This document shows positions 1-39,339 of a DNA stretch of 39,339 nucleotides, one piece after another (within the stretch, counting starts at the first letter, position 1; every line of letters begins with the position of its first letter). Location of the stretch: the NCBI GenBank assembly GCA_027012955.1, contig JALUYL010000075.1, positions 1-39,339 on the forward strand, written 5' to 3'. Under the pieces are notes generated by a model that was not told the DNA's origin, ran no database searches, and saw only the letters and a program-made list of their open reading frames with translations. Made by a program: the position numbers and the translations under genes. The stretch comes from Sulfurovum sp. Lineage in GTDB: Bacteria > Campylobacterota > Campylobacteria > Campylobacterales > Sulfurovaceae.

Positions 1-134
1 TACTTCAATAATATTTTTCAAGATTTACATATATATGTCCAAAACAATATCTCCATTTTTATCAAGTGTTTGGTTTTTGGTTGATTATTTAGAGGGAGGA
101 ATCTCTATTTCGTGATTTGGGGTTAGCATTACAT

Positions 135-163
135 TTGAACATTAAGTCTTAATTTGGTACAAT
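135..163 (+). promoter_or_regulatory. sigma70-type promoter of the first TA cassette
   Basis: TTGAAC at 135-140, a 17-bp spacer and TACAAT at 158-163 match a housekeeping promoter. A Shine-Dalgarno sequence (GAAGGAGA) follows just before the ATG at 185. The promoter lies inside the cassette, after the core site at 122-128, so the cassette appears able to express its own genes without an integron promoter. Confidence 0.6.
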
Positions 164-184
164 AAAAGGACTGAAGGAGATTTT

Positions 185-457
185 ATGCAAATTGTAAATG
201 ATATAAAGCCTGTAACTTATCTAAAAAGCAGAGCGGCTGATGTTCTAAAATATATCAATGAAACTCATAGACCTATGATAATCACACAAAATGGTGAAGC
301 CAAAGCTGTTATCCAAGATCCAAAGAGTTATGAAGATATGAAAAATGCTCTTTCTATAATGAAGCTTCTTTCATTTGCAGAAGAAGATATTAGAAGTGGA
401 AATCTTCATACCCAAGAAGATGTTTTTAACTCTGTTGAAGAACTCCTTAGCAAATGA
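185..457 (+). CDS. Phd/YefM-family antitoxin
   Basis: A 90-aa protein with the Phd/YefM fold signature: an N-terminal beta-strand and helix region (VNDIKPVTYLKSRAADVLK) followed by a strand carrying ITQNGEAKAVIQDPKSYE. In this family the N-terminal half binds operator DNA and the C-terminal tail (here SGNLHTQEDVFNSVEELLSK) wraps the toxin. The start at 185 has a good Shine-Dalgarno sequence. The stop overlaps the toxin start by 4 bp (ATGA), so the two are translationally coupled. The pair sits as a cassette between core sites at 122 and 846; TA pairs are known to stabilise cassette arrays. Autoregulation of the promoter at 135-163 is expected from the family but not shown here. Confidence 0.9.
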   Translation: MQIVNDIKPVTYLKSRAADVLKYINETHRPMIITQNGEAKAVIQDPKSYEDMKNALSIMKLLSFAEEDIRSGNLHTQEDVFNSVEELLSK

Positions 458-810
458 GTAAATTTTATAAAGTCAAATGGACTTCAAATGCGAAAGAAGA
501 CCTTTTAAATATTGTTGATTATATCAAAAAAGATAATTTAAGTGCTGCAAGAAAAGTTTATGGACAAATAAAAGAAAAAGCACAGTCTAGCAATTTTTTT
601 CCTTTAAGAGGTAGAGTAATTCCTGAACTTCAAAAAGAAGGTATAACTATTTATAGAGAACTGATTGCACAACCATGGAGAGTTATGTACAAAGTTGAAA
701 ATGATACTGTTTATATTATGGCTATTTTTGATTCAAGACAAAATGTAGAAGAGTTGTTATTACAAAAACTATTAAGAGGTCATATGCTAACAAAACAGAG
801 TAACCAATAA
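454..810 (+). CDS. RelE/ParE-family toxin
   Basis: A 118-aa protein of the RelE/ParE superfamily: KVKWTSNAKEDLLNIVDYIKK at the N-terminus, a central PLRGRVIPEL segment, then YRELIAQPWRVMYKVENDTVYIMAIFDSRQN, the usual core strands ending in a DSRQ-type tail. Family members are either mRNA interferases (RelE) or gyrase poisons (ParE); the sequence does not decide which. The gene overlaps the upstream antitoxin by 4 bp. The last eight codons and the stop run into the left core site of the downstream attC-like site (785-852), so the C-terminus is partly encoded by the recombination site. That may be a cassette-formation product, since the domain proper ends near residue 107. Confidence 0.88.
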   Translation: MSKFYKVKWTSNAKEDLLNIVDYIKKDNLSAARKVYGQIKEKAQSSNFFPLRGRVIPELQKEGITIYRELIAQPWRVMYKVENDTVYIMAIFDSRQNVEELLLQKLLRGHMLTKQSNQ

Positions 811-852
811 ATTACCTAGCGGCAATTTATCGGCTATCTTTGACCGTTAGCA
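785..852 (+). other. integron attC-like site 1
   Basis: Outer boxes TGCTAAC (785-791) and GTTAGCA (846-852) are exact inverse complements, as expected for R'' and R' of an integron recombination site. Inside lies an imperfect stem: CCAATAAATT (804-813) pairs with AATTTATCGG (824-833) with one mismatch. Length is 68 bp. The site closes the TA cassette, and the next gene begins 16 bp after it. Confidence 0.75.
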
Positions 853-868
853 ACACAAAAGGAAAAAG

Positions 869-1822
869 ATGTCTAAACTATCTCAAGCAAAAAAGATTGT
901 TAAACTTTTACAAGATAATCCTAATGAGCGATTTAGCGCGAGATATATAGCCGAAAAAATTGTTTCAATTTACCCTCAAGATTATGAAGCAAAGAAAAAT
1001 AACCCAAGGTTTAAAGATGAAAAATCTTTCATATCTCAAATTGTTGCAGAAATAGGTTCTCAAAAAGACCAACTTACAAAAAGCAGTGAACATATTTTTT
1101 GGCAAGACAAACCTCGTCCGAGAGTTTATTGGTATGACCCAGATAAAAAAAGAGGAGATACATCTAATGATGATATTGAAGATGAGAATGAAGAAAGTGA
1201 CGAGTATATCTCTCCAACTTCTATTCCAAATAAATCCTCTTTTTCAGAACATGATTTATATCCACTTTTGATTAATTATTTGAATTCTGAGCACAATTTA
1301 TACTGTATGAGAATTGATGAAAAAAAGTCTAGAAATTTACGGGGCAGTGGAGGCAACACATGGTTACATCCAGATATTGTTGCAATGCAAGCAGTAGATA
1401 AAGAATGGGATGAACTAATAAGAACTTGTGTAAAAAATGGCGATGGACAAAGTGTAAGATTATGGTCATTTGAAGTAAAAATCACTTTAAATAGTTCAAA
1501 TGTTAGAAAGAGTTTCTTTCAAGCAGTAAGTAATTCTAGTTGGGCAAACGAAGGATATTTAGTTGCTACATCAATATCTGATAACAAAGTAGAACAAGAA
1601 CTTCGTATGCTTTCAGCTCTTCATGGTATTGGAGTTATTTTACTTAATCCTGAAAATCCATCAGAAAGCGAGATTCTTTTACCTGCAAAATCTAGACCTG
1701 AAATAGATTGGCAGTCTGTAAATAGAATATTAGTGGAGAATAGTGATTTTAAAGATTATATAGAATTGGTTTCAACATATTACCAAACTGGTAGAGTTAG
1801 AAAAAAAGACTGGAATAAATAG
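869..1822 (+). CDS. HrgA-like (COG2958-type) protein
   Basis: A 317-aa protein. The first ~90 residues look like a winged-helix or HARE-type HTH (AKKIVKLLQDNPNERFSARY and IAEKIVSIYP), then an acidic linker (DDIEDENEESDEY, around residues 98-112). A C-terminal alpha/beta domain of about 190 residues carries GGNTWLHPDIV and LWSFEVKI. This layout matches COG2958/HrgA, the protein that replaces a restriction gene in some Helicobacter pylori strains. The pattern D-I-V near 169 followed by W-S-F-E-V-K near 203 (D...E-x-K) fits a PD-(D/E)XK nuclease-type core, which is inference. It is the only gene of its cassette, with a good Shine-Dalgarno sequence (AAAAGGAAAAAG) just before the ATG. Confidence 0.72.
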   Translation: MSKLSQAKKIVKLLQDNPNERFSARYIAEKIVSIYPQDYEAKKNNPRFKDEKSFISQIVAEIGSQKDQLTKSSEHIFWQDKPRPRVYWYDPDKKRGDTSNDDIEDENEESDEYISPTSIPNKSSFSEHDLYPLLINYLNSEHNLYCMRIDEKKSRNLRGSGGNTWLHPDIVAMQAVDKEWDELIRTCVKNGDGQSVRLWSFEVKITLNSSNVRKSFFQAVSNSSWANEGYLVATSISDNKVEQELRMLSALHGIGVILLNPENPSESEILLPAKSRPEIDWQSVNRILVENSDFKDYIELVSTYYQTGRVRKKDWNK

Positions 1823-1827
1823 CATAT

Positions 1828-1896
1828 TGCTAACAAATCATTGGAGAGAAATATTTGACCCTGCGGCTCAAATATTTCTCAACTTAGTCGTTGCAC
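1828..1896 (+). other. integron attC-like site 2
   Basis: TGCTAAC (1828-1834) and GTTGCAC (1890-1896) form the outer boxes. Between them is a perfect 13-bp stem, GAGAAATATTTGA (1846-1858) with TCAAATATTTCTC (1868-1880), and a 9-nt loop. It lies immediately after the stop codon of the HrgA-like gene, as attC sites do. The right box is degenerate relative to GTTRRRY. Confidence 0.72.
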
Positions 1897-1922
1897 GCAC
1901 CCGCGGAGCGGGAGCGTGCAAC
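1890..1922 (+). repeat. perfect GC-rich hairpin at start of non-coding cassette
   Basis: GTTGCACGC (1890-1898) pairs perfectly with GCGTGCAAC (1914-1922), and inside it CCCGC (1900-1904) pairs with GCGGG (1908-1912) around a GGA loop, with a single A-A mismatch between the two stems. It overlaps the right box of attC-like site 2 and the left box of site 3, so the two sites share one hairpin. It is far more GC-rich than its surroundings. Confidence 0.8.
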
Positions 1923-2078
1923 GGGCGCGCTGATCACTGAACGTGACCACTGCCATTCGTTGGTCTCCGCTACGCTACATCCAACAAATGCCAGGATACA
2001 CACATCAAGTCTGATCCCAGAAAACCCTTCGGGATTTTCTGATATCATACTGAATGGTGATCAGCGCGCCCGTTAGCA
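1916..2078 (+). other. large attC-like structured element 3
   Basis: A perfect 18-bp inverted repeat (AAC plus 15 bp at 1920-1937, matched at 2057-2074) encloses 119 nt. Those hold two further hairpins: CATTCGTTGG/CCAACAAATG (1954-1963 and 1981-1990, one mismatch) and AGAAAA-CCC-TTC-GGG-A-TTTTCT (2019-2040). The right box is GTTAGCA (2072-2078), identical to site 1; the left is GTGCAAC. Together with 1891-1915 this makes a cassette of about 182 bp with no convincing gene. Small open frames across it lack a ribosome site. It is either an attC with a long terminal structure or a cassette encoding a structured RNA. Confidence 0.65.
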
Positions 2079-2094
2079 TACACAAGGAGTTCTA

Positions 2095-2514
2095 TTGAAA
2101 TTTGTAAAAGCATTTTTAGAAAAATTTGGAAGTGGCCTATTTATAGGAATAGTTGCAGGTATATCAGCAGGCTTCATTTTTGGAATAATTTCCATGTTGA
2201 TGAATCAATCAATATGGGGAAGAGATGCTGAGATTAGAGAACAAGCCACCATTACTAAGGACCGAGAAGTTACGCGTAAAGGGATAACAATGATTTTAGG
2301 TAATCTAAAAAATAATTCTGAAGATTCTATGCGAATGTTTAAAATAAAAGCTGATTTATTTGACGAAAATGGAACGTTTGTTGAACAATGTTCAGACTAT
2401 ATCTCAGATTTAGATGCAGGAAAGCAAACTCACTTTAAAATTATTTGTAAAAGTTGTGACAGCAACAAAACTATTGAACACTCAAGCTATAAGATTTACT
2501 TGGGTGGATTTTAA
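2095..2514 (+). CDS. small membrane-anchored protein of unknown function
   Basis: A 139-aa protein starting at TTG 2095, chosen because AAGGAG lies 5-6 nt upstream and no ATG fits. Residues about 10-40 (GLFIGIVAGISAGFIFGIIS) form one membrane helix. The remaining ~100 residues are soluble and contain two cysteines close together near the end (KIICKSCDS). I do not recognise the family. It is the only gene of its cassette (2073-2578) and is followed directly by attC-like site 4. Cassette genes encoding small membrane-anchored proteins are common, and no function can be inferred. Confidence 0.7.
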   Translation: MKFVKAFLEKFGSGLFIGIVAGISAGFIFGIISMLMNQSIWGRDAEIREQATITKDREVTRKGITMILGNLKNNSEDSMRMFKIKADLFDENGTFVEQCSDYISDLDAGKQTHFKIICKSCDSNKTIEHSSYKIYLGGF

Positions 2515-2515
2515 A

Positions 2516-2584
2516 TGCTAACAAAAACGTGGAGCGAATAGTTTACCGCAAGCGGAAACTATTCGCTCACGATGAACGTTGTAC
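2516..2584 (+). other. integron attC-like site 4 (last of the array)
   Basis: Outer boxes are TGCTAAC (2516-2522) and GTTGTAC (2578-2584). A perfect 13-bp stem, GAGCGAATAGTTT (2532-2544) with AAACTATTCGCTC (2556-2568), is capped by a CCGC-AA-GCGG hairpin. The stop codon of the preceding gene abuts the left box. No further cassette follows; the next gene is housekeeping xth on the other strand, so this marks the array end. Confidence 0.75.
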
Positions 2585-2675
2585 TCAATAAGGAACAAAT
2601 AATTCAAAAAATATTAATAACAAAATCGATAGTATAATGCTCCTCTTTTTTTCAGTGTAGCGATATGAAGTAACA

Positions 2676-3446
2676 CTAAACCTCTAACACCAACTTCACA
2701 GGGCAGTGGTCGCTGCCCATGATGTTATCTAAAATATCCGCTTCGACTATCTTATCTTTTAAATCATCTGAGACATAAAAATAGTCGATTCTCCATCCCA
2801 CATTATTGCCTCTAGCCCCTGCTCTGTAGCTCCACCATGAGTAACGCTCTTCCTCATCACCATGCACATGTCTAAATGTGTCTATAAAACCTGAAGCCAA
2901 GAGTTTGTCTTGCCATTCTCTCTCCATTGGTAAAAACCCTGAAGTTTTTTCATTGGCTTTAGGACGTGCAAGGTCTATGGGGTGATGTGCAGTATTTACA
3001 TCGCCACATACTACAATGGACTTTCCTTGTTGGCGAAGTTCCAAAATATGCTCTAAAAAACGCTCGTAAAATGCCATCTTGTATGCCAAGCGTTCTTCAC
3101 TGCGTTGTCCATTGGGGAAATAGACATTAAAAAGTGCAATGTTGTCAAAATGATACTCGTTGATGCGTCCTTCATCTAAAATATCCACATGGTCACAAGA
3201 TGAAGCTTCACCTTTAATGTCTGTGTAGAGTGCCACACCTGACTGTCCTTTGTTTACAGAAGAGTTTATACTTTGGTACTTGTAGTCACGTGCAAAGATA
3301 CCCTCTGGTATCTGGTCTGCCTCTGCTTTGATTTCCTGTAGTCCTAAGAAGTCTACATCTGCTTTGTCTATCCATTTAAGTGCATCTTTTTTATCTACTG
3401 CACGTATGCCGTTTACATTCCACGATATAAAAGTAAGTTTTGCCAT
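2676..3446 (-). CDS. xth: exodeoxyribonuclease III (AP endonuclease)
   Basis: A 256-aa ExoIII/ExoA-type base-excision repair enzyme, cutting DNA 5' of abasic sites and acting as a 3'-5' exonuclease. Family motifs are in order: SWNVNGIRA near the N-terminus, LQEIKAE with the metal-binding Glu, YFPNGQRSEERLAYK with the catalytic Tyr region, CGDVNTAHHPIDLARPK with the Asp/Asn pair, WRIDYFYVS, and the terminal SDHCPV with the catalytic Asp-His. Length is normal. It runs opposite to and ends about 90 bp from the cassette array, and it is divergent from the methyltransferase at 3505. Confidence 0.95.
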   Translation of the reverse strand: MAKLTFISWNVNGIRAVDKKDALKWIDKADVDFLGLQEIKAEADQIPEGIFARDYKYQSINSSVNKGQSGVALYTDIKGEASSCDHVDILDEGRINEYHFDNIALFNVYFPNGQRSEERLAYKMAFYERFLEHILELRQQGKSIVVCGDVNTAHHPIDLARPKANEKTSGFLPMEREWQDKLLASGFIDTFRHVHGDEEERYSWWSYRAGARGNNVGWRIDYFYVSDDLKDKIVEADILDNIMGSDHCPVKLVLEV

Positions 3447-3504
3447 CTATTCAATCCTAAATACGTTAAGTTTTGCTAGAATAATATCAAAAAAGGCTGT
3501 AAGT

Positions 3505-4095
3505 ATGGCAATAGAAGATAAAACGCGTTGGGATGAAAAACATACACAAAATACTATGCCACAAGAGCCTATAGCCCTTGTCGAAAAATATGCACATTTG
3601 GCTACAGGTAAAAATGCACTGGACATCGCATGCGGCAATGGTAGACACAGCAAATATTTAGCCTCTCTTGGCTTTGAGATAGATGCGTTAGACATCTCCT
3701 CTGTCGCTATAGAGCAACTGCAAGGCTTAGAACACATCAACCCCATGGAAGTTGACTTCGATACCTATACGCTAGAAAAAAACAAGTATGACCTCATAGT
3801 ATGTACTTACTTTCTAGAACGTAAACTCTTTCCTCAGATGATAGAGGCACTCAAACCAAACGGCATTATACTTATGGAAACATTTTTACATGACGAAGGG
3901 AATGAGCGCACACCATCTAACCCTGCATTTAGACTCAATGAGGGTGAACTTGAAGCCTATTTTGACCACGAGATGGAAATATTGCATATACCAGAGTTTT
4001 GGGACACAGACTACCAAGGTTTCAAAACGATGAAAACCTCAATGGTAGCTAGAAAAAAGAGTGGTGGAATGACCGATGAGGACTTTTGGGCGTAA
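3505..4095 (+). CDS. class I SAM-dependent methyltransferase
   Basis: A 196-aa protein. The ATG at 3505 (MAIEDKTRWDEKH) is chosen over upstream in-frame starts, which lie antisense to xth. Motif I is ALDIACGNGRHSKYLASLG, followed by the acidic strand-2 residue in EIDALDIS, then DLIVCTYFLERKLFPQMIEALKPNG. This resembles the TehB/SAM-MT family of small-molecule methyltransferases. Substrate is not predictable. The gene is divergent from xth, with a 58-bp gap that must hold both promoters. A perfect hairpin lies just after its stop (4103-4131). Confidence 0.85.
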   Translation: MAIEDKTRWDEKHTQNTMPQEPIALVEKYAHLATGKNALDIACGNGRHSKYLASLGFEIDALDISSVAIEQLQGLEHINPMEVDFDTYTLEKNKYDLIVCTYFLERKLFPQMIEALKPNGIILMETFLHDEGNERTPSNPAFRLNEGELEAYFDHEMEILHIPEFWDTDYQGFKTMKTSMVARKKSGGMTDEDFWA

Positions 4096-4102
4096 GATTT
4101 TT

Positions 4103-4131
4103 CTCGTGACGACGTTTAACGTCGTCACGAG
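4103..4131. terminator. perfect 12-bp stem hairpin, probable terminator
   Basis: CTCGTGACGACG (4103-4114) and CGTCGTCACGAG (4120-4131) are perfectly complementary around a 5-nt TTTAA loop, 8 bp after the methyltransferase stop. There is no long T-run downstream on the + strand; a run of five Ts precedes it instead. It is a plausible terminator or a transcript-end-stabilising stem. Confidence 0.55.
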
Positions 4132-4158
4132 TTAATTATTTGTGGATTCTGAATGGGA

Positions 4159-4187
4159 TTTACATTTCATATGAATTATGTTATACT
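4159..4187 (+). promoter_or_regulatory. sigma70-type promoter of VapBC-like operon
   Basis: TTTACA (4159-4164), a 17-bp spacer and TATACT (4182-4187) precede the antitoxin start at 4223, which has an AAGGAG Shine-Dalgarno sequence at 4211-4216. Autorepression here by the TA complex would be typical of the family. Confidence 0.55.
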
Positions 4188-4222
4188 TTTTTACTTTACA
4201 AATAAAAATAAAGGAGTTTTAT

Positions 4223-4429
4223 ATGCATACTATCAAAATTGATATAAGTGATAATATTTACGATAATGTAATGTTTTTTCTTAATAATTTACCAAAAAAA
4301 GATATTAAACTTCATACTCAAAAAAAACTTACTGAAGAGAAACTCACAGACTTTTTTCACTCTTCCCCGCTACAAGATATTACACTAGAAAGAAACAAAG
4401 ATATTTATCAAGATAGAGTCAATTTTTGA
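4223..4429 (+). CDS. small antitoxin of VapBC-like pair
   Basis: A 68-aa protein starting at ATG 4223, which has AAGGAG seven bases upstream; an in-frame ATG at 4178 lies in the promoter and is rejected. The N-terminal HTIKIDISDNIYDNVMFFLN resembles short strand-helix antitoxins. The C-terminus (DFFHSSPLQDITLERNKD) has the SP-L pattern often seen in VapB tails that enter the PIN-domain active site. Its stop overlaps the toxin start by 4 bp. Assignment as antitoxin rests on size, order and coupling rather than on a clear domain. Confidence 0.75.
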   Translation: MHTIKIDISDNIYDNVMFFLNNLPKKDIKLHTQKKLTEEKLTDFFHSSPLQDITLERNKDIYQDRVNF

Positions 4430-4848
4430 AATATATCTTAGATACAAATATTATCTCTGAACTTATCAAGACAAATCCAAATCAAAAAGTATTACATTTT
4501 CTCAATACAATTCAAGAAAAAGATATTTATCTCTCATCTATTACTATTGGAGAAATATACTTTGGTATCCAAAAACTCCCTTATGGTAAAAAGCAAACAA
4601 AGCTTCTCTCTTGGGTTGAAGAGCAACTACTTCCAAGGTTTCACAATAAAGTGATAGTTATTGATACTGATGTAATGTTACAGTGGGCGATACTGACAAA
4701 CACATTAAAAACAAAAGGTACACCTTTGCCTATAATGGATTCTCTTATCGGTGCAACTTGTTTAGCTAAGAAATTTACACTTATCACGCGTAATGAAAAA
4801 GATTTTAAAAACATAAATATACAAATTATTAATCCATTTAATTCGTAA
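4426..4848 (+). CDS. vapC: VapC-type PIN-domain ribonuclease toxin
   Basis: A 140-aa PIN-domain protein read from TTG 4426, overlapping the antitoxin stop. Acidic metal-binding residues are in place: D6 in ILDTNIISEL, E43 in SITIGEIYFGI, D105 in MDSLIGATC, and the TRNEKDF motif at 121-127. VapC toxins cleave tRNAs or rRNA, and which target applies here is not visible. Length is normal. The gene converges with the DUF445 gene, 16 bp away. Confidence 0.92.
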   Translation: MKYILDTNIISELIKTNPNQKVLHFLNTIQEKDIYLSSITIGEIYFGIQKLPYGKKQTKLLSWVEEQLLPRFHNKVIVIDTDVMLQWAILTNTLKTKGTPLPIMDSLIGATCLAKKFTLITRNEKDFKNINIQIINPFNS

Positions 4849-4864
4849 TTGTTTACTCTGAAAG

Positions 4865-5569
4865 CTATAAAAAGTAAGAGGAAGCAAGCCCAATCAAGCC
4901 ACCAAACACACCACCCCAAACCACTAGCCACCCCAAATGCTCTTTGATAAGCTCTTGGACTAACTCTTTTACCATTTTAGGGGTAAGTTCCCCTAAGCGA
5001 TTGGTGATGAGTGCTTCGACAGAGTCTATCATGTCGTCTGAGAGAGCTGAGTTTTGTATGTGGTGATCAAGCTGTGCTTTAAATGCAGAAGATGAGACTA
5101 TGGAGCTTACTGCTGACTTTAGCTTACGTGCAAAAGGGTCACGCAAGCCCTCTAAAGCCTCTTCTCCCCCAAACATTTGTATGGCACCGCCAAATTTAGA
5201 CTCCATGACTGTCTTGGAGAGTGCATCAAAAGCAGGAGAAAAATCTGCACCTTCCACCAATGGTGCGAGATCTATCTTCTGCTCTTCTTTCGCAAAAAAG
5301 TTACCCAACTGCTCTTTGGTAAAAAACTGTTTCATTATCATCGTTCTGATAGATGCTTTAAAAGTCTCAAAATTCTTCTCAATCACCCCAGAACCATACA
5401 AAAACGGTACCTTTTCAAACAACATATGAATAGCAAGCTGATTGGTAATAGCTCCAGAGAGAGCAAAGAGCCCTGTAAAAAGAAGTGGGTTATGGTACTG
5501 CTCTGGTACGATGAATGAGATAGCGATAAGAAGAACGGAGATTAAATCTGTGATGAATGATTTAGACAT
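4865..5569 (-). CDS. DUF445-family membrane protein
   Basis: A 234-aa protein. N-terminal hydrophobic segments (residues ~8-45) contain the DUF445 signature GAITNQLAIHMLFEKVPFLYGSG. A central soluble helical region follows, and a C-terminal membrane helix (LGWLVVWGGVFGGLIGLASS) ends the protein. DUF445/YheB-like proteins are membrane proteins of unknown role. The start at 5569 overlaps the end of the HAD gene by 8 bp, so the two are co-transcribed and probably coupled. A Shine-Dalgarno sequence (AAGGAG) is visible inside the upstream gene. Confidence 0.85.
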   Translation of the reverse strand: MSKSFITDLISVLLIAISFIVPEQYHNPLLFTGLFALSGAITNQLAIHMLFEKVPFLYGSGVIEKNFETFKASIRTMIMKQFFTKEQLGNFFAKEEQKIDLAPLVEGADFSPAFDALSKTVMESKFGGAIQMFGGEEALEGLRDPFARKLKSAVSSIVSSSAFKAQLDHHIQNSALSDDMIDSVEALITNRLGELTPKMVKELVQELIKEHLGWLVVWGGVFGGLIGLASSYFL

Positions 5570-6191
5570 GAAGTAGTATCTCCTTCAACGCATCTACTGA
5601 CTGTACCACCTCTTTCTCTCCATGCTCAGTAAAGCCCCAGTCAACCATGATGTAGTCCATTTTAGCCTCTTTTGCTGCCATTTCGTCGCGTGGACCATCT
5701 CCGATGAAGATGGACTTATCTTCTGTCATATCAAGTTCATCTAGGATTTTATAGAGCATATCTGGGTGGGGTTTTCCTTGAGATACATCATCATAGCAAG
5801 CGATGGCATCAAATAGTTCATATACTTTTAAATGTGTGAGTGACTCAATGGTTGAGCCTCTGTAGGCATTGGTAGCTACTGCCAGTTTTTTGCCTTGAGC
5901 TTTAAGTGTTTCTAACAGTTCCTTGATACCTTTATAGAGTACCAGTTCTGTTTCGTGATTTTTGGTGTAGTACTCGGAAAACCATCTTTCATGGTCTGCA
6001 TCGAAAGCTTTGGCATGGTAAAAAGTTTGGGCGGGGTTAATGGTAGGGTCATTTACCAAACGTAAGATACTCTCTTCATCCATCGGCTCAAAGCCCAAGT
6101 TTTTACGTACATAGTTAATGGCATTGGCTATGGTGATAGAACTGTTGACCAGTGTACCATCCATATCGAAGATGATGAGCTTTTTTTCCAT
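5562..6191 (-). CDS. HAD-superfamily phosphatase (phosphoglycolate phosphatase-like)
   Basis: A 209-aa HAD hydrolase of the Gph/PGMB type. Motif I FDMDGTLVNS carries the nucleophile Asp and acid Asp near residues 9 and 11. A helical cap follows, then motif II (VATNAYRGST), Lys motif III (GKPHPDMLYKIL) and motif IV (FIGDGPRDEMAAKEAKM). This family removes phosphate from small sugars such as 2-phosphoglycolate; the exact substrate is inference. It is the middle of a three-gene reverse-strand run (PDC sensor, HAD, DUF445) with 3 bp and -8 bp gaps. Confidence 0.85.
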   Translation of the reverse strand: MEKKLIIFDMDGTLVNSSITIANAINYVRKNLGFEPMDEESILRLVNDPTINPAQTFYHAKAFDADHERWFSEYYTKNHETELVLYKGIKELLETLKAQGKKLAVATNAYRGSTIESLTHLKVYELFDAIACYDDVSQGKPHPDMLYKILDELDMTEDKSIFIGDGPRDEMAAKEAKMDYIMVDWGFTEHGEKEVVQSVDALKEILLHV

Positions 6192-6194
6192 AGG

Positions 6195-7109
6195 TTATTT
6201 TTTACTCTTACTTGACGGACGGTTAAACCTGATATAGACAGATAGACTCACTAATAAAAAAGAAACACCCGTAATAAGATACACGGCATACTCAAGCTTA
6301 GCAGGGTCAGTCAATGCAAACTTGAAGACAAGCATAAGTGCTTCTATAGAAAGGGCGATAATGATGGAGCCTAAGAAACGTATCATCGTTTGGTGTCCTT
6401 CACCTGCTCCATTCTTCTTTTCTTTTCCTAAAACTTCTTCTTCAAAAATGGCTTTCACCAAATCAAAAATAGCTAAAGAGAGTGTCAATAGGATGGTTGC
6501 TTTAAACATTTCGTTGATGTCTATCGCCATTAAGTCAATACCAAAATGCATAAAAGAGATAATACCTTTAATAAACAGAAGTAATGACACCGCTGCTAAC
6601 GCGATGGAAAATGATGTGTATGCCACTTTGCTCAATGCTCCTGCAAAAGAATCAACAGAAGATGGGTGTACCATACGCAAGATATTGGCAAGTGAGATAT
6701 CGACACAGATAATACACAGAAGATTGTCCTCTTCATCATATATAGGGAAAGAGGATGTTACTACCATCGTATTACTCACATACGATGGGTATGGGTCAGT
6801 CAAGGTACAACGATGGTCTTTGATGGTTTTATAGTAATAGGCTCTGTCACTTCTATCTTCGCCTTTTCCTATGCCCGCCAACCTTTTATTTTTAGAAATA
6901 TTATCTACGATTTGTACACCATTGCTGTCTAAAGCATAAACAGCTTCTGCTTTAGCGATGCTATCATTTAAACCATCGAGCTTAGCAAGTACGGTAGTGA
7001 TATCCCCCGTTTTAATCGTTTGGGAGATATTTCTTCCCATGATATAGCAAAGATACGCTCTTGCTTTTACCCGTATTTGGGCATATTCTTTTATTTCTTG
7101 TATTTGCAT
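6195..7109 (-). CDS. PDC-sensor membrane protein without output domain
   Basis: A 304-aa protein. Residues ~1-150 are a PDC/Cache-type sensor: VYALDSNGVQIVDNIS, then DRAYYYKTIKDHRCTLTDPY and MVVTSSFPIYDEEDNLLCIICVDISL are the typical strand motifs. About four membrane helices follow (residues ~165-185, 200-220, 245-265 and 275-295). No HAMP, kinase, GGDEF or chemotaxis domain follows. The sensor precedes the first membrane helix and no signal peptide is obvious, so its side of the membrane is uncertain. Shine-Dalgarno AAGGAG is seven bases before the ATG. It heads the HAD-DUF445 operon. Confidence 0.75.
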   Translation of the reverse strand: MQIQEIKEYAQIRVKARAYLCYIMGRNISQTIKTGDITTVLAKLDGLNDSIAKAEAVYALDSNGVQIVDNISKNKRLAGIGKGEDRSDRAYYYKTIKDHRCTLTDPYPSYVSNTMVVTSSFPIYDEEDNLLCIICVDISLANILRMVHPSSVDSFAGALSKVAYTSFSIALAAVSLLLFIKGIISFMHFGIDLMAIDINEMFKATILLTLSLAIFDLVKAIFEEEVLGKEKKNGAGEGHQTMIRFLGSIIIALSIEALMLVFKFALTDPAKLEYAVYLITGVSFLLVSLSVYIRFNRPSSKSKK

Positions 7110-7140
7110 GATTTCTCCTTAATTATTTATATTTATTATA

Positions 7141-7956
7141 CTATTTAATCTTGCCTAAAACATCTGCAAATGAAACTTTTTGGTTAATAGCGACTTCAGG
7201 GAAGATACTCCCTTTTTTTGAAAAAGTTAAAATGGTAGACCCCATCTCAAACCAACCGAACATCTCTCCACGTTCTAGCCATAAATCTTCATACTCATAA
7301 TGTCTTGGTTCTCTTATCTCTGAATTTGTTTGGACATTGGGTTCAAAAGTAACTATCATCTTTCCGACATTAAGCGCACCGACTAGCACTAAAACCTGAC
7401 ATCTCCCCTTTTTGTCTTTACACTCTAAAATCACACGTTCATTTTCTATAAACAAATCTTTTTTGTTACGCAACAAAGGAAAGTTCACAGGGTAAAGCTT
7501 CCCTGGTATGTGTGTTAGGGAAAGTACTTGTAAATCCATCGGCATATGGTAACGGTGATAATCTTTAGGTGAGAGGTAAAAGTTGATAAACTCACCACCC
7601 TCTACTTTTGCTACAGCATCTTTATGATGTTCCCCAAAAAGATTTTCAATGTTATAGCTCATACCTTTTATCTGGTAGGCTTTGCCATCGGTGATGGTAC
7701 CTGCATCGGTGATGAGTGCATCCACACCTGAAAGTAGTTTACTTTTACCCTCAGGTATGACTCTTGGTACTTCAAAAGCCCTTGTAAAAAGTTTGTTCAG
7801 CGTTTTGTAGCTACTTGGTTCTCTAAACTCTGACATATCAAGTCCCATGAGTTTTACATAGCTTGCATTGATAATATGTTGAATGATAGAGGGGAATTCT
7901 TTAGAAGCAAATTTGCCAAAACCTGAAGAGAGTATAGATGTAAAATGTTTAGACAT
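7141..7956 (-). CDS. psd: phosphatidylserine decarboxylase
   Basis: A 271-aa pyruvoyl enzyme converting phosphatidylserine to phosphatidylethanolamine at the inner membrane. The proenzyme self-cleavage site is G239-S240 in FEMGSTILTF, where the Ser becomes the pyruvoyl group. The conserved SGVDALITDAGTI segment carries the triad Asp, and FYLSPKDYHRYHMPMD has the His motif. Length fits the short bacterial type. The start has AGGAAAG upstream. It is divergent from the exonuclease gene at 8037. Confidence 0.93.
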   Translation of the reverse strand: MSKHFTSILSSGFGKFASKEFPSIIQHIINASYVKLMGLDMSEFREPSSYKTLNKLFTRAFEVPRVIPEGKSKLLSGVDALITDAGTITDGKAYQIKGMSYNIENLFGEHHKDAVAKVEGGEFINFYLSPKDYHRYHMPMDLQVLSLTHIPGKLYPVNFPLLRNKKDLFIENERVILECKDKKGRCQVLVLVGALNVGKMIVTFEPNVQTNSEIREPRHYEYEDLWLERGEMFGWFEMGSTILTFSKKGSIFPEVAINQKVSFADVLGKIK

Positions 7957-8036
7957 AGGCTTTCCTGAGTTAAAATAGTTTGTATTATATCAAAAATAGG
8001 ATATTATCTTTTTAATTTATTACAGGAGTGAAGCAT

Positions 8037-8777
8037 ATGGCGAAATATATATTATTTGATACAGAAACCACAGGTGCTGGAGAAAAAGACCGCATTATAC
8101 AAGTAGGTGCTATGATAGTGCATGGCAGAGATGAGATAGAAGTGTATGATGAACTCTGTTTGGCTGACGTACCCATAACCATCGAAGCGATGGAAGTGCA
8201 TAACATCACGCCCGATGTTATAGAAAACCAGCCACCCTACGCAGAGCTAAACTTCAGCAAAAAACTCCTTGAGTTTAATCAGCCAGAGAACTACCTTATA
8301 GCCCATAATATCTCTTTTGATTTGAGCATGGTAGAAAAAGAGGGATTTGAAAACCACTATACCCTCATCGACACCCTACGCTGTGCGAAACACCTCCTAC
8401 CTGACAGTCCTTCACATAGATTACAGTACTTGCGTTATGCTTTAGAGCTTTACAAAACAGAGGGAGCAGAAGCAGCCACATTAGGCATTACCATCAAGGC
8501 ACATGATGCTATCGGTGATGTTTTGGTTATGAAGCTGTTACTCTCAGAACTGGTAAAACGTACACAAGCGAAGTTCCAAGGGGAAAACCCTATGAAAAAA
8601 CTGGAAGAACTCACCCAAACACCAGTACTCATAAAAACATTTAAATTTGGAAAATACAAAGACAGAGAGATAGCAGAGATAGTTAAAGCAGACAGTGGCT
8701 ACATCAACTGGATGAAAAACAATATGGATTTAGATGAAGATATGCGCTTTACTTTAGAGCATTACCTTGCTATGTGA
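8037..8777 (+). CDS. DnaQ-like 3'-5' exonuclease with C-terminal DUF3820-like domain
   Basis: A 246-aa protein from ATG 8037, which has AGGAGTG just upstream; a GTG three codons earlier overlaps that ribosome site. The N-terminal DEDDh exonuclease has FDTETTGAG (motif I), LIAHNISFDLSMVEKEG (motif II) and IKAHDAIGDVLVM (motif III, H-x4-D). The C-terminal ~50 residues, FKFGKYKDREIAEIV and YINWMKNNMDLDED, match the DUF3820-type tail found fused to such exonucleases. It is likely a repair or nucleic-acid-processing enzyme rather than the replicative proofreading subunit. It converges with the CZB gene. Confidence 0.85.
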   Translation: MAKYILFDTETTGAGEKDRIIQVGAMIVHGRDEIEVYDELCLADVPITIEAMEVHNITPDVIENQPPYAELNFSKKLLEFNQPENYLIAHNISFDLSMVEKEGFENHYTLIDTLRCAKHLLPDSPSHRLQYLRYALELYKTEGAEAATLGITIKAHDAIGDVLVMKLLLSELVKRTQAKFQGENPMKKLEELTQTPVLIKTFKFGKYKDREIAEIVKADSGYINWMKNNMDLDEDMRFTLEHYLAM

Positions 8778-8835
8778 TGCTTCTTGGTAATGCTCTTTGG
8801 TAATATGTTTTTCGAGTACTCAAAGAAGTGACAAG

Positions 8836-9297
8836 CTAGATAGAAGAAATCTCTTCGTCAGCTACCACGTTAATGCGTCTTTCCATCACGTTAAGTGCGT
8901 TCACTAGCTCTTTGGAGATAGCTTCCATCTCATCAAAATATGTTTTAGCCAAGGCTTGGTCTTCTTCACTTACTTTTTTCTTTTTACCAAACACTTTCGC
9001 GAAAAAGCTCTTTTTTTCTAAATCATAATAAATTTTATAAATATTCAAATACACATCATGCAGTTTAAAGTGCAAGTTTTCTATCTCTTGCATGCTTTCT
9101 GGAGGATTGTTACGAATGTCATTGAGACGTTGCCCCTCTGCGTAGAACCATTGACCAAATTGACATTCAGTTGAGTTTACAGGTATAGAGGTTTCGTTGA
9201 TCGTAAAGCCTTCTATAAGAAGTTTGGCACGTTGTACCCAAGATATATGTGCTGCCTTCGCTGCACGCAGTTGACCCAATATCTCTTCTTTATTCAT
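8836..9297 (-). CDS. stand-alone CZB (chemoreceptor zinc-binding) domain protein
   Basis: A 153-aa soluble protein. The CZB zinc ligands are visible: H17 in AAHISWVQ, C45 in STECQFGQWFY, and H76 and H80 in LHFKLHDVY. CZB domains usually sit at the end of chemoreceptors or in diguanylate cyclases and sense zinc or oxidants such as HOCl. Here the domain stands alone with a basic linker (KVFGKKKKVSEED) and a C-terminal helix. No receptor is next to it, so it may act as a diffusible adaptor or sensor. Shine-Dalgarno AAGGA is present. Confidence 0.85.
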   Translation of the reverse strand: MNKEEILGQLRAAKAAHISWVQRAKLLIEGFTINETSIPVNSTECQFGQWFYAEGQRLNDIRNNPPESMQEIENLHFKLHDVYLNIYKIYYDLEKKSFFAKVFGKKKKVSEEDQALAKTYFDEMEAISKELVNALNVMERRINVVADEEISSI

Positions 9298-9373
9298 AAA
9301 TTGTCCTTAATACATAAATATAAGTAAATAGTATCTACAAGTCCATTACATTTCGTTGAAAAAAGATACGCTT

Positions 9374-11638
9374 TTACTTTAGCTTCTCATTCACAAGCTG
9401 ATTCACCACTTGTGGATTTGCTTTTCCCCCTGTGGATTTAAGTACTTGTCCTACAAAGAAACCTAAGAGTTTTGTATTCCCTGCTTTAAACTTTTCTACA
9501 TTGTCTGGGTTTTTAGCGATGACCTCATCTATGATAGGAGAAATAACAGCAGGGTCACTTATCTGAATAAGCCCTTTGGTTTCAACAATGTCTCTTGGGT
9601 TTTCTCCAGATTTGACCATCTCTTCAAATACCTGTTTGGCTATTTTACTTGAAATCGTCTCATCATCAAGCATTTTTACAAGCTGTGCTATCTGCTTTGC
9701 AGTAAACTTTAACGTATTCACGTCTTTCTCTTTGAGCTCTCTGGCTACATCGTTGGCTACAATATTGGCTAGGTTTACAGGAGAGTCAAGTTCCCTTAGT
9801 GCCTCATCGTAAAATGCTGAAAGTTTTTCATCTCTTGCCAAAATATCAGCGACCATACCATTGAGTTTAAGCGTATTTGTATATCTGTCAAATAGTGCCT
9901 GTTCAGCTTCACTCATAGGTACTACTTCACCATCAACTTGTACTTTTTTCACTTGTGCTTTAGACTCACGTTTTGGTGCTTTTTTCTTCTTACCCCAAGA
10001 GTCTTTGAGTCCAACGATTTTATTGAACACAGGTTTTTCATCGGTATAGTCGATAGGGTCCGCATAAAAATACCCTTCCCTCTCAAACTGAAATCTCTCG
10101 TCAGGTTTTTCAGTCACAACAGCAGGCTCTACCAATGCATTTTTGATGACTTTTAAAGAGTCTGGGTTAATGTCTTCTATACCTTCTGGTGCCTCGCAGG
10201 CAAAAAGTCTGTCGTAAAGTCTTACTTCTACCTCTTTATGTGCCTTGGCATCTACCCACTGAATGGCACTTTTTACTTTTATGCCACTCGTGTCTGAACC
10301 ACTTTTAGAGTCAGGATGGTATTCTGCTTTTATCTCTACAACAGTCCCATTTGCATCTTTGAGGATTTCCTTGCAAGTGATAATATAGGCATGTTTGAGT
10401 CTCACAGGTTGTTCAGGTGTCAGACGGAAATAGCCTTTTGGAGGGACTTCCATAAAGTCAGCTCTGTCTATATAAATCTCTTTTGAGAAAGGAAGTTTTC
10501 TTGACCCCTCTTTAGGTACATCCTCTGGGTAGTATGAAGCATCAAGTTCCTCGCATTTCTTATTATGAACACCTTCATAGTTTGTGAGTGTCACTTTAAG
10601 TGGGTCAAGTACACACATCACACGTGGTACCTTTTTGTTCAAATCATCTCTAATAGAAAACTCAAGTTGCGCCACATCTACCATAGAGTTTGCTTTGGCG
10701 ATACCAATGCTGTCACAGAAGTTTAAAATAGACTCTGGCGTATAGCCTTTTCTTCTGTATCCTGCTATGGTAGGCAAACGAGGGTCATCCCAGCCATTTA
10801 CAACACCACTCTCTACCAATTCTAAAAGCTTTCTTTTACTCATAACAGTATAGTTGATGCCAAGCCTTGCAAACTCATGCTGATAAGGACGAGGTGGTTC
10901 AAGCCCAAGGGTATCGAGTACCCAGTTATAGATGTCACGGTTGTTTTCAAATTCCAAAGTACAAATAGAGTGTGTCACCCCTTCTATATAGTCAGAAAGA
11001 CAATGCGCAAAGTCATACATAGGGTAGATAGCCCACGCATCCCCTGCTCTAAAATGGTGCGCATGACGTATGCGGTACATAAGAGGATCTCTCATCTTCA
11101 TGTTAGCGGCACTCATATCTATCTTCGCACGGAGTATGTGTTCACCCTCTTTAAATTCTCCATTTTTCATACGTTCAAAAAGGTCTAGGTTTTCTTCTAC
11201 AGAACGCTGGGCATATTTACTACGCTTACCTGCTTCGGTTACTGTACCACGGAGTTCACGCATTTCTTCTTCGTTTGTACTGTCCACATAGGCTTTTCCC
11301 ATTTTTATAAGTTCTATAGCATATGCATGTATTTGAGGAAAATAGTCAGAAGTAAAACGTACAGAGTTATCCCATTCAAACCCAAGCCACTGAACAGCAT
11401 CTTTGAGTGCTTCTACGTATTTGGTGTCTTCAGTGGTGGGGTTGGTGTCGTCCATTCTAAGGTTACAATGCCCTTTGTAATCACGGGCGATACCAAAGTT
11501 AATAGCGATGGATTTGGCATGTCCAATATGTGGAAACCCATTAGGCTCAGGAGGAAACCGTGTAACAATCTCTTGATACTTCCCTGCTTTTAAATCCTCT
11601 TCAACTATGGTACGTAAAAAATCTTTGTGTTCGCTCAT
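9374..11638 (-). CDS. glnS: glutaminyl-tRNA synthetase with C-terminal YqeY domain
   Basis: A 754-aa class Ic synthetase charging tRNA-Gln directly with glutamine. The HIGH motif is at residues 37-40 (PHIGHAKS) and the KMSKS-type motif is VMSKRKL near residue 268. A GlnRS anticodon-binding beta-barrel follows to about residue 555 (ending FNKIVGLKDSWGKKKK). The last ~180 residues (ANIVANDVARELKEKD to the end) are a GatB/YqeY tail, known to aid tRNA binding in Deinococcus GlnRS. This shows the organism can make Gln-tRNA-Gln without the GluRS2-GatCAB route typical of Campylobacterota, which matters for the degenerate GluRS at 13328. Confidence 0.95.
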   Translation of the reverse strand: MSEHKDFLRTIVEEDLKAGKYQEIVTRFPPEPNGFPHIGHAKSIAINFGIARDYKGHCNLRMDDTNPTTEDTKYVEALKDAVQWLGFEWDNSVRFTSDYFPQIHAYAIELIKMGKAYVDSTNEEEMRELRGTVTEAGKRSKYAQRSVEENLDLFERMKNGEFKEGEHILRAKIDMSAANMKMRDPLMYRIRHAHHFRAGDAWAIYPMYDFAHCLSDYIEGVTHSICTLEFENNRDIYNWVLDTLGLEPPRPYQHEFARLGINYTVMSKRKLLELVESGVVNGWDDPRLPTIAGYRRKGYTPESILNFCDSIGIAKANSMVDVAQLEFSIRDDLNKKVPRVMCVLDPLKVTLTNYEGVHNKKCEELDASYYPEDVPKEGSRKLPFSKEIYIDRADFMEVPPKGYFRLTPEQPVRLKHAYIITCKEILKDANGTVVEIKAEYHPDSKSGSDTSGIKVKSAIQWVDAKAHKEVEVRLYDRLFACEAPEGIEDINPDSLKVIKNALVEPAVVTEKPDERFQFEREGYFYADPIDYTDEKPVFNKIVGLKDSWGKKKKAPKRESKAQVKKVQVDGEVVPMSEAEQALFDRYTNTLKLNGMVADILARDEKLSAFYDEALRELDSPVNLANIVANDVARELKEKDVNTLKFTAKQIAQLVKMLDDETISSKIAKQVFEEMVKSGENPRDIVETKGLIQISDPAVISPIIDEVIAKNPDNVEKFKAGNTKLLGFFVGQVLKSTGGKANPQVVNQLVNEKLK

Positions 11639-11667
11639 GATAATGTAACCTTTATATATATATGGCG

Positions 11668-11708
11668 TATTTTATCTAATTAGTGCTTGTCGTATCTTAG
11701 ATAAAATA
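11668..11708. terminator. 12-bp inverted repeat between glnS and the TA pair
   Basis: TATTTTATCTAA (11668-11679) and TTAGATAAAATA (11697-11708) are perfectly complementary around a 17-nt loop. It lies downstream of the reverse-strand toxin and ~30 bp upstream of glnS. It could terminate the TA transcript or act as a regulatory stem in front of glnS. It is A/T-rich and has no clear T-run. Confidence 0.4.
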
Positions 11709-11763
11709 ACAGTTGGCTTCACTCTAACGGCGTAGCAGTCAGTGTTATATCTTTTTGTTGTAT

Positions 11764-12042
11764 CTAACGCTTATTTTGGTTAAAGATATCTGCTATATTG
11801 ATAGTCTTTTGTTTATTATCCACTTTGTAAACTATTGTATAACCTTTGAAAATCATATCTCTTATATCTTCATCTTCAAAATATATAGATTTTCTGTATT
11901 TATAGGGAAAATGTGGTATTTCTTTTATCTGTTTGAAAAGTTCTTTCTTGAAGTTCTTGGAAGCTGAAATTTTATCTTCTGAGATATATTTAAAGATTGT
12001 TTCAAAATTGTTTTTAAACTCTGTATCCAGTTTAATTTGCAT
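11764..12042 (-). CDS. RelE/ParE-family toxin
   Basis: A 92-aa toxin starting at ATG 12042 (MQIKLDTEFKNN); an in-frame TTG at 12054 is an alternative with a similar weak ribosome site. The fold pattern is FKNNFETIFKYISEDKISASKNFKKEL, then IPHFPYKYRKSIYFEDEDIRDMIFKGYTIVYKVD and a terminal INIADIFNQNKR. This is the ParE/RelE core with the Y-K-V-D strand and the IFNQN tail of the RelE/ParE group. It overlaps the end of its antitoxin by 11 bp. Its sequence is only distantly like the toxin at 454, so it is a separate acquisition. Confidence 0.88.
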   Translation of the reverse strand: MQIKLDTEFKNNFETIFKYISEDKISASKNFKKELFKQIKEIPHFPYKYRKSIYFEDEDIRDMIFKGYTIVYKVDNKQKTINIADIFNQNKR

Positions 12043-12289
12043 ATTTATCTTCAAGTTCTTTTTCTAACTTATCCATTTTTATTTCAAAATCCTCAAAATT
12101 AGTTAATACTGATGGATTTTTATCCATTCTATTTATTATTTTGTGTAATTTATTTTGTCGTTCATAAAAATATGAATCAAGTTCTAAATTTTTATCTTTT
12201 GTAATTTGAATGCTATCTTTAAACTGCTCAAGCACAGTCATAACTTCTGATACTAAATTATCTTTAATTTTTATTGTTAGCGTTTGCAT
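12032..12289 (-). CDS. antitoxin of the RelE/ParE pair
   Basis: An 85-aa protein from ATG 12289, chosen because GGAG lies six bases upstream; a TTG four codons earlier overlaps that ribosome site. The N-terminal MQTLTIKIKDNLVSEVMTVLEQFKDSIQI is a strand-helix of the ribbon-helix-helix or VapB-like kind. The charged helical C-terminus (DFEIKMDKLEKELEDKYAN) would bind the toxin. There is no named family I can assign. Order and overlap with the toxin support the call. Confidence 0.75.
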   Translation of the reverse strand: MQTLTIKIKDNLVSEVMTVLEQFKDSIQITKDKNLELDSYFYERQNKLHKIINRMDKNPSVLTNFEDFEIKMDKLEKELEDKYAN

Positions 12290-12391
12290 GGCTAGCTCCA
12301 ATACTTCTATAATTTACTATCATTATATCAAAACTCTATAAATTTTGTATCTGCTTCACCTCATAAGAAGAAGAACTAATGCTCTTTAATT

Positions 12392-13168
12392 TTAATAATT
12401 AACCTCAATCAAATGCAACCCACGTGACTTCACTCTAGCACTAAGCTTTTCCTCTTTATGATTTTCTAGTGCATCACCAATATCATCCATGCTAATCTCA
12501 TTTCTCCCCAACGCAAACAAAGCACCAGCAATATACCGAACCATGTACCTCAAAAATCCCTCTCCCACTATTTTAAGACAGTAAACGTCATTGCCAAAGA
12601 CTTGAGGTTGGGTTTTTACTATCTCACAACTTACAACAGTCCGAAAAGTTAGAGTCATAGTGGTATCTCGTTTGGCAAAGCTATAAAAATCATGTTCTCC
12701 AACGAAGCGTTTACAGGCTTCTTGTATGCGTGCTATATCCAGTGGGATTGAAGCATTGGATGGAATATGTGCAATGGTGTCGTTAAGCATGGGGTTGTGG
12801 ATGCTGTTTATGCAAAAGTAGTAGTGGTACTCTTTACTTTTACTGTCTTTGTTTGGGTTAAATGCTAGGGTAGACGCTTCGCAGAGTAAAATGCGTATAT
12901 CATGGGGGAGAAGAGAGTTCATGCCAAGAAGAAGTTTGCCTGAGTCTATGACTAATGGGATGCTGACTTTTATCACCTGTCCTTGTGCATGCACCCCTGC
13001 GTCTGTTCTGCTTGCTGTGGCTATGGTGCAGTCTTTGGATTTGCATATTTTTTGTAGTACTTCATTGATGCTTGCCTGTATGGTAGGCTTTTGCTTGCCT
13101 TCACCTATGTCTTGCCAACCATAGTAGTGTGTACCTTTGTATGAAACTATGAGGCGATGATGGTACAT
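12392..13168 (-). CDS. truA: tRNA pseudouridine(38-40) synthase
   Basis: A 258-aa TruA, isomerising U38-U40 in the tRNA anticodon stem-loop. The catalytic Asp is D56 in ASRTDAGVHAQGQV. Other family segments are YHYYFCINSIHNPML, VGEHDFYSFAKR and GEGFLRYMVRYIAGAL. Length is normal. The Shine-Dalgarno AAAGGA lies upstream of the ATG at 13168. It is divergent from the GluRS-like gene at 13328. Confidence 0.95.
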   Translation of the reverse strand: MYHHRLIVSYKGTHYYGWQDIGEGKQKPTIQASINEVLQKICKSKDCTIATASRTDAGVHAQGQVIKVSIPLVIDSGKLLLGMNSLLPHDIRILLCEASTLAFNPNKDSKSKEYHYYFCINSIHNPMLNDTIAHIPSNASIPLDIARIQEACKRFVGEHDFYSFAKRDTTMTLTFRTVVSCEIVKTQPQVFGNDVYCLKIVGEGFLRYMVRYIAGALFALGRNEISMDDIGDALENHKEEKLSARVKSRGLHLIEVNY

Positions 13169-13327
13169 AAGTATGTCCTTTTATGCGGTTAGCTTTCAAC
13201 CAAGAGAGCTATAGGGTAGCCAATTTTGTAGCATTTTCACTTACATCTACGCTTCTCTTTGTGGGGTTAGAGGTTCCCTTCAGCAAATAATCCTATAATA
13301 GCATTAATATATTTTGGAGCTCAACAC

Positions 13328-14587
13328 ATGCTTAGATTTGCCCAGTCACCAACTCACGATATGAACATAGGTGACCTACGTATTGCTATACTTAATTACC
13401 TTGTCTCACAGCAACGTCATGAAAGTTTTACTATTTGTATTGATGATACAGATAAAGAAACTATGATAGAAGGTAAAGACACAGAAATCATGCAGATTTT
13501 AGAAAAGTTTGCACTTGTTCATGATACTGTTTTTCATCAAAGTGAACACCTGCATATGCATCAGACATTTGCCATTAAACTGCTAGAAGTTGGCAAAGTA
13601 TTTGTCTGTACCTGTAACGAAGAGCAAGAGCATTGTTCTGGTCACTGTGAAAATGTAGACAGATCAGAATATGCCAGACGGAAAGAGTCTGGAGAGCCTT
13701 TTGTACTCCGTATTAAAAAACCTACGGAAGCTATCGTCTATCATGATCTTATAAAAGGTGAAGTGAGCACTTCTCCTGATGAAGTGGGTGCCTTTGTCAT
13801 CTTACGTCAAGATGCATCTCCTACGCATGACTTTGCTTCAGCCTGTGATGATATGCTCTCAGGTGTGACTTACCTCATTCAAGAAGATAAAAATCAATTA
13901 CACACAGCCAAACAAAAACACATCAAAACTGCGTTAGGGTATGCAGAAGAGACAACGTATGCTCACCTACCAACATTACTCAATGATGATGATACTTTTT
14001 CTATAAAATGGCTCTTTGAAGAAGGCTTTCTTCCTGATGCAATTATCAACTACTTACTTTTACCAAGTATACCTATATTAAACAACGCTGATGCACCACA
14101 AAAGATATTTACCCTCCCCGAAGCCATAGCATGGTTTAAGGTTGAAAATATTTCTAACGATGCTGTGACATTTGACATTGAGAAATTACGTTTTATCAAC
14201 CGCGAGCACCTCAAAAACATGGATGATAAAGTACTCTCAACACTCTTTGGTTTTGCCGATGCAGACATAGGAAAACTTGCTAAACTTTACTTAGAAGAAG
14301 CCAGTACTCTAAAAGAGTTAAAAGCCAAAATAGAACCTATCTTTGCACCAAAAGACTTTCAAAGTACCTATAGTGACCAAATGCGCACGATGGAAACGCT
14401 CATACAAAATGCACCTATGTTTCATAGCTACAGTGACTTTGAAGCTGACCTACTACAGAAGTCTGGGCTCACGGGAAAAAACTTTTTTATCGCACTAAGA
14501 CTTCTACTTACTGGGGCAGAACATGGGCCTGAACTCTCAGACATCTACCCACACATTAAACCTTACATATTGGAGATTGCATCATGA
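13328..14587 (+). CDS. degenerate glutamyl-tRNA synthetase paralogue lacking HIGH and KMSKS
   Basis: A 419-aa protein of clear GluRS descent (FAxSPT start, CTCNEEQEHCSGHC zinc-binding-type region, LRIKKP, FAS-DDML, KQKHIKTALGY, LFEEGFLPDAIINYLL). Three catalytic signatures are altered. The usual G-x-x-H-I-G reads H10-D-M-N13-I-G15, so the HIGH His is Asn. The conserved IRGEDH reads IQEDKN at 184-189. The KMSKR loop is absent: after LLN219 the sequence goes DDDTFSIKWLF, about eight residues short. The frame is otherwise intact with a proper ribosome site (GGAG) and a -10 TATAAT at 13294-13299. Campylobacterota usually have GluRS2 to make Glu-tRNA-Gln; with GlnRS at 9374 this role is dispensable. 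It may be non-catalytic or repurposed, and retains coupling to yggT (4-bp overlap). Confidence 0.85.
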   Translation: MLRFAQSPTHDMNIGDLRIAILNYLVSQQRHESFTICIDDTDKETMIEGKDTEIMQILEKFALVHDTVFHQSEHLHMHQTFAIKLLEVGKVFVCTCNEEQEHCSGHCENVDRSEYARRKESGEPFVLRIKKPTEAIVYHDLIKGEVSTSPDEVGAFVILRQDASPTHDFASACDDMLSGVTYLIQEDKNQLHTAKQKHIKTALGYAEETTYAHLPTLLNDDDTFSIKWLFEEGFLPDAIINYLLLPSIPILNNADAPQKIFTLPEAIAWFKVENISNDAVTFDIEKLRFINREHLKNMDDKVLSTLFGFADADIGKLAKLYLEEASTLKELKAKIEPIFAPKDFQSTYSDQMRTMETLIQNAPMFHSYSDFEADLLQKSGLTGKNFFIALRLLLTGAEHGPELSDIYPHIKPYILEIAS

Positions 14588-14850
14588 TTATTGAACTTTA
14601 TTATCTTATTAGAAGTATTGGAACGCTTTATATCTGGATTATTATTATCGCTTCTTTTTTAAGCTTTGTGCGCCCTGATCCTTATAATCCTATTGTTCAG
14701 GTACTGACACGTCTAACAGAACCAGCATTTGCGTTTATACGTAAAAAACTACCTTTTGTAGTAATGTCAGGTATTGACCTTTCCCCTCTTGTGATTATCT
14801 TTGGTTTACAATTTATAGATATCATTGTTAGAAATTTACTTGTCGGATAG
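14584..14850 (+). CDS. yggT: YggT-family membrane protein
   Basis: An 88-aa protein with two membrane helices (residues ~6-25 and ~63-83). Between them is the YggT signature LSFVRPDPYNPIVQVLTRLTEPAFAFIRKKLP. YggT/Ycf19 proteins act in membrane or cell-division-related and osmotic functions, with the molecular role unclear. The ATG overlaps the stop of the GluRS-like gene by 4 bp, and the transglycosylase starts 6 bp later, so the three form one operon. Confidence 0.9.
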   Translation: MIIELYYLIRSIGTLYIWIIIIASFLSFVRPDPYNPIVQVLTRLTEPAFAFIRKKLPFVVMSGIDLSPLVIIFGLQFIDIIVRNLLVG

Positions 14851-14856
14851 GTATTG

Positions 14857-16122
14857 ATGCAATTTCGTTTACTTTTTATACTCATAGCTTTTTTATTTTC
14901 TACGGTAGAGGCAAAAACATTTACCTATTGGCAAGTGCATCACATGCCTAAAAGTGTAGAAAAAGACTACTATATCTGGCGTTTACTTTCTCAAACTAAT
15001 ACCACTAGACAAGAAGCCAGAAACATCATACTTGAAGCAAGCCATCTTAACAAAAAACTACGCACTACCTATAGAAAGAAAACAGGTCTCATCGCCAGCA
15101 TTCCAAAAGTAAGAGCCCATGGTTCTGTAGACAACAGTTGGCGTGCAAGAAGCAAAGCAAACAAGCATTTTAAACATGGTTTAGCACTTTTAAAACAAGG
15201 CAAATCCAAGCAAGCCTCTGGGTACTTTGATGTAGCACGTCGTAACTACAAAAAACGCTATGACGTGGACAAATCACTCTTTTGGCTTTATCTCAGTACA
15301 AAAAATAAGATATACCTCAAAGCGTTACGAAAAAGCTACCATGTCAATATATACACGCTTATCGCAGCAGACACGATGAATGCACGCTACCCTAAGACCA
15401 TCACAGAGTCTATCTGGCGTAGTAAAACATCTGGTTTTGACATAAAGAACCCTATAGACTGGGCAAAAGTCAAACACAAGATGAAAGCAGGCTGTGACCT
15501 AGATGACCTAGCCGATGACCATAAATCACAAGAGTGCATCGGTGTGTATACGTATCTGAAGGCAAAAGCATCTAAATATACGCAAAGTTACTTCCCTATG
15601 CCTTACCGTGATGTCATGAAAAAACTTCCTAAAGAGCGTCAAGCACTCATCTATGCCATAGCACGTCAAGAGAGCCGTTTTGTACCTGCATCTGTTTCAC
15701 GTTCTTTTGCTTTAGGTATGATGCAGTTTATGCCTTTTCTCATTAAAGATATCGCCAAGAAGAAAGGGGAACGTATAGATTTGGATGACATGTTTGACCC
15801 TTATAAAGCCATAGAATATGCAGATTACCATCTCAACTATCTTACCAAATTTTTACATCATCCTCTTTTTATCGCCTATGCGTACAACGGTGGTATAGGT
15901 TTTACAAGAAGACATATCAGAAATCAACAGCATTTTAGAAAAGGGGCTTATGAGCCGTATATGAGTATGGAGACTATGAAAAATGTAGAAGCTCGAGAGT
16001 ATGGTAAAAAAGTTTTGGCAAATTATGTCATCTATATGAATAAACTTGGTATAAAAACACGTATATTCTCACTTTTAAAGACTCTCGCAACCCCTTCAAA
16101 AACAGATAAATTTAGAAAATAA
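14857..16122 (+). CDS. secreted lytic murein transglycosylase (SLT domain)
   Basis: A 421-aa protein. The ATG at 14857 is preferred over a TTG one codon earlier. It has a signal peptide (MQFRLLFILIAFLFSTVEA), a helical middle region (residues ~100-230, Slt70-like superhelix) and a C-terminal SLT domain. In that domain the catalytic Glu is E272 in ARQESRFVP, followed by ALGMMQFMP and AYAYNGGIGFTRRHI. It cleaves peptidoglycan with 1,6-anhydro-MurNAc formation in the periplasm. It is third in the GluRS-like/yggT operon, an arrangement that makes a cell-envelope theme plausible. Confidence 0.92.
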   Translation: MQFRLLFILIAFLFSTVEAKTFTYWQVHHMPKSVEKDYYIWRLLSQTNTTRQEARNIILEASHLNKKLRTTYRKKTGLIASIPKVRAHGSVDNSWRARSKANKHFKHGLALLKQGKSKQASGYFDVARRNYKKRYDVDKSLFWLYLSTKNKIYLKALRKSYHVNIYTLIAADTMNARYPKTITESIWRSKTSGFDIKNPIDWAKVKHKMKAGCDLDDLADDHKSQECIGVYTYLKAKASKYTQSYFPMPYRDVMKKLPKERQALIYAIARQESRFVPASVSRSFALGMMQFMPFLIKDIAKKKGERIDLDDMFDPYKAIEYADYHLNYLTKFLHHPLFIAYAYNGGIGFTRRHIRNQQHFRKGAYEPYMSMETMKNVEAREYGKKVLANYVIYMNKLGIKTRIFSLLKTLATPSKTDKFRK

Positions 16123-16125
16123 CAC

Positions 16126-16686
16126 TTACTTTTTAAACCTACCCTCTTCCAAAGCATACTTTGCTACTTTAGAAAAATGTAATGTTCCTTTTCCATAGAT
16201 GTCATTTTCAAATACTAGGTAAAATGATTTTGCCTTTGTATGTGGGAATGTCACTTTATAGTAACTTCCCCACTCTGTTACAAAAGAGAGGTCTTTTAGT
16301 ATGTCATCATTTTTCGACAACATTTTTACTTCTTTTGGAAGTATGCCATCTAAGGTTAAGTTATAGCCATAACCTTTGATAGTCGAGAGGATTTCATCTT
16401 CAAGATGCACACCTACGACAAAGACTTCATCTCTGCTGTCATTGTTTTCAAAGTTTGGTGTGTAGAGGTAAGTTGCGGTAAGTACTGCTTTACTGACATT
16501 ATTTTCGTAAAGTTGTGTTTTTTCTGTATGTTTGAGCTGTTTATGGTAAGTTATATATTCTTTATAATGCGCTAACAATGCTACATCTTTTTCAGAAGTA
16601 CAGCCCACAAAAACAAATGTTACCAAGGTGAGAAAAAAGACTTTTAAAATAATGCACTCCTTATTTGACGGAAAAGAGTTTAACAT
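16126..16686 (-). CDS. putative lipoprotein, unknown function
   Basis: A 186-aa protein with a lipobox (FVFVGC, Cys29) after a hydrophobic stretch. With ATG 16686 the lead would be long and no Shine-Dalgarno sequence precedes it. A strong AAGGAG lies inside the frame (16662-16657), followed by ATT codons at 16653 and 16650. Starting at an ATT would give a short signal peptide (about 17-18 residues including Cys), so a non-ATG start is possible. The mature part has two domains' worth of beta-strand pattern (AVLTATYLYTPNFEN; SYYKVTFPHTKAKSFYLVFEND), resembling an extracytoplasmic sandwich fold. No family is recognised. Confidence 0.7.
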   Translation of the reverse strand: MLNSFPSNKECIILKVFFLTLVTFVFVGCTSEKDVALLAHYKEYITYHKQLKHTEKTQLYENNVSKAVLTATYLYTPNFENNDSRDEVFVVGVHLEDEILSTIKGYGYNLTLDGILPKEVKMLSKNDDILKDLSFVTEWGSYYKVTFPHTKAKSFYLVFENDIYGKGTLHFSKVAKYALEEGRFKK

Positions 16687-16742
16687 AGTTTCAATAAACT
16701 TTTAAGTATAATTCCTACAATTAACATCAAGGAAAGTGTACC

Positions 16743-17240
16743 GTGAAAAAAAGATTTGCTGTAGCATTTACTGGTCCATCCAACAGTGGGAAAACGACAC
16801 TTGTTGAGAAAGTGGCTAAAACATTGATAGAGGGACGTAAAGTTGCCATCATCAAAAATGACCCGAAAGACAAGGCACAGTTTGATGTCGAGGGAAAAGA
16901 CAGTGACAAGTTCACTAAGACAGGGGCAGAAGTAGTCATCACCTCTCCTACCCGTACGACGTACTTTTCACAGCGTGAAAAAACCCTCGATGACATCGTT
17001 TCGATGATTAATGATTTTGATATCTTACTGGTAGAAGGACTCAAAACACTTCCTCTACCACGTATCGCTATTTTTAGAAATAAGATAGATGAGAGCTACT
17101 TTGCATGTTCGGAAGCCATAGCTACCGATGAAAGCATCAATCTTGCAGACTACAACATACCAGAGCACATCACCCTGCTTGACCTTAACAACACAACACA
17201 AATCATAGAGTGGATAGACACCCACGCAAAGGAACTTTAA
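16743..17240 (+). CDS. mobB: molybdopterin-guanine dinucleotide biosynthesis adaptor
   Basis: A 165-aa P-loop GTPase-like protein with a GTG start at 16743, which has AAGGAAAG upstream. The Walker A motif is [14 protein letters not shown] at residues ~8-21. Further family marks are [27 protein letters not shown] and [16 protein letters not shown]. MobB helps MobA make Mo-bis-MGD for molybdoenzymes such as nitrate and formate oxidoreductases. A TATAAT lies at 16707-16712. It is immediately followed by fbp (1 bp between the genes), an odd pairing functionally. Confidence 0.9.
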
Positions 17241-17241
17241 C

Positions 17242-18093
17242 ATGACTACTATTTTTGACACCATCAAAGCCGTTGCTTTTGAGATAGACAATGCCATCAA
17301 AACTTCAGACTTAGGGTACTCAGACTCTGAAAACTCTTCAGGCGAAGACCAACTCAAACTAGATGTTCTCTCAGACATTATCATAGAAAAAGCGTTTGCT
17401 TCTGTTGCTGTGGTAAAAAACCTGGTAAGTGAAGAAAAAGAAGGTGTGTTAGAACTCAATAAAGGTGGGAAATATACTATCTGTTATGACCCACTTGATG
17501 GTTCTTCTCTTGTAGATGTAAACCTCTCTGTAGGTTCTATTTTTGGTATCTACGAGGGTGAGCTTAAAGCCCAAAACCTTGTAGCATCTGCATATGTTGT
17601 CTATGGACCTCGTATTGAACTTATGATTGCAAGCAAAGGGGAAGCACCTATGCTTTCACGTGTGATGGGTGGTGAGTTTAAAGAGATAGGTTCTGTGACT
17701 ATGGGCGAAAAAGGGAAACTCAATGCACCAGGAGGCACACAGCAAAACTGGTGTGACTACCACAAAACATTTATAGATGACCTTTTTGCAGAGGGTTACA
17801 GATTGCGTTACTCTGGTGGTATGGTACCTGACTTACATCAAATCATGCTAAAAGGTGGAGGACTCTTCTCTTACCCTGGGACTTCAGACAAGCCACACGG
17901 AAAACTCAGACAACTTTTTGAAGTAATCCCCTTTGCATTTATGTACGAACAAGCAGGCGGACAAGCCATCAACAACAAAGGCATGAGACTTATGGAACTT
18001 GTTCCTTCTCACCCACATGACACAAGCCCATGTTTCTTTGGCTCTAACTACGAAGTAGAAGCCCTTAAAAAAGCATATGGTATCAAAAACTAA
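17242..18093 (+). CDS. fbp: class 1 fructose-1,6-bisphosphatase
   Basis: A 283-aa enzyme of gluconeogenesis and the Calvin or pentose cycles, releasing phosphate from fructose-1,6-bisphosphate. Metal-site motifs are seen: SDIIIEKAF near the N-terminus and [24 protein letters not shown] (DPLDGSS). Later come [20 protein letters not shown] and [15 protein letters not shown]. It is shorter than the plant enzyme and typical of Campylobacterota. It has a strong ribosome site and sits between mobB and a 65-aa gene whose ATG overlaps its stop (TAATG). Confidence 0.94.
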
Positions 18094-18290
18094 TGTCTGA
18101 ACAAGTCCTAGATGAATGGCAAATCGCCCTCACCCATAAAAAAGCAGCACTTGAAGCATGTCAAGATGAGCAACAAGTAAGCAGCTGTCTTAAGTGTGAG
18201 AAGCTTCTAGAGTGTGAAATAAGAGATGCCTACATCAAAGCTGTCTATGACTCTATGAGTAAAGGTGCAGGCGGAGGGTTTGAGTTTTAA
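18093..18290 (+). CDS. small cysteine-containing protein after fbp
   Basis: A 65-aa protein. A C-x2-C-x5-C pattern (SCLKCEKLLECEIRDAYIKAV) is followed by a glycine-rich tail (GAGGGFEF). The pattern suggests a metal or disulfide site and is seen in short Campylobacterota proteins of unknown role. It overlaps fbp by 1 bp (TAATG), so it is translated with it. No partner is indicated by the sequence. Confidence 0.75.
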   Translation: MSEQVLDEWQIALTHKKAALEACQDEQQVSSCLKCEKLLECEIRDAYIKAVYDSMSKGAGGGFEF

Positions 18291-18296
18291 CCCTTT

Positions 18297-18665
18297 TTAT
18301 TTGGTGTTATCAAACTGATATACAACACCCTCTTCATACTCTTTTACAAGCTTTCCAAAACATTCTGCTATCTCTTTCATGGTATCTATATTAGGTTCTA
18401 TATATATTTTATTTTTACTTTTAGTCATGGTAATAATCTGTGCATCTTTGAGTTCTTTAAGATGACGAGATATAGTAGGTAGCGCAAAATCAAAATGTTC
18501 TGCGATGCTTGTCACACACGTAGCCTGCGCGATAATATCGTCTTTAGGTTGTGTATTATCAATAGAACAGGCATACCCACCCGTAAAAATGTTTTTAAAT
18601 ATTTTAAATCTCGTGTCATTTCCCAATGCTTTAAAAATCTTAGTTTTATCGTCCATATCTAACAT
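18297..18665 (-). CDS. ArsR-family regulator (copy 1)
   Basis: A 122-aa winged-helix repressor of the ArsR/SmtB type. It contains KALGNDTRFKIF, then HTH helices ATCVTSIAEHFDFALPTISRHLKEL, and a wing (MTKSKNKIYIEPN). Three cysteines, C33 (GGYACSID), C50 (ATCV) and C102 (ECF), are at equivalent positions in the second copy at 21113, so a three-Cys thiolate sensor for As(III) or other soft metals is likely. It is transcribed from a reverse promoter (18696-18725), divergently from the MerT-rhodanese operon it probably represses. A ribosome site (AAGGG) precedes the ATG at 18665. Confidence 0.9.
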   Translation of the reverse strand: MLDMDDKTKIFKALGNDTRFKIFKNIFTGGYACSIDNTQPKDDIIAQATCVTSIAEHFDFALPTISRHLKELKDAQIITMTKSKNKIYIEPNIDTMKEIAECFGKLVKEYEEGVVYQFDNTK

Positions 18666-18695
18666 TTATAACCCTTACAATTCTTCTTTAGATGT

Positions 18696-18725
18696 ATTAT
18701 ATCAGAAATAATATCTATTTAGCAA
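18696..18725 (-). promoter_or_regulatory. reverse promoter of arsR copy 1
   Basis: Read on the reverse strand: TTGCTA (18725-18720), an 18-bp spacer and TATAAT (18701-18696), about 31 bp upstream of the start codon. TTAG half-sites at 18719-18722 and 18727-18730 overlap the -35, so the regulator could repress its own gene. Confidence 0.5.
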
Positions 18726-18778
18726 TTTAGACAATTAACTTTTATTTAAGCCTTTGCTATGTAGCATATGCAATCAAT

Positions 18779-18794
18779 TTAGCTTATTAGCTAA
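18779..18794 (+). promoter_or_regulatory. putative ArsR operator upstream of MerT-rhodanese gene
   Basis: TTAGCTTATTAGCTAA is an inverted repeat of form TTAG-N8-CTAA, ending 18 bp before the start codon at 18813. The same TTAG-N8-CTAA form is found at 21537-21552 in front of the second forward gene of the island. A longer palindrome TTTAGCT-TATT-AGCTAAA covers it. Confidence 0.55.
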
Positions 18795-18812
18795 ACATAT
18801 TCAAGGAACTTA

Positions 18813-19733
18813 ATGTCTAATAAAAAAATATTCACTGTCATCGGTGCAACAGTAGCAGCATCGTTATGCTGTATCACTCCTGTGTTAGCAGTACTTGCAG
18901 GTTCAAGTACTCTCGCTTCTTCTTTCTCATGGTTGGCACCCTATCATAACTACTTGGTAGCATTTACAGTACTTGTTTTGCTCTATGCCTGGGTTGACAA
19001 ACTCAAACCATCTAAAGAGTTAGACTGTGCCTGTGATGAGAAAGGAAGCTTTTTTTCCAGTAAAACCTTTTTAGCTATCGTAACCCTCTTTTCTGTAGTG
19101 ATGCTTTCCTTTCCTCAATGGGGTAACAAAGTCTTTGACGCAGCACCTAGTGCAGAGAGTTGTAGTACTGGTACTTGTGAAAGTGAAGCAAGCCCAACGA
19201 AAAAGGTAAAAACGACACAAGATAAACCTTTTAAAAATACTCTAGAGACCCTAGAAGGAGATGCACCAACCAATGAACAGGCACTTATAGTTTGGGAATA
19301 TATGCATACCGAAAAAACACATCCAACACCATATAAACAAGTCGCATGTAGTGGTACAGGGCTTGAAAAACTAGACATGGCTATAGCAAAAAAAAGAAAG
19401 GTTATCGAAGAGATGCCTCCACCTGTACTGAAAAAATTATTGGATGAGGAAGAAGAGGTGATACTTCTTGATGTACGTGAACCAAGTCATAAAAATGGTC
19501 AAGTCATTGATGCTTTTGAAAGTCACTCTATGACATACGGAAAAGTATTATTTAACGCTTTAAAAGTCATGCAAGATGAAGATGCCGTTATCGTTGTATA
19601 CAGTAAGTTAGGACTTATCAGTCTTTTTGCTGCAGCGACTTTAAAGGATTTGGGCTATAAAAATGTATATCACTTAAAAGGTGGATTGAAAGCATGGGAA
19701 CTTGCAGGATATCCAACCATAGAAGAGGAATAA
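18813..19733 (+). CDS. MerT-like membrane protein fused to degenerate rhodanese domain
   Basis: A 306-aa fusion. The N-terminal part has three membrane helices (residues ~6-38, 45-61, 86-104) with the MerT-type C19-C20 pair in the first helix (ASLCCITP) and a second pair C72/C74 in the loop after the second helix, the positions used for Hg(II) handling in MerT. A linker with CSTGTC follows. The last ~105 residues are rhodanese-like (VILLDVREPSHK, HLKGGLKAWELAG), but the active-site loop reads YSKLGLIS instead of C-x-x-G-x-R-S, so the catalytic Cys is Ser. It could bind but not transfer sulfane sulfur by the usual route. It has an AAGGAA ribosome site and leads directly (3-bp gap) into the methyltransferase gene. 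Confidence 0.85.
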   Translation: MSNKKIFTVIGATVAASLCCITPVLAVLAGSSTLASSFSWLAPYHNYLVAFTVLVLLYAWVDKLKPSKELDCACDEKGSFFSSKTFLAIVTLFSVVMLSFPQWGNKVFDAAPSAESCSTGTCESEASPTKKVKTTQDKPFKNTLETLEGDAPTNEQALIVWEYMHTEKTHPTPYKQVACSGTGLEKLDMAIAKKRKVIEEMPPPVLKKLLDEEEEVILLDVREPSHKNGQVIDAFESHSMTYGKVLFNALKVMQDEDAVIVVYSKLGLISLFAAATLKDLGYKNVYHLKGGLKAWELAGYPTIEEE

Positions 19734-19736
19734 TAC

Positions 19737-21116
19737 ATGGCAGACAATCAACAAATAATCAACCTCTATACAGAGTTGGCACAAAATCCAAATAAAGATT
19801 TTGGGTGGGAGAAGGGTTTGGAAAATGCAAAAGCGCATGGCTATAAACAGGCATGGATAGATGCGCTTCCCACAGAAGTATGGGAATACTGTGCTGCAGT
19901 GGGAAATCCATTTCAAAATGCGAACATTAAAGAAGGTGATACTGTCTTAGACCTTGGCTGTGGTGCAGGAGTCGATGTATTGGTCTCTCGCCTTCATGTA
20001 GGAGTATCGGGCAATGTAGTGGGTGTCGATATTACGCCCAAGATGGTTGAAAAAGCAAGGGAGCATGCAAAACTAGCAAGATTTGACAATGTACAAATCT
20101 TAGAAAGTGGTTTTGATGACATTGCTATAGAAGATGAAAGTGTTGATGTAGTTATCTCCAATGGTGCCATCAATCTTACATCCTGCAAAGAGAGTGTCTT
20201 TTCTGAAATCTATAGGGTACTTAAACCCGATGGCAAACTCTACTTTGCTGACATGATAGATATCTCCATAGATGATGGTGCTTGTTGTTCTGTAGAAAAA
20301 AGTGCCTGTTGCATAAAGGATAACAATACAGACAAAGATGTTGAGGAAGACTGGGCAAACTGTGTAGCAGGAACACTTCGTCAAAATGAACTCATAGAGA
20401 TCATAGAAAAAGCTGGCTTTGCAGATGTAGCCTGTACAGGATTCACGCACTACACAACTTCTGAGACAACACAAGGTGCTACATTTCATGCTAGTAAAAT
20501 ACCTGCAACACAAAGAAGAGAAAAACACTGGGACAGCATCTTTAAAACCAAAGACTATACCCAAGTTTTTTGGCACCAAAGCAGCCCATCACGTTCACTA
20601 AATCTCATACAAACTTATACAAAAAAAGAAGATGCTATCATAGATGTTGGGTGTGGTGCTTCTTTACTCATAGATGCATTACTGAATGAGGGCTACCAAG
20701 ATATAACACTCTTAGATACTTCACATACCTGTCTAGACATCGTCAAAGAGCGTCTTACATCTACTGTTACCCCAAGTTATATATGTTCTGACATACTTAC
20801 ATTTGAGACACATAAACTGTATACACTATGGCATGACAGGGCTGTATTTCATTTTTTATTGACAAAAAAAGAGCGAGAGCGTTATTTTAAAGTTTTAGAA
20901 GAAAGTTTAGTGGATGGAGGTTTCGCCATTATCAGTACTTTTGCACCCCACGGAGAACTAAGTTGTGCAGGACTAGAAACAAGAGCATATGATAAAGAGC
21001 GTATGTTAACAGAATTACCAGAAACTTTACAACTCGTAGCCTATGATAAATTTACACATATCACACCTAAAAATACAGCTCAAGCGTATAGTGTATTTGT
21101 AATGAAGAAGTGCTAA
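19737..21116 (+). CDS. double methyltransferase (ArsM-like plus second SAM-MTase)
   Basis: A 459-aa fusion of two class I methyltransferases. Domain 1 (~1-250) is ArsM/UbiE-like: EYCAAVGNPF, VLDLGCGAGVDVLVSRL, VVGVDITPKMVEKA, SNGAINLTSCKESVFSEIYRVLKPDG, and DWANCVAGTL with the Cys typical of arsenite methyltransferases. The ArsM Cys usually before VINL (SNCV) is Gly here, with a Cys a few residues later. A Cys-rich insert (GACCSVEKSACCIK) lies between. Domain 2 (~258-459) has EKHWDSIF, IDVGCGASLLIDALL, LWHDRAVFHFLL and TFAPHGELSCAGLETRAY. The substrate is probably a soft metalloid or thiol compound (inference). It converges with ArsR copy 2 with a 4-bp overlap. Confidence 0.85.
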   Translation: MADNQQIINLYTELAQNPNKDFGWEKGLENAKAHGYKQAWIDALPTEVWEYCAAVGNPFQNANIKEGDTVLDLGCGAGVDVLVSRLHVGVSGNVVGVDITPKMVEKAREHAKLARFDNVQILESGFDDIAIEDESVDVVISNGAINLTSCKESVFSEIYRVLKPDGKLYFADMIDISIDDGACCSVEKSACCIKDNNTDKDVEEDWANCVAGTLRQNELIEIIEKAGFADVACTGFTHYTTSETTQGATFHASKIPATQRREKHWDSIFKTKDYTQVFWHQSSPSRSLNLIQTYTKKEDAIIDVGCGASLLIDALLNEGYQDITLLDTSHTCLDIVKERLTSTVTPSYICSDILTFETHKLYTLWHDRAVFHFLLTKKERERYFKVLEESLVDGGFAIISTFAPHGELSCAGLETRAYDKERMLTELPETLQLVAYDKFTHITPKNTAQAYSVFVMKKC

Positions 21117-21487
21117 CTCATGGCTACATCACCAAAAAAGAGTTCACGATTTTCCTCAAAATTTTCTACCAATGTTGTAAAACATCCACCTAATTCACGT
21201 ACAGTCTCGATGTTTGGTTCTATGTAAATTTTATTGCCTTTCTTTTCCATCGTGACGATATTTGCTTCTCTTAATTCTTTTAGATGTTTAGAGATAGTAG
21301 GCAAAGAAAATTCAAAGTGTTCAGCTATGGTACTCACACATGTAGCATGAGGACTTACTTTTACTTTAGGGTCTTTTTTATCTATGGAGCATGTATACCC
21401 TCCAGTAAATACATTTTTAAAAATAAGAAATCTTGTTTCATTCCCTAATGCTTTAAAAATTTTAATCTTTTGATGCATATTTAACAT
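21113..21487 (-). CDS. ArsR-family regulator (copy 2)
   Basis: A 124-aa ArsR paralogue of the copy at 18297, starting at ATG 21487 (MLNMHQKIK), which has AAGGA just upstream and aligns with copy 1 (MLDMDDKTK). A start at 21502 would add five residues over the ribosome site. The cysteines in YTCSID, ATCV and GCF match copy 1. Conserved blocks include KIFKALGNETRFLIF, AEHFEFSLPTISKHLKEL and NKIYIEPN. It is divergent from the secreted rhodanese at 21573, repeating the regulator/target arrangement of copy 1, and probably arose by duplication. Confidence 0.9.
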   Translation of the reverse strand: MLNMHQKIKIFKALGNETRFLIFKNVFTGGYTCSIDKKDPKVKVSPHATCVSTIAEHFEFSLPTISKHLKELREANIVTMEKKGNKIYIEPNIETVRELGGCFTTLVENFEENRELFFGDVAMS

Positions 21488-21495
21488 TCTTTTCC

Positions 21496-21522
21496 TTGAC
21501 ATTTCATTTTAATTATTATACC
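21496..21522 (+). promoter_or_regulatory. possible promoter of secreted rhodanese gene
   Basis: TTGACA at 21496-21501 is an exact -35 box. The best -10 match is TATACC (21517-21522) with a short 15-bp spacer, and CATACT at 21522-21527 with 20 bp is an alternative. Neither spacing is ideal, which is common in repressed or activated promoters. Confidence 0.4.
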
Positions 21523-21536
21523 ATACTATAAAGTAT

Positions 21537-21552
21537 TTAGTTAAATGCCTAA
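21537..21552 (+). promoter_or_regulatory. putative ArsR operator upstream of secreted rhodanese
   Basis: TTAGTTAAATGCCTAA has the same TTAG-N8-CTAA form as the site at 18779-18794 and ends 20 bp before the start codon at 21573, nearly the same distance as there (18 bp). The base before TTAG is T in both. Confidence 0.5.
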
Positions 21553-21572
21553 TTTGTTAATAAGGAAATAAA

Positions 21573-22496
21573 ATGAAGCGTCTCATCAAAGTAATCAGCA
21601 TCGTAGCATTATCATCTAGCCTGCTTTTAGCACTAGAGGTACCCAACGACCATATAGCAAGTACAAAGTGGCTCCATAGTCATTTGGATGATGCACACCT
21701 TGTGATAGTAGATACCAGAGAGAACAAAGCATACCTAAAAGGTCACATACCAGGTGCGGTCAATATACCAAAGAAAATGTACTTTCAAGGTACATTGGGT
21801 TCTGTAAAGAAACTTCCTACTACCCCAGAACAACTTCAGAAAATGTACCAAGCTGTAGGCATAGACGATGAAAGTGCCATTGTTTTTTACAGTGGGGGTA
21901 AAAACGCTGTAGATTTTGCAGATGCTGCAAGTGGTGTGTGGAATAGCTGGATTTATGGTCTTCAAAATGTTGCACTGCTAAACGGTGGGTATGCAAAGTG
22001 GATAGATGAGAAGAAGAAAACATCTACTAATACTCCAACAAATAAAGCAAGTGAACTAGAACTAGAAACATACGACATACATGAAGTAGCTTCCATTAAT
22101 GATATTTTTGCTGCTATGTATGATGAGGACAAACAAATAGCAGATGCAAGAGTAAGTAAATTTTATAGAGGTGAAGACAAGAAAAAAGCACTTGCAAGAC
22201 ATGGACGCATTCCTACTGCAAAATTAACACCAATGATACGTTATGTTAAAAAAGAGGGTAACTACTTTGTATTTTTAGATAAAAAAGAGGCGAAGTCTAT
22301 TTTATATAATAACGGCTTTGGTGTTGAGTTAGATAAGCCTATCTATTTTTATTGTAACTCTGGGCATAAAACAAGAGGCATTTGGTTTGTAGCCAAATTT
22401 TTAATAGGCGTAAAAGATGCCAAAGTATATGATGGAGGAATGATAGAATATTCACGTTCCAATATGCCTATGGGTACAGGCGAACCTATGGATTAA
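21573..22496 (+). CDS. secreted tandem rhodanese (sulfurtransferase)
   Basis: A 307-aa protein with a signal peptide (MKRLIKVISIVALSSSLLLALE) so it acts in the periplasm. It has two rhodanese domains. The N-terminal one (~22-165: VIVDTRENKAYLKGHIPGAV, LLNGGYAKW) has Ser in the active loop (FYSGGKN) and is structural, as usual in tandem rhodaneses. The C-terminal one ends IYFYCNSGHKTRGIW with the catalytic Cys, then VYDGGMIEYSR. The loop CNSGHK differs from CRKGVT (thiosulfate) and CGSGVT (mercaptopyruvate) types, so the sulfur donor is open. It belongs to the ArsR island by its operator and gene order. Its stop overlaps the GIY-YIG gene end by 4 bp. Confidence 0.88.
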   Translation: MKRLIKVISIVALSSSLLLALEVPNDHIASTKWLHSHLDDAHLVIVDTRENKAYLKGHIPGAVNIPKKMYFQGTLGSVKKLPTTPEQLQKMYQAVGIDDESAIVFYSGGKNAVDFADAASGVWNSWIYGLQNVALLNGGYAKWIDEKKKTSTNTPTNKASELELETYDIHEVASINDIFAAMYDEDKQIADARVSKFYRGEDKKKALARHGRIPTAKLTPMIRYVKKEGNYFVFLDKKEAKSILYNNGFGVELDKPIYFYCNSGHKTRGIWFVAKFLIGVKDAKVYDGGMIEYSRSNMPMGTGEPMD

Positions 22497-22738
22497 GCAC
22501 CAATAAGTTTAAGCTTTTGTGTACGACTCATCTTCTTTTTTATCTCATATTCCCGTTTAGAAGCTGTGCTTCTGTCGGGGTACTCTTCACTGTAAACAAG
22601 TTTTACGGGGCGTCTTACACGGGTGTATTTGGCACCTTTGTCTGAGTTGTTATGTTCTTCTACTCTGCGTTCTAGCTCTGTGGCTATGCCCGTGTAGAGC
22701 GTGTCATCTGCACATTGAACGATGTAAACATAGTACAT
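22493..22738 (-). CDS. GIY-YIG nuclease superfamily protein
   Basis: An 81-aa protein with the GIY-YIG motif as YYVYIVQCADDTLYTGIATEL, then R-x3-HN (ERRVEEHNN), PVKLVYSEEY and the acidic motif in STASKREYEIKKKMSR. It is the YhbQ/UPF0213 size class, small DNA-processing or repair-linked proteins. It is coupled to the gene at 22738 (start codon overlaps its stop, TAATG). Confidence 0.93.
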   Translation of the reverse strand: MYYVYIVQCADDTLYTGIATELERRVEEHNNSDKGAKYTRVRRPVKLVYSEEYPDRSTASKREYEIKKKMSRTQKLKLIGA

Positions 22739-23247
22739 TACTTTTTACGTACATCTTCTAAAGCATAACCCTTAAAATAGACACGTATAGCGTCATAAGA
22801 GATGAAAAACTTATCTGAATACACTTCTGTTTTTATGAGTACATCTTTCTTCTTAAGTTCATCAAATGTACGGTAGTAAAGCGTGATAATAGAAGCACGG
22901 CTTGTGATTTTGTCGATATCTGAGATTTCTATAAAATATTCTCGTTCCATTTGTAAAAACTTATATAAATTTTTACCACCAAACTTGTAGACTTCTTTGT
23001 TACCTATACGTTTTTCTTGTATCTCTTGACGCTTTTGTTTACTTAAACGCTGTTCATTAAGCTTGTCCAGGATTTTGTTTTTTTCACTCTGGTCATACAC
23101 TGCTTTTTTACCGTCTAAACCTTTAGAAGCTTGTTGGTCAATAAGCCGCTCTTTGTTCAGTCTATCCATGATGATTTGTTTTTCTTCATCAGAATAAGTC
23201 TGCTTTTTACGGTATGCTTCTTCGTCGATAGTGTTATTGTTACTCAT
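22738..23247 (-). CDS. hypothetical protein with internal charged repeats
   Basis: A 169-aa protein from ATG 23247 (GGAG lies 7 bases upstream; the GTG four codons earlier is part of that region). The first ~90 residues contain a repeated unit: YSDEEKQIIMDRLNKERLIDQQ then YDQSEKNKILDKLNEQRLSKQ, a helical, charged pattern. The last ~75 residues (LYKFLQMEREYFIEISDIDK, IITLYYRTFDELKKKDVLIKTEVYSDKFFISYDAIRVYFKGYAL) form a separate alpha/beta domain. No family is recognised. Coupled to the GIY-YIG gene, so it may act with a nuclease. Confidence 0.65.
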   Translation of the reverse strand: MSNNNTIDEEAYRKKQTYSDEEKQIIMDRLNKERLIDQQASKGLDGKKAVYDQSEKNKILDKLNEQRLSKQKRQEIQEKRIGNKEVYKFGGKNLYKFLQMEREYFIEISDIDKITSRASIITLYYRTFDELKKKDVLIKTEVYSDKFFISYDAIRVYFKGYALEDVRKK

Positions 23248-23405
23248 AGTTGTCTCCACATTTTAAGATTCTTTTCCCTACGAAAATTACCATAGTATAC
23301 AATATTTTTTATTTCACCGACCCTACAGCACATTTTAGTTAGAATATCTATCGAAATTTGCATCCACTGCAAACCAAAAAACTCATTTGTTTAAGGAAAC
23401 ACTTT

Positions 23406-25364
23406 ATGCCAAACTCTTGCGAAAAAGCCTATATCACTACCCCTATTTATTATGTCAATGACATTGCACACATTGGTCATGCTTACACGACTATCATTGC
23501 AGATACTCTGGCGCGTTACTCACGTATGTCAGGACTAGAGACTTTCTTTCTTACCGGTACAGACGAACATGGACAGAAGATAGAAGAAGCAGCCAAAAAA
23601 AGAGGTGAAAGCACTCAAGCTTATGCAGACAAAATCTCTACAACATTTAAAGACCTCTGGGATGACTTTGACATCTCTTATGACAAGTTCATACGTACCA
23701 CTGACGAAGACCACATGAAGGGTGTTCAAAAAGCATTTACAACCATGCATAGTAATGGAGATATTTACAAAGACACATATAAAGGTCACTACTGTATCTC
23801 TTGTGAAACCTTTTTCCCTGAGATTCAACTTGTAGATGGCGAATTTTGTCCAGAATGTGGAAAAAGTACAAGCATTGTAGAGGAGGAGTCTTACTTCTTT
23901 AAACTCTCTGCGTATGAAGATAAACTTCTTGCATGGTACAACGACACACCAGACTGTATCTTACCAAGAAGCAAAAAGAATGAAGTTATCCGTTTTGTTG
24001 AGGGTGGACTTCAAGACCTTTCTATCACCAGAACATCATTTGACTGGGGTGTTAAACTCCCTGCAGAACTTAATGACCCAAAACATGTCATGTATGTATG
24101 GCTAGACGCTCTTATGAACTACGTCACAGCACTTGGCTATGGGAAAGATGATAAAAACATGGACTTCTGGCCTGCACGTGTACAGCTTATAGGTAAAGAC
24201 ATCTTACGTTTCCATGCTATCTACTGGCCAGCCTTTCTTATGAGTCTGGGACTTCCATTGCCTAAGCATATTGCAGCACATGGTTGGTGGACACGTGATG
24301 GTGAGAAGATGTCTAAATCTAAAGGAAATGTGGTAAACCCTAAAGAGGTTGCAGATGCATACGGACTAGACAACTTCCGTTACTTTATGCTTCGTGAAGT
24401 ACCTTTTGGCGGAGATGGTGACTTTTCACAAAAAGCGCTCATAGACCGTATCAACTCTGATCTTGGGAATGACCTTGGAAACCTACTCAACCGTGTGATT
24501 GGTATGAGTGGAAAGTATTTTGATGGTAAAGTAGATTCCTCTCATGTAACTAAGTACTACCAAGCAGAGCTTGATGAAGTACATGCTTCACTTGACAAAC
24601 TTGAACCACTTCTTTTTGAAATGCAGATTCACCGTTACTTAGAAGAGCTTTGGAGACCACTAACTGTAGCCAACAAAGCCATAGACATGTACCAACCATG
24701 GACACTCATGAAAGAAGGCAAAGAGGAAGAAGCGATGGCACTTAACGGTCTCATTGCTGCTATCTTGGCAAAAGTTTCTGTGATGCTCTCACCAGTGATG
24801 CCTGCCGTATGTAAAAAGATAGCAGATGCCCTACACTTCACTATAGACAATGATGCGTGGAACAGACTTGCAAAAGGTACAGAACTTCTTGCACCATTTA
24901 CACTTGAAAAAATAGACCCTCTCTTTCCTCGTATCGAAGAGCCTCTACTTACACAGATAGAGCCTGAGGACAAAACCACTAAAACGGATGAACCAAAAAT
25001 AGAAAAGAAAAAAGACCTTAAAGAGATTGAGGGTATTGCATACATAGGCATAGACCAATTCTTCCAAACTTCTCTTAAAGTAGGAACAGTGGTACAGGCA
25101 GAAGAAGTACCAAAAAGTAAAAAACTTCTTTTACTTCAAGTTGATGTTGGTGAAGAGGAGCCAAGACAAGTAGTAGCGGGTATAAAAGAGTGGTACAGTG
25201 CAGACGATATGTTAAACACACAAGTCTGTGTCGTAGCAAACCTCAAACCAGCCAAGCTCATGGGACTTGTAAGTCAAGGTATGCTTCTTGCAGCCAAAGA
25301 TGAAGATGGGCTGTGTATGATACGCCCTGAAAAGCCTAAAACGGCTGGAACGAATATAGGTTAA
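23406..25364 (+). CDS. metG: methionyl-tRNA synthetase
   Basis: A 652-aa class I synthetase from ATG 23406, which has AAGGAA 8-13 bases upstream; an in-frame ATG at 23358 lacks a ribosome site. HIGH motif is AHIGHAYTTI near residue 23, the zinc knuckle CISCETFFPE and FCPECG around residues 130-155, and KMSKS is EKMSKSKGNVV near 301. A C-terminal ~100-residue EMAP/Trbp-type tRNA-binding domain (FQTSLKVGTVVQAEEVPKSKKLLLLQVDVG, VANLKPAKLMGLVSQGMLLAA) is joined by a charged linker. It charges initiator and elongator tRNA-Met. Confidence 0.95.
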   Translation: MPNSCEKAYITTPIYYVNDIAHIGHAYTTIIADTLARYSRMSGLETFFLTGTDEHGQKIEEAAKKRGESTQAYADKISTTFKDLWDDFDISYDKFIRTTDEDHMKGVQKAFTTMHSNGDIYKDTYKGHYCISCETFFPEIQLVDGEFCPECGKSTSIVEEESYFFKLSAYEDKLLAWYNDTPDCILPRSKKNEVIRFVEGGLQDLSITRTSFDWGVKLPAELNDPKHVMYVWLDALMNYVTALGYGKDDKNMDFWPARVQLIGKDILRFHAIYWPAFLMSLGLPLPKHIAAHGWWTRDGEKMSKSKGNVVNPKEVADAYGLDNFRYFMLREVPFGGDGDFSQKALIDRINSDLGNDLGNLLNRVIGMSGKYFDGKVDSSHVTKYYQAELDEVHASLDKLEPLLFEMQIHRYLEELWRPLTVANKAIDMYQPWTLMKEGKEEEAMALNGLIAAILAKVSVMLSPVMPAVCKKIADALHFTIDNDAWNRLAKGTELLAPFTLEKIDPLFPRIEEPLLTQIEPEDKTTKTDEPKIEKKKDLKEIEGIAYIGIDQFFQTSLKVGTVVQAEEVPKSKKLLLLQVDVGEEEPRQVVAGIKEWYSADDMLNTQVCVVANLKPAKLMGLVSQGMLLAAKDEDGLCMIRPEKPKTAGTNIG

Positions 25365-25366
25365 TC

Positions 25367-26347
25367 ATGAAAATAGAAGATATACTTAACCTCACAGAGG
25401 GTGTACTAACCAATACACCACAAGTACAGGCGATAGAATCTGCCACAGTTTACCAATCAAAAGTAGAACATGGTGATCTCTTTTTCTCTTCAAACCAAGA
25501 AGAGATAGACCAAGCCTTAGCCAATGGTGCGTATGCCATTATCTACGATGATGACAGCATCATCAAAAATGATGATGAAATCGCATGGATAAAAGTCTCA
25601 GACATCCAACTCGCAGCTTTTAAGCTGATCCGTTATGTGATTATCAAAAAAGAAGCCCTGTTCTTCCTTCTTAGTGAGCATGAACTTACGTTTTTAAAGC
25701 TCATACTCAAACACAAAGGCAATGTGACTTTCATCGCCAATGACTGGCGTAAAGCGTTTGAACAGATACTAAACTCCGATGCTTCACTCTTTACAGGTAC
25801 AGACAAAGAACTGATGCAACTCATTATGCCTGATGTGCCTACACTAAACAAAGAAGTCGATGGATATTTGGTTTCAGACACGCTCTTTAAAAGTACCTTT
25901 AAAGTAGATGGTTTCCTCTATCAGGAAAAAGAGTTAATTCCTTTTCATTTGGAGTACTTGTTACGTGCTGTTGATTTCTGTAATATCCATGATTTACCAA
26001 CAACCATGGACAGAATAAAGTACACAAAACACTTTTTACCTGTCTTTATAGATGCAAAATTACGCAGTACGCAAGCGAGTAAAACAGACAGGGTTGCCAT
26101 ATTTACAGACAACACTTCGGACATTACAAAAGCCAGAGAATATGTCATGAGAAGCAATATGTGGGTAAAAAGTGTTGTCTTTTCTCCTCCTAAAGCAAAG
26201 ATTCCTGGTATCGACCATCCACATTGGTTTAATACAGAAGAAGAAGTTCGAGAACTGCTTAAAAACATTCAGTATAACTATGCTTTCATCTACAAAGCAG
26301 ACAAAAGCATACTCAATACCATTAAAGAAGAGTATTCACTTTTTTAA
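25367..26347 (+). CDS. Mur-ligase-like protein without P-loop
   Basis: A 326-aa protein beginning 2 bp after metG. Its first ~95 residues resemble the MurF/Mur ligase N-terminal substrate domain (YQSKVEHGDLFFSSN, ANGAYAIIYDDD, AWIKVSD). Where MurF has the ATP P-loop (GS-x-GKTT), this has GNVTFIANDWRKAFEQIL at ~125-142, so ATP binding is lost. The C-terminal third (DRVAIFTDNTSDITKAREYVMR, WFNTEEEVRELLKNI) is an alpha/beta domain ordinarily following as the Mur ligase C-domain or unrelated. It is probably a non-catalytic relative, and its place between metG and mltG agrees with a peptidoglycan link. Confidence 0.65.
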   Translation: MKIEDILNLTEGVLTNTPQVQAIESATVYQSKVEHGDLFFSSNQEEIDQALANGAYAIIYDDDSIIKNDDEIAWIKVSDIQLAAFKLIRYVIIKKEALFFLLSEHELTFLKLILKHKGNVTFIANDWRKAFEQILNSDASLFTGTDKELMQLIMPDVPTLNKEVDGYLVSDTLFKSTFKVDGFLYQEKELIPFHLEYLLRAVDFCNIHDLPTTMDRIKYTKHFLPVFIDAKLRSTQASKTDRVAIFTDNTSDITKAREYVMRSNMWVKSVVFSPPKAKIPGIDHPHWFNTEEEVRELLKNIQYNYAFIYKADKSILNTIKEEYSLF

Positions 26348-26419
26348 ACTTATATTTCAGTAGATACAAAGTCTTTATTAACTATATTTATAATATAGAC
26401 TAATAAAGGTATTTCCACT

Positions 26420-27430
26420 ATGAAGAAACTTATCCGTAAAAAATATACCTTTCTTCGTGTACTTGCCAAAATCTTTATCGTTTTATTGCTTTTGCCACTT
26501 GTGTATAATTATATTCCTGTAAAAAAAGGGAAAAGCACCTTTTATCTTCCCTCTTCTGACATCAACACTGTCATAGATACACTGAAAGAAAATGGCTATG
26601 GTGTCTCAGACATAGATAAAATCATGTTACAGTACTTTAAAACCCCAAAGAAGGGTTGGTATACGGTTAAAAAAACACCTAAAAAACGTTTTAAGTTCTT
26701 TGAACAACTCTCACAGAAAAAAGAAAAAACCATACGGGTAAAGCTCTATGCAGGAGAAAACAGCATAGAACTCACCAAGCGCCTTGCAAAAAATTTACAT
26801 CTAAACCATAAAAAGTTACTGCAAGAGTACAGACGACTTACCAAGTATTTGGAGGGTGATATATTTGCAGGGTACTATCAAGTTTCTAGAAAAGCCGATG
26901 AACGTGCCGTCATCACTGCACTTTTTCAAGCTTCTAGCGAACGTCTTAAAGTTTTTGCACACCAAAACTGTAGTAATGCAAGTAATCCTAATGAACTCGA
27001 ACTTAAAGTACTGCTTATCATCGCGTCTATCATCCAAAAAGAGACCAACAACAAACATGAAATGTATCTTATATCTTCTGTCATCGAAAACAGACTGAAC
27101 AAAGGTATGAAGCTACAGATGGATGGGACACTGAACTATGGGAAGCACTCTCACAAGGCAGTCACTCCCAAACGCATAAGACGAGACAGAAGCTACTATA
27201 ACACGTATGTATATGGTGGCATACCCCCTGCACCACTTTGTACCGTCACTATGACAGCACTCGACGCTGCCATGCACCCTAAGAAAACAAACTACCTCTA
27301 CTTCATGTTAAACAAAAAAGGCAGACATGATTTTGCTTCATCTTACAAGCAACATGTACGAAACATTAGAGCATTTAGAAGCAAGAAAAAGAAGCAGAAA
27401 AAAGACAGTAACACCACAAAATCAAGTTAA
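26420..27430 (+). CDS. mltG: endolytic transglycosylase MltG
   Basis: A 336-aa membrane-anchored enzyme (YceG-like) that cuts nascent peptidoglycan chains. One membrane helix (residues ~12-32) leads into a periplasmic part with LysM-like KTIRVKLYAGENSIELTKRLAK, EGDIFAGYYQVSRKADERAV, then the YceG core: LIIASIIQKETNNKHEMYLISSVIENRLNKGMKLQMDGTLNYG with the catalytic Glu in QKE. Conserved YGGIPPAPLCTVTMTALDAA and YLYFMLNKKGRHDFA follow. A TATAAT at 26389-26394 could be its promoter. It converges with and overlaps the methyltransferase gene by 9 bp. Confidence 0.92.
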   Translation: MKKLIRKKYTFLRVLAKIFIVLLLLPLVYNYIPVKKGKSTFYLPSSDINTVIDTLKENGYGVSDIDKIMLQYFKTPKKGWYTVKKTPKKRFKFFEQLSQKKEKTIRVKLYAGENSIELTKRLAKNLHLNHKKLLQEYRRLTKYLEGDIFAGYYQVSRKADERAVITALFQASSERLKVFAHQNCSNASNPNELELKVLLIIASIIQKETNNKHEMYLISSVIENRLNKGMKLQMDGTLNYGKHSHKAVTPKRIRRDRSYYNTYVYGGIPPAPLCTVTMTALDAAMHPKKTNYLYFMLNKKGRHDFASSYKQHVRNIRAFRSKKKKQKKDSNTTKSS

Positions 27431-28063
27431 TTTTTGTAGCACAACCATATTTTTACCATTGTCGGTGATGTATTGACAGTTAAAGTATTTGCATAAAACG
27501 CTAAAAGTTTTAGCTCTAAAAAAGACGATATGCGTAGTATCGGCAGGGTACCACCACTTTTCAAACGAGGCTTGTTCATTAGAGTGAAACTCTGTTTGGA
27601 TGGCAAGGAATCCACCACAGTTTAACTTATCTAACAACTGTTCAAAAACCTCTCTTGGCTGATGCAGATGCTCAAAGACTTCCGTGGAGACTATAAGGTC
27701 ATACCTTTTCTTTTCATCTAAAGTATGAGGATGATAGATAGGGTCATAATAGTCACACGCTATACCCTCTGCCTCTAATAGTTTCGCTAACAAAGAAGTA
27801 CGCCCACAGCCAAAATCTAACGCTGTTTTAACGTTCTCTACATGAGGCAATACAAAATCCAAAAAGCGTTGAAAATACGCTCTATAGCCTTCATCTTCTT
27901 CATTGTTTTCATGGAGATTATAGCGCTCTTTTTGTGTTTCTAGGTCTTGATAGCATGTTGGGGATTTAAAGATGTATTCACATGACGTGCAGTGATAGTA
28001 GGTGACATCTCTCTTCTCATGCTTAAATAACACTGTGCTTTGATTGCATATATGACACTTCAT
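27422..28063 (-). CDS. zinc-ribbon SAM-dependent methyltransferase
   Basis: A 213-aa protein. A zinc ribbon (CHICNQ and CTSC, residues ~3-30) precedes a class I methyltransferase with ALDFGCGRTSLLAKLLE (motif I), YDLIVSTEVFEHLHQPREVFEQLL and GGFLAIQTEF. This form is common for methyltransferases acting on sugars, lipids or RNA; substrate is not visible. Its ATG overlaps the stop of the RhuM gene by 4 bp, so it is translated in the same transcript as a defence or phage-derived gene, an unusual pairing. Confidence 0.82.
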   Translation of the reverse strand: MKCHICNQSTVLFKHEKRDVTYYHCTSCEYIFKSPTCYQDLETQKERYNLHENNEEDEGYRAYFQRFLDFVLPHVENVKTALDFGCGRTSLLAKLLEAEGIACDYYDPIYHPHTLDEKKRYDLIVSTEVFEHLHQPREVFEQLLDKLNCGGFLAIQTEFHSNEQASFEKWWYPADTTHIVFFRAKTFSVLCKYFNCQYITDNGKNMVVLQKLT

Positions 28064-29052
28064 TTATTTTTCAAACTTTTCATGTCATTTTCAAGTTCTA
28101 GTAAATTATCTCTATGGTTTTTTTCTTTTTGCACTTCTTTATACTCCATATAAACGAGGTCTGCTTTAGCTACTGCCATGTCATGACTTATCTGACCAGC
28201 ATGCGTTAAAAGCTCTCTTCCATTTAGACTTATGATGGCATCGAGTCTTTGTATCCAGTCTTTCATGTACATAGGTGTTTTCTGTTCTGCCATCGTCTCT
28301 GCAAAGGCTAGATACTGCTCCACGAGTAGTCCTAGAAGTTTTATCTCTTTTTCGTTCAGGTAATTTTTAGCGATGCTCACATCTTTTTTACTTATGTTTT
28401 TCCCTTCTTTACCCAGTGACTGCATACCCAACAGCGGAAGTGTTACATCTACCCTACTATGCACGAGTTCAGCAGCAGTCGCAGATGAGATAGCCCAAAG
28501 CAGTTTGTTTTGAACAGTCTTAAAAAATGCTATAGTCTTTTCATCTTTAGCGTCATAGTCTATGCTTGTGGTGTAGATATCTTTTATCTTCTGGTAGAAA
28601 AAGCGTTCTGAGATGCGTATGTCTCGTATGCGTGCTTGTAGTTCATCAAAGTATGTCATAGAGTTTCCACTTTTGAACCTGTCATCATTTAGAGCAAAGC
28701 CTTTGATGATGTACTCTCTTAGTACATTCGTAGCCCAGATGCGAAAGTGCGTAGCCTGTTTGGAGTTTACCCTGTACCCTACTGCTATGACCATGTCGAG
28801 ATTGTAGTATTCAATGTTTCTTTTTACTTCACGAGAGCCTTCTTTTTGAACCTGTGCAATTTTTGCACAAGTTGAACTTGCTAGTTCTTCATCCTCCAAT
28901 ATATTTTTTATATGCTTAGTAATTACACTTCTTTCTGAACCAAATAATTCAGCTATCTGCTTTTGATTAAGCCATAATGTTTCATCCTTTAGAAGTACAT
29001 CTACTTTTACTTGGTTGTTTTCGTTTTTGTAGAGGAGGAAGGGGGTTTGCAT
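28060..29052 (-). CDS. RhuM-family protein
   Basis: A 330-aa RhuM homologue. The N-terminal part (WLNQKQIAELFGSERSVITKHIKNI; REVKRNIEYYNLDMVIAVGYRVNSKQATHFRIWATNVLREYI) is the diagnostic RhuM region with an HTH-like segment. The rest is helical and ends with KNHRDNLLELENDMKSLKNK. RhuM was first seen in Salmonella pathogenicity island 3 and occurs widely with restriction or phage genes; its molecular role is unknown. It is 70 bp downstream of the MmeI-type gene in the same direction. Confidence 0.9.
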   Translation of the reverse strand: MQTPFLLYKNENNQVKVDVLLKDETLWLNQKQIAELFGSERSVITKHIKNILEDEELASSTCAKIAQVQKEGSREVKRNIEYYNLDMVIAVGYRVNSKQATHFRIWATNVLREYIIKGFALNDDRFKSGNSMTYFDELQARIRDIRISERFFYQKIKDIYTTSIDYDAKDEKTIAFFKTVQNKLLWAISSATAAELVHSRVDVTLPLLGMQSLGKEGKNISKKDVSIAKNYLNEKEIKLLGLLVEQYLAFAETMAEQKTPMYMKDWIQRLDAIISLNGRELLTHAGQISHDMAVAKADLVYMEYKEVQKEKNHRDNLLELENDMKSLKNK

Positions 29053-29122
29053 TTTATACCTTTAGATGCTTTTTAACATTGTAGCTTAGAGTCTGGAAAT
29101 CACTCAAAAACATGTCAAATTG

Positions 29123-31828
29123 TCATACTTTCACATCTGCCACATATTCTTCATACAACTCAAACAAAAACTCTATGCGTTCTTTGTCGCTTTTAAATGT
29201 CCGTTTGGTGTAGCATTTGTCTACTGCACGGTCTAGCTCTTGGTGGGCTTTTTTGAGTTTGGGTGGCATGGCTAGTGGGTCGTAGAGGTCAGCTAATGAG
29301 CTGTCTGTAAACTCTGCTCTGATGTCCAGTATGTTTTGGGCTTTTTCTTCTACTGTAGTTTTGTTTTTATCACTTACATCTTTTGGGAATGGGTAATTAT
29401 TGTACACCAAATCTTTGGAGTATCTGTAGTCACTTTTTAGCCGTCCACAAGTATATTTTACCCAAGTCATGTGCATAAGTGATGTTAATTGTCCGAAGAG
29501 GAATAAGTCTCCATTTGGGATTGCTTGACAGGTATCTCCTACAATAAAATCTTTTATAAAAAACCCCATAGGAATATATTCTCTATTTGAGGATGTAGTT
29601 CTAGGCACTAAAATAAAATCACTATTCGGCTGTGTTACTTGTCTAAATAGTGTATGATATGGATATTCTCTTGTAGATTTTGCTTTACTTTTTAATCGAA
29701 ATTGTTTAACTTCTTCAACCCTTTTAAGTATCTCTGGAGACATTTTTAAATCATTTGGATTTGCATCTACAAGCCAAATTACCCATCTATTAATACTTTT
29801 TAAAAACTCTCTTCCACTTAAAAATGGTTTTATAAATTTTTTTGCATTTGGGTCTTTATCAATTAATATATCTTTCTCTGTGTCATCCAAAAGAAAGAAA
29901 CCTCCATCTGTTGGCTTACTTCCATATTTCATTGCAGAAACATTGCATAAAGGTTTACTTCTATTAGTCACAACAATATCATCTGCTTCCACTAAATATG
30001 GATTTATATTTCTTACATTTCTTTCATGGGCTTCTTTCTTTATATCTTCATATTCATATATCTTTTTATTATCTGTATCATAGTTTGCAAATCCAACTAT
30101 AACTACATGTACAGCTGCATTTGACTTGGCTTCATTACTCCAGTTAAATGTTTGATGTGCAAAGTGTATTTTTATTTTATACTTTTCTAACAACTTACTC
30201 CATAATATCCCAACTTGCTCTCCTTGAGCTATAGAATTTGTAGAAACAAATGCGACTTTTATTTTGGTATCTTGTATATATGCCGATGCTTTGTAAAACC
30301 AAGCAGAAACATAATCCATAACACCTGATGCTTTAATATCATACAAAATAGTATTTAGTTCTTCTTTTTGTTTTGTTGTTTGCAAATGATGCCCTATAAA
30401 TGGAGGATTACCCAAGATATAAGAGAGTCTATCATTAGCGACTACTTCTTTCCAATCAACTTCCAAAGAGTTCGCATTGACAATATTGGCAGACTTTTTT
30501 AGAGGTAGCCTAGCGTAGTACTGTCCGAAGTGTTCGCTTATACGCATGTTCATTTGGTGGTCTATGAGCCACATGGCGACTTGTGCTATCTGTGCAGGGA
30601 ATTCGTCTACTTCTATGCCGTAAAACTGGTCTACATCTACCCACACGATGGTAGAGACATCCAGTACACTAGCACTGTGCAATACTTTGAGTATCTCTAA
30701 CTCTAACAAACGTAACTCACGATACGCGATGATGAGAAAGTTCCCAGACCCACAAGCAGGGTCTAAAAAGTGCAAGGTCGCTAACTCTTTTTGAAACTCT
30801 TGGAGTTTCTTTTTGTTCTTTTTTAGTTTCTCAAATCTAGCATGAAGTTCATCTAAAAACAATGGCTTGATGACTTTAAGAATGTTAGCTTCACTCGTAT
30901 AGTGAGCTCCCAAGTTTCGTCTAGCCTTTTTGTCCATGATAGACTGAAAAAGTGAACCAAATATGGCAGGGCTTATCTTGCTCCAGTCAAGGTAGCAACA
31001 CTCTATGAGTACCCCTCTCATCTTAGTGTCAAAGGCAGGTATGGGCAAAAACTCTTCAAAAAGCTTACCATTAGTGTAGATAAAGTCGTTTAGACTTTCA
31101 TCTCTTGTGCTGAGTCTTTTGTCTTCAGGCGTGTTAAGCACTTGAAAAAGCTCTGTAAGTTTGGCACCCACATCTGAGCCGTCTTCGTTAGTCTTTGCTT
31201 CAAGATACTCCACAAAAGAATTCTTTTCAAATATAGCGGTATCCTCGGCAAACATCAAGAAGAGTAAGCGTACCAAGAAAAGCTCCAAAGGGTGTCCGTC
31301 ATAGCCAGTCACTTTAAGCTCATCATGTAGTTTACCCAGTAGTTCTGCTGCTTTGATGTTAACAGGGTCTTCTTCGCGTACCTTATGTGTGGTGTACCCT
31401 GCCATGAAGCCAAAAAGTTTGATATACTTAGAAAATTCTTTTATATGAAACTGTGTATGACCACCCTCCTCTAAGTCATACAGTCTAAATATCTCAAAAT
31501 CAGATACCAAGATGTACTTAGGAAGTTCACGGTCTTTGATGCCAGGGAAGTAGTCTTTTGCTTGTTGAAATGCTTTGTCTAAGTCCTTACCCCTAGACTT
31601 ATGCTCTACGAGTATGACACCTTTCCAAAGTAAGTCGATGCTACCCTTTTTGTCTCCGAGTTTCGCCACAGGCTTTTCAAAAGTAGCCACACGTCTACGA
31701 GAGATACCAAAGACATCGAAAAAGTCATTCCAAAAAGACTGAGACTCTGCATTCTCCCGACTTTCATCTTCCCACTCTTTTGTAAAAGTTATTGCTCTGC
31801 TTCTTATCTCGTTCCAACTTAGTGCCAT
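29123..31828 (-). CDS. MmeI-type (type IIL) restriction-modification enzyme
   Basis: A 901-aa single polypeptide with nuclease, methyltransferase and target-recognition parts, close to MmeI (919 aa). The N-terminal nuclease has D65-x9-E75-H-K77 (IDLLWKGVILVEHKSRG), the same D-x9-E-x-K spacing as MmeI. An alpha-helical linker follows to ~residue 330. The gamma-class N6-adenine methyltransferase shows motif I (LHFLDPACGSGNFLIIAY) and motif IV (YILGNPPFIG). Target recognition is C-terminal (~600-830: VSAMKYGSKPTDGGFFLL and RWVIWLVDANPNDLK), as in this family. It would protect and cut DNA in one protein. A 9-bp inverted repeat lies upstream at 31848-31883. Confidence 0.9.
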   Translation of the reverse strand: MALSWNEIRSRAITFTKEWEDESRENAESQSFWNDFFDVFGISRRRVATFEKPVAKLGDKKGSIDLLWKGVILVEHKSRGKDLDKAFQQAKDYFPGIKDRELPKYILVSDFEIFRLYDLEEGGHTQFHIKEFSKYIKLFGFMAGYTTHKVREEDPVNIKAAELLGKLHDELKVTGYDGHPLELFLVRLLFLMFAEDTAIFEKNSFVEYLEAKTNEDGSDVGAKLTELFQVLNTPEDKRLSTRDESLNDFIYTNGKLFEEFLPIPAFDTKMRGVLIECCYLDWSKISPAIFGSLFQSIMDKKARRNLGAHYTSEANILKVIKPLFLDELHARFEKLKKNKKKLQEFQKELATLHFLDPACGSGNFLIIAYRELRLLELEILKVLHSASVLDVSTIVWVDVDQFYGIEVDEFPAQIAQVAMWLIDHQMNMRISEHFGQYYARLPLKKSANIVNANSLEVDWKEVVANDRLSYILGNPPFIGHHLQTTKQKEELNTILYDIKASGVMDYVSAWFYKASAYIQDTKIKVAFVSTNSIAQGEQVGILWSKLLEKYKIKIHFAHQTFNWSNEAKSNAAVHVVIVGFANYDTDNKKIYEYEDIKKEAHERNVRNINPYLVEADDIVVTNRSKPLCNVSAMKYGSKPTDGGFFLLDDTEKDILIDKDPNAKKFIKPFLSGREFLKSINRWVIWLVDANPNDLKMSPEILKRVEEVKQFRLKSKAKSTREYPYHTLFRQVTQPNSDFILVPRTTSSNREYIPMGFFIKDFIVGDTCQAIPNGDLFLFGQLTSLMHMTWVKYTCGRLKSDYRYSKDLVYNNYPFPKDVSDKNKTTVEEKAQNILDIRAEFTDSSLADLYDPLAMPPKLKKAHQELDRAVDKCYTKRTFKSDKERIEFLFELYEEYVADVKV

Positions 31829-31847
31829 ACTTTAGAGCCTTGTGTAT

Positions 31848-31883
31848 TTAATAGTAATTATTTTACCCTATAAATACTATTAA
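31848..31883. promoter_or_regulatory. inverted repeat in divergent promoter region of the R-M gene
   Basis: TTAATAGTA (31848-31856) and TACTATTAA (31875-31883) are perfectly complementary around an 18-bp spacer, and GTGT/ACAC flank them. The site lies 20 bp upstream of the MmeI-type start and in the divergent gap to the solute-binding gene. It could be a control site or a hairpin. Confidence 0.45.
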
Positions 31884-31946
31884 CACACTAAGTAATATGC
31901 TACAATATATGCAAACAAAAAGAATCATTTACCAAGGCACACCTAC

Positions 31947-33056
31947 ATGAAAAGAAGAGACTTTCTAACCACAACTGCACTAAGTGCCAGTGCAGTCGCA
32001 CTCAGTGCTTGTCATCGAGCTGAAGAGACAAGCAAAGCAGGTACAGTCAATGTCAATAAAGCTAAAAAAGTCACACTTAAACTTGCTACGTCATGGCCTG
32101 CACATTTTCCCATTATGGGAACAGGTGTAGATACCTTTGCCAAACGCTGTTTTGAACTCTCTGGTGGGTCGTTGGAGATAAAAGTATTTCCTAAAAACAT
32201 TTTAGTCCCTGCCCTACAAGTGTTTGACAGCTGTTCTGCAGCGCAGATAGATGCCTTTCATTCTGGTGTTTACTACTGGAAAGGTAAGAACTCCGCCTTT
32301 AGCATCTTTGGTGGTATGCCACTAGGGTTAACCTCTGAAGAGATGATAACATGGCTCAAATTTGGTGGAGGGTATGAGCTTTGGCGCGAAATGTACGGTA
32401 AGTATAACCTCTACCCTCTCATCGGTGGAACTACTGGTCCACAAATGGGTGGATGGTTTAAAAAAGAGATAAAAAGTCTTAGTGACCTCAAAGGTCTTAA
32501 AATGCGCATCCCTGGGCTAGGTGGAGAGGTGATGAAAAAACTGGGTGTTAACCCCGTACTGCTTCCTGCTGGAGAGATATACACCGCACTAGAACGTGGC
32601 ACCATCGATGCGACCGAATGGGTAGGACCGGCACTTGATAGGATGATGGGCTTTGACAAGGCAGCAGACTACTACTACACAGGCTGGCATGAACCAGGAA
32701 GTATCTTGGAGATTACTTTCAACAAAGCACGTTGGGAGAAACTAAGTGACGAGCATCGTGCCATCATAACGGCTGCAAGTGAAGAGATGACTGGTACTAT
32801 GCTCCAAGAGTTTAGATATGAAAATGCAAAAGCATTACAAAAATTACCTGAAAATGTACAGATAAAAACCTTCCCTAAAGACATGATGGATGCAGCCAAA
32901 ATAGCACTCAAAGACGTACTACAGGAAGAACGCAGGAAAAACAATGACTTTGAACGTGCACTGCAAAGCTATGAAGCGTTTATACAGCTCAACAAACCTT
33001 GGGATGACATCAGCACAAGACACTTTCTAAACATACGTGGTAACATTACAATATAA
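31947..33056 (+). CDS. TRAP transporter solute-binding lipoprotein (DctP family)
   Basis: A 369-aa DctP-type substrate-binding protein. The N-terminus MKRRDFLTTTALSASAVALSAC combines a twin-arginine motif (RRDFL) with a lipobox ending at Cys22, so it is exported folded and lipid-anchored. The TRAP fold follows: LATSWPAHFPIMGTGVDTFAKR, QIDAFHSGVYYWKGKNSAFSIF, GWFKKEIKSLSDLKGLKMRIPGLGGEV with the ligand-binding Arg, and AGEIYTALERGTIDATEW. DctP proteins bind carboxylates. No DctQ/DctM membrane genes are nearby, so it is an orphan here. It has AAGGCA upstream. Confidence 0.9.
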   Translation: MKRRDFLTTTALSASAVALSACHRAEETSKAGTVNVNKAKKVTLKLATSWPAHFPIMGTGVDTFAKRCFELSGGSLEIKVFPKNILVPALQVFDSCSAAQIDAFHSGVYYWKGKNSAFSIFGGMPLGLTSEEMITWLKFGGGYELWREMYGKYNLYPLIGGTTGPQMGGWFKKEIKSLSDLKGLKMRIPGLGGEVMKKLGVNPVLLPAGEIYTALERGTIDATEWVGPALDRMMGFDKAADYYYTGWHEPGSILEITFNKARWEKLSDEHRAIITAASEEMTGTMLQEFRYENAKALQKLPENVQIKTFPKDMMDAAKIALKDVLQEERRKNNDFERALQSYEAFIQLNKPWDDISTRHFLNIRGNITI

Positions 33057-33067
33057 GGACACTACAG

Positions 33068-34339
33068 ATGAAAATACTTACTATTTTAGCACTCGCTTTA
33101 ACACTCAATGCATCGGCACTTCAAGCCAAAGAAAACTACTTAGGTGCCTATGATGTCAGCACCACGGACGAGATACTCAATGATAAATATTGTCAAAAGA
33201 CAAAAAACCATCAAATACTCTGTATGGAGTACCAACTAGACTACCCCTTAGTCATCAAAAGCAGTAACCCCGCACTTAATGATACGATACAAAAGAAAAT
33301 AGCACCCTACCGAGAAAACTTCAAACCAGGTGATGCAAAAAAATACATCGTGAAGTTTTTAAAAGAAGGCGAATTTGATGCTTCAGGTACATGGTCACAA
33401 GAAACAACTGTGGCACTTTTTGCCACCACAGAAAAAACGTTTACGCTTGCTGTAACCGATGGTGGGTACATGGGTGGCGCACATGGAAACTACGCCACAG
33501 GATATGAAAACTTCGAGAGTGTTAATGGGAAAAAACTCACTATGAAAGATTTACTTGGAGAGGGGTATAAAAGTAAATTAACAAACATCGCTAAAACCTA
33601 CTATATGAGACTCAATAACCTTAAGCCAAATGAGAGTCTTACCAAACTAGATTGGTTTGACAACAAATTTGTTTTAGCAGAAAATATTGCCATCACACCT
33701 AAAGGACTCTTTTTTCTCTATAACGCATATGAGATAAAGCCATACTCATCGGGGCAGACAGCATTCTTACTCCCTTATGATAAACTAACTTCTATCATAA
33801 ACCCTGACAGTGTTCTCATAGACATAGCCAAAAAAGTCATATCAGAAAAGCACACAACACAGACATATAGCTTTTCAGATGATTATGGTGCAAAAACTAA
33901 CATACAAACCACTATCACCCCACAACATACACTTCATGTAGTCGTAAAGATGAAAAATCTAAGCTATAAAAAAAGAGGTTGGCTCTCAGTCTCTTTTCCA
34001 GACATACACAACACAAACATAAAACCAAAAATATCACAACAAGGATTTACATCGCTACACAGTTACCCAAAAGGAAGTAAAATCTACAATCAAACGCTCA
34101 AAAAAGCGATAAAAAGTGACTATTTACTTGTAGAAGCTGAGTCAAAGAACTGGAAGGAAAAGGAAGAAAACACTATAGACATCACCCTTGACCTACCTAA
34201 AAATACGGATGATTTTTTCATCCATGTAAGAGGTTCATTTAGAGATAAAAGCAAAAACATTACGCTTGTACCAAACACCTACGACGGGATAAAAGGACAA
34301 CAAGGCTATAGTAATTATCGTATACGAGTAGGGCTGTAG
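33068..34339 (+). CDS. secreted DUF3298-domain protein
   Basis: A 423-aa protein with a signal peptide (MKILTILALALTLNASALQA). Residues ~45-250 are the DUF4163/DUF3298 (RsiV-like) pair: YPLVIKSSNPALNDTIQKKI, LAVTDGGYMGGAHGNYATGYENF, LTMKDLLGEGYKSKLTNIAK, and NIAITPKGLFFLYNAYEIKPYSSGQTAFLLPYDKL. DUF3298 occurs in RsiV, which binds lysozyme, so ligand binding at the cell surface is possible. The C-terminal ~170 residues are beta-rich and unassigned. It follows the DctP gene by 11 bp with its own Shine-Dalgarno sequence (AAGGACA). Confidence 0.85.
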   Translation: MKILTILALALTLNASALQAKENYLGAYDVSTTDEILNDKYCQKTKNHQILCMEYQLDYPLVIKSSNPALNDTIQKKIAPYRENFKPGDAKKYIVKFLKEGEFDASGTWSQETTVALFATTEKTFTLAVTDGGYMGGAHGNYATGYENFESVNGKKLTMKDLLGEGYKSKLTNIAKTYYMRLNNLKPNESLTKLDWFDNKFVLAENIAITPKGLFFLYNAYEIKPYSSGQTAFLLPYDKLTSIINPDSVLIDIAKKVISEKHTTQTYSFSDDYGAKTNIQTTITPQHTLHVVVKMKNLSYKKRGWLSVSFPDIHNTNIKPKISQQGFTSLHSYPKGSKIYNQTLKKAIKSDYLLVEAESKNWKEKEENTIDITLDLPKNTDDFFIHVRGSFRDKSKNITLVPNTYDGIKGQQGYSNYRIRVGL

Positions 34340-34347
34340 TTAAGAGA

Positions 34348-35286
34348 CTAATACTTTTTATTGGTATACTCTAGTAAATCATCTTCTGATAGGTTATCCG
34401 TGAGCTTCGCTAGATTTCTAAGAGAAAAGAGACGTAGATGTTCACCCTTCTCTTTTTTGAGTTCTAAAGAAAACTTATTTTTAGAGTAGAGTATAAAGGT
34501 ATCAACATCCAACTGGGCTTTGACACAGTTCTCTTTGAGTTTTGTGAGTTCAGATTTATTCATCTTCTGCTTTGAATGCTTAGAAGCACCTGCGAGTATA
34601 GCACCTGACTTACGCTTGATTAAAATGTCTATCTCCACATTTTTGTCATAGTAAGAGCCGATGCTCTCTATGGCATCTCCTTCAAACTCATCTTTGAAGC
34701 TAAGTTGTATGAGTTCAAGTAGCAGTTGTTCATAGATGAGTGTCGTAAACTCCGACTTCATCCCCTCCCAACGCTTCGTTACTTCAGTATAGTCACCCTC
34801 TTTGATGCTCTTATAGGTAGGAGAGATAACAGCAAACCAAAAACGCATAAATGGGGTAATAAAGAGCAGTTTATCTGAAATACCATCTTTTTCATCTACA
34901 GGTTTTTCGACAGAACGGTCAAATTTTAAAAATCCATCTTTGATGAGAAAGTCTATCACCTCTTCTCCATCTTCTCTTCCCACATTCACTTTTTTAAACG
35001 CAGAATGCTCACGTCTGTCTCCCGTAGCTATGGCTGTGAGCATCGCATGGTAAGTAGGCTTGGAGTGTGTAATCTTCGTAAGGTCGCCATGTATGTAACG
35101 GTAGTTACTGAGTACTTTATTGACGATGAGCTTGTCTAAAGGTTTTGTCATATCTACAGACCATCCCATACCACCAAACACGGCAAAGTATGTCACTGCA
35201 GTTTCAAAGTCAGTGGCTTTGTTTTGGTAGCAAAAAGAGCGAAATTGCGCTAGGAGTGAGGGGTGTTTAGATGGATGTTCTGACAT
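34348..35286 (-). CDS. DUF234-domain protein (copy 1)
   Basis: A 312-aa protein of the kind formed by the C-terminal part of archaeal-type ATPases (DUF234), with no ATPase domain. The N-terminal ~120 residues are winged-helix-like. VEKPVDEKDGISDKLLFITPFMRFWFAVISPTYKSI is the DUF234 signature. The C-terminal segment SYYDKNVEIDILIKRKSGAILAGASKHS is a PD-(D/E)XK-type core (E-I-D...), but the usual E-x-K is GASK here, so the catalytic Glu is Ala. The paralogue at 36231 shares this. It ends 9 bp from the convergent DUF3298 gene. Confidence 0.8.
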   Translation of the reverse strand: MSEHPSKHPSLLAQFRSFCYQNKATDFETAVTYFAVFGGMGWSVDMTKPLDKLIVNKVLSNYRYIHGDLTKITHSKPTYHAMLTAIATGDRREHSAFKKVNVGREDGEEVIDFLIKDGFLKFDRSVEKPVDEKDGISDKLLFITPFMRFWFAVISPTYKSIKEGDYTEVTKRWEGMKSEFTTLIYEQLLLELIQLSFKDEFEGDAIESIGSYYDKNVEIDILIKRKSGAILAGASKHSKQKMNKSELTKLKENCVKAQLDVDTFILYSKNKFSLELKKEKGEHLRLFSLRNLAKLTDNLSEDDLLEYTNKKY

Positions 35287-35333
35287 AGTTTAACCTTGAT
35301 ATTGATGTGAAATTATACCCTAAGATAACCACA

Positions 35334-35636
35334 TTACCCAAACATACTTTTCGTAGCCAAAAGTGTCACCAATGCGACTATCACAAAAACCGAAAAGAAC
35401 TTTTGGTAAAAGCTGTTATTTATCATCGTAGAGATAATCGTACCTGCCACCACAGCAACCGCCAGCAAGCCATAAAGTACAAACATGAGTAATACTGTAT
35501 CTTGAGGAAAATGCATCGGCTTTTCATCGGGGAGTACAAAAGTTTGCAACCCAACAGTCACTATCCATAAGTAGAGTAACACCACAGCAAATGCTGTCCA
35601 AAACAAAAACTGTACTTTACCACTTCGTATAAGCAT
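35334..35636 (-). CDS. small membrane protein with three helices
   Basis: A 100-aa hydrophobic protein with membrane helices at residues ~9-30, 47-70 and 80-97 and a short loop (QTFVLPDEKPMHFP) between the first two. No family is recognised. A clear ribosome site (AAAGGGGA) precedes the ATG. It is part of the reverse-strand run between the two DUF234 genes. Confidence 0.7.
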   Translation of the reverse strand: MLIRSGKVQFLFWTAFAVVLLYLWIVTVGLQTFVLPDEKPMHFPQDTVLLMFVLYGLLAVAVVAGTIISTMINNSFYQKFFSVFVIVALVTLLATKSMFG

Positions 35637-35651
35637 CTCTATCCCCTTTGT

Positions 35652-36227
35652 TTAAGCCTGTAATACTACCGTAAAATCACCATCTAGATACCCCTCTTTT
35701 ATCTGTACCTTTGCACCCAAAGGTTTACAAAGTTCCAAGATATCATGAGGTACCCAATAGCTAAACTCACCCTCCTGCTCTTTTCCACATAAGAGGTTAA
35801 AGACAAAGCCCTTACGACTCTTTTCAAAACATCGTTGTATGAAGATGCGTGTTTCCATCCGAGTCAAAAGGTTCATCGAACCACTTGCCACATACCAGTC
35901 TGCCAAAGGGATAGTCTGTTTTAAAATGTCACGTTGGACGATTTTACAACCCGTACGTACCTTGGCTTCTTTGACCATAGGTTCACAAAGGTCTAAACCT
36001 GTGTAGTTTTTAGGCAAGTTATTCTTTTCTTTCAAATAAAGATAAAAATCCCCAAACCCACAGCCTGCATCTACAAGTGTATCACTCTTTATATTACCCA
36101 AACAAGAAACTATGGCAGAAAAACGACGTTTCTGTGTCTGCGTCGAATCCCACGCCACACCTTCAGCAGAGACACCATAAGTCTCATAGTTGTTTTGATA
36201 AAACGCTTTTTGATTGATGCGTGCCAC
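35652..36227 (-). CDS. class I SAM-dependent methyltransferase
   Basis: A 191-aa protein starting at GTG 36227, 3 bp after the DUF234 copy 2 stop. Motif I is LVDAGCGFGDFYLYLKEK, followed by NYTGLDLCEPMVKEAK and IVQRDILKQTIPLADWYVASGSMNLL. The last is SAM-MTase motif II-III with an unusual DWYVASGSMN. Late region: FVFNLLCGKEQEG and FSYWVPHDILELCKPLGAKVQIKEGYLDGDFTVVL. Substrate is unknown. It lies between the two DUF234 genes, so it may belong to the same unit. Confidence 0.85.
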   Translation of the reverse strand: MARINQKAFYQNNYETYGVSAEGVAWDSTQTQKRRFSAIVSCLGNIKSDTLVDAGCGFGDFYLYLKEKNNLPKNYTGLDLCEPMVKEAKVRTGCKIVQRDILKQTIPLADWYVASGSMNLLTRMETRIFIQRCFEKSRKGFVFNLLCGKEQEGEFSYWVPHDILELCKPLGAKVQIKEGYLDGDFTVVLQA

Positions 36228-36230
36228 AGG

Positions 36231-37157
36231 CTAATACTTTTTGTTCTTATAGACTAACACATCATCTTGCGTCAAATTATCAAGCAGTGAAGAGAGGTCT
36301 ACTCTAGAGAGAAGTACTACTTCCTTCTCTTTTAATGCCTCAACTTCTGGGGTAAATCCATTTTTGGAAAAGAGTACATAGTCAGAAATTTCTAGTTCTG
36401 CTTTTTGACACTTTTCTATAAGGGTATCCATCATATTACTCTTTGCGGGTGTCTCAGAGTATTTACACGCACCCGCTATCATGTCACCTGATTTTCTCTG
36501 GGCTAGTATATCTATCTCTAACTTTTTATCGTAGTAAGAACCTATTTTGACTATAGGGTCATTTTCAGACTTAGCATTAAAGGTTTCTTTGACCAATTCT
36601 AAGAGCAAAAGATTAGAAAGTAAGATGGAAAAGTTACCTCTTATTTTATGCCACTTTTGTGCAAACTCATCATAATCGCCTTCTGAAATACTTTGATAGT
36701 TCGGCGAAATCATAGCAAACCAAAAACGCATAAAAGGCAAGTCAAACAAAATTCTGTCTGACTTCCCACCACCCTCTTTTAAAGGTTTCTCTACAGACAA
36801 ATCAAACTTTATTAAACTTTTACTAACAAGATAATCTATGGCTTCTTCGCCCTTTTCTTTCCCTACTTTGGCTTTTTTGAACACATCATTTTCATGGTTT
36901 ACACCCAAAGCGATGATATTCAACACCATATGATACAAGCCATTATTATGTGTATACCGTGTCATACTTTCATGCAATGCATCATAGTTAGAAAGTACCT
37001 TGTCTTCAATGAGCGTAGCCACACTCTTTGAGACATCCACATCCCACCCCGTACCACCAAATACAGTAAAATACTCTAAAGCCGTATCAAAATCTTTGAT
37101 GTTATTTTGGTACGCGAAAGAGCGAAAGTGTTGTAAAGGTGTTGGATGTTTTGCCAT
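36231..37157 (-). CDS. DUF234-domain protein (copy 2)
   Basis: A 308-aa paralogue of the protein at 34348, with the same order: an N-terminal winged helix (HFRSFAYQNNIKDFDTALEYF, FGGTGWDVDVSKS), the DUF234 signature (VEKPLKEGGGKSDRILFDLP then FMRFWFAMISPNYQSISEGDYDEF), and a nuclease-like core SYYDKKLEIDILAQRKSGDMIAGACKYS. In this copy also the E-x-K position is G-A-C-K. There is no ATPase domain. It heads a reverse-strand run with a 3-bp gap to the methyltransferase. Confidence 0.8.
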   Translation of the reverse strand: MAKHPTPLQHFRSFAYQNNIKDFDTALEYFTVFGGTGWDVDVSKSVATLIEDKVLSNYDALHESMTRYTHNNGLYHMVLNIIALGVNHENDVFKKAKVGKEKGEEAIDYLVSKSLIKFDLSVEKPLKEGGGKSDRILFDLPFMRFWFAMISPNYQSISEGDYDEFAQKWHKIRGNFSILLSNLLLLELVKETFNAKSENDPIVKIGSYYDKKLEIDILAQRKSGDMIAGACKYSETPAKSNMMDTLIEKCQKAELEISDYVLFSKNGFTPEVEALKEKEVVLLSRVDLSSLLDNLTQDDVLVYKNKKY

Positions 37158-37199
37158 GAAGTAGCCTTGTTTTAATTAGGTTATTATAGCTTATATTAT

Positions 37200-37724
37200 C
37201 TAAGCTCTATCACTTTTTGAAGGCTTTATAAACCCCATTATCTTCTCATCTGCCTCTTGTGCATCAGAGACTAGATTATCCAGTCTTTTAAATACCTCTT
37301 TAAACTGCTTGTCATTATTACGTTCAAGTTCCATGATTTTTTTGGCTAAGGCATTGTAATGCTTGGTAAACTCTCGAAGTTTGGCAAATGTCCGTATGAT
37401 ACTCACTGTAACTTCTGATGCAGTTTTACTTTTAAGCACCGTGGCAAGCATATAGACACCTTGTTCTGTAAATACTTTTGGGTTGACTCTAGTTTTAGAA
37501 AATTTTGTGGTCGAATCTTTCGACCGCAAAATTTCAAACTCTTTATCTGTCAATTCAAAATAAAAATCTTCTAGAAACTTATCTTGATTATTTCTCACAG
37601 CTTCATTGACACGTTTAGTCTCAACATCATATAATTCAGCCAAATCTCTATCAAGCATCACTTCTTTACCTCGAAGTGTAAAAATACGACTCCCTATCTC
37701 ATTTTGTACTAATAATTCATTCAT
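37200..37724 (-). CDS. ORF6N-domain protein
   Basis: A 174-aa protein. The N-terminal ~90 residues are an ORF6N domain: RIFTLRGKEVMLDRDLAELYDVETKRVNEAVRNN, FYFELTDKEFEIL and the middle part NPKVFTEQGVYMLATVLKSKTASEVTVSIIRTF. The C-terminus is a coiled-coil-like helix (KIMELERNNDKQFKEVFKRLDNLV). ORF6N domains are phage or viral-type DNA-binding regions, often as antirepressor relatives. The gene has GGAG upstream. It suggests phage-derived material in the region, as does RhuM. Confidence 0.9.
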   Translation of the reverse strand: MNELLVQNEIGSRIFTLRGKEVMLDRDLAELYDVETKRVNEAVRNNQDKFLEDFYFELTDKEFEILRSKDSTTKFSKTRVNPKVFTEQGVYMLATVLKSKTASEVTVSIIRTFAKLREFTKHYNALAKKIMELERNNDKQFKEVFKRLDNLVSDAQEADEKIMGFIKPSKSDRA

Positions 37725-37801
37725 ACTAAAACTCCTCCGTGTATGGGTATTTTAGTATAAAAAATAAATTTGAGGCAAAAATATGTCATATTGACATATT
37801 T

Positions 37802-38218
37802 TTATTCCCTCTCTACTCTCCCACGCAATCGTTTTTTGTTCGCCTGTTTCTTTTTTGAGTCCAGTCGTCTACCCACAGAACCTTTTGTTGGCTTAGTAGG
37901 CACACGCTTTTTTTGCACTACATTCACACTTTTTATGAGTTCTATCAGACGCTCCAGTGCCTCGTCTCTGTTTTGTTCTTGACTTCTGTGTTGTTGGGAC
38001 TTTATGACTATGATGCCCTCTTTAGTGATGCGTTTATCTTTGAGTGAGAGTAGCTTTTCTTTGTAGTAGTCAGGAAGAGAGGAAGCCTCTATGTCAAAAC
38101 GTAGGTGTATCGCAGCTGAGACCTTGTTGACCTTCTGCCCACCAGAACCACTTGCCCGTATAGCACTTATCTCTACTTCATTTTCATCTAGGGTAATGTT
38201 GTTTGATATTTTTAGCAT
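37802..38218 (-). CDS. arfB: ArfB-type ribosome-rescue peptidyl-tRNA hydrolase
   Basis: A 138-aa protein from ATG 38218, chosen because GGAG lies 8 bases upstream and an upstream in-frame start lies in rsmE. GGQ is in IRASGSGGQKVNKVSAA. The C-terminal basic tail ends KGSVGRRLDSKKKQANKKRLRGRVE, as in YaeJ/ArfB, which enters the empty mRNA channel. It rescues stalled ribosomes by hydrolysing peptidyl-tRNA. The start overlaps the end of rsmE by 7 bp, so the two are coupled. Confidence 0.92.
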   Translation of the reverse strand: MLKISNNITLDENEVEISAIRASGSGGQKVNKVSAAIHLRFDIEASSLPDYYKEKLLSLKDKRITKEGIIVIKSQQHRSQEQNRDEALERLIELIKSVNVVQKKRVPTKPTKGSVGRRLDSKKKQANKKRLRGRVERE

Positions 38219-38961
38219 GATGACTTCTCCTCTAACCAATGACCAAGTAACACACTCACCACCGTCTCAGTTCGTAATATCCTCTCTCCTAAACTCACAG
38301 CTGTACAACCGTGTTTGCAAAGTAAGTCTACTTCATAGTCTATCCAACCACCTTCTGCTCCGACACATAGTATCTTTGGCATAGTCTCTTTATTGCTGTC
38401 TTTGCACTTTAGACCATCAAGATAGGTTTTCCAAGATTGTGAAGCATAAGGATGAGCGATTACCGCATCACTTTGCTCTTTATCTGCTAATAAAGCAGGA
38501 AATTCATCTTCAACAAATGGTTTAAAACGTTTTTTAAACTCAATTTCTAATGGCACGGTATCTATGGCTTGTTGTAACCCTTCAAAAACAAACTCATCTA
38601 TACGGTTTAGCAGTGGACTTTGCCAGTAACTTTTTTGCGAACGGTAACTGTTTACAATGATGAGCTTATTCACACCAAGAGATGTCATATCCATAATCAA
38701 TCTACGCAGCACTTTTGGACGTGGTAAAGCAAGAATAACAGTCAAGTCAAGTTTAGCTGGTGGTTTTTTATCTAGTGTAACATCGCTAAGAAGTACTTCA
38801 TTGTCATTGATTTGAGTTATAGTAGCCTTACCTAAGTTACCACCCATCTCTCCAATGGTTAAACTATCGCCTACTTTAGATTTTAGTACCTCTTTTATAT
38901 GCATGACTTGCTGTGCGTCACTAATGCTTTTGGTGTTTCTTGATAATAAAATACAGTTCAA
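38212..38961 (-). CDS. rsmE: 16S rRNA (uracil-1498-N3)-methyltransferase
   Basis: A 249-aa SPOUT methyltransferase. The N-terminal PUA-like part (HIKEVLKSKVGDSLTIGEMG) leads to the knot domain: LPRPKVLRRLIMDMTSLGVNKLIIVNSYRSQKSYW, CVGAEGGWIDYEVDLL and VSLGERILRTETVVSVLL. It methylates U1498 of 16S rRNA. It starts at TTG 38961 just after a decayed RelE toxin frame (stop at 38965-38963), so its 5' boundary is slightly uncertain. It overlaps arfB by 7 bp. Confidence 0.93.
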   Translation of the reverse strand: MNCILLSRNTKSISDAQQVMHIKEVLKSKVGDSLTIGEMGGNLGKATITQINDNEVLLSDVTLDKKPPAKLDLTVILALPRPKVLRRLIMDMTSLGVNKLIIVNSYRSQKSYWQSPLLNRIDEFVFEGLQQAIDTVPLEIEFKKRFKPFVEDEFPALLADKEQSDAVIAHPYASQSWKTYLDGLKCKDSNKETMPKILCVGAEGGWIDYEVDLLCKHGCTAVSLGERILRTETVVSVLLGHWLEEKSSC

Positions 38962-38962
38962 A

Positions 38963-39178
38963 TTATTTATCCATTCTCTTTTTTATCCCACTATAGACAG
39001 CATTGTCTTCTCTTTTATCTATGAACAATACCACTACAACAATCTTTTCATCTATCACCTCATACGCAAGCCTAAATCCAGAACTTCGTAGCTTTACATT
39101 CTAACATTGGGAATAAGAAAGTTGATTTAAGTGGTCTAGTTTATGAGGAGTATTATACTTTCTCTTCAAACGTATTTT
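38963..39178 (-). pseudogene. decayed RelE-family toxin fragment
   Basis: On the reverse strand, codons from 39178 give KIRLKRKYNTPHKLDHLNQL, then SYSQC, a TAG stop (39103-39101) and NVKLRSSGFRLAYEVIDEKI and VVVVLFIDKREDNAVYSGIK up to a TAA at 38965-38963. The second part is a clear RelE C-terminus. RelE proteins have C-Y-K-I-K-L-R-S-S-G-Y-R-L here, so the TAG stands where a Tyr is usual, a nonsense mutation. No start or antitoxin is visible upstream. It sits directly before rsmE. Confidence 0.75.
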
Positions 39179-39265
39179 AACACAAAAAGCGTAACTTCTA
39201 AAGTTACTCTTCTACCCCAATAACGAAATAGAAAAATAAGCCACCAAGAGGAAGTACCGTATAAT

Positions 39266-39338
39266 AGGATAAAAGAAGAACGAAAGAGTCACTTTCTGTT
39301 ATCACCCATTAGGTGACACTTTCGTCCAAGGATAAAAG
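39266..39338. repeat. hairpin flanked by 10-bp direct repeats at window end
   Basis: CGAAAGAGTCAC (39281-39292) pairs with GTGACACTTTCG (39313-39324), one mismatch, around a loop containing CACC/GGTG. AGGATAAAAG occurs on both sides (39266-39275 and 39329-39338). The stretch 39179-39339 holds no gene I can support. This may be a mobile-element edge, a small RNA or a terminator; the window ends here. Confidence 0.45.
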
Positions 39339-39339
39339 T

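What the first reader, a model, noticed from the sequence alone, without database searches (positions are those of the whole stretch)
122..2584. Chromosomal integron cassette array end in a Campylobacterota genome
Four sites share the attC layout: TGCTAAC or GTGCAAC on the left, GTTAGCA, GTTGCAC or GTTGTAC on the right, and an internal stem of 10-18 bp. They occur directly after each gene in the same orientation, delimiting cassettes at about 123-846, 847-1890, 1891-2072 and 2073-2578. A further GTTAGCA core at 122 starts the first cassette, and three cores are followed by a similar NNACA stretch. No integrase is in the window. attC layout is established knowledge; that this is an integron here is inference.
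Basis: partly seen in the sequence, partly recalled or inferred. Interest (0 to 1): 0.7.

Follow-up and report, generated by a model that had tools for sequence, protein, structure and literature searches.

The report
Integron cassettes, one without a gene
The start of this bacterial contig (a Sulfurovum-type microbe) really is the end of a row of movable gene cassettes, and one of the four cassettes carries no gene at all: it belongs to an apparently undescribed family of cassettes that consist of almost nothing but the recombination hairpin and are spread through a whole order of bacteria.

Summary
Window 122-2584 holds four integron cassettes ending in attC sites; a covariance model finds the three ordinary sites at E 1e-13 to 1e-16 genome-wide, and in related loci the same attC type always lies upstream of intI in the expected orientation (43 of 43 matches in 16 loci). 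The genome, a Sulfurovum-clade MAG, has a damaged intI on another contig and an attI with a second array but no intI on a third; so the window stretch is an integrase-less array (CALIN), and its left end is neither attI nor attC. Integrons in Sulfurovum and Sulfurimonas are already reported. The unexpected part is cassette 3 (1891-2072). It has no gene: 182 bp made of a 163-nt branched attC plus a short hairpin. It is one of a structured family: type A in 28 and type B in 32 of 398 Campylobacterales genomes (50 together), often several copies, with integron-type cassette ends (G|TT, rarely G|AT), and first after attI in 16 of 51 informative integrons. Covariation is strong, the bottom strand folds better in 60 of 60 copies, and the stem lacks the unpaired spacer and extrahelical bases of classical attC. 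Best reading: minimal, possibly selfish, attC-only cassettes moved by IntI.

The parts
1..121 (.). sequence left of the array; no attI, no attC recognised; contig edge at 1
   Evidence: no relative of it among held loci
122..128 (+). GTTAGCA, left boundary (G|TT) of cassette 1; site type undetermined, attG-like is possible
   Evidence: sequence
123..846 (+). cassette 1: type II toxin-antitoxin cassette with own promoter-like site 135-163
185..457 (+). Phd/YefM-type antitoxin gene
   Evidence: PF02604 E 2.6e-14
454..810 (+). ParE/RelE-type toxin gene, runs into attC1
   Evidence: PF05016 E 7.7e-14
785..852 (+). attC1 (R'' TGCTAAC, R' GTTAGCA)
847..1890 (+). cassette 2; attC1 plus the start of this cassette is 92% identical over 365 nt in genome G145 of another family
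869..1822 (+). 317-aa gene, no Pfam match; resembles HrgA/COG2958-type restriction-endonuclease-like proteins (from memory)
1828..1896 (+). attC2 (R'' TGCTAAC, R' GTTGCAC)
1891..2072 (+). cassette 3: gene-less, 182 bp, 55% G+C; type A attC-only cassette
1890..1922 (+). P1 hairpin GTTGCACGCACCCGCGGAGCGGGAGCGTGCAAC joining the two cores of cassette 3
   Evidence: (I12)
1916..2078 (+). attC3: long, branched, perfect closing stem (inverted repeat I5)
2073..2578 (+). cassette 4
2095..2514 (+). 139-aa protein, N-terminal membrane-like stretch and FxLYD domain (TTG start)
   Evidence: NF038353 E 7.3e-10
2516..2584 (+). attC4, distal end of the array (R' GTTGTAC)
2676..3446 (-). exodeoxyribonuclease III-type gene flanking the array, outside it
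   Evidence: PF03372 E 4.6e-27; neighbourhoods in 29 relatives lack attC

Best explanation
The region is the distal part of a cassette array of a Campylobacterota integron, left without integrase beside it. Each cassette arrived by IntI-mediated recombination at G|TT (shown by the cores, inferred for the act). Cassettes 1, 2 and 4 carry genes; cassette 1 is a toxin-antitoxin pair with its own promoter-like site, which can keep a silent array from being lost (known for Vibrio, inferred here). Cassette 3 carries no gene. It is one of a widespread family of minimal cassettes in which the whole unit is a recombination site: a short hairpin P1 that contains both half-cores, followed by a long branched attC with a perfect closing stem. 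In the excised circle the two cores and the P1 extension form one continuous rod. I propose that the bottom strand, exposed as single strand, folds and is inserted by IntI at attI or behind another cassette; the unit is kept because it moves well (a hitch-hiking, MITE-like cassette), not because it encodes something. Shown: boundaries, structure, conservation, strand bias, position at attI. Inferred: that IntI moves it, and the selfish role.
For: Array: 43 of 43 primary attC matches lie upstream of intI on the cassette strand; attI GAATAAATAG|TT about 255 nt from the intI start; 92% identical cassette piece in another family. Gene-less family: type A in 28 of 398 genomes, 9 genera, type B in 32 of 398, 13 genera. 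Type A: 63 pairs, 24 with double changes; 94.6% of cells paired; 0 of 500 shuffles reach the covariation score; slid controls collapse. Type B: 50 pairs, 20 with double changes. First 7 nt find their perfect complement at the start of the unit's own attC in 22 of 22 type A and 42 of 45 type B copies. Most listed copies with a readable left side start right behind attI (AATAAATA[G) or behind an attC or gene-less end; 16 of 51 informative integrons have one as first cassette. Bottom strand more stable in 41 of 41 and 19 of 19 copies, by about 11 kcal/mol; ordinary attCs 48 against 9. A.C on the top strand (= G.T on the bottom) outnumbers G.T on top 59:10 and 30:10, with transitions in unpaired columns roughly symmetric. 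No long ORF (median 22-24 aa), no promoter-like site within cassette 3, no Rfam match.
Against: The long stem of cassette 3 lacks the unpaired central spacer and extrahelical bases that help IntI choose strand and react (PMC2727003), so activity with IntI is not assured. Ordinary attCs do not show the wobble bias (29:29), so that test does not tie the bias to attC function as such. An antisense RNA would give the same strand bias. In three genomes the unit starts with G|AT, not G|TT, yet keeps P1 pairing. In L048 the long attC body ends a cassette that seems to carry a gene, so the site is not strictly gene-less. The own intI is damaged.
Confidence: 0.75

Rival explanations
1. Cassette 3 is a regulatory gene-less cassette that works at the RNA or transcription level (promoter, insulator, terminator or small RNA) on neighbouring cassettes or on intI.
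For: Gene-less cassettes of Vibrio and Treponema have promoter activity (PMC11014356, PMC6557892). The family is often first behind attI, where it would be read from Pc. Structured, G+C-rich sequence in an A+T-rich genome (55% against 37.5%) is also typical of structured RNA.
Against: A sense RNA is disfavoured by the wobble count (A.C 59 against G.T 10, and 30 against 10) and by the bottom strand folding better in 60 of 60 copies. No promoter-like site in it and no terminator-like site, no Rfam family. Only about 20 bp lie outside the attC, against 335-515 bp in the Vibrio cassettes. An antisense RNA is not excluded.
Confidence: 0.15
2. The window array was put at a chromosomal site away from attI by IntI using a non-classical attG site, rather than being the tail of the main array.
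For: Left boundary at 122 is neither attI nor attC; the genome's attI lies on another contig with its own array that runs out into ordinary genes; single attC cassettes lie on C3 and C66; no attC near exoA in 29 relatives. Insertion at attG sites is described (Loot 2024, cited in PMC12901181).
Against: Only 121 bases are left of the boundary and the contig ends there; no relative has an alignable empty site. Chromosomal rearrangement of a formerly single array would look the same.
Confidence: 0.4
3. The sites are chance inverted repeats or terminators after genes, not recombination sites.
For: Short palindromes after genes are common.
Against: Genome-wide covariance E-values down to 1e-16, strict co-orientation, position upstream of intI in relatives and per-cassette complementarity of cores.
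Confidence: 0.01

Closest known systems
Sedentary chromosomal integrons and CALINs (e.g. Vibrio superintegron; CALINs listed for Sulfurovum sp. NBC37-1 and Sulfurimonas autotrophica in PMC10295459)
   Same: co-oriented attC sites, G|TT boundaries, toxin-antitoxin cassette, intI and attI in the lineage
   Different: in this MAG intI, attI and the arrays lie on different contigs, intI is damaged and single cassettes are scattered
Gene-less integron cassettes of Vibrionaceae and Treponema (PMC11014356, PMC6557892)
   Same: a cassette without a protein gene inside an array
   Different: those of Vibrio are 491-666 bp with 335-515 bp besides the attC and mostly act as promoters; here about 20 bp besides the attC, no promoter-like site, and one homologous structured family across many genera, often in first position
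VCR-type long attC sites of Vibrio
   Same: long attC with a branched terminal structure (PMC2727003)
   Different: no unpaired central spacer or extrahelical bases in the first 20 pairs; other sequence; joined to the P1 cap hairpin
MITEs / non-autonomous elements
   Same: short, gene-less, structured, multi-copy, moved by an enzyme made elsewhere (inferred)
   Different: ends are integron cores without target duplication; found at integron sites

Membership tests
Integron | integron integrase (intI) gene | tested here: inconclusive
   none on the window contig; damaged intI on C32; intact in many congeners
Integron | attI next to the array | tested here: not met
   window left end is not attI; attI consensus found once in the genome, on C80
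CALIN (attC cluster without integrase) | two or more co-oriented attC sites, no intI beside them | tested here: met
   three model hits plus attC3, same strand, no intI on the 39 kb contig
attC site (sites 1, 2, 4) | RYYYAAC/GTTRRRY-type cores, inner paired boxes, bottom-strand fold, covariation | tested here: met
   bottom strand favoured in 48 against 9 ordinary sites
attC site (site 3) | cores complementary within the cassette, G|TT boundary | tested here: met
attC site (site 3) | unpaired central spacer and extrahelical bases | tested here: not met
   first 20-22 pairs form one perfect stem
attC site (site 3) | recombination by IntI | not testable with these tools
   needs an assay
Vibrio-type promoter (gene-less) cassette | no ORF of 70 aa or more | tested here: met
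   61-aa TTG frame only in the window; median longest ATG ORF 22-24 aa in the family
Vibrio-type promoter (gene-less) cassette | promoter activity | tested here: inconclusive
   no promoter-like match inside 1891-2072; a scan is weak evidence
Known structured RNA | Rfam match | tested here: not met
attG insertion | empty site in a relative | tested here: inconclusive
   exoA neighbourhoods too divergent

The most novel reading that the evidence does not exclude
Campylobacterota integrons host a family of attC-only cassettes: gene-less, about 155-195 bp, with a cap hairpin and a long stem without spacer or extrahelical bases, in which the recombining strand is set by unequal wobble pairing of the two strands. 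They are minimal mobile elements that live on the integron system itself and often hold the first position behind attI.
Probability: 0.55. Interest if true: 0.72.

Novelty: new variant of a known kind. Interest (0 to 1): 0.6.

Why it matters
Integrons are studied as gene-capture devices; a family of cassettes with nothing but the site would show that the device has its own minimal parasites or fittings. It gives a natural test of what an attC needs (spacer and extrahelical bases are absent here), a covariance model and an attI consensus for a phylum with few described integrons, and a likely reason for assembly breaks right behind attI in these genomes.

Tried and rejected
Rfam search: nothing. 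Single-pattern attC search in the genome: noisy (13 and 10 matches against 3 and 8 control). A python attC scan with a strict core regex missed most C80 sites because their cores read TATAAC. Idea that C75:1-121 is the start of intI: rejected, relatives' IntI starts differ. Idea that it is attI: rejected. Empty-site comparison at exoA: no alignable flank. Plasmids for cassette 3: only a 35-nt match; viral contigs: none. Sense-RNA reading of cassette 3: disfavoured by wobble and energy. Wobble count as a general attC signature: ordinary attCs show none. Promoter reading: no site. Defence-system match for cassette genes: none worth calling.

Full report
Observation. The window is the whole of contig C75 of a 110-contig MAG, 75.8% complete. 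Its genus holds G014, whose intI is letter for letter that of Sulfurovum sp. isolate S145_27_esom, so the genome is taken to be Sulfurovum-like (inference). Model R1, made from three window sites and four of contig C80, shows compensatory changes and finds window sites 785-852, 1828-1896 and 2516-2584 at E 5.5e-13 to 2.5e-16 in the whole genome, and three further sites outside its training set on C3 and C66. The best internal test is the core rule: in every cassette the first six bases complement the left core of the same cassette's attC, although three of four sites as they stand in the array do not match across. That is what excision and insertion at G|TT produce and chance does not.

Integron context. 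TIGR02249 finds an intI in the genome on C32, split by a frameshift, its first roughly 20 codons replaced by foreign sequence. Its relatives are intact in many congeners and in other families of Campylobacterota. In 80 intI loci, 43 primary R1 matches in 16 loci all lie upstream of intI on the opposite strand, the geometry of an integron; the seven matches on the other strand are low-scoring shadows of the same palindromes. In 298 Campylobacterales genomes, 99 hold R1 sites. Aligning the sequence upstream of intI reveals attI: GAATAAATAG|TT, about 255 nt from the intI start. The own genome has this attI once, at C80:8492-8510, followed by cassettes with small gene pairs (BrnT/BrnA-like and others, named from the sequence, not searched), and with intI missing where it should be. 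So intI, attI with array, and the window array lie on three contigs. The window array has no attI and no attC at its left end. Either it was inserted at a non-classical site or it was separated by rearrangement; 121 bases do not allow a decision.

Gene cassettes. Cassette 1: Phd/YefM antitoxin and ParE/RelE toxin with a promoter-like site at 135-163. Cassette 2: 317-aa protein without Pfam match, relatives in 49 of 298 genomes; attC1 plus the first 300 bases of cassette 2 are 92% identical in G145, a genome of another family, again at an attC junction, while exoA is only 72-89% identical in the genus. That points to lateral transfer of cassettes. Cassette 4: FxLYD-domain protein.

Cassette 3. 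The stretch 1891-2072 has no gene and 55% G+C against 30-34% in the other cassettes. A search with its DNA found homologues in 12 further genomes of 298, 72-89% identical over the longer matches. Reading them shows the same unit each time: G|TT, a hairpin P1 that contains both cores, a closing stem, two branched arms, CCG|TT. In G014 it is directly behind attI. Model R2 (type A) finds it in 28 of 398 genomes, up to six matches each. R2 also brought in a second type (B, about 157 nt) in intI loci; model R3 finds B in 32 of 398 genomes, up to seven matches. Together 50 of 398 genomes (my count over the two lists). A third type (L212, L214, L215) is visible by eye. Of 51 intI loci where the base after attI can be read, 16 have such a unit as first cassette (my count). 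In L193 and L200 a type B end directly precedes a type A unit.

Structure. Type A: 63 pairs, 24 with changes on both sides, 94.6% of cells paired, covariation 0.292 against 0.093 in shuffles and at most 0.059 in slid controls. Pairs of P1 beyond the cores covary too, although pairing there is not needed for an attC. Type B: 50 pairs, 20 with double changes. In the circle the cores, stem and P1 make one rod (inference). Unlike classical attC sites (PMC2727003) the first 20-22 pairs have no unpaired spacer and no extrahelical base.

Which strand. If the sense RNA were selected, G.U pairs should be tolerated on the top strand. The reverse is seen: A.C on top, that is G.T on the bottom strand, 59 against 10 in type B and 30 against 10 in type A; it holds after clustering at 85%. 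In type B it holds in G-C columns (27:7) and A-T columns (32:1); in type A in both (15:5 and 15:5). It is not explained by mutation bias in type B, where transitions in unpaired columns are symmetric; in type A they are less even. With DNA energies the bottom strand is more stable in 41 of 41 and 19 of 19 copies, by 11 kcal/mol; ordinary attCs show the same sign more weakly, 48 against 9. Ordinary attCs show no wobble bias, 29:29, so I read the wobble bias as a substitute for extrahelical bases in choosing the strand; this is a hypothesis. The covariance alignments were made on the top strand with RNA rules, which favours G.U on top, so the bias is conservative. A bottom-strand RNA cannot be excluded.

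Odd copies. Three genomes (L167, L168, L169) have the unit behind attI starting G|AT with the matching change on the other side of P1. In L048 the long attC body ends a cassette that seems to carry a gene. L108 has what looks like an internally deleted unit.

Comparison. Campylobacterota are in the list of phyla with integrons (PMC8618304), and IntegronFinder results with CALINs for Sulfurovum sp. NBC37-1 and Sulfurimonas autotrophica are published (PMC10295459). So the array is a known kind. Gene-less cassettes are known in Vibrio and Treponema as promoter carriers (PMC11014356, PMC6557892), but those of Vibrio are 491-666 bp. I found no description of attC-only cassettes or of this family; the library lacks most subscription papers, so absence there is weak evidence.

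Verdict. Reader supported; array ordinary in kind; cassette 3 opens a new variant: attC-only cassettes.

Noticed in passing
G000:C80:8492-8510 and 5107-8500 (L025): A bona fide attI followed by five cassettes of small gene pairs, but with intI missing at its usual place; another gene lies there instead.
   Followed up: partly
G000:C32:560-1518 (L016): intI with foreign sequence in place of its first codons and a frameshift near 1094; pseudogene or assembly fault.
   Followed up: partly
L028:5255-5320, L028:12369-12435, L029:4296-4362: Single attC sites away from arrays: behind a toxin-antitoxin-like pair, behind a truncated antitoxin remnant, and behind a DNA methyltransferase/restriction-like pair.
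   Followed up: partly
L167:1471, L168:1689, L169:635: Gene-less units that start G|AT instead of G|TT directly behind attI, with compensating change in P1.
   Followed up: partly
G425 chromosome 256759-278597, 463240 and 1781216-1786074: About ten gene-less units of types A and B in one genome, in clusters.
   Followed up: no
G023 chromosome (no intI hit): Complete genome with ten attC matches scattered over the chromosome and no intI: cassettes outlasting the integrase.
   Followed up: no
window 4178-4848: PIN-domain toxin gene (PF01850) with a small upstream partner: a second toxin-antitoxin-like pair near the array but without attC.
   Followed up: no
window 34348-35286 and 36231-37157: Two similar proteins of about 310 aa on the same strand, probably paralogues, separated by a methyltransferase-like gene.
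   Followed up: no

Follow-up and report, generated by a model that had tools for sequence, protein, structure and literature searches.

The window (the whole stretch of 39,339 nt that was analysed) is part of a Sulfurovum MAG with an assembly of 1.7 Mb and a completeness of 76%. Its left end is formed by consecutive integron cassettes, and a short cassette, herein called type A, sits inside this array. The genes and recombination sites of the array are the following:

185-810, + strand: genes of cassette 1, a PhdYeFM antitoxin (185-457) and a ParE/RelE-type toxin (454-810)
787-849, - strand: attC of the toxin-antitoxin cassette (cassette 1), of the ordinary kind; 24.2 bits with the local attC model
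869-1822, + strand: gene of cassette 2, 317 aa, without family match
1830-1894, - strand: ordinary attC of cassette 2 (47.4 bits with the local attC model); the ORF-less cassette supplies the rest of its R' box
1891-2072, + strand: ORF-less integron cassette (type A), with the attC call at 1830-1894 alongside, G|TT limits common to 27 aligned copies, and recurrence in the genus and the order
2095-2514, + strand: gene of cassette 4, which immediately follows the ORF-less cassette; 139 aa with FxLYD domain
2518-2582, - strand: attC of cassette 4, of the ordinary kind; 51.1 bits with the local attC model

Beyond the cassette array, a small ORF and a PIN-domain protein (4178-4848) likely form another toxin-antitoxin pair, and a Type IIG restriction-methyltransferase homologue (29123-31828) adjoins the PADLOC candidate defence protein PDC-S05 (28060-29052).

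The first-pass annotation had described a cassette of about 182 bp with a GC content far above its surroundings and without a supported gene, and all three descriptions hold. The crossovers G1890|T1891 and G2072|T2073 delimit exactly 182 bp, and the GC content is 0.55 (1891-2070) compared with 0.31 and 0.35 in the two flanks. The first bases of a cassette are normally complementary to its own R'' box. This holds for the first six nucleotides in all of the 27 full-length type A copies that were aligned (from Sulfurovum and other Campylobacterales genera), and likewise, by sequence, for the neighbouring cassettes of the window. In type A, however, the own R'' box (GTGCAAC, 1916-1922) lies just 25 nt past the cassette start; these 25 nt and a 157-nt attC-like site (1916-2072; about 163 nt including R') make up the whole cassette, and hence there is no room for a gene. 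The two ORFs present, 61 aa (+) and 54 aa (-), are not conserved—no frame is open in more than eight of the 27 copies, whose lengths of 185-195 nt do not keep a reading frame. A gene, which is usual for cassettes and not obligatory, is therefore absent. Rfam yields no match at the gathering score and, within the cassette, none at a relaxed threshold either. A sequence scan of 1890-2078 returned no sigma-70-like promoter and no terminator.

Fold and strand preference

The fold of the window copy is built from the following elements:

1890-1922: 5' hairpin H0 (1890-1898/1914-1922 and 1900-1904/1908-1912, 3-nt loop), with compensatory changes in 4 of 14 pairs
1916-1922, + strand: R''-like box GTGCAAC, the complement of G|TTGCAC at the start of the same cassette
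1923-1937: 5' arm of the outer stem H1, GGGCGCGCTGATCAC, partner 2057-2071; paired throughout, even at the place of the central spacer that ordinary attCs leave unpaired
1942-2002: head hairpin H2 (1942-1945/1999-2002 and 1950-1963/1981-1994), with wobbles almost solely of the bottom-strand kind
1982-1996, + strand: embedded CAACAA-N-CAGGA motif, which resembles the R''-L'' arm of ordinary attCs; in 27 of 27 copies
2004-2055: head hairpin H3 (2004-2027/2032-2055), with both-side changes in 8 of 21 pairs
2057-2071: 3' arm of the outer stem H1, GTGATCAGCGCGCCC, followed by G|TT at 2072-2074

As inverted repeats, these elements largely correspond to what had been noticed at first pass. The 18-bp outer stem is confirmed, its two arms (1920-1937/2057-2074) being 100% complementary, and so are the two inner hairpins, one as the repeat 2003-2027/2032-2056 and the other (1950-1963/1981-1994) as seen in the folds. 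The 33-nt hairpin at the 5' end exists but is not perfect as had been stated: its 16-nt arms (1889-1904/1908-1923, loop of 3 nt) are 94% complementary, with the mismatch A1899/A1913. Both strands fold far beyond shuffled sequences, none of which equalled either, and the bottom strand does so better than the top (folding-energy z-scores of -9.7 and -8.3, respectively).

The pairing is conserved in homologous cassettes. Among 14 diverse copies, 21 of 68 pairs are changed on both sides; this count exceeds 500 of 500 shuffles, and sliding the partners abolishes the signal. The fold is thus real and conserved. It is also better kept on one strand, with standard pairs in 95.5% of cells when read as the bottom strand versus 84.6% as the top. 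The non-Watson–Crick cells of the 27 copies comprise 195 top-strand A.C (which equal bottom-strand G.T) versus 18 top-strand G.T, a wobble count that is partly built in, since the pair list derives from how the window copy folds as a bottom strand. Limited to mainly Watson–Crick pairs, the 27 copies give 75 A.C versus 18 G.T, and the 13 copies that were not used for the pair list give only 27 versus 13 under the same restriction. Independently of any pair list, the bottom strand folds better in all 27 copies, by a mean of -10.2 kcal/mol, compared with 53 of 65 ordinary attCs and a mean of -1.3 kcal/mol. Mutation bias is unlikely as the sole cause of the imbalance between A.C and G.T. The pairing constraint hence lies on the bottom strand, the strand of attC that is recombined by IntI (PMC2727003, PMC8946536); type A shares with attCs a bottom strand that both folds and is constrained. 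For the window copy, the bottom strand of the excised circle is predicted to have 76% of its bases paired, at -63.4 kcal/mol.

Two further features can be appreciated in the sequence. The 5' arm of H1 also fits a local hairpin, GATCAC-TGAAC-GTGATC (1933-1950 in the window, and in copies), with a conserved TGAAC loop; its counterpart in the sister family type B, described below, is GCGGGCTGAACACCCGC. As a possible alternative fold, this hairpin would compete with the outer stem. In addition, a second GTTG...CAAC hairpin precedes the embedded CAACAA...CAGGA arm in the 27 copies, so that the element looks as though it enclosed a smaller cassette. From this hairpin and the attC-like arm comes the idea that type A may be a fusion of two cassettes.

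Comparison with ordinary attC sites

Thirty-three ordinary attCs from the arrays served to build a local attC model; it is sequence-only because RNAalifold found no common pair among ordinary attCs. This model finds three attCs within the initial 6 kb of the window (787-849, 1830-1894, and 2518-2582), each on the bottom strand. Inside 1895-2075, this sequence-only model returns just a 1.3-bit fragment and no attC call, so that the simple reading of the cassette as one ordinary attC does not apply. The R'' and R' ends are attC-like, being of the AAC/GTT kind (GTGCAAC and GTT, with ATC/GAT in a few copies).

The differences lie in the stem. Of the six positions beside the R box, 5.8 are paired on average in type A (all six in 24 of 27 copies), compared with a mean of 1.2 and a maximum of three in 65 ordinary attCs; an unpaired central spacer is therefore missing. 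Extrahelical bases are missing as well: in the window copy, no bulge interrupts the 15 bp of the outer stem, whereas 55 of the 65 ordinary attCs have the additional G of GGAG. At the site VCR2/1, deletion of the extrahelical bases together with pairing of the spacer lowers bottom-strand integration 8.5x10^4-fold (PMC2727003). By the published rules, type A should hence be a very poor IntI substrate.

The same mixture appears in a comparison with large branched attCs such as the VCR of Vibrio cholerae. Shared are the bottom-strand fold, the branched terminal structure, the complementarity of R'' and R', and the G|TT crossover. Unlike these sites, type A has an outer stem of full pairing without central spacer or extrahelical G, spans about 163 nt, contains a conserved head sequence, and comes in a cassette with no gene. 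The suggestion of an attC with an extended terminal structure thus survives in part, for an oversized attC-like site of about 163 nt is present, but it is not an ordinary one.

Membership among integron cassettes is well supported. Membership among canonical attCs is not supported, as two defining features that were tested fail. As far as junctions and strand show, the site would work in an attC-like manner, and its distribution, judged from sequence comparison, shows that type A moves or once moved. Three explanations may account for movement despite the rules. The IntI of Campylobacterales may obey other rules; the missing marks may be replaced by the branched head together with the large difference in stability; or another, more canonical fold may be open to the cassette through its embedded CAACAA...CAGGA arm, which is present in 27 of 27 copies.

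The type A family and its position behind attI

A DNA search of 78 genomes of the genus gave about ten near full-length copies besides that of the window, with 88-95% identity, plus truncated and partial ones; the match boundaries of the genus-wide copies fall at query positions 4-190. In one genome (G090), four copies do not differ from one another over 186 nt, but the attC upstream and the cassette downstream are different for each of them; this pattern, as read from the sequences, is one of recent and precise mobility. Other families of the order contain diverged copies (72-77% identity), and of the order's 399 genomes that were scanned with a bottom-strand covariance model, 25 from nine genera contain a match. 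Relatives of type A are found in many sulfur-oxidising bacteria. Nearly all full-length copies join attI or attC exactly at G|TT. Two queries of plasmid and phage records gave no real match, and a scan of IMG/VR with two conserved motifs gave none. Campylobacterota integrons were reported earlier (PMC8618304), and that of Sulfurovum NBC37-1 is found only as a table entry in rows that are hard to read (PMC10295459). A literature search covering open-licence papers found no description of elements like type A.

Type B is a sister family that differs in sequence, head lengths, and stem lengths but shares with type A the place behind attI and the architecture—a GTTG...CAAC hairpin, a long outer stem, and a branched head. 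Type B is matched over its full length by the model of type A, with 59.7 bits (for example, L024:15374-15530). Gene-less structured cassettes of type B behind attI were seen at this locus and at L098, L086, L006, L019, and L110; A/B hybrids occur at L096 and L049, and A-B tandems at L186, L188, and L176. One type B "copy" (L186) with the opposite strand preference was left out, as it appears to be a reverse-orientation match. Parts of type A are also found in chimeric attCs of gene cassettes (L041:167-313, L044:4931-5076, and L054:4547-4599), which combine an ordinary left arm (TAACAA...) with type A from the TGATCAC region onward.

The attI of the genus ends in GTTCC.T.AATAAATAG|TT; 28 of the 78 genomes contain exact sites, 43 in total, and the reversed pattern has none. 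This consensus lies upstream of cassettes, and IntI adjoins many of the sites, including one in a genome that has type A at attI (G014); an integrase of the lineage is thus located beside the attI that is used. At 14 of 42 readable exact attI sites, the next element is type A, type B, or a remnant. Within arrays, such elements follow about 14 of about 220 ordinary attCs, the enrichment being approximate as both figures were counted by hand.

Interpretation and alternatives

The best explanation, with a probability of about 0.72, is that the locus holds a gene-less cassette that consists of little beyond its own recombination site and that IntI moves in the form of a folded bottom strand, being one copy of a mobile repeated family of Campylobacterales. 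It is carried by the G|TT junctions, the copies at several sites in one genome, the lack of a conserved ORF, the compensated branched fold, and the bottom-strand constraint. Once excised, the circle of 182 nt would fold almost wholly into a dumbbell with a 24-bp stem, a small 5' hairpin loop at one end, and a two-hairpin head at the other; herein, H0 would continue the attC stem. IntI would then put the folded bottom strand into attI or attC at G|TT. Since the outer stem contains neither spacer nor extrahelical base, the bottom strand would most likely be marked for IntI by the stability difference and the branched head. Most likely the cassette would persist as a cargo-free satellite of the integrase, with a possible benefit when it is next to attI. 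The broader statement—that selfish cargo-free cassettes are widespread, with a site that breaks the canonical attC design yet moves, its bottom strand being chosen by stability and branched head—is a tentative one, with somewhat less than even chances.

The position behind attI also gives rise to a different reading, in which the element would be a device kept in the first position, where it would adjust expression from Pc, insulate the array, or offer new cassettes a preferred site of insertion. The enrichment right after attI and the occurrence of two sequence families with one architecture in the same position, at times in tandem, speak for this. A cargo-free cassette that often re-inserts would reach attI too, however, and copies also lie deep in arrays (as in the window and G090), so that the device is unlikely. 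Function as an RNA was the other proposal of the first-pass annotation. A leader or sRNA from the top strand, made from Pc or by read-through from upstream cassettes, would agree with the far-beyond-chance folding of that strand and with the frequent location of the family directly behind attI, inside the Pc transcript; gene-less cassettes can encode an sRNA, as with sRNA-Xcc1, which is cited in PMC6557892 and PMC12444791. Yet G.U pairs, the usual sign of RNA folding, account for just 18 cells whereas 195 are A.C mismatches, and an Rfam match is lacking. As the pairing is kept on the bottom strand, the one used by IntI, a top-strand transcript from Pc is a poor explanation and a structured RNA of this kind very improbable. 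The sRNA-Xcc1 cassette of Xanthomonas is likewise an integron cassette with a noncoding product or fold, but type A differs from it by the missing Rfam match, by its bottom-strand fold, and by standing alone without symE. For an antisense RNA from the bottom strand, acting for instance on attI, Pc, or upstream cassettes, the G.T bias fits as well as for folded DNA. Such an RNA is nevertheless distinctly improbable: 1890-2078 offers it neither promoter nor terminator, the signal reaches the R'/R'' arms, where attC pairing already demands pairing, and ordinary attCs lean in the same direction (53 of 65).

Most of the gene-less Vibrio cassettes that were tested show promoter activity (PMC11014356), and type A has in common with the gene-less cassettes of Vibrio and Treponema that it is a gene-free cassette in an integron array. 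The latter, where tested, act as promoters and are larger (size controls of 450-650 bp, PMC11014356), whereas type A is below the published cassettes in size, consists almost entirely of its recombination site, and belongs to a repeated family found across the order. The scan found no promoter-like site within it, and nearly all of its bases are tied up in the conserved fold; a promoter cassette is hence highly improbable. Inverted repeats, the absence of a gene, and the multiple copies also recall REP/MITE-like elements, which would be moved by a transposase and lie near integrons by chance. With attI/attC G|TT junctions in nearly all full-length copies and first bases that match the own R'' in 27 of 27, as in cassettes, this is scarcely credible.

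Besides the built-in part of the wobble count, two points count against movement of the folded bottom strand by IntI. With the double change of VCR2/1 as a guide, efficient use by IntI would be unexpected under the canonical rules. Moreover, the only intI of the own genome (L012:603-1515, on another contig, C32) is broken by a stop into two overlapping frames, and is either a decayed gene or an assembly error.

Gene-less cassettes are usually explained as promoters or as regulatory RNAs. Type A suggests a third kind—a recombination site alone, conserved for its single-strand fold and carried across a bacterial order. If IntI moves type A, the unpaired spacer and the extrahelical bases, both regarded as requirements for the activity of attCs and for the choice of strand, would be replaceable by another design.

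Regarding the integrase, the IntI of the own genome is about 91-96% identical to that of G014. Many attI sites with a Pc-like upstream stretch have no recognisable intI, with several per genome (L049:4929, L050:4672, L051:3017, L035:4850, L082:1519 on contig C80 of the own genome, and others). These sites are solo Pc-attI modules, some of which are located at the head of cassette arrays.

Follow-up and report, generated by a model that had tools for sequence, protein, structure and literature searches.

A conserved ArsR-linked cassette joining MerT-rhodanese and a double methyltransferase in sulfur-oxidising Campylobacterota, a candidate arsenic-handling module

What might a bacterium do with a cassette in which ArsR-type repressors stand beside a soft-metal membrane domain, sulfur-transfer domains and methyltransferases? 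We examined such a locus in a 39,339-nucleotide stretch of Sulfurovum sp. DNA (the window; assembly GCA_027012955.1, contig JALUYL010000075.1). Five open reading frames were found exactly where the original prediction had placed them, including two ArsR genes on the minus strand that each face plus-strand genes. The gene for the double methyltransferase (dMT) starts 3 bp behind the end of the MerT-rhodanese gene, and the window gave no hits in Rfam or tRNA scans. The features were as follows:

18297..18665, minus strand: ArsR1, an ArsR/SmtB-type repressor with invariant cysteines C33, C50 and C102; its orthologues (83-93% identical) adjoin the same operon
18718..18739, no strand: candidate second operator, a conserved ArsR1-proximal box, TTTAGCAATTTAGACAATTAAC, visible on inspection in almost every ArsR1 intergenic region
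18778..18795, no strand: predicted palindromic operator, TTTAGCTTATTAGCTAAA, upstream of MerT-rhodanese, the genome's only exact match to the pattern
18813..19733, plus strand: MerT domain fused to a rhodanese domain, with CC in TM1, CxC in a loop and further cysteines; Ser264 stands at the rhodanese catalytic cysteine position
19737..21116, plus strand: dMT, a fusion of an ArsM-like part (about residues 1-255) with a second class I methyltransferase (about 260-459)
21113..21502, minus strand: ArsR2, an ArsR1 paralogue (about 65% identical) with the same three cysteines
about 21536..21555, no strand: degenerate related site, TTTAGTTAAATGCCTAA, between ArsR2 and the tandem rhodanese, recurring in other ArsR2 intergenic regions
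21573..22496, plus strand: tandem rhodanese of 3-mercaptopyruvate sulfurtransferase type, putatively exported (signal peptide by eye), with an intact second-domain loop YCNSGHKTRG

We tabulated 36 dMT loci (28 full-length dMT sequences) and compared the 17 dMT-positive genomes with 133 others. The order ArsR1, MerT-rhodanese, dMT recurs in Sulfurovum, Sulfurimonas and Sulfuricurvum, and because it does so in many genomes with different flanks, it is not a product of chance. Co-location in relatives, a check set beforehand, was thus found for these three genes, together with a conserved operator. The five genes had been proposed as one unit; this did not hold, as all five were found together only in the window and a single close relative (genome G021, locus L047). 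They are two separable modules, one of three genes (ArsR1, MerT-rhodanese, dMT) and one of two (ArsR2, tandem rhodanese). The broader claim, that a conserved ArsR-controlled module combines methylation and sulfur transfer with a soft-metal membrane domain in a manner unlike canonical ars or mer operons, was borne out.

Both repressors passed the gathering cut-off of the ArsR-type winged-helix model PF01022 (28.2 and 32.7 bits for ArsR1 and ArsR2, cut-off 22; HTH_5 matches for the two proteins at E 1.7e-6 and 6.9e-8). C33, C50 and C102 were invariant in an alignment of 17 sequences (A3), one of the three falling in the HTH region. The classical CVC metal motif of helix 3 was absent; every aligned member of the ArsR1/2 type has TCV followed by T or S. 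With one mismatch at most, TTTAGC-N6-GCTAAA was present in 20 of the 21 intergenic regions of ArsR1, compared with 1.9% of shuffles; in ArsR2 intergenic regions this palindrome was not above shuffles. Searches of solved structures with ArsR1 alone and with its profile returned nothing informative (Lmo1102, weakly). A gammaproteobacterial ArsR directly beside a canonical arsM was a 35% match to ArsR1.

The first half of dMT matched ArsM-type models (E down to 3.3e-56), followed by the second class I methyltransferase. Its best structural match was CrArsM (VIA-align Z 23.1, 205 residues, 34% identity) and the next CmArsM (Z 22.7), both outranking other methyltransferases; overall, this half shares fold and 30-34% identity over about 205 residues with the ArsM/AS3MT family. 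dMT differs from that family in its fusion to a second methyltransferase and in scoring 170.9 bits on the arsenite methyltransferase model NF008823, under the cut-off of 263, which was reached in none of 150 relatives. The arsenic-binding cysteines C72, C174 and C224 of CmArsM correspond to V55, G143 and C209 in all 28 full-length dMT sequences, so that only the C224 equivalent is kept, while C52 and C192 are newly invariant in the same set. CmArsM mutants C174A and C224A were reported to have no activity on arsenite or methylarsenite (PMC3877260). Judged by these residues, dMT is not a canonical ArsM. Loop 180-211 is disordered in the dMT model. For the second half, a fold search favoured no single function, many class I methyltransferases matching at Z 19-21. 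Standalone relatives of this half adjoin metal or sulfur genes on 11 of 13 annotated plasmid stretches, a count without a baseline, and one of the 13 also carries MerT, DsrE, ArsR and YeeE.

In MerT-rhodanese, the membrane domain was recognised over residues 12-112 (MerTP_fusion, E 2.3e-38) and the following domain as rhodanese (E 1.9e-11). On the MerTP model it scored 131.7 bits, over residues 12-112 only (cut-off 180); a rhodanese comes next, with no MerP/HMA part. The CC and CxC pairs, which the protein shares with MerT and MerTP (NF033556), were invariant in 11 of 11 MerT-rhodanese proteins. Catalysis by the rhodanese domain appears doubtful, because the active-site position is serine in the window and varies among S, T, D and C in relatives. 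Among relatives, a set of rhodanese, DsrE and DsbD can stand in for MerT-rhodanese, and this exchange points to a probable role of MerT as a membrane relay for thiols or soft metalloids and not as the feeder of a mercury reductase. The membrane part was of low quality in the AF2 model (mean pLDDT 62, TM region mostly <57).

Between a metalloid and reactive sulfur, the gene context appears to favour arsenic. Two Sulfuricurvum genomes have dMT immediately after ArsB (612 bits, cut-off 457), with ArsC and a canonical ArsR alongside; canonical ars genes adjoin dMT in loci L138 and L141. A near neighbour of canonical ars type (ArsB, ArsC, canonical ArsR, SaoE-like permease or canonical ArsM) was found at 6 of 36 dMT loci, and ArsB occurred in 17 of 17 dMT-positive genomes compared with 80 of 133 others (Fisher p 6.6e-4, ignoring relatedness). 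The original prediction had taken the lack of arsB, arsC and merA as a clue against known systems. Within the window that lack is real (no arsB/acr3 or arsC lies in the cassette itself), but it does not extend to the genome, whose mer and ars genes sit on contig C99; given this and the dMT copies inside Sulfuricurvum ars operons, the lack loses its value as a clue.

We favour, at a probability of roughly one half, the reading that sulfur-oxidising Campylobacterota use this cassette as an inducible module for handling arsenic, which would probably be bound to sulfur or thiols. Besides the ars neighbourhoods and the ArsB distribution, this reading is supported by the structural closeness of the dMT N-terminal half to CrArsM and CmArsM, the resemblance of ArsR1 to an arsM-side ArsR, the operator, the MerT-rhodanese/DsbD exchange, and the metal and sulfur neighbours of standalone second-half relatives on plasmids. 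It is weakened by the replaced C72 and C174 equivalents and the sub-threshold NF008823 score of dMT, by the lack of CVC in ArsR1, and because most dMT copies lie outside ars operons and have sulfur-transfer genes as their commonest partners. The cassette resembles canonical ars operons (arsR-arsC-arsB) in its ArsR-type control and soft-metalloid theme, but carries sulfur-transfer genes in place of an efflux pump or arsenate reductase. It has the appearance of an undescribed form of arsenic detoxification in bacteria that is tied to sulfur chemistry.

From these computed features we infer a scheme for the ArsR1 ligand, the substrate and products of dMT and the direction of transport. ArsR1 would repress the two-gene operon through the palindromic operator and let go once its three cysteines have bound a thiophilic ligand. 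At the inner membrane, MerT-rhodanese would serve as a thiol relay, presenting or moving the soft metalloid or its sulfur; in relatives, rhodanese, DsrE and DsbD would fill this role. The ArsM-like half of dMT would methylate the bound metalloid, probably on the rearranged cysteine set C52/C192/C209, and the second half might add a further methylation or methylate a thiol co-product. A related sulfur-relay arm may consist of ArsR2 and the putatively exported tandem rhodanese. Its most specific form, a dedicated thioarsenical pathway in which MerT, as a membrane thiol or sulfane-sulfur relay interchangeable with DsbD, feeds a dMT that would methylate twice in succession within a single polypeptide, using the rearranged site, is a speculative and rather unlikely proposal.

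Defence against reactive sulfur is a possible but less probable alternative, in which ArsR1 and ArsR2 would sense persulfide or polysulfide, rhodanese, DsrE, DsbD and MerT would move sulfane sulfur, and dMT would make volatile methylated sulfide or thiols. The hosts are sulfur oxidisers, the commonest dMT partners are sulfur-transfer genes (rhodanese, at 26 of 36 loci, DsrE, DUF302, DsbD and thioredoxin), and on a Sulfuricurvum kujiense plasmid an ArsR of the same type faces DsrE-rhodanese-DsrE-DsbD without a methyltransferase. The SqrR, BigR, SoxR and sHdrR regulons, which respond to sulfane sulfur, likewise place an ArsR-type repressor over rhodanese, DsrE and related sulfur-transfer genes; ArsR1 and ArsR2 differ from them in their three invariant cysteines and in having a methyltransferase as main target. 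ArsR repressors that sense sulfane sulfur exist (PMC12423496). However, ArsR1 and ArsR2 scored far under the BigR cut-off (15.6 and 20.5 bits against 155), the closest relative of dMT is ArsM, dMT occurs in canonical ars operons, and the rhodanese cysteine is not conserved in MerT-rhodanese.

Detoxification of selenium or tellurium (or antimony), with thiol and sulfurtransferase proteins reducing selenite or tellurite and dMT methylating the product, appears improbable. Selenium can be carried by rhodanese and DsrE-type proteins, and the NCBIfam Tso three-selenoprotein operon (TsoA, TsoB, TsoR) also pairs an ArsR-type regulator with parts of rhodanese and DsbD type, among them a rhodanese/DsbD fusion. 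Similarity to it was weak here (TsoR 24.7 and 37.2 bits against 115; TsoB at most 162 against 805), all cassette members fell under every Tso and ExtH cut-off, no genes for selenite or tellurite were seen nearby, and the ars-operon setting of dMT speaks against it.

We consider mercury, imported as Hg(II) by MerT-rhodanese and then detoxified or methylated by the module, very unlikely. At about 62% identity, the MerT part resembles that of the genome's own MerTP on contig C99 and keeps the cysteine pairs, but a rhodanese takes the place of MerP, DsbD that of MerT in relatives, and there is no MerA partner: in a search of 150 relatives, MerA exceeded its cut-off in 1 of the 17 dMT genomes, the window's own, on another contig. 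To our knowledge, SAM-dependent methylation of Hg(II) by a dMT-like enzyme is not an established route.

Among the papers searched, none unites rhodanese, arsenite methyltransferase, MerT and ArsR, and the text of an S8 transcriptome paper on Sulfurovum indicum mentions no ArsR, methyltransferase or MerT. Sulfurovum, Sulfurimonas and Sulfuricurvum are often met in sulfidic vents, sediments and aquifers, settings in which arsenic is frequently sulfur-bound. An inducible, conserved cassette that links an ArsM-like enzyme with sulfur transfer would offer a genetic handle on how such bacteria handle this arsenic, and a MerT domain would be in use outside mercury resistance. It would also caution against reading every ArsM-like match in these genomes as an arsenite methyltransferase. 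With its operator, its cysteine set and the MerT/DsbD exchange, the cassette lends itself to direct testing.

An accidental neighbourhood with no joint function, to which the rarity of the complete five-gene set lends itself, is hardly credible overall, being contradicted for the three-gene module by its recurrence with different flanks and a conserved operator, and could hold for the adjacency of ArsR2 and the tandem rhodanese to that module. The ArsR2-tandem rhodanese pair is part of a related module for sulfur relay. The tandem rhodanese matched Rhodanese at E 1.7e-26 and NF008557 at E 1.1e-24, the latter under the model's cut-off, and the catalytic cysteine of its second domain is conserved.

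The five ORFs sit at exactly the coordinates of the original prediction, and its gene names match the outcome of our family searches:

18297-18665, minus strand, ArsR1 (122 aa)
18813-19733, plus strand, MerT-rhodanese (306 aa)
19737-21116, plus strand, double methyltransferase (dMT; 459 aa)
21113-21502, minus strand, ArsR2 (129 aa)
21573-22496, plus strand, exported tandem rhodanese (307 aa)

ArsR1 is divergent from MerT-rhodanese across 147 bp, and dMT starts 3 bp after the latter. ArsR2 is convergent with dMT (4-bp overlap) and divergent from the tandem rhodanese. The genome containing this contig (C75; 1.7 Mb, 76% complete) has Sulfurovum and Sulfurimonas as named near relatives. Also present were a 65-aa ORF with a CLKC motif and no family match between fructose-1,6-bisphosphatase and ArsR1 (18093-18290), a small ORF, GIY-YIG endonuclease-like by eye, between the tandem rhodanese and a conserved DUF gene (22493-22738), and a 901-aa ORF (29123-31828) without NCBIfam matches at 1e-10.

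Searches of 150 relatives and neighbourhood maps revealed two modules rather than one, the recurrent unit being ArsR1/MerT-rhodanese–dMT. The proposed island exists and differs from the canonical ars and mer operons, but not as a single unit; among the relatives mapped, only the window and G021 carry all five genes. Across 36 distinct dMT loci, several truncated by contig ends, near neighbours included a rhodanese (26/36), MerT-rhodanese or DsbD (23/36) and ArsR1/ArsR2 (at least 23/36, a lower bound since gene calls in G057 and G023 took an antisense ORF over the ArsR1 that the search detected). Genes flanking the dMT module vary between genomes. Genome G067, its locus spread over two contigs with the break inside dMT, shares the window's flanks (MobB-FBP upstream, DUF-MetG downstream) and lacks ArsR2 and the tandem rhodanese; the GIY-YIG-like ORF is also missing there. 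The genes that ArsR2 and its relatives face encode rhodanese, DsrE, DUF302, tandem rhodanese or DsbD; dMT is nearby in some of these loci and absent from others. On plasmid pSULKU02 of the cultured Sulfuricurvum kujiense (L147, 2242-6378), an ArsR2-type regulator faces DsrE-rhodanese-DsrE-DsbD-DUF255.

A palindrome, TTTAGC-N6-GCTAAA, was found with at most one mismatch in 20 of 21 ArsR1 intergenic regions versus 1.9% of shuffled regions, which supports ArsR1 as the predicted local repressor of the MerT-rhodanese–dMT operon. The window's copy is perfect (18778-18795) and is the sole exact match to TTTAGCNNATNAGCTAAA in its genome. Another, ArsR1-proximal box is also conserved, as judged by eye.

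The N-terminal half of dMT is ArsM-like, its closest solved relatives, both by sequence and by model comparison, being the arsenite methyltransferases CrArsM and CmArsM (Z 23.1 and 22.7, respectively). Its residues indicate that dMT is not a canonical ArsM: C72 and C174 of CmArsM are replaced by V55 and G143, both invariant in 28 full-length sequences, and C224 alone is retained, as C209. CmArsM C174A and C224A variants reportedly have no activity toward arsenite or methylarsenite (PMC3877260). In dMT it is instead C52 and C192 that are invariant (C183 almost so), which hints at a hypothetical rearranged thiolate site.

The second half falls in a family of widespread standalone proteins, marked by a WHDRA motif and by an invariant cysteine in xC(S/A)GL. 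Of 13 annotated plasmid stretches that carry its relatives, 11 have metal or sulfur genes close by, a count to be read against the general abundance of metal genes on plasmids; neighbours include P-type ATPases, ChrA, copper RND parts, DsbD/CcdA and rhodanese. On Sphingomonas plasmid pA46BH3 (L158, 3131-7742), one lies near MerT, a GDCCVxC protein, DsrE, multicopper oxidase, ArsR and YeeE. Four genomes of genus g69 (G303, L191, 5878-6741, and three others) carry a standalone version, 50-53% identical and, in the one locus examined, outside any ArsR context; it is a possible source of the fusion.

Full-length fused dMT occurred in 11 of 397 sampled Campylobacterota genomes (one genus from the window's own family, two from a single further family) and in none of the plasmid records searched. 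Among ~85,000 species representatives, conserved dMT peptides matched 29 loci in Campylobacterota and, outside the phylum, a canonical ArsM from a gammaproteobacterium. Because such a scan may overlook distant fusions, restriction to this phylum is only likely.

The gene set is genuine and conserved, an uncharacterised variant among arsenic- or thiophile-responsive sets, distinguished by the fused methyltransferase and unusual MerT fusion. For the function of ArsR1/MerT-rhodanese–dMT we infer, and favour, a role in arsenic, because dMT lies in ars operons in two Sulfuricurvum genomes, ArsB is present in 17/17 dMT genomes versus 80/133 others (p = 6.6e-4, kinship ignored), and ArsR1 is 35% identical to a gammaproteobacterial ArsR directly adjoining canonical arsM. 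In two Sulfuricurvum loci (L138 and L141, about 3900-8335), dMT follows ArsB (612 bits; cut-off 457) by ~50 bp in a canonical ars operon whose neighbouring genes encode ArsC, canonical ArsR and a SaoE-like permease; canonical ArsR or ArsM lies near dMT in further loci. Against arsenic stand the lost arsenic-binding cysteines and the sulfur-relay partners of dMT, the latter pointing instead to reactive sulfur as the target, a serious though rather unlikely rival. The two would converge if the substrate were sulfur-bound arsenic.

The MerT part of MerT-rhodanese is ~62% identical to that encoded by the MerTP-MerA operon which this genome carries on contig C99. It keeps the cysteine pairs of MerTP, and the rhodanese domain stands where the MerP part would be. 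At the rhodanese active site the window's protein has Ser and its relatives have S, T, D or C, so what is conserved in this domain may be a binding role and not a catalytic one. In four loci of other genomes (L052, L118, L122, L131) the position of MerT-rhodanese is occupied by rhodanese, DsrE and a DsbD-thioredoxin protein, and in three (L126, L140, L144) all of these adjoin MerT-rhodanese. The protein is inferred to act as a relay for thiols or soft metalloids at the membrane. Mercury uptake feeding reduction is disfavoured, MerA exceeding the curated cut-off in just 1/17 dMT genomes, the window's own. In G021 (L047, 6643-8153), the orthologue is broken after its MerT part, ahead of two rhodanese domains of which one has Ser and the other Cys in the active-site loop, an arrangement suggesting that the two-rhodanese form may be ancestral.

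The noted lack of arsB, arsC and merA held within the window and failed genome-wide: contig C99 (L055, 3832-8850) carries, back to back, a canonical mer operon (ArsR-MerTP-MerA) and a canonical ars operon (ArsR, ArsB and a probable ArsC assigned by eye from position and size).
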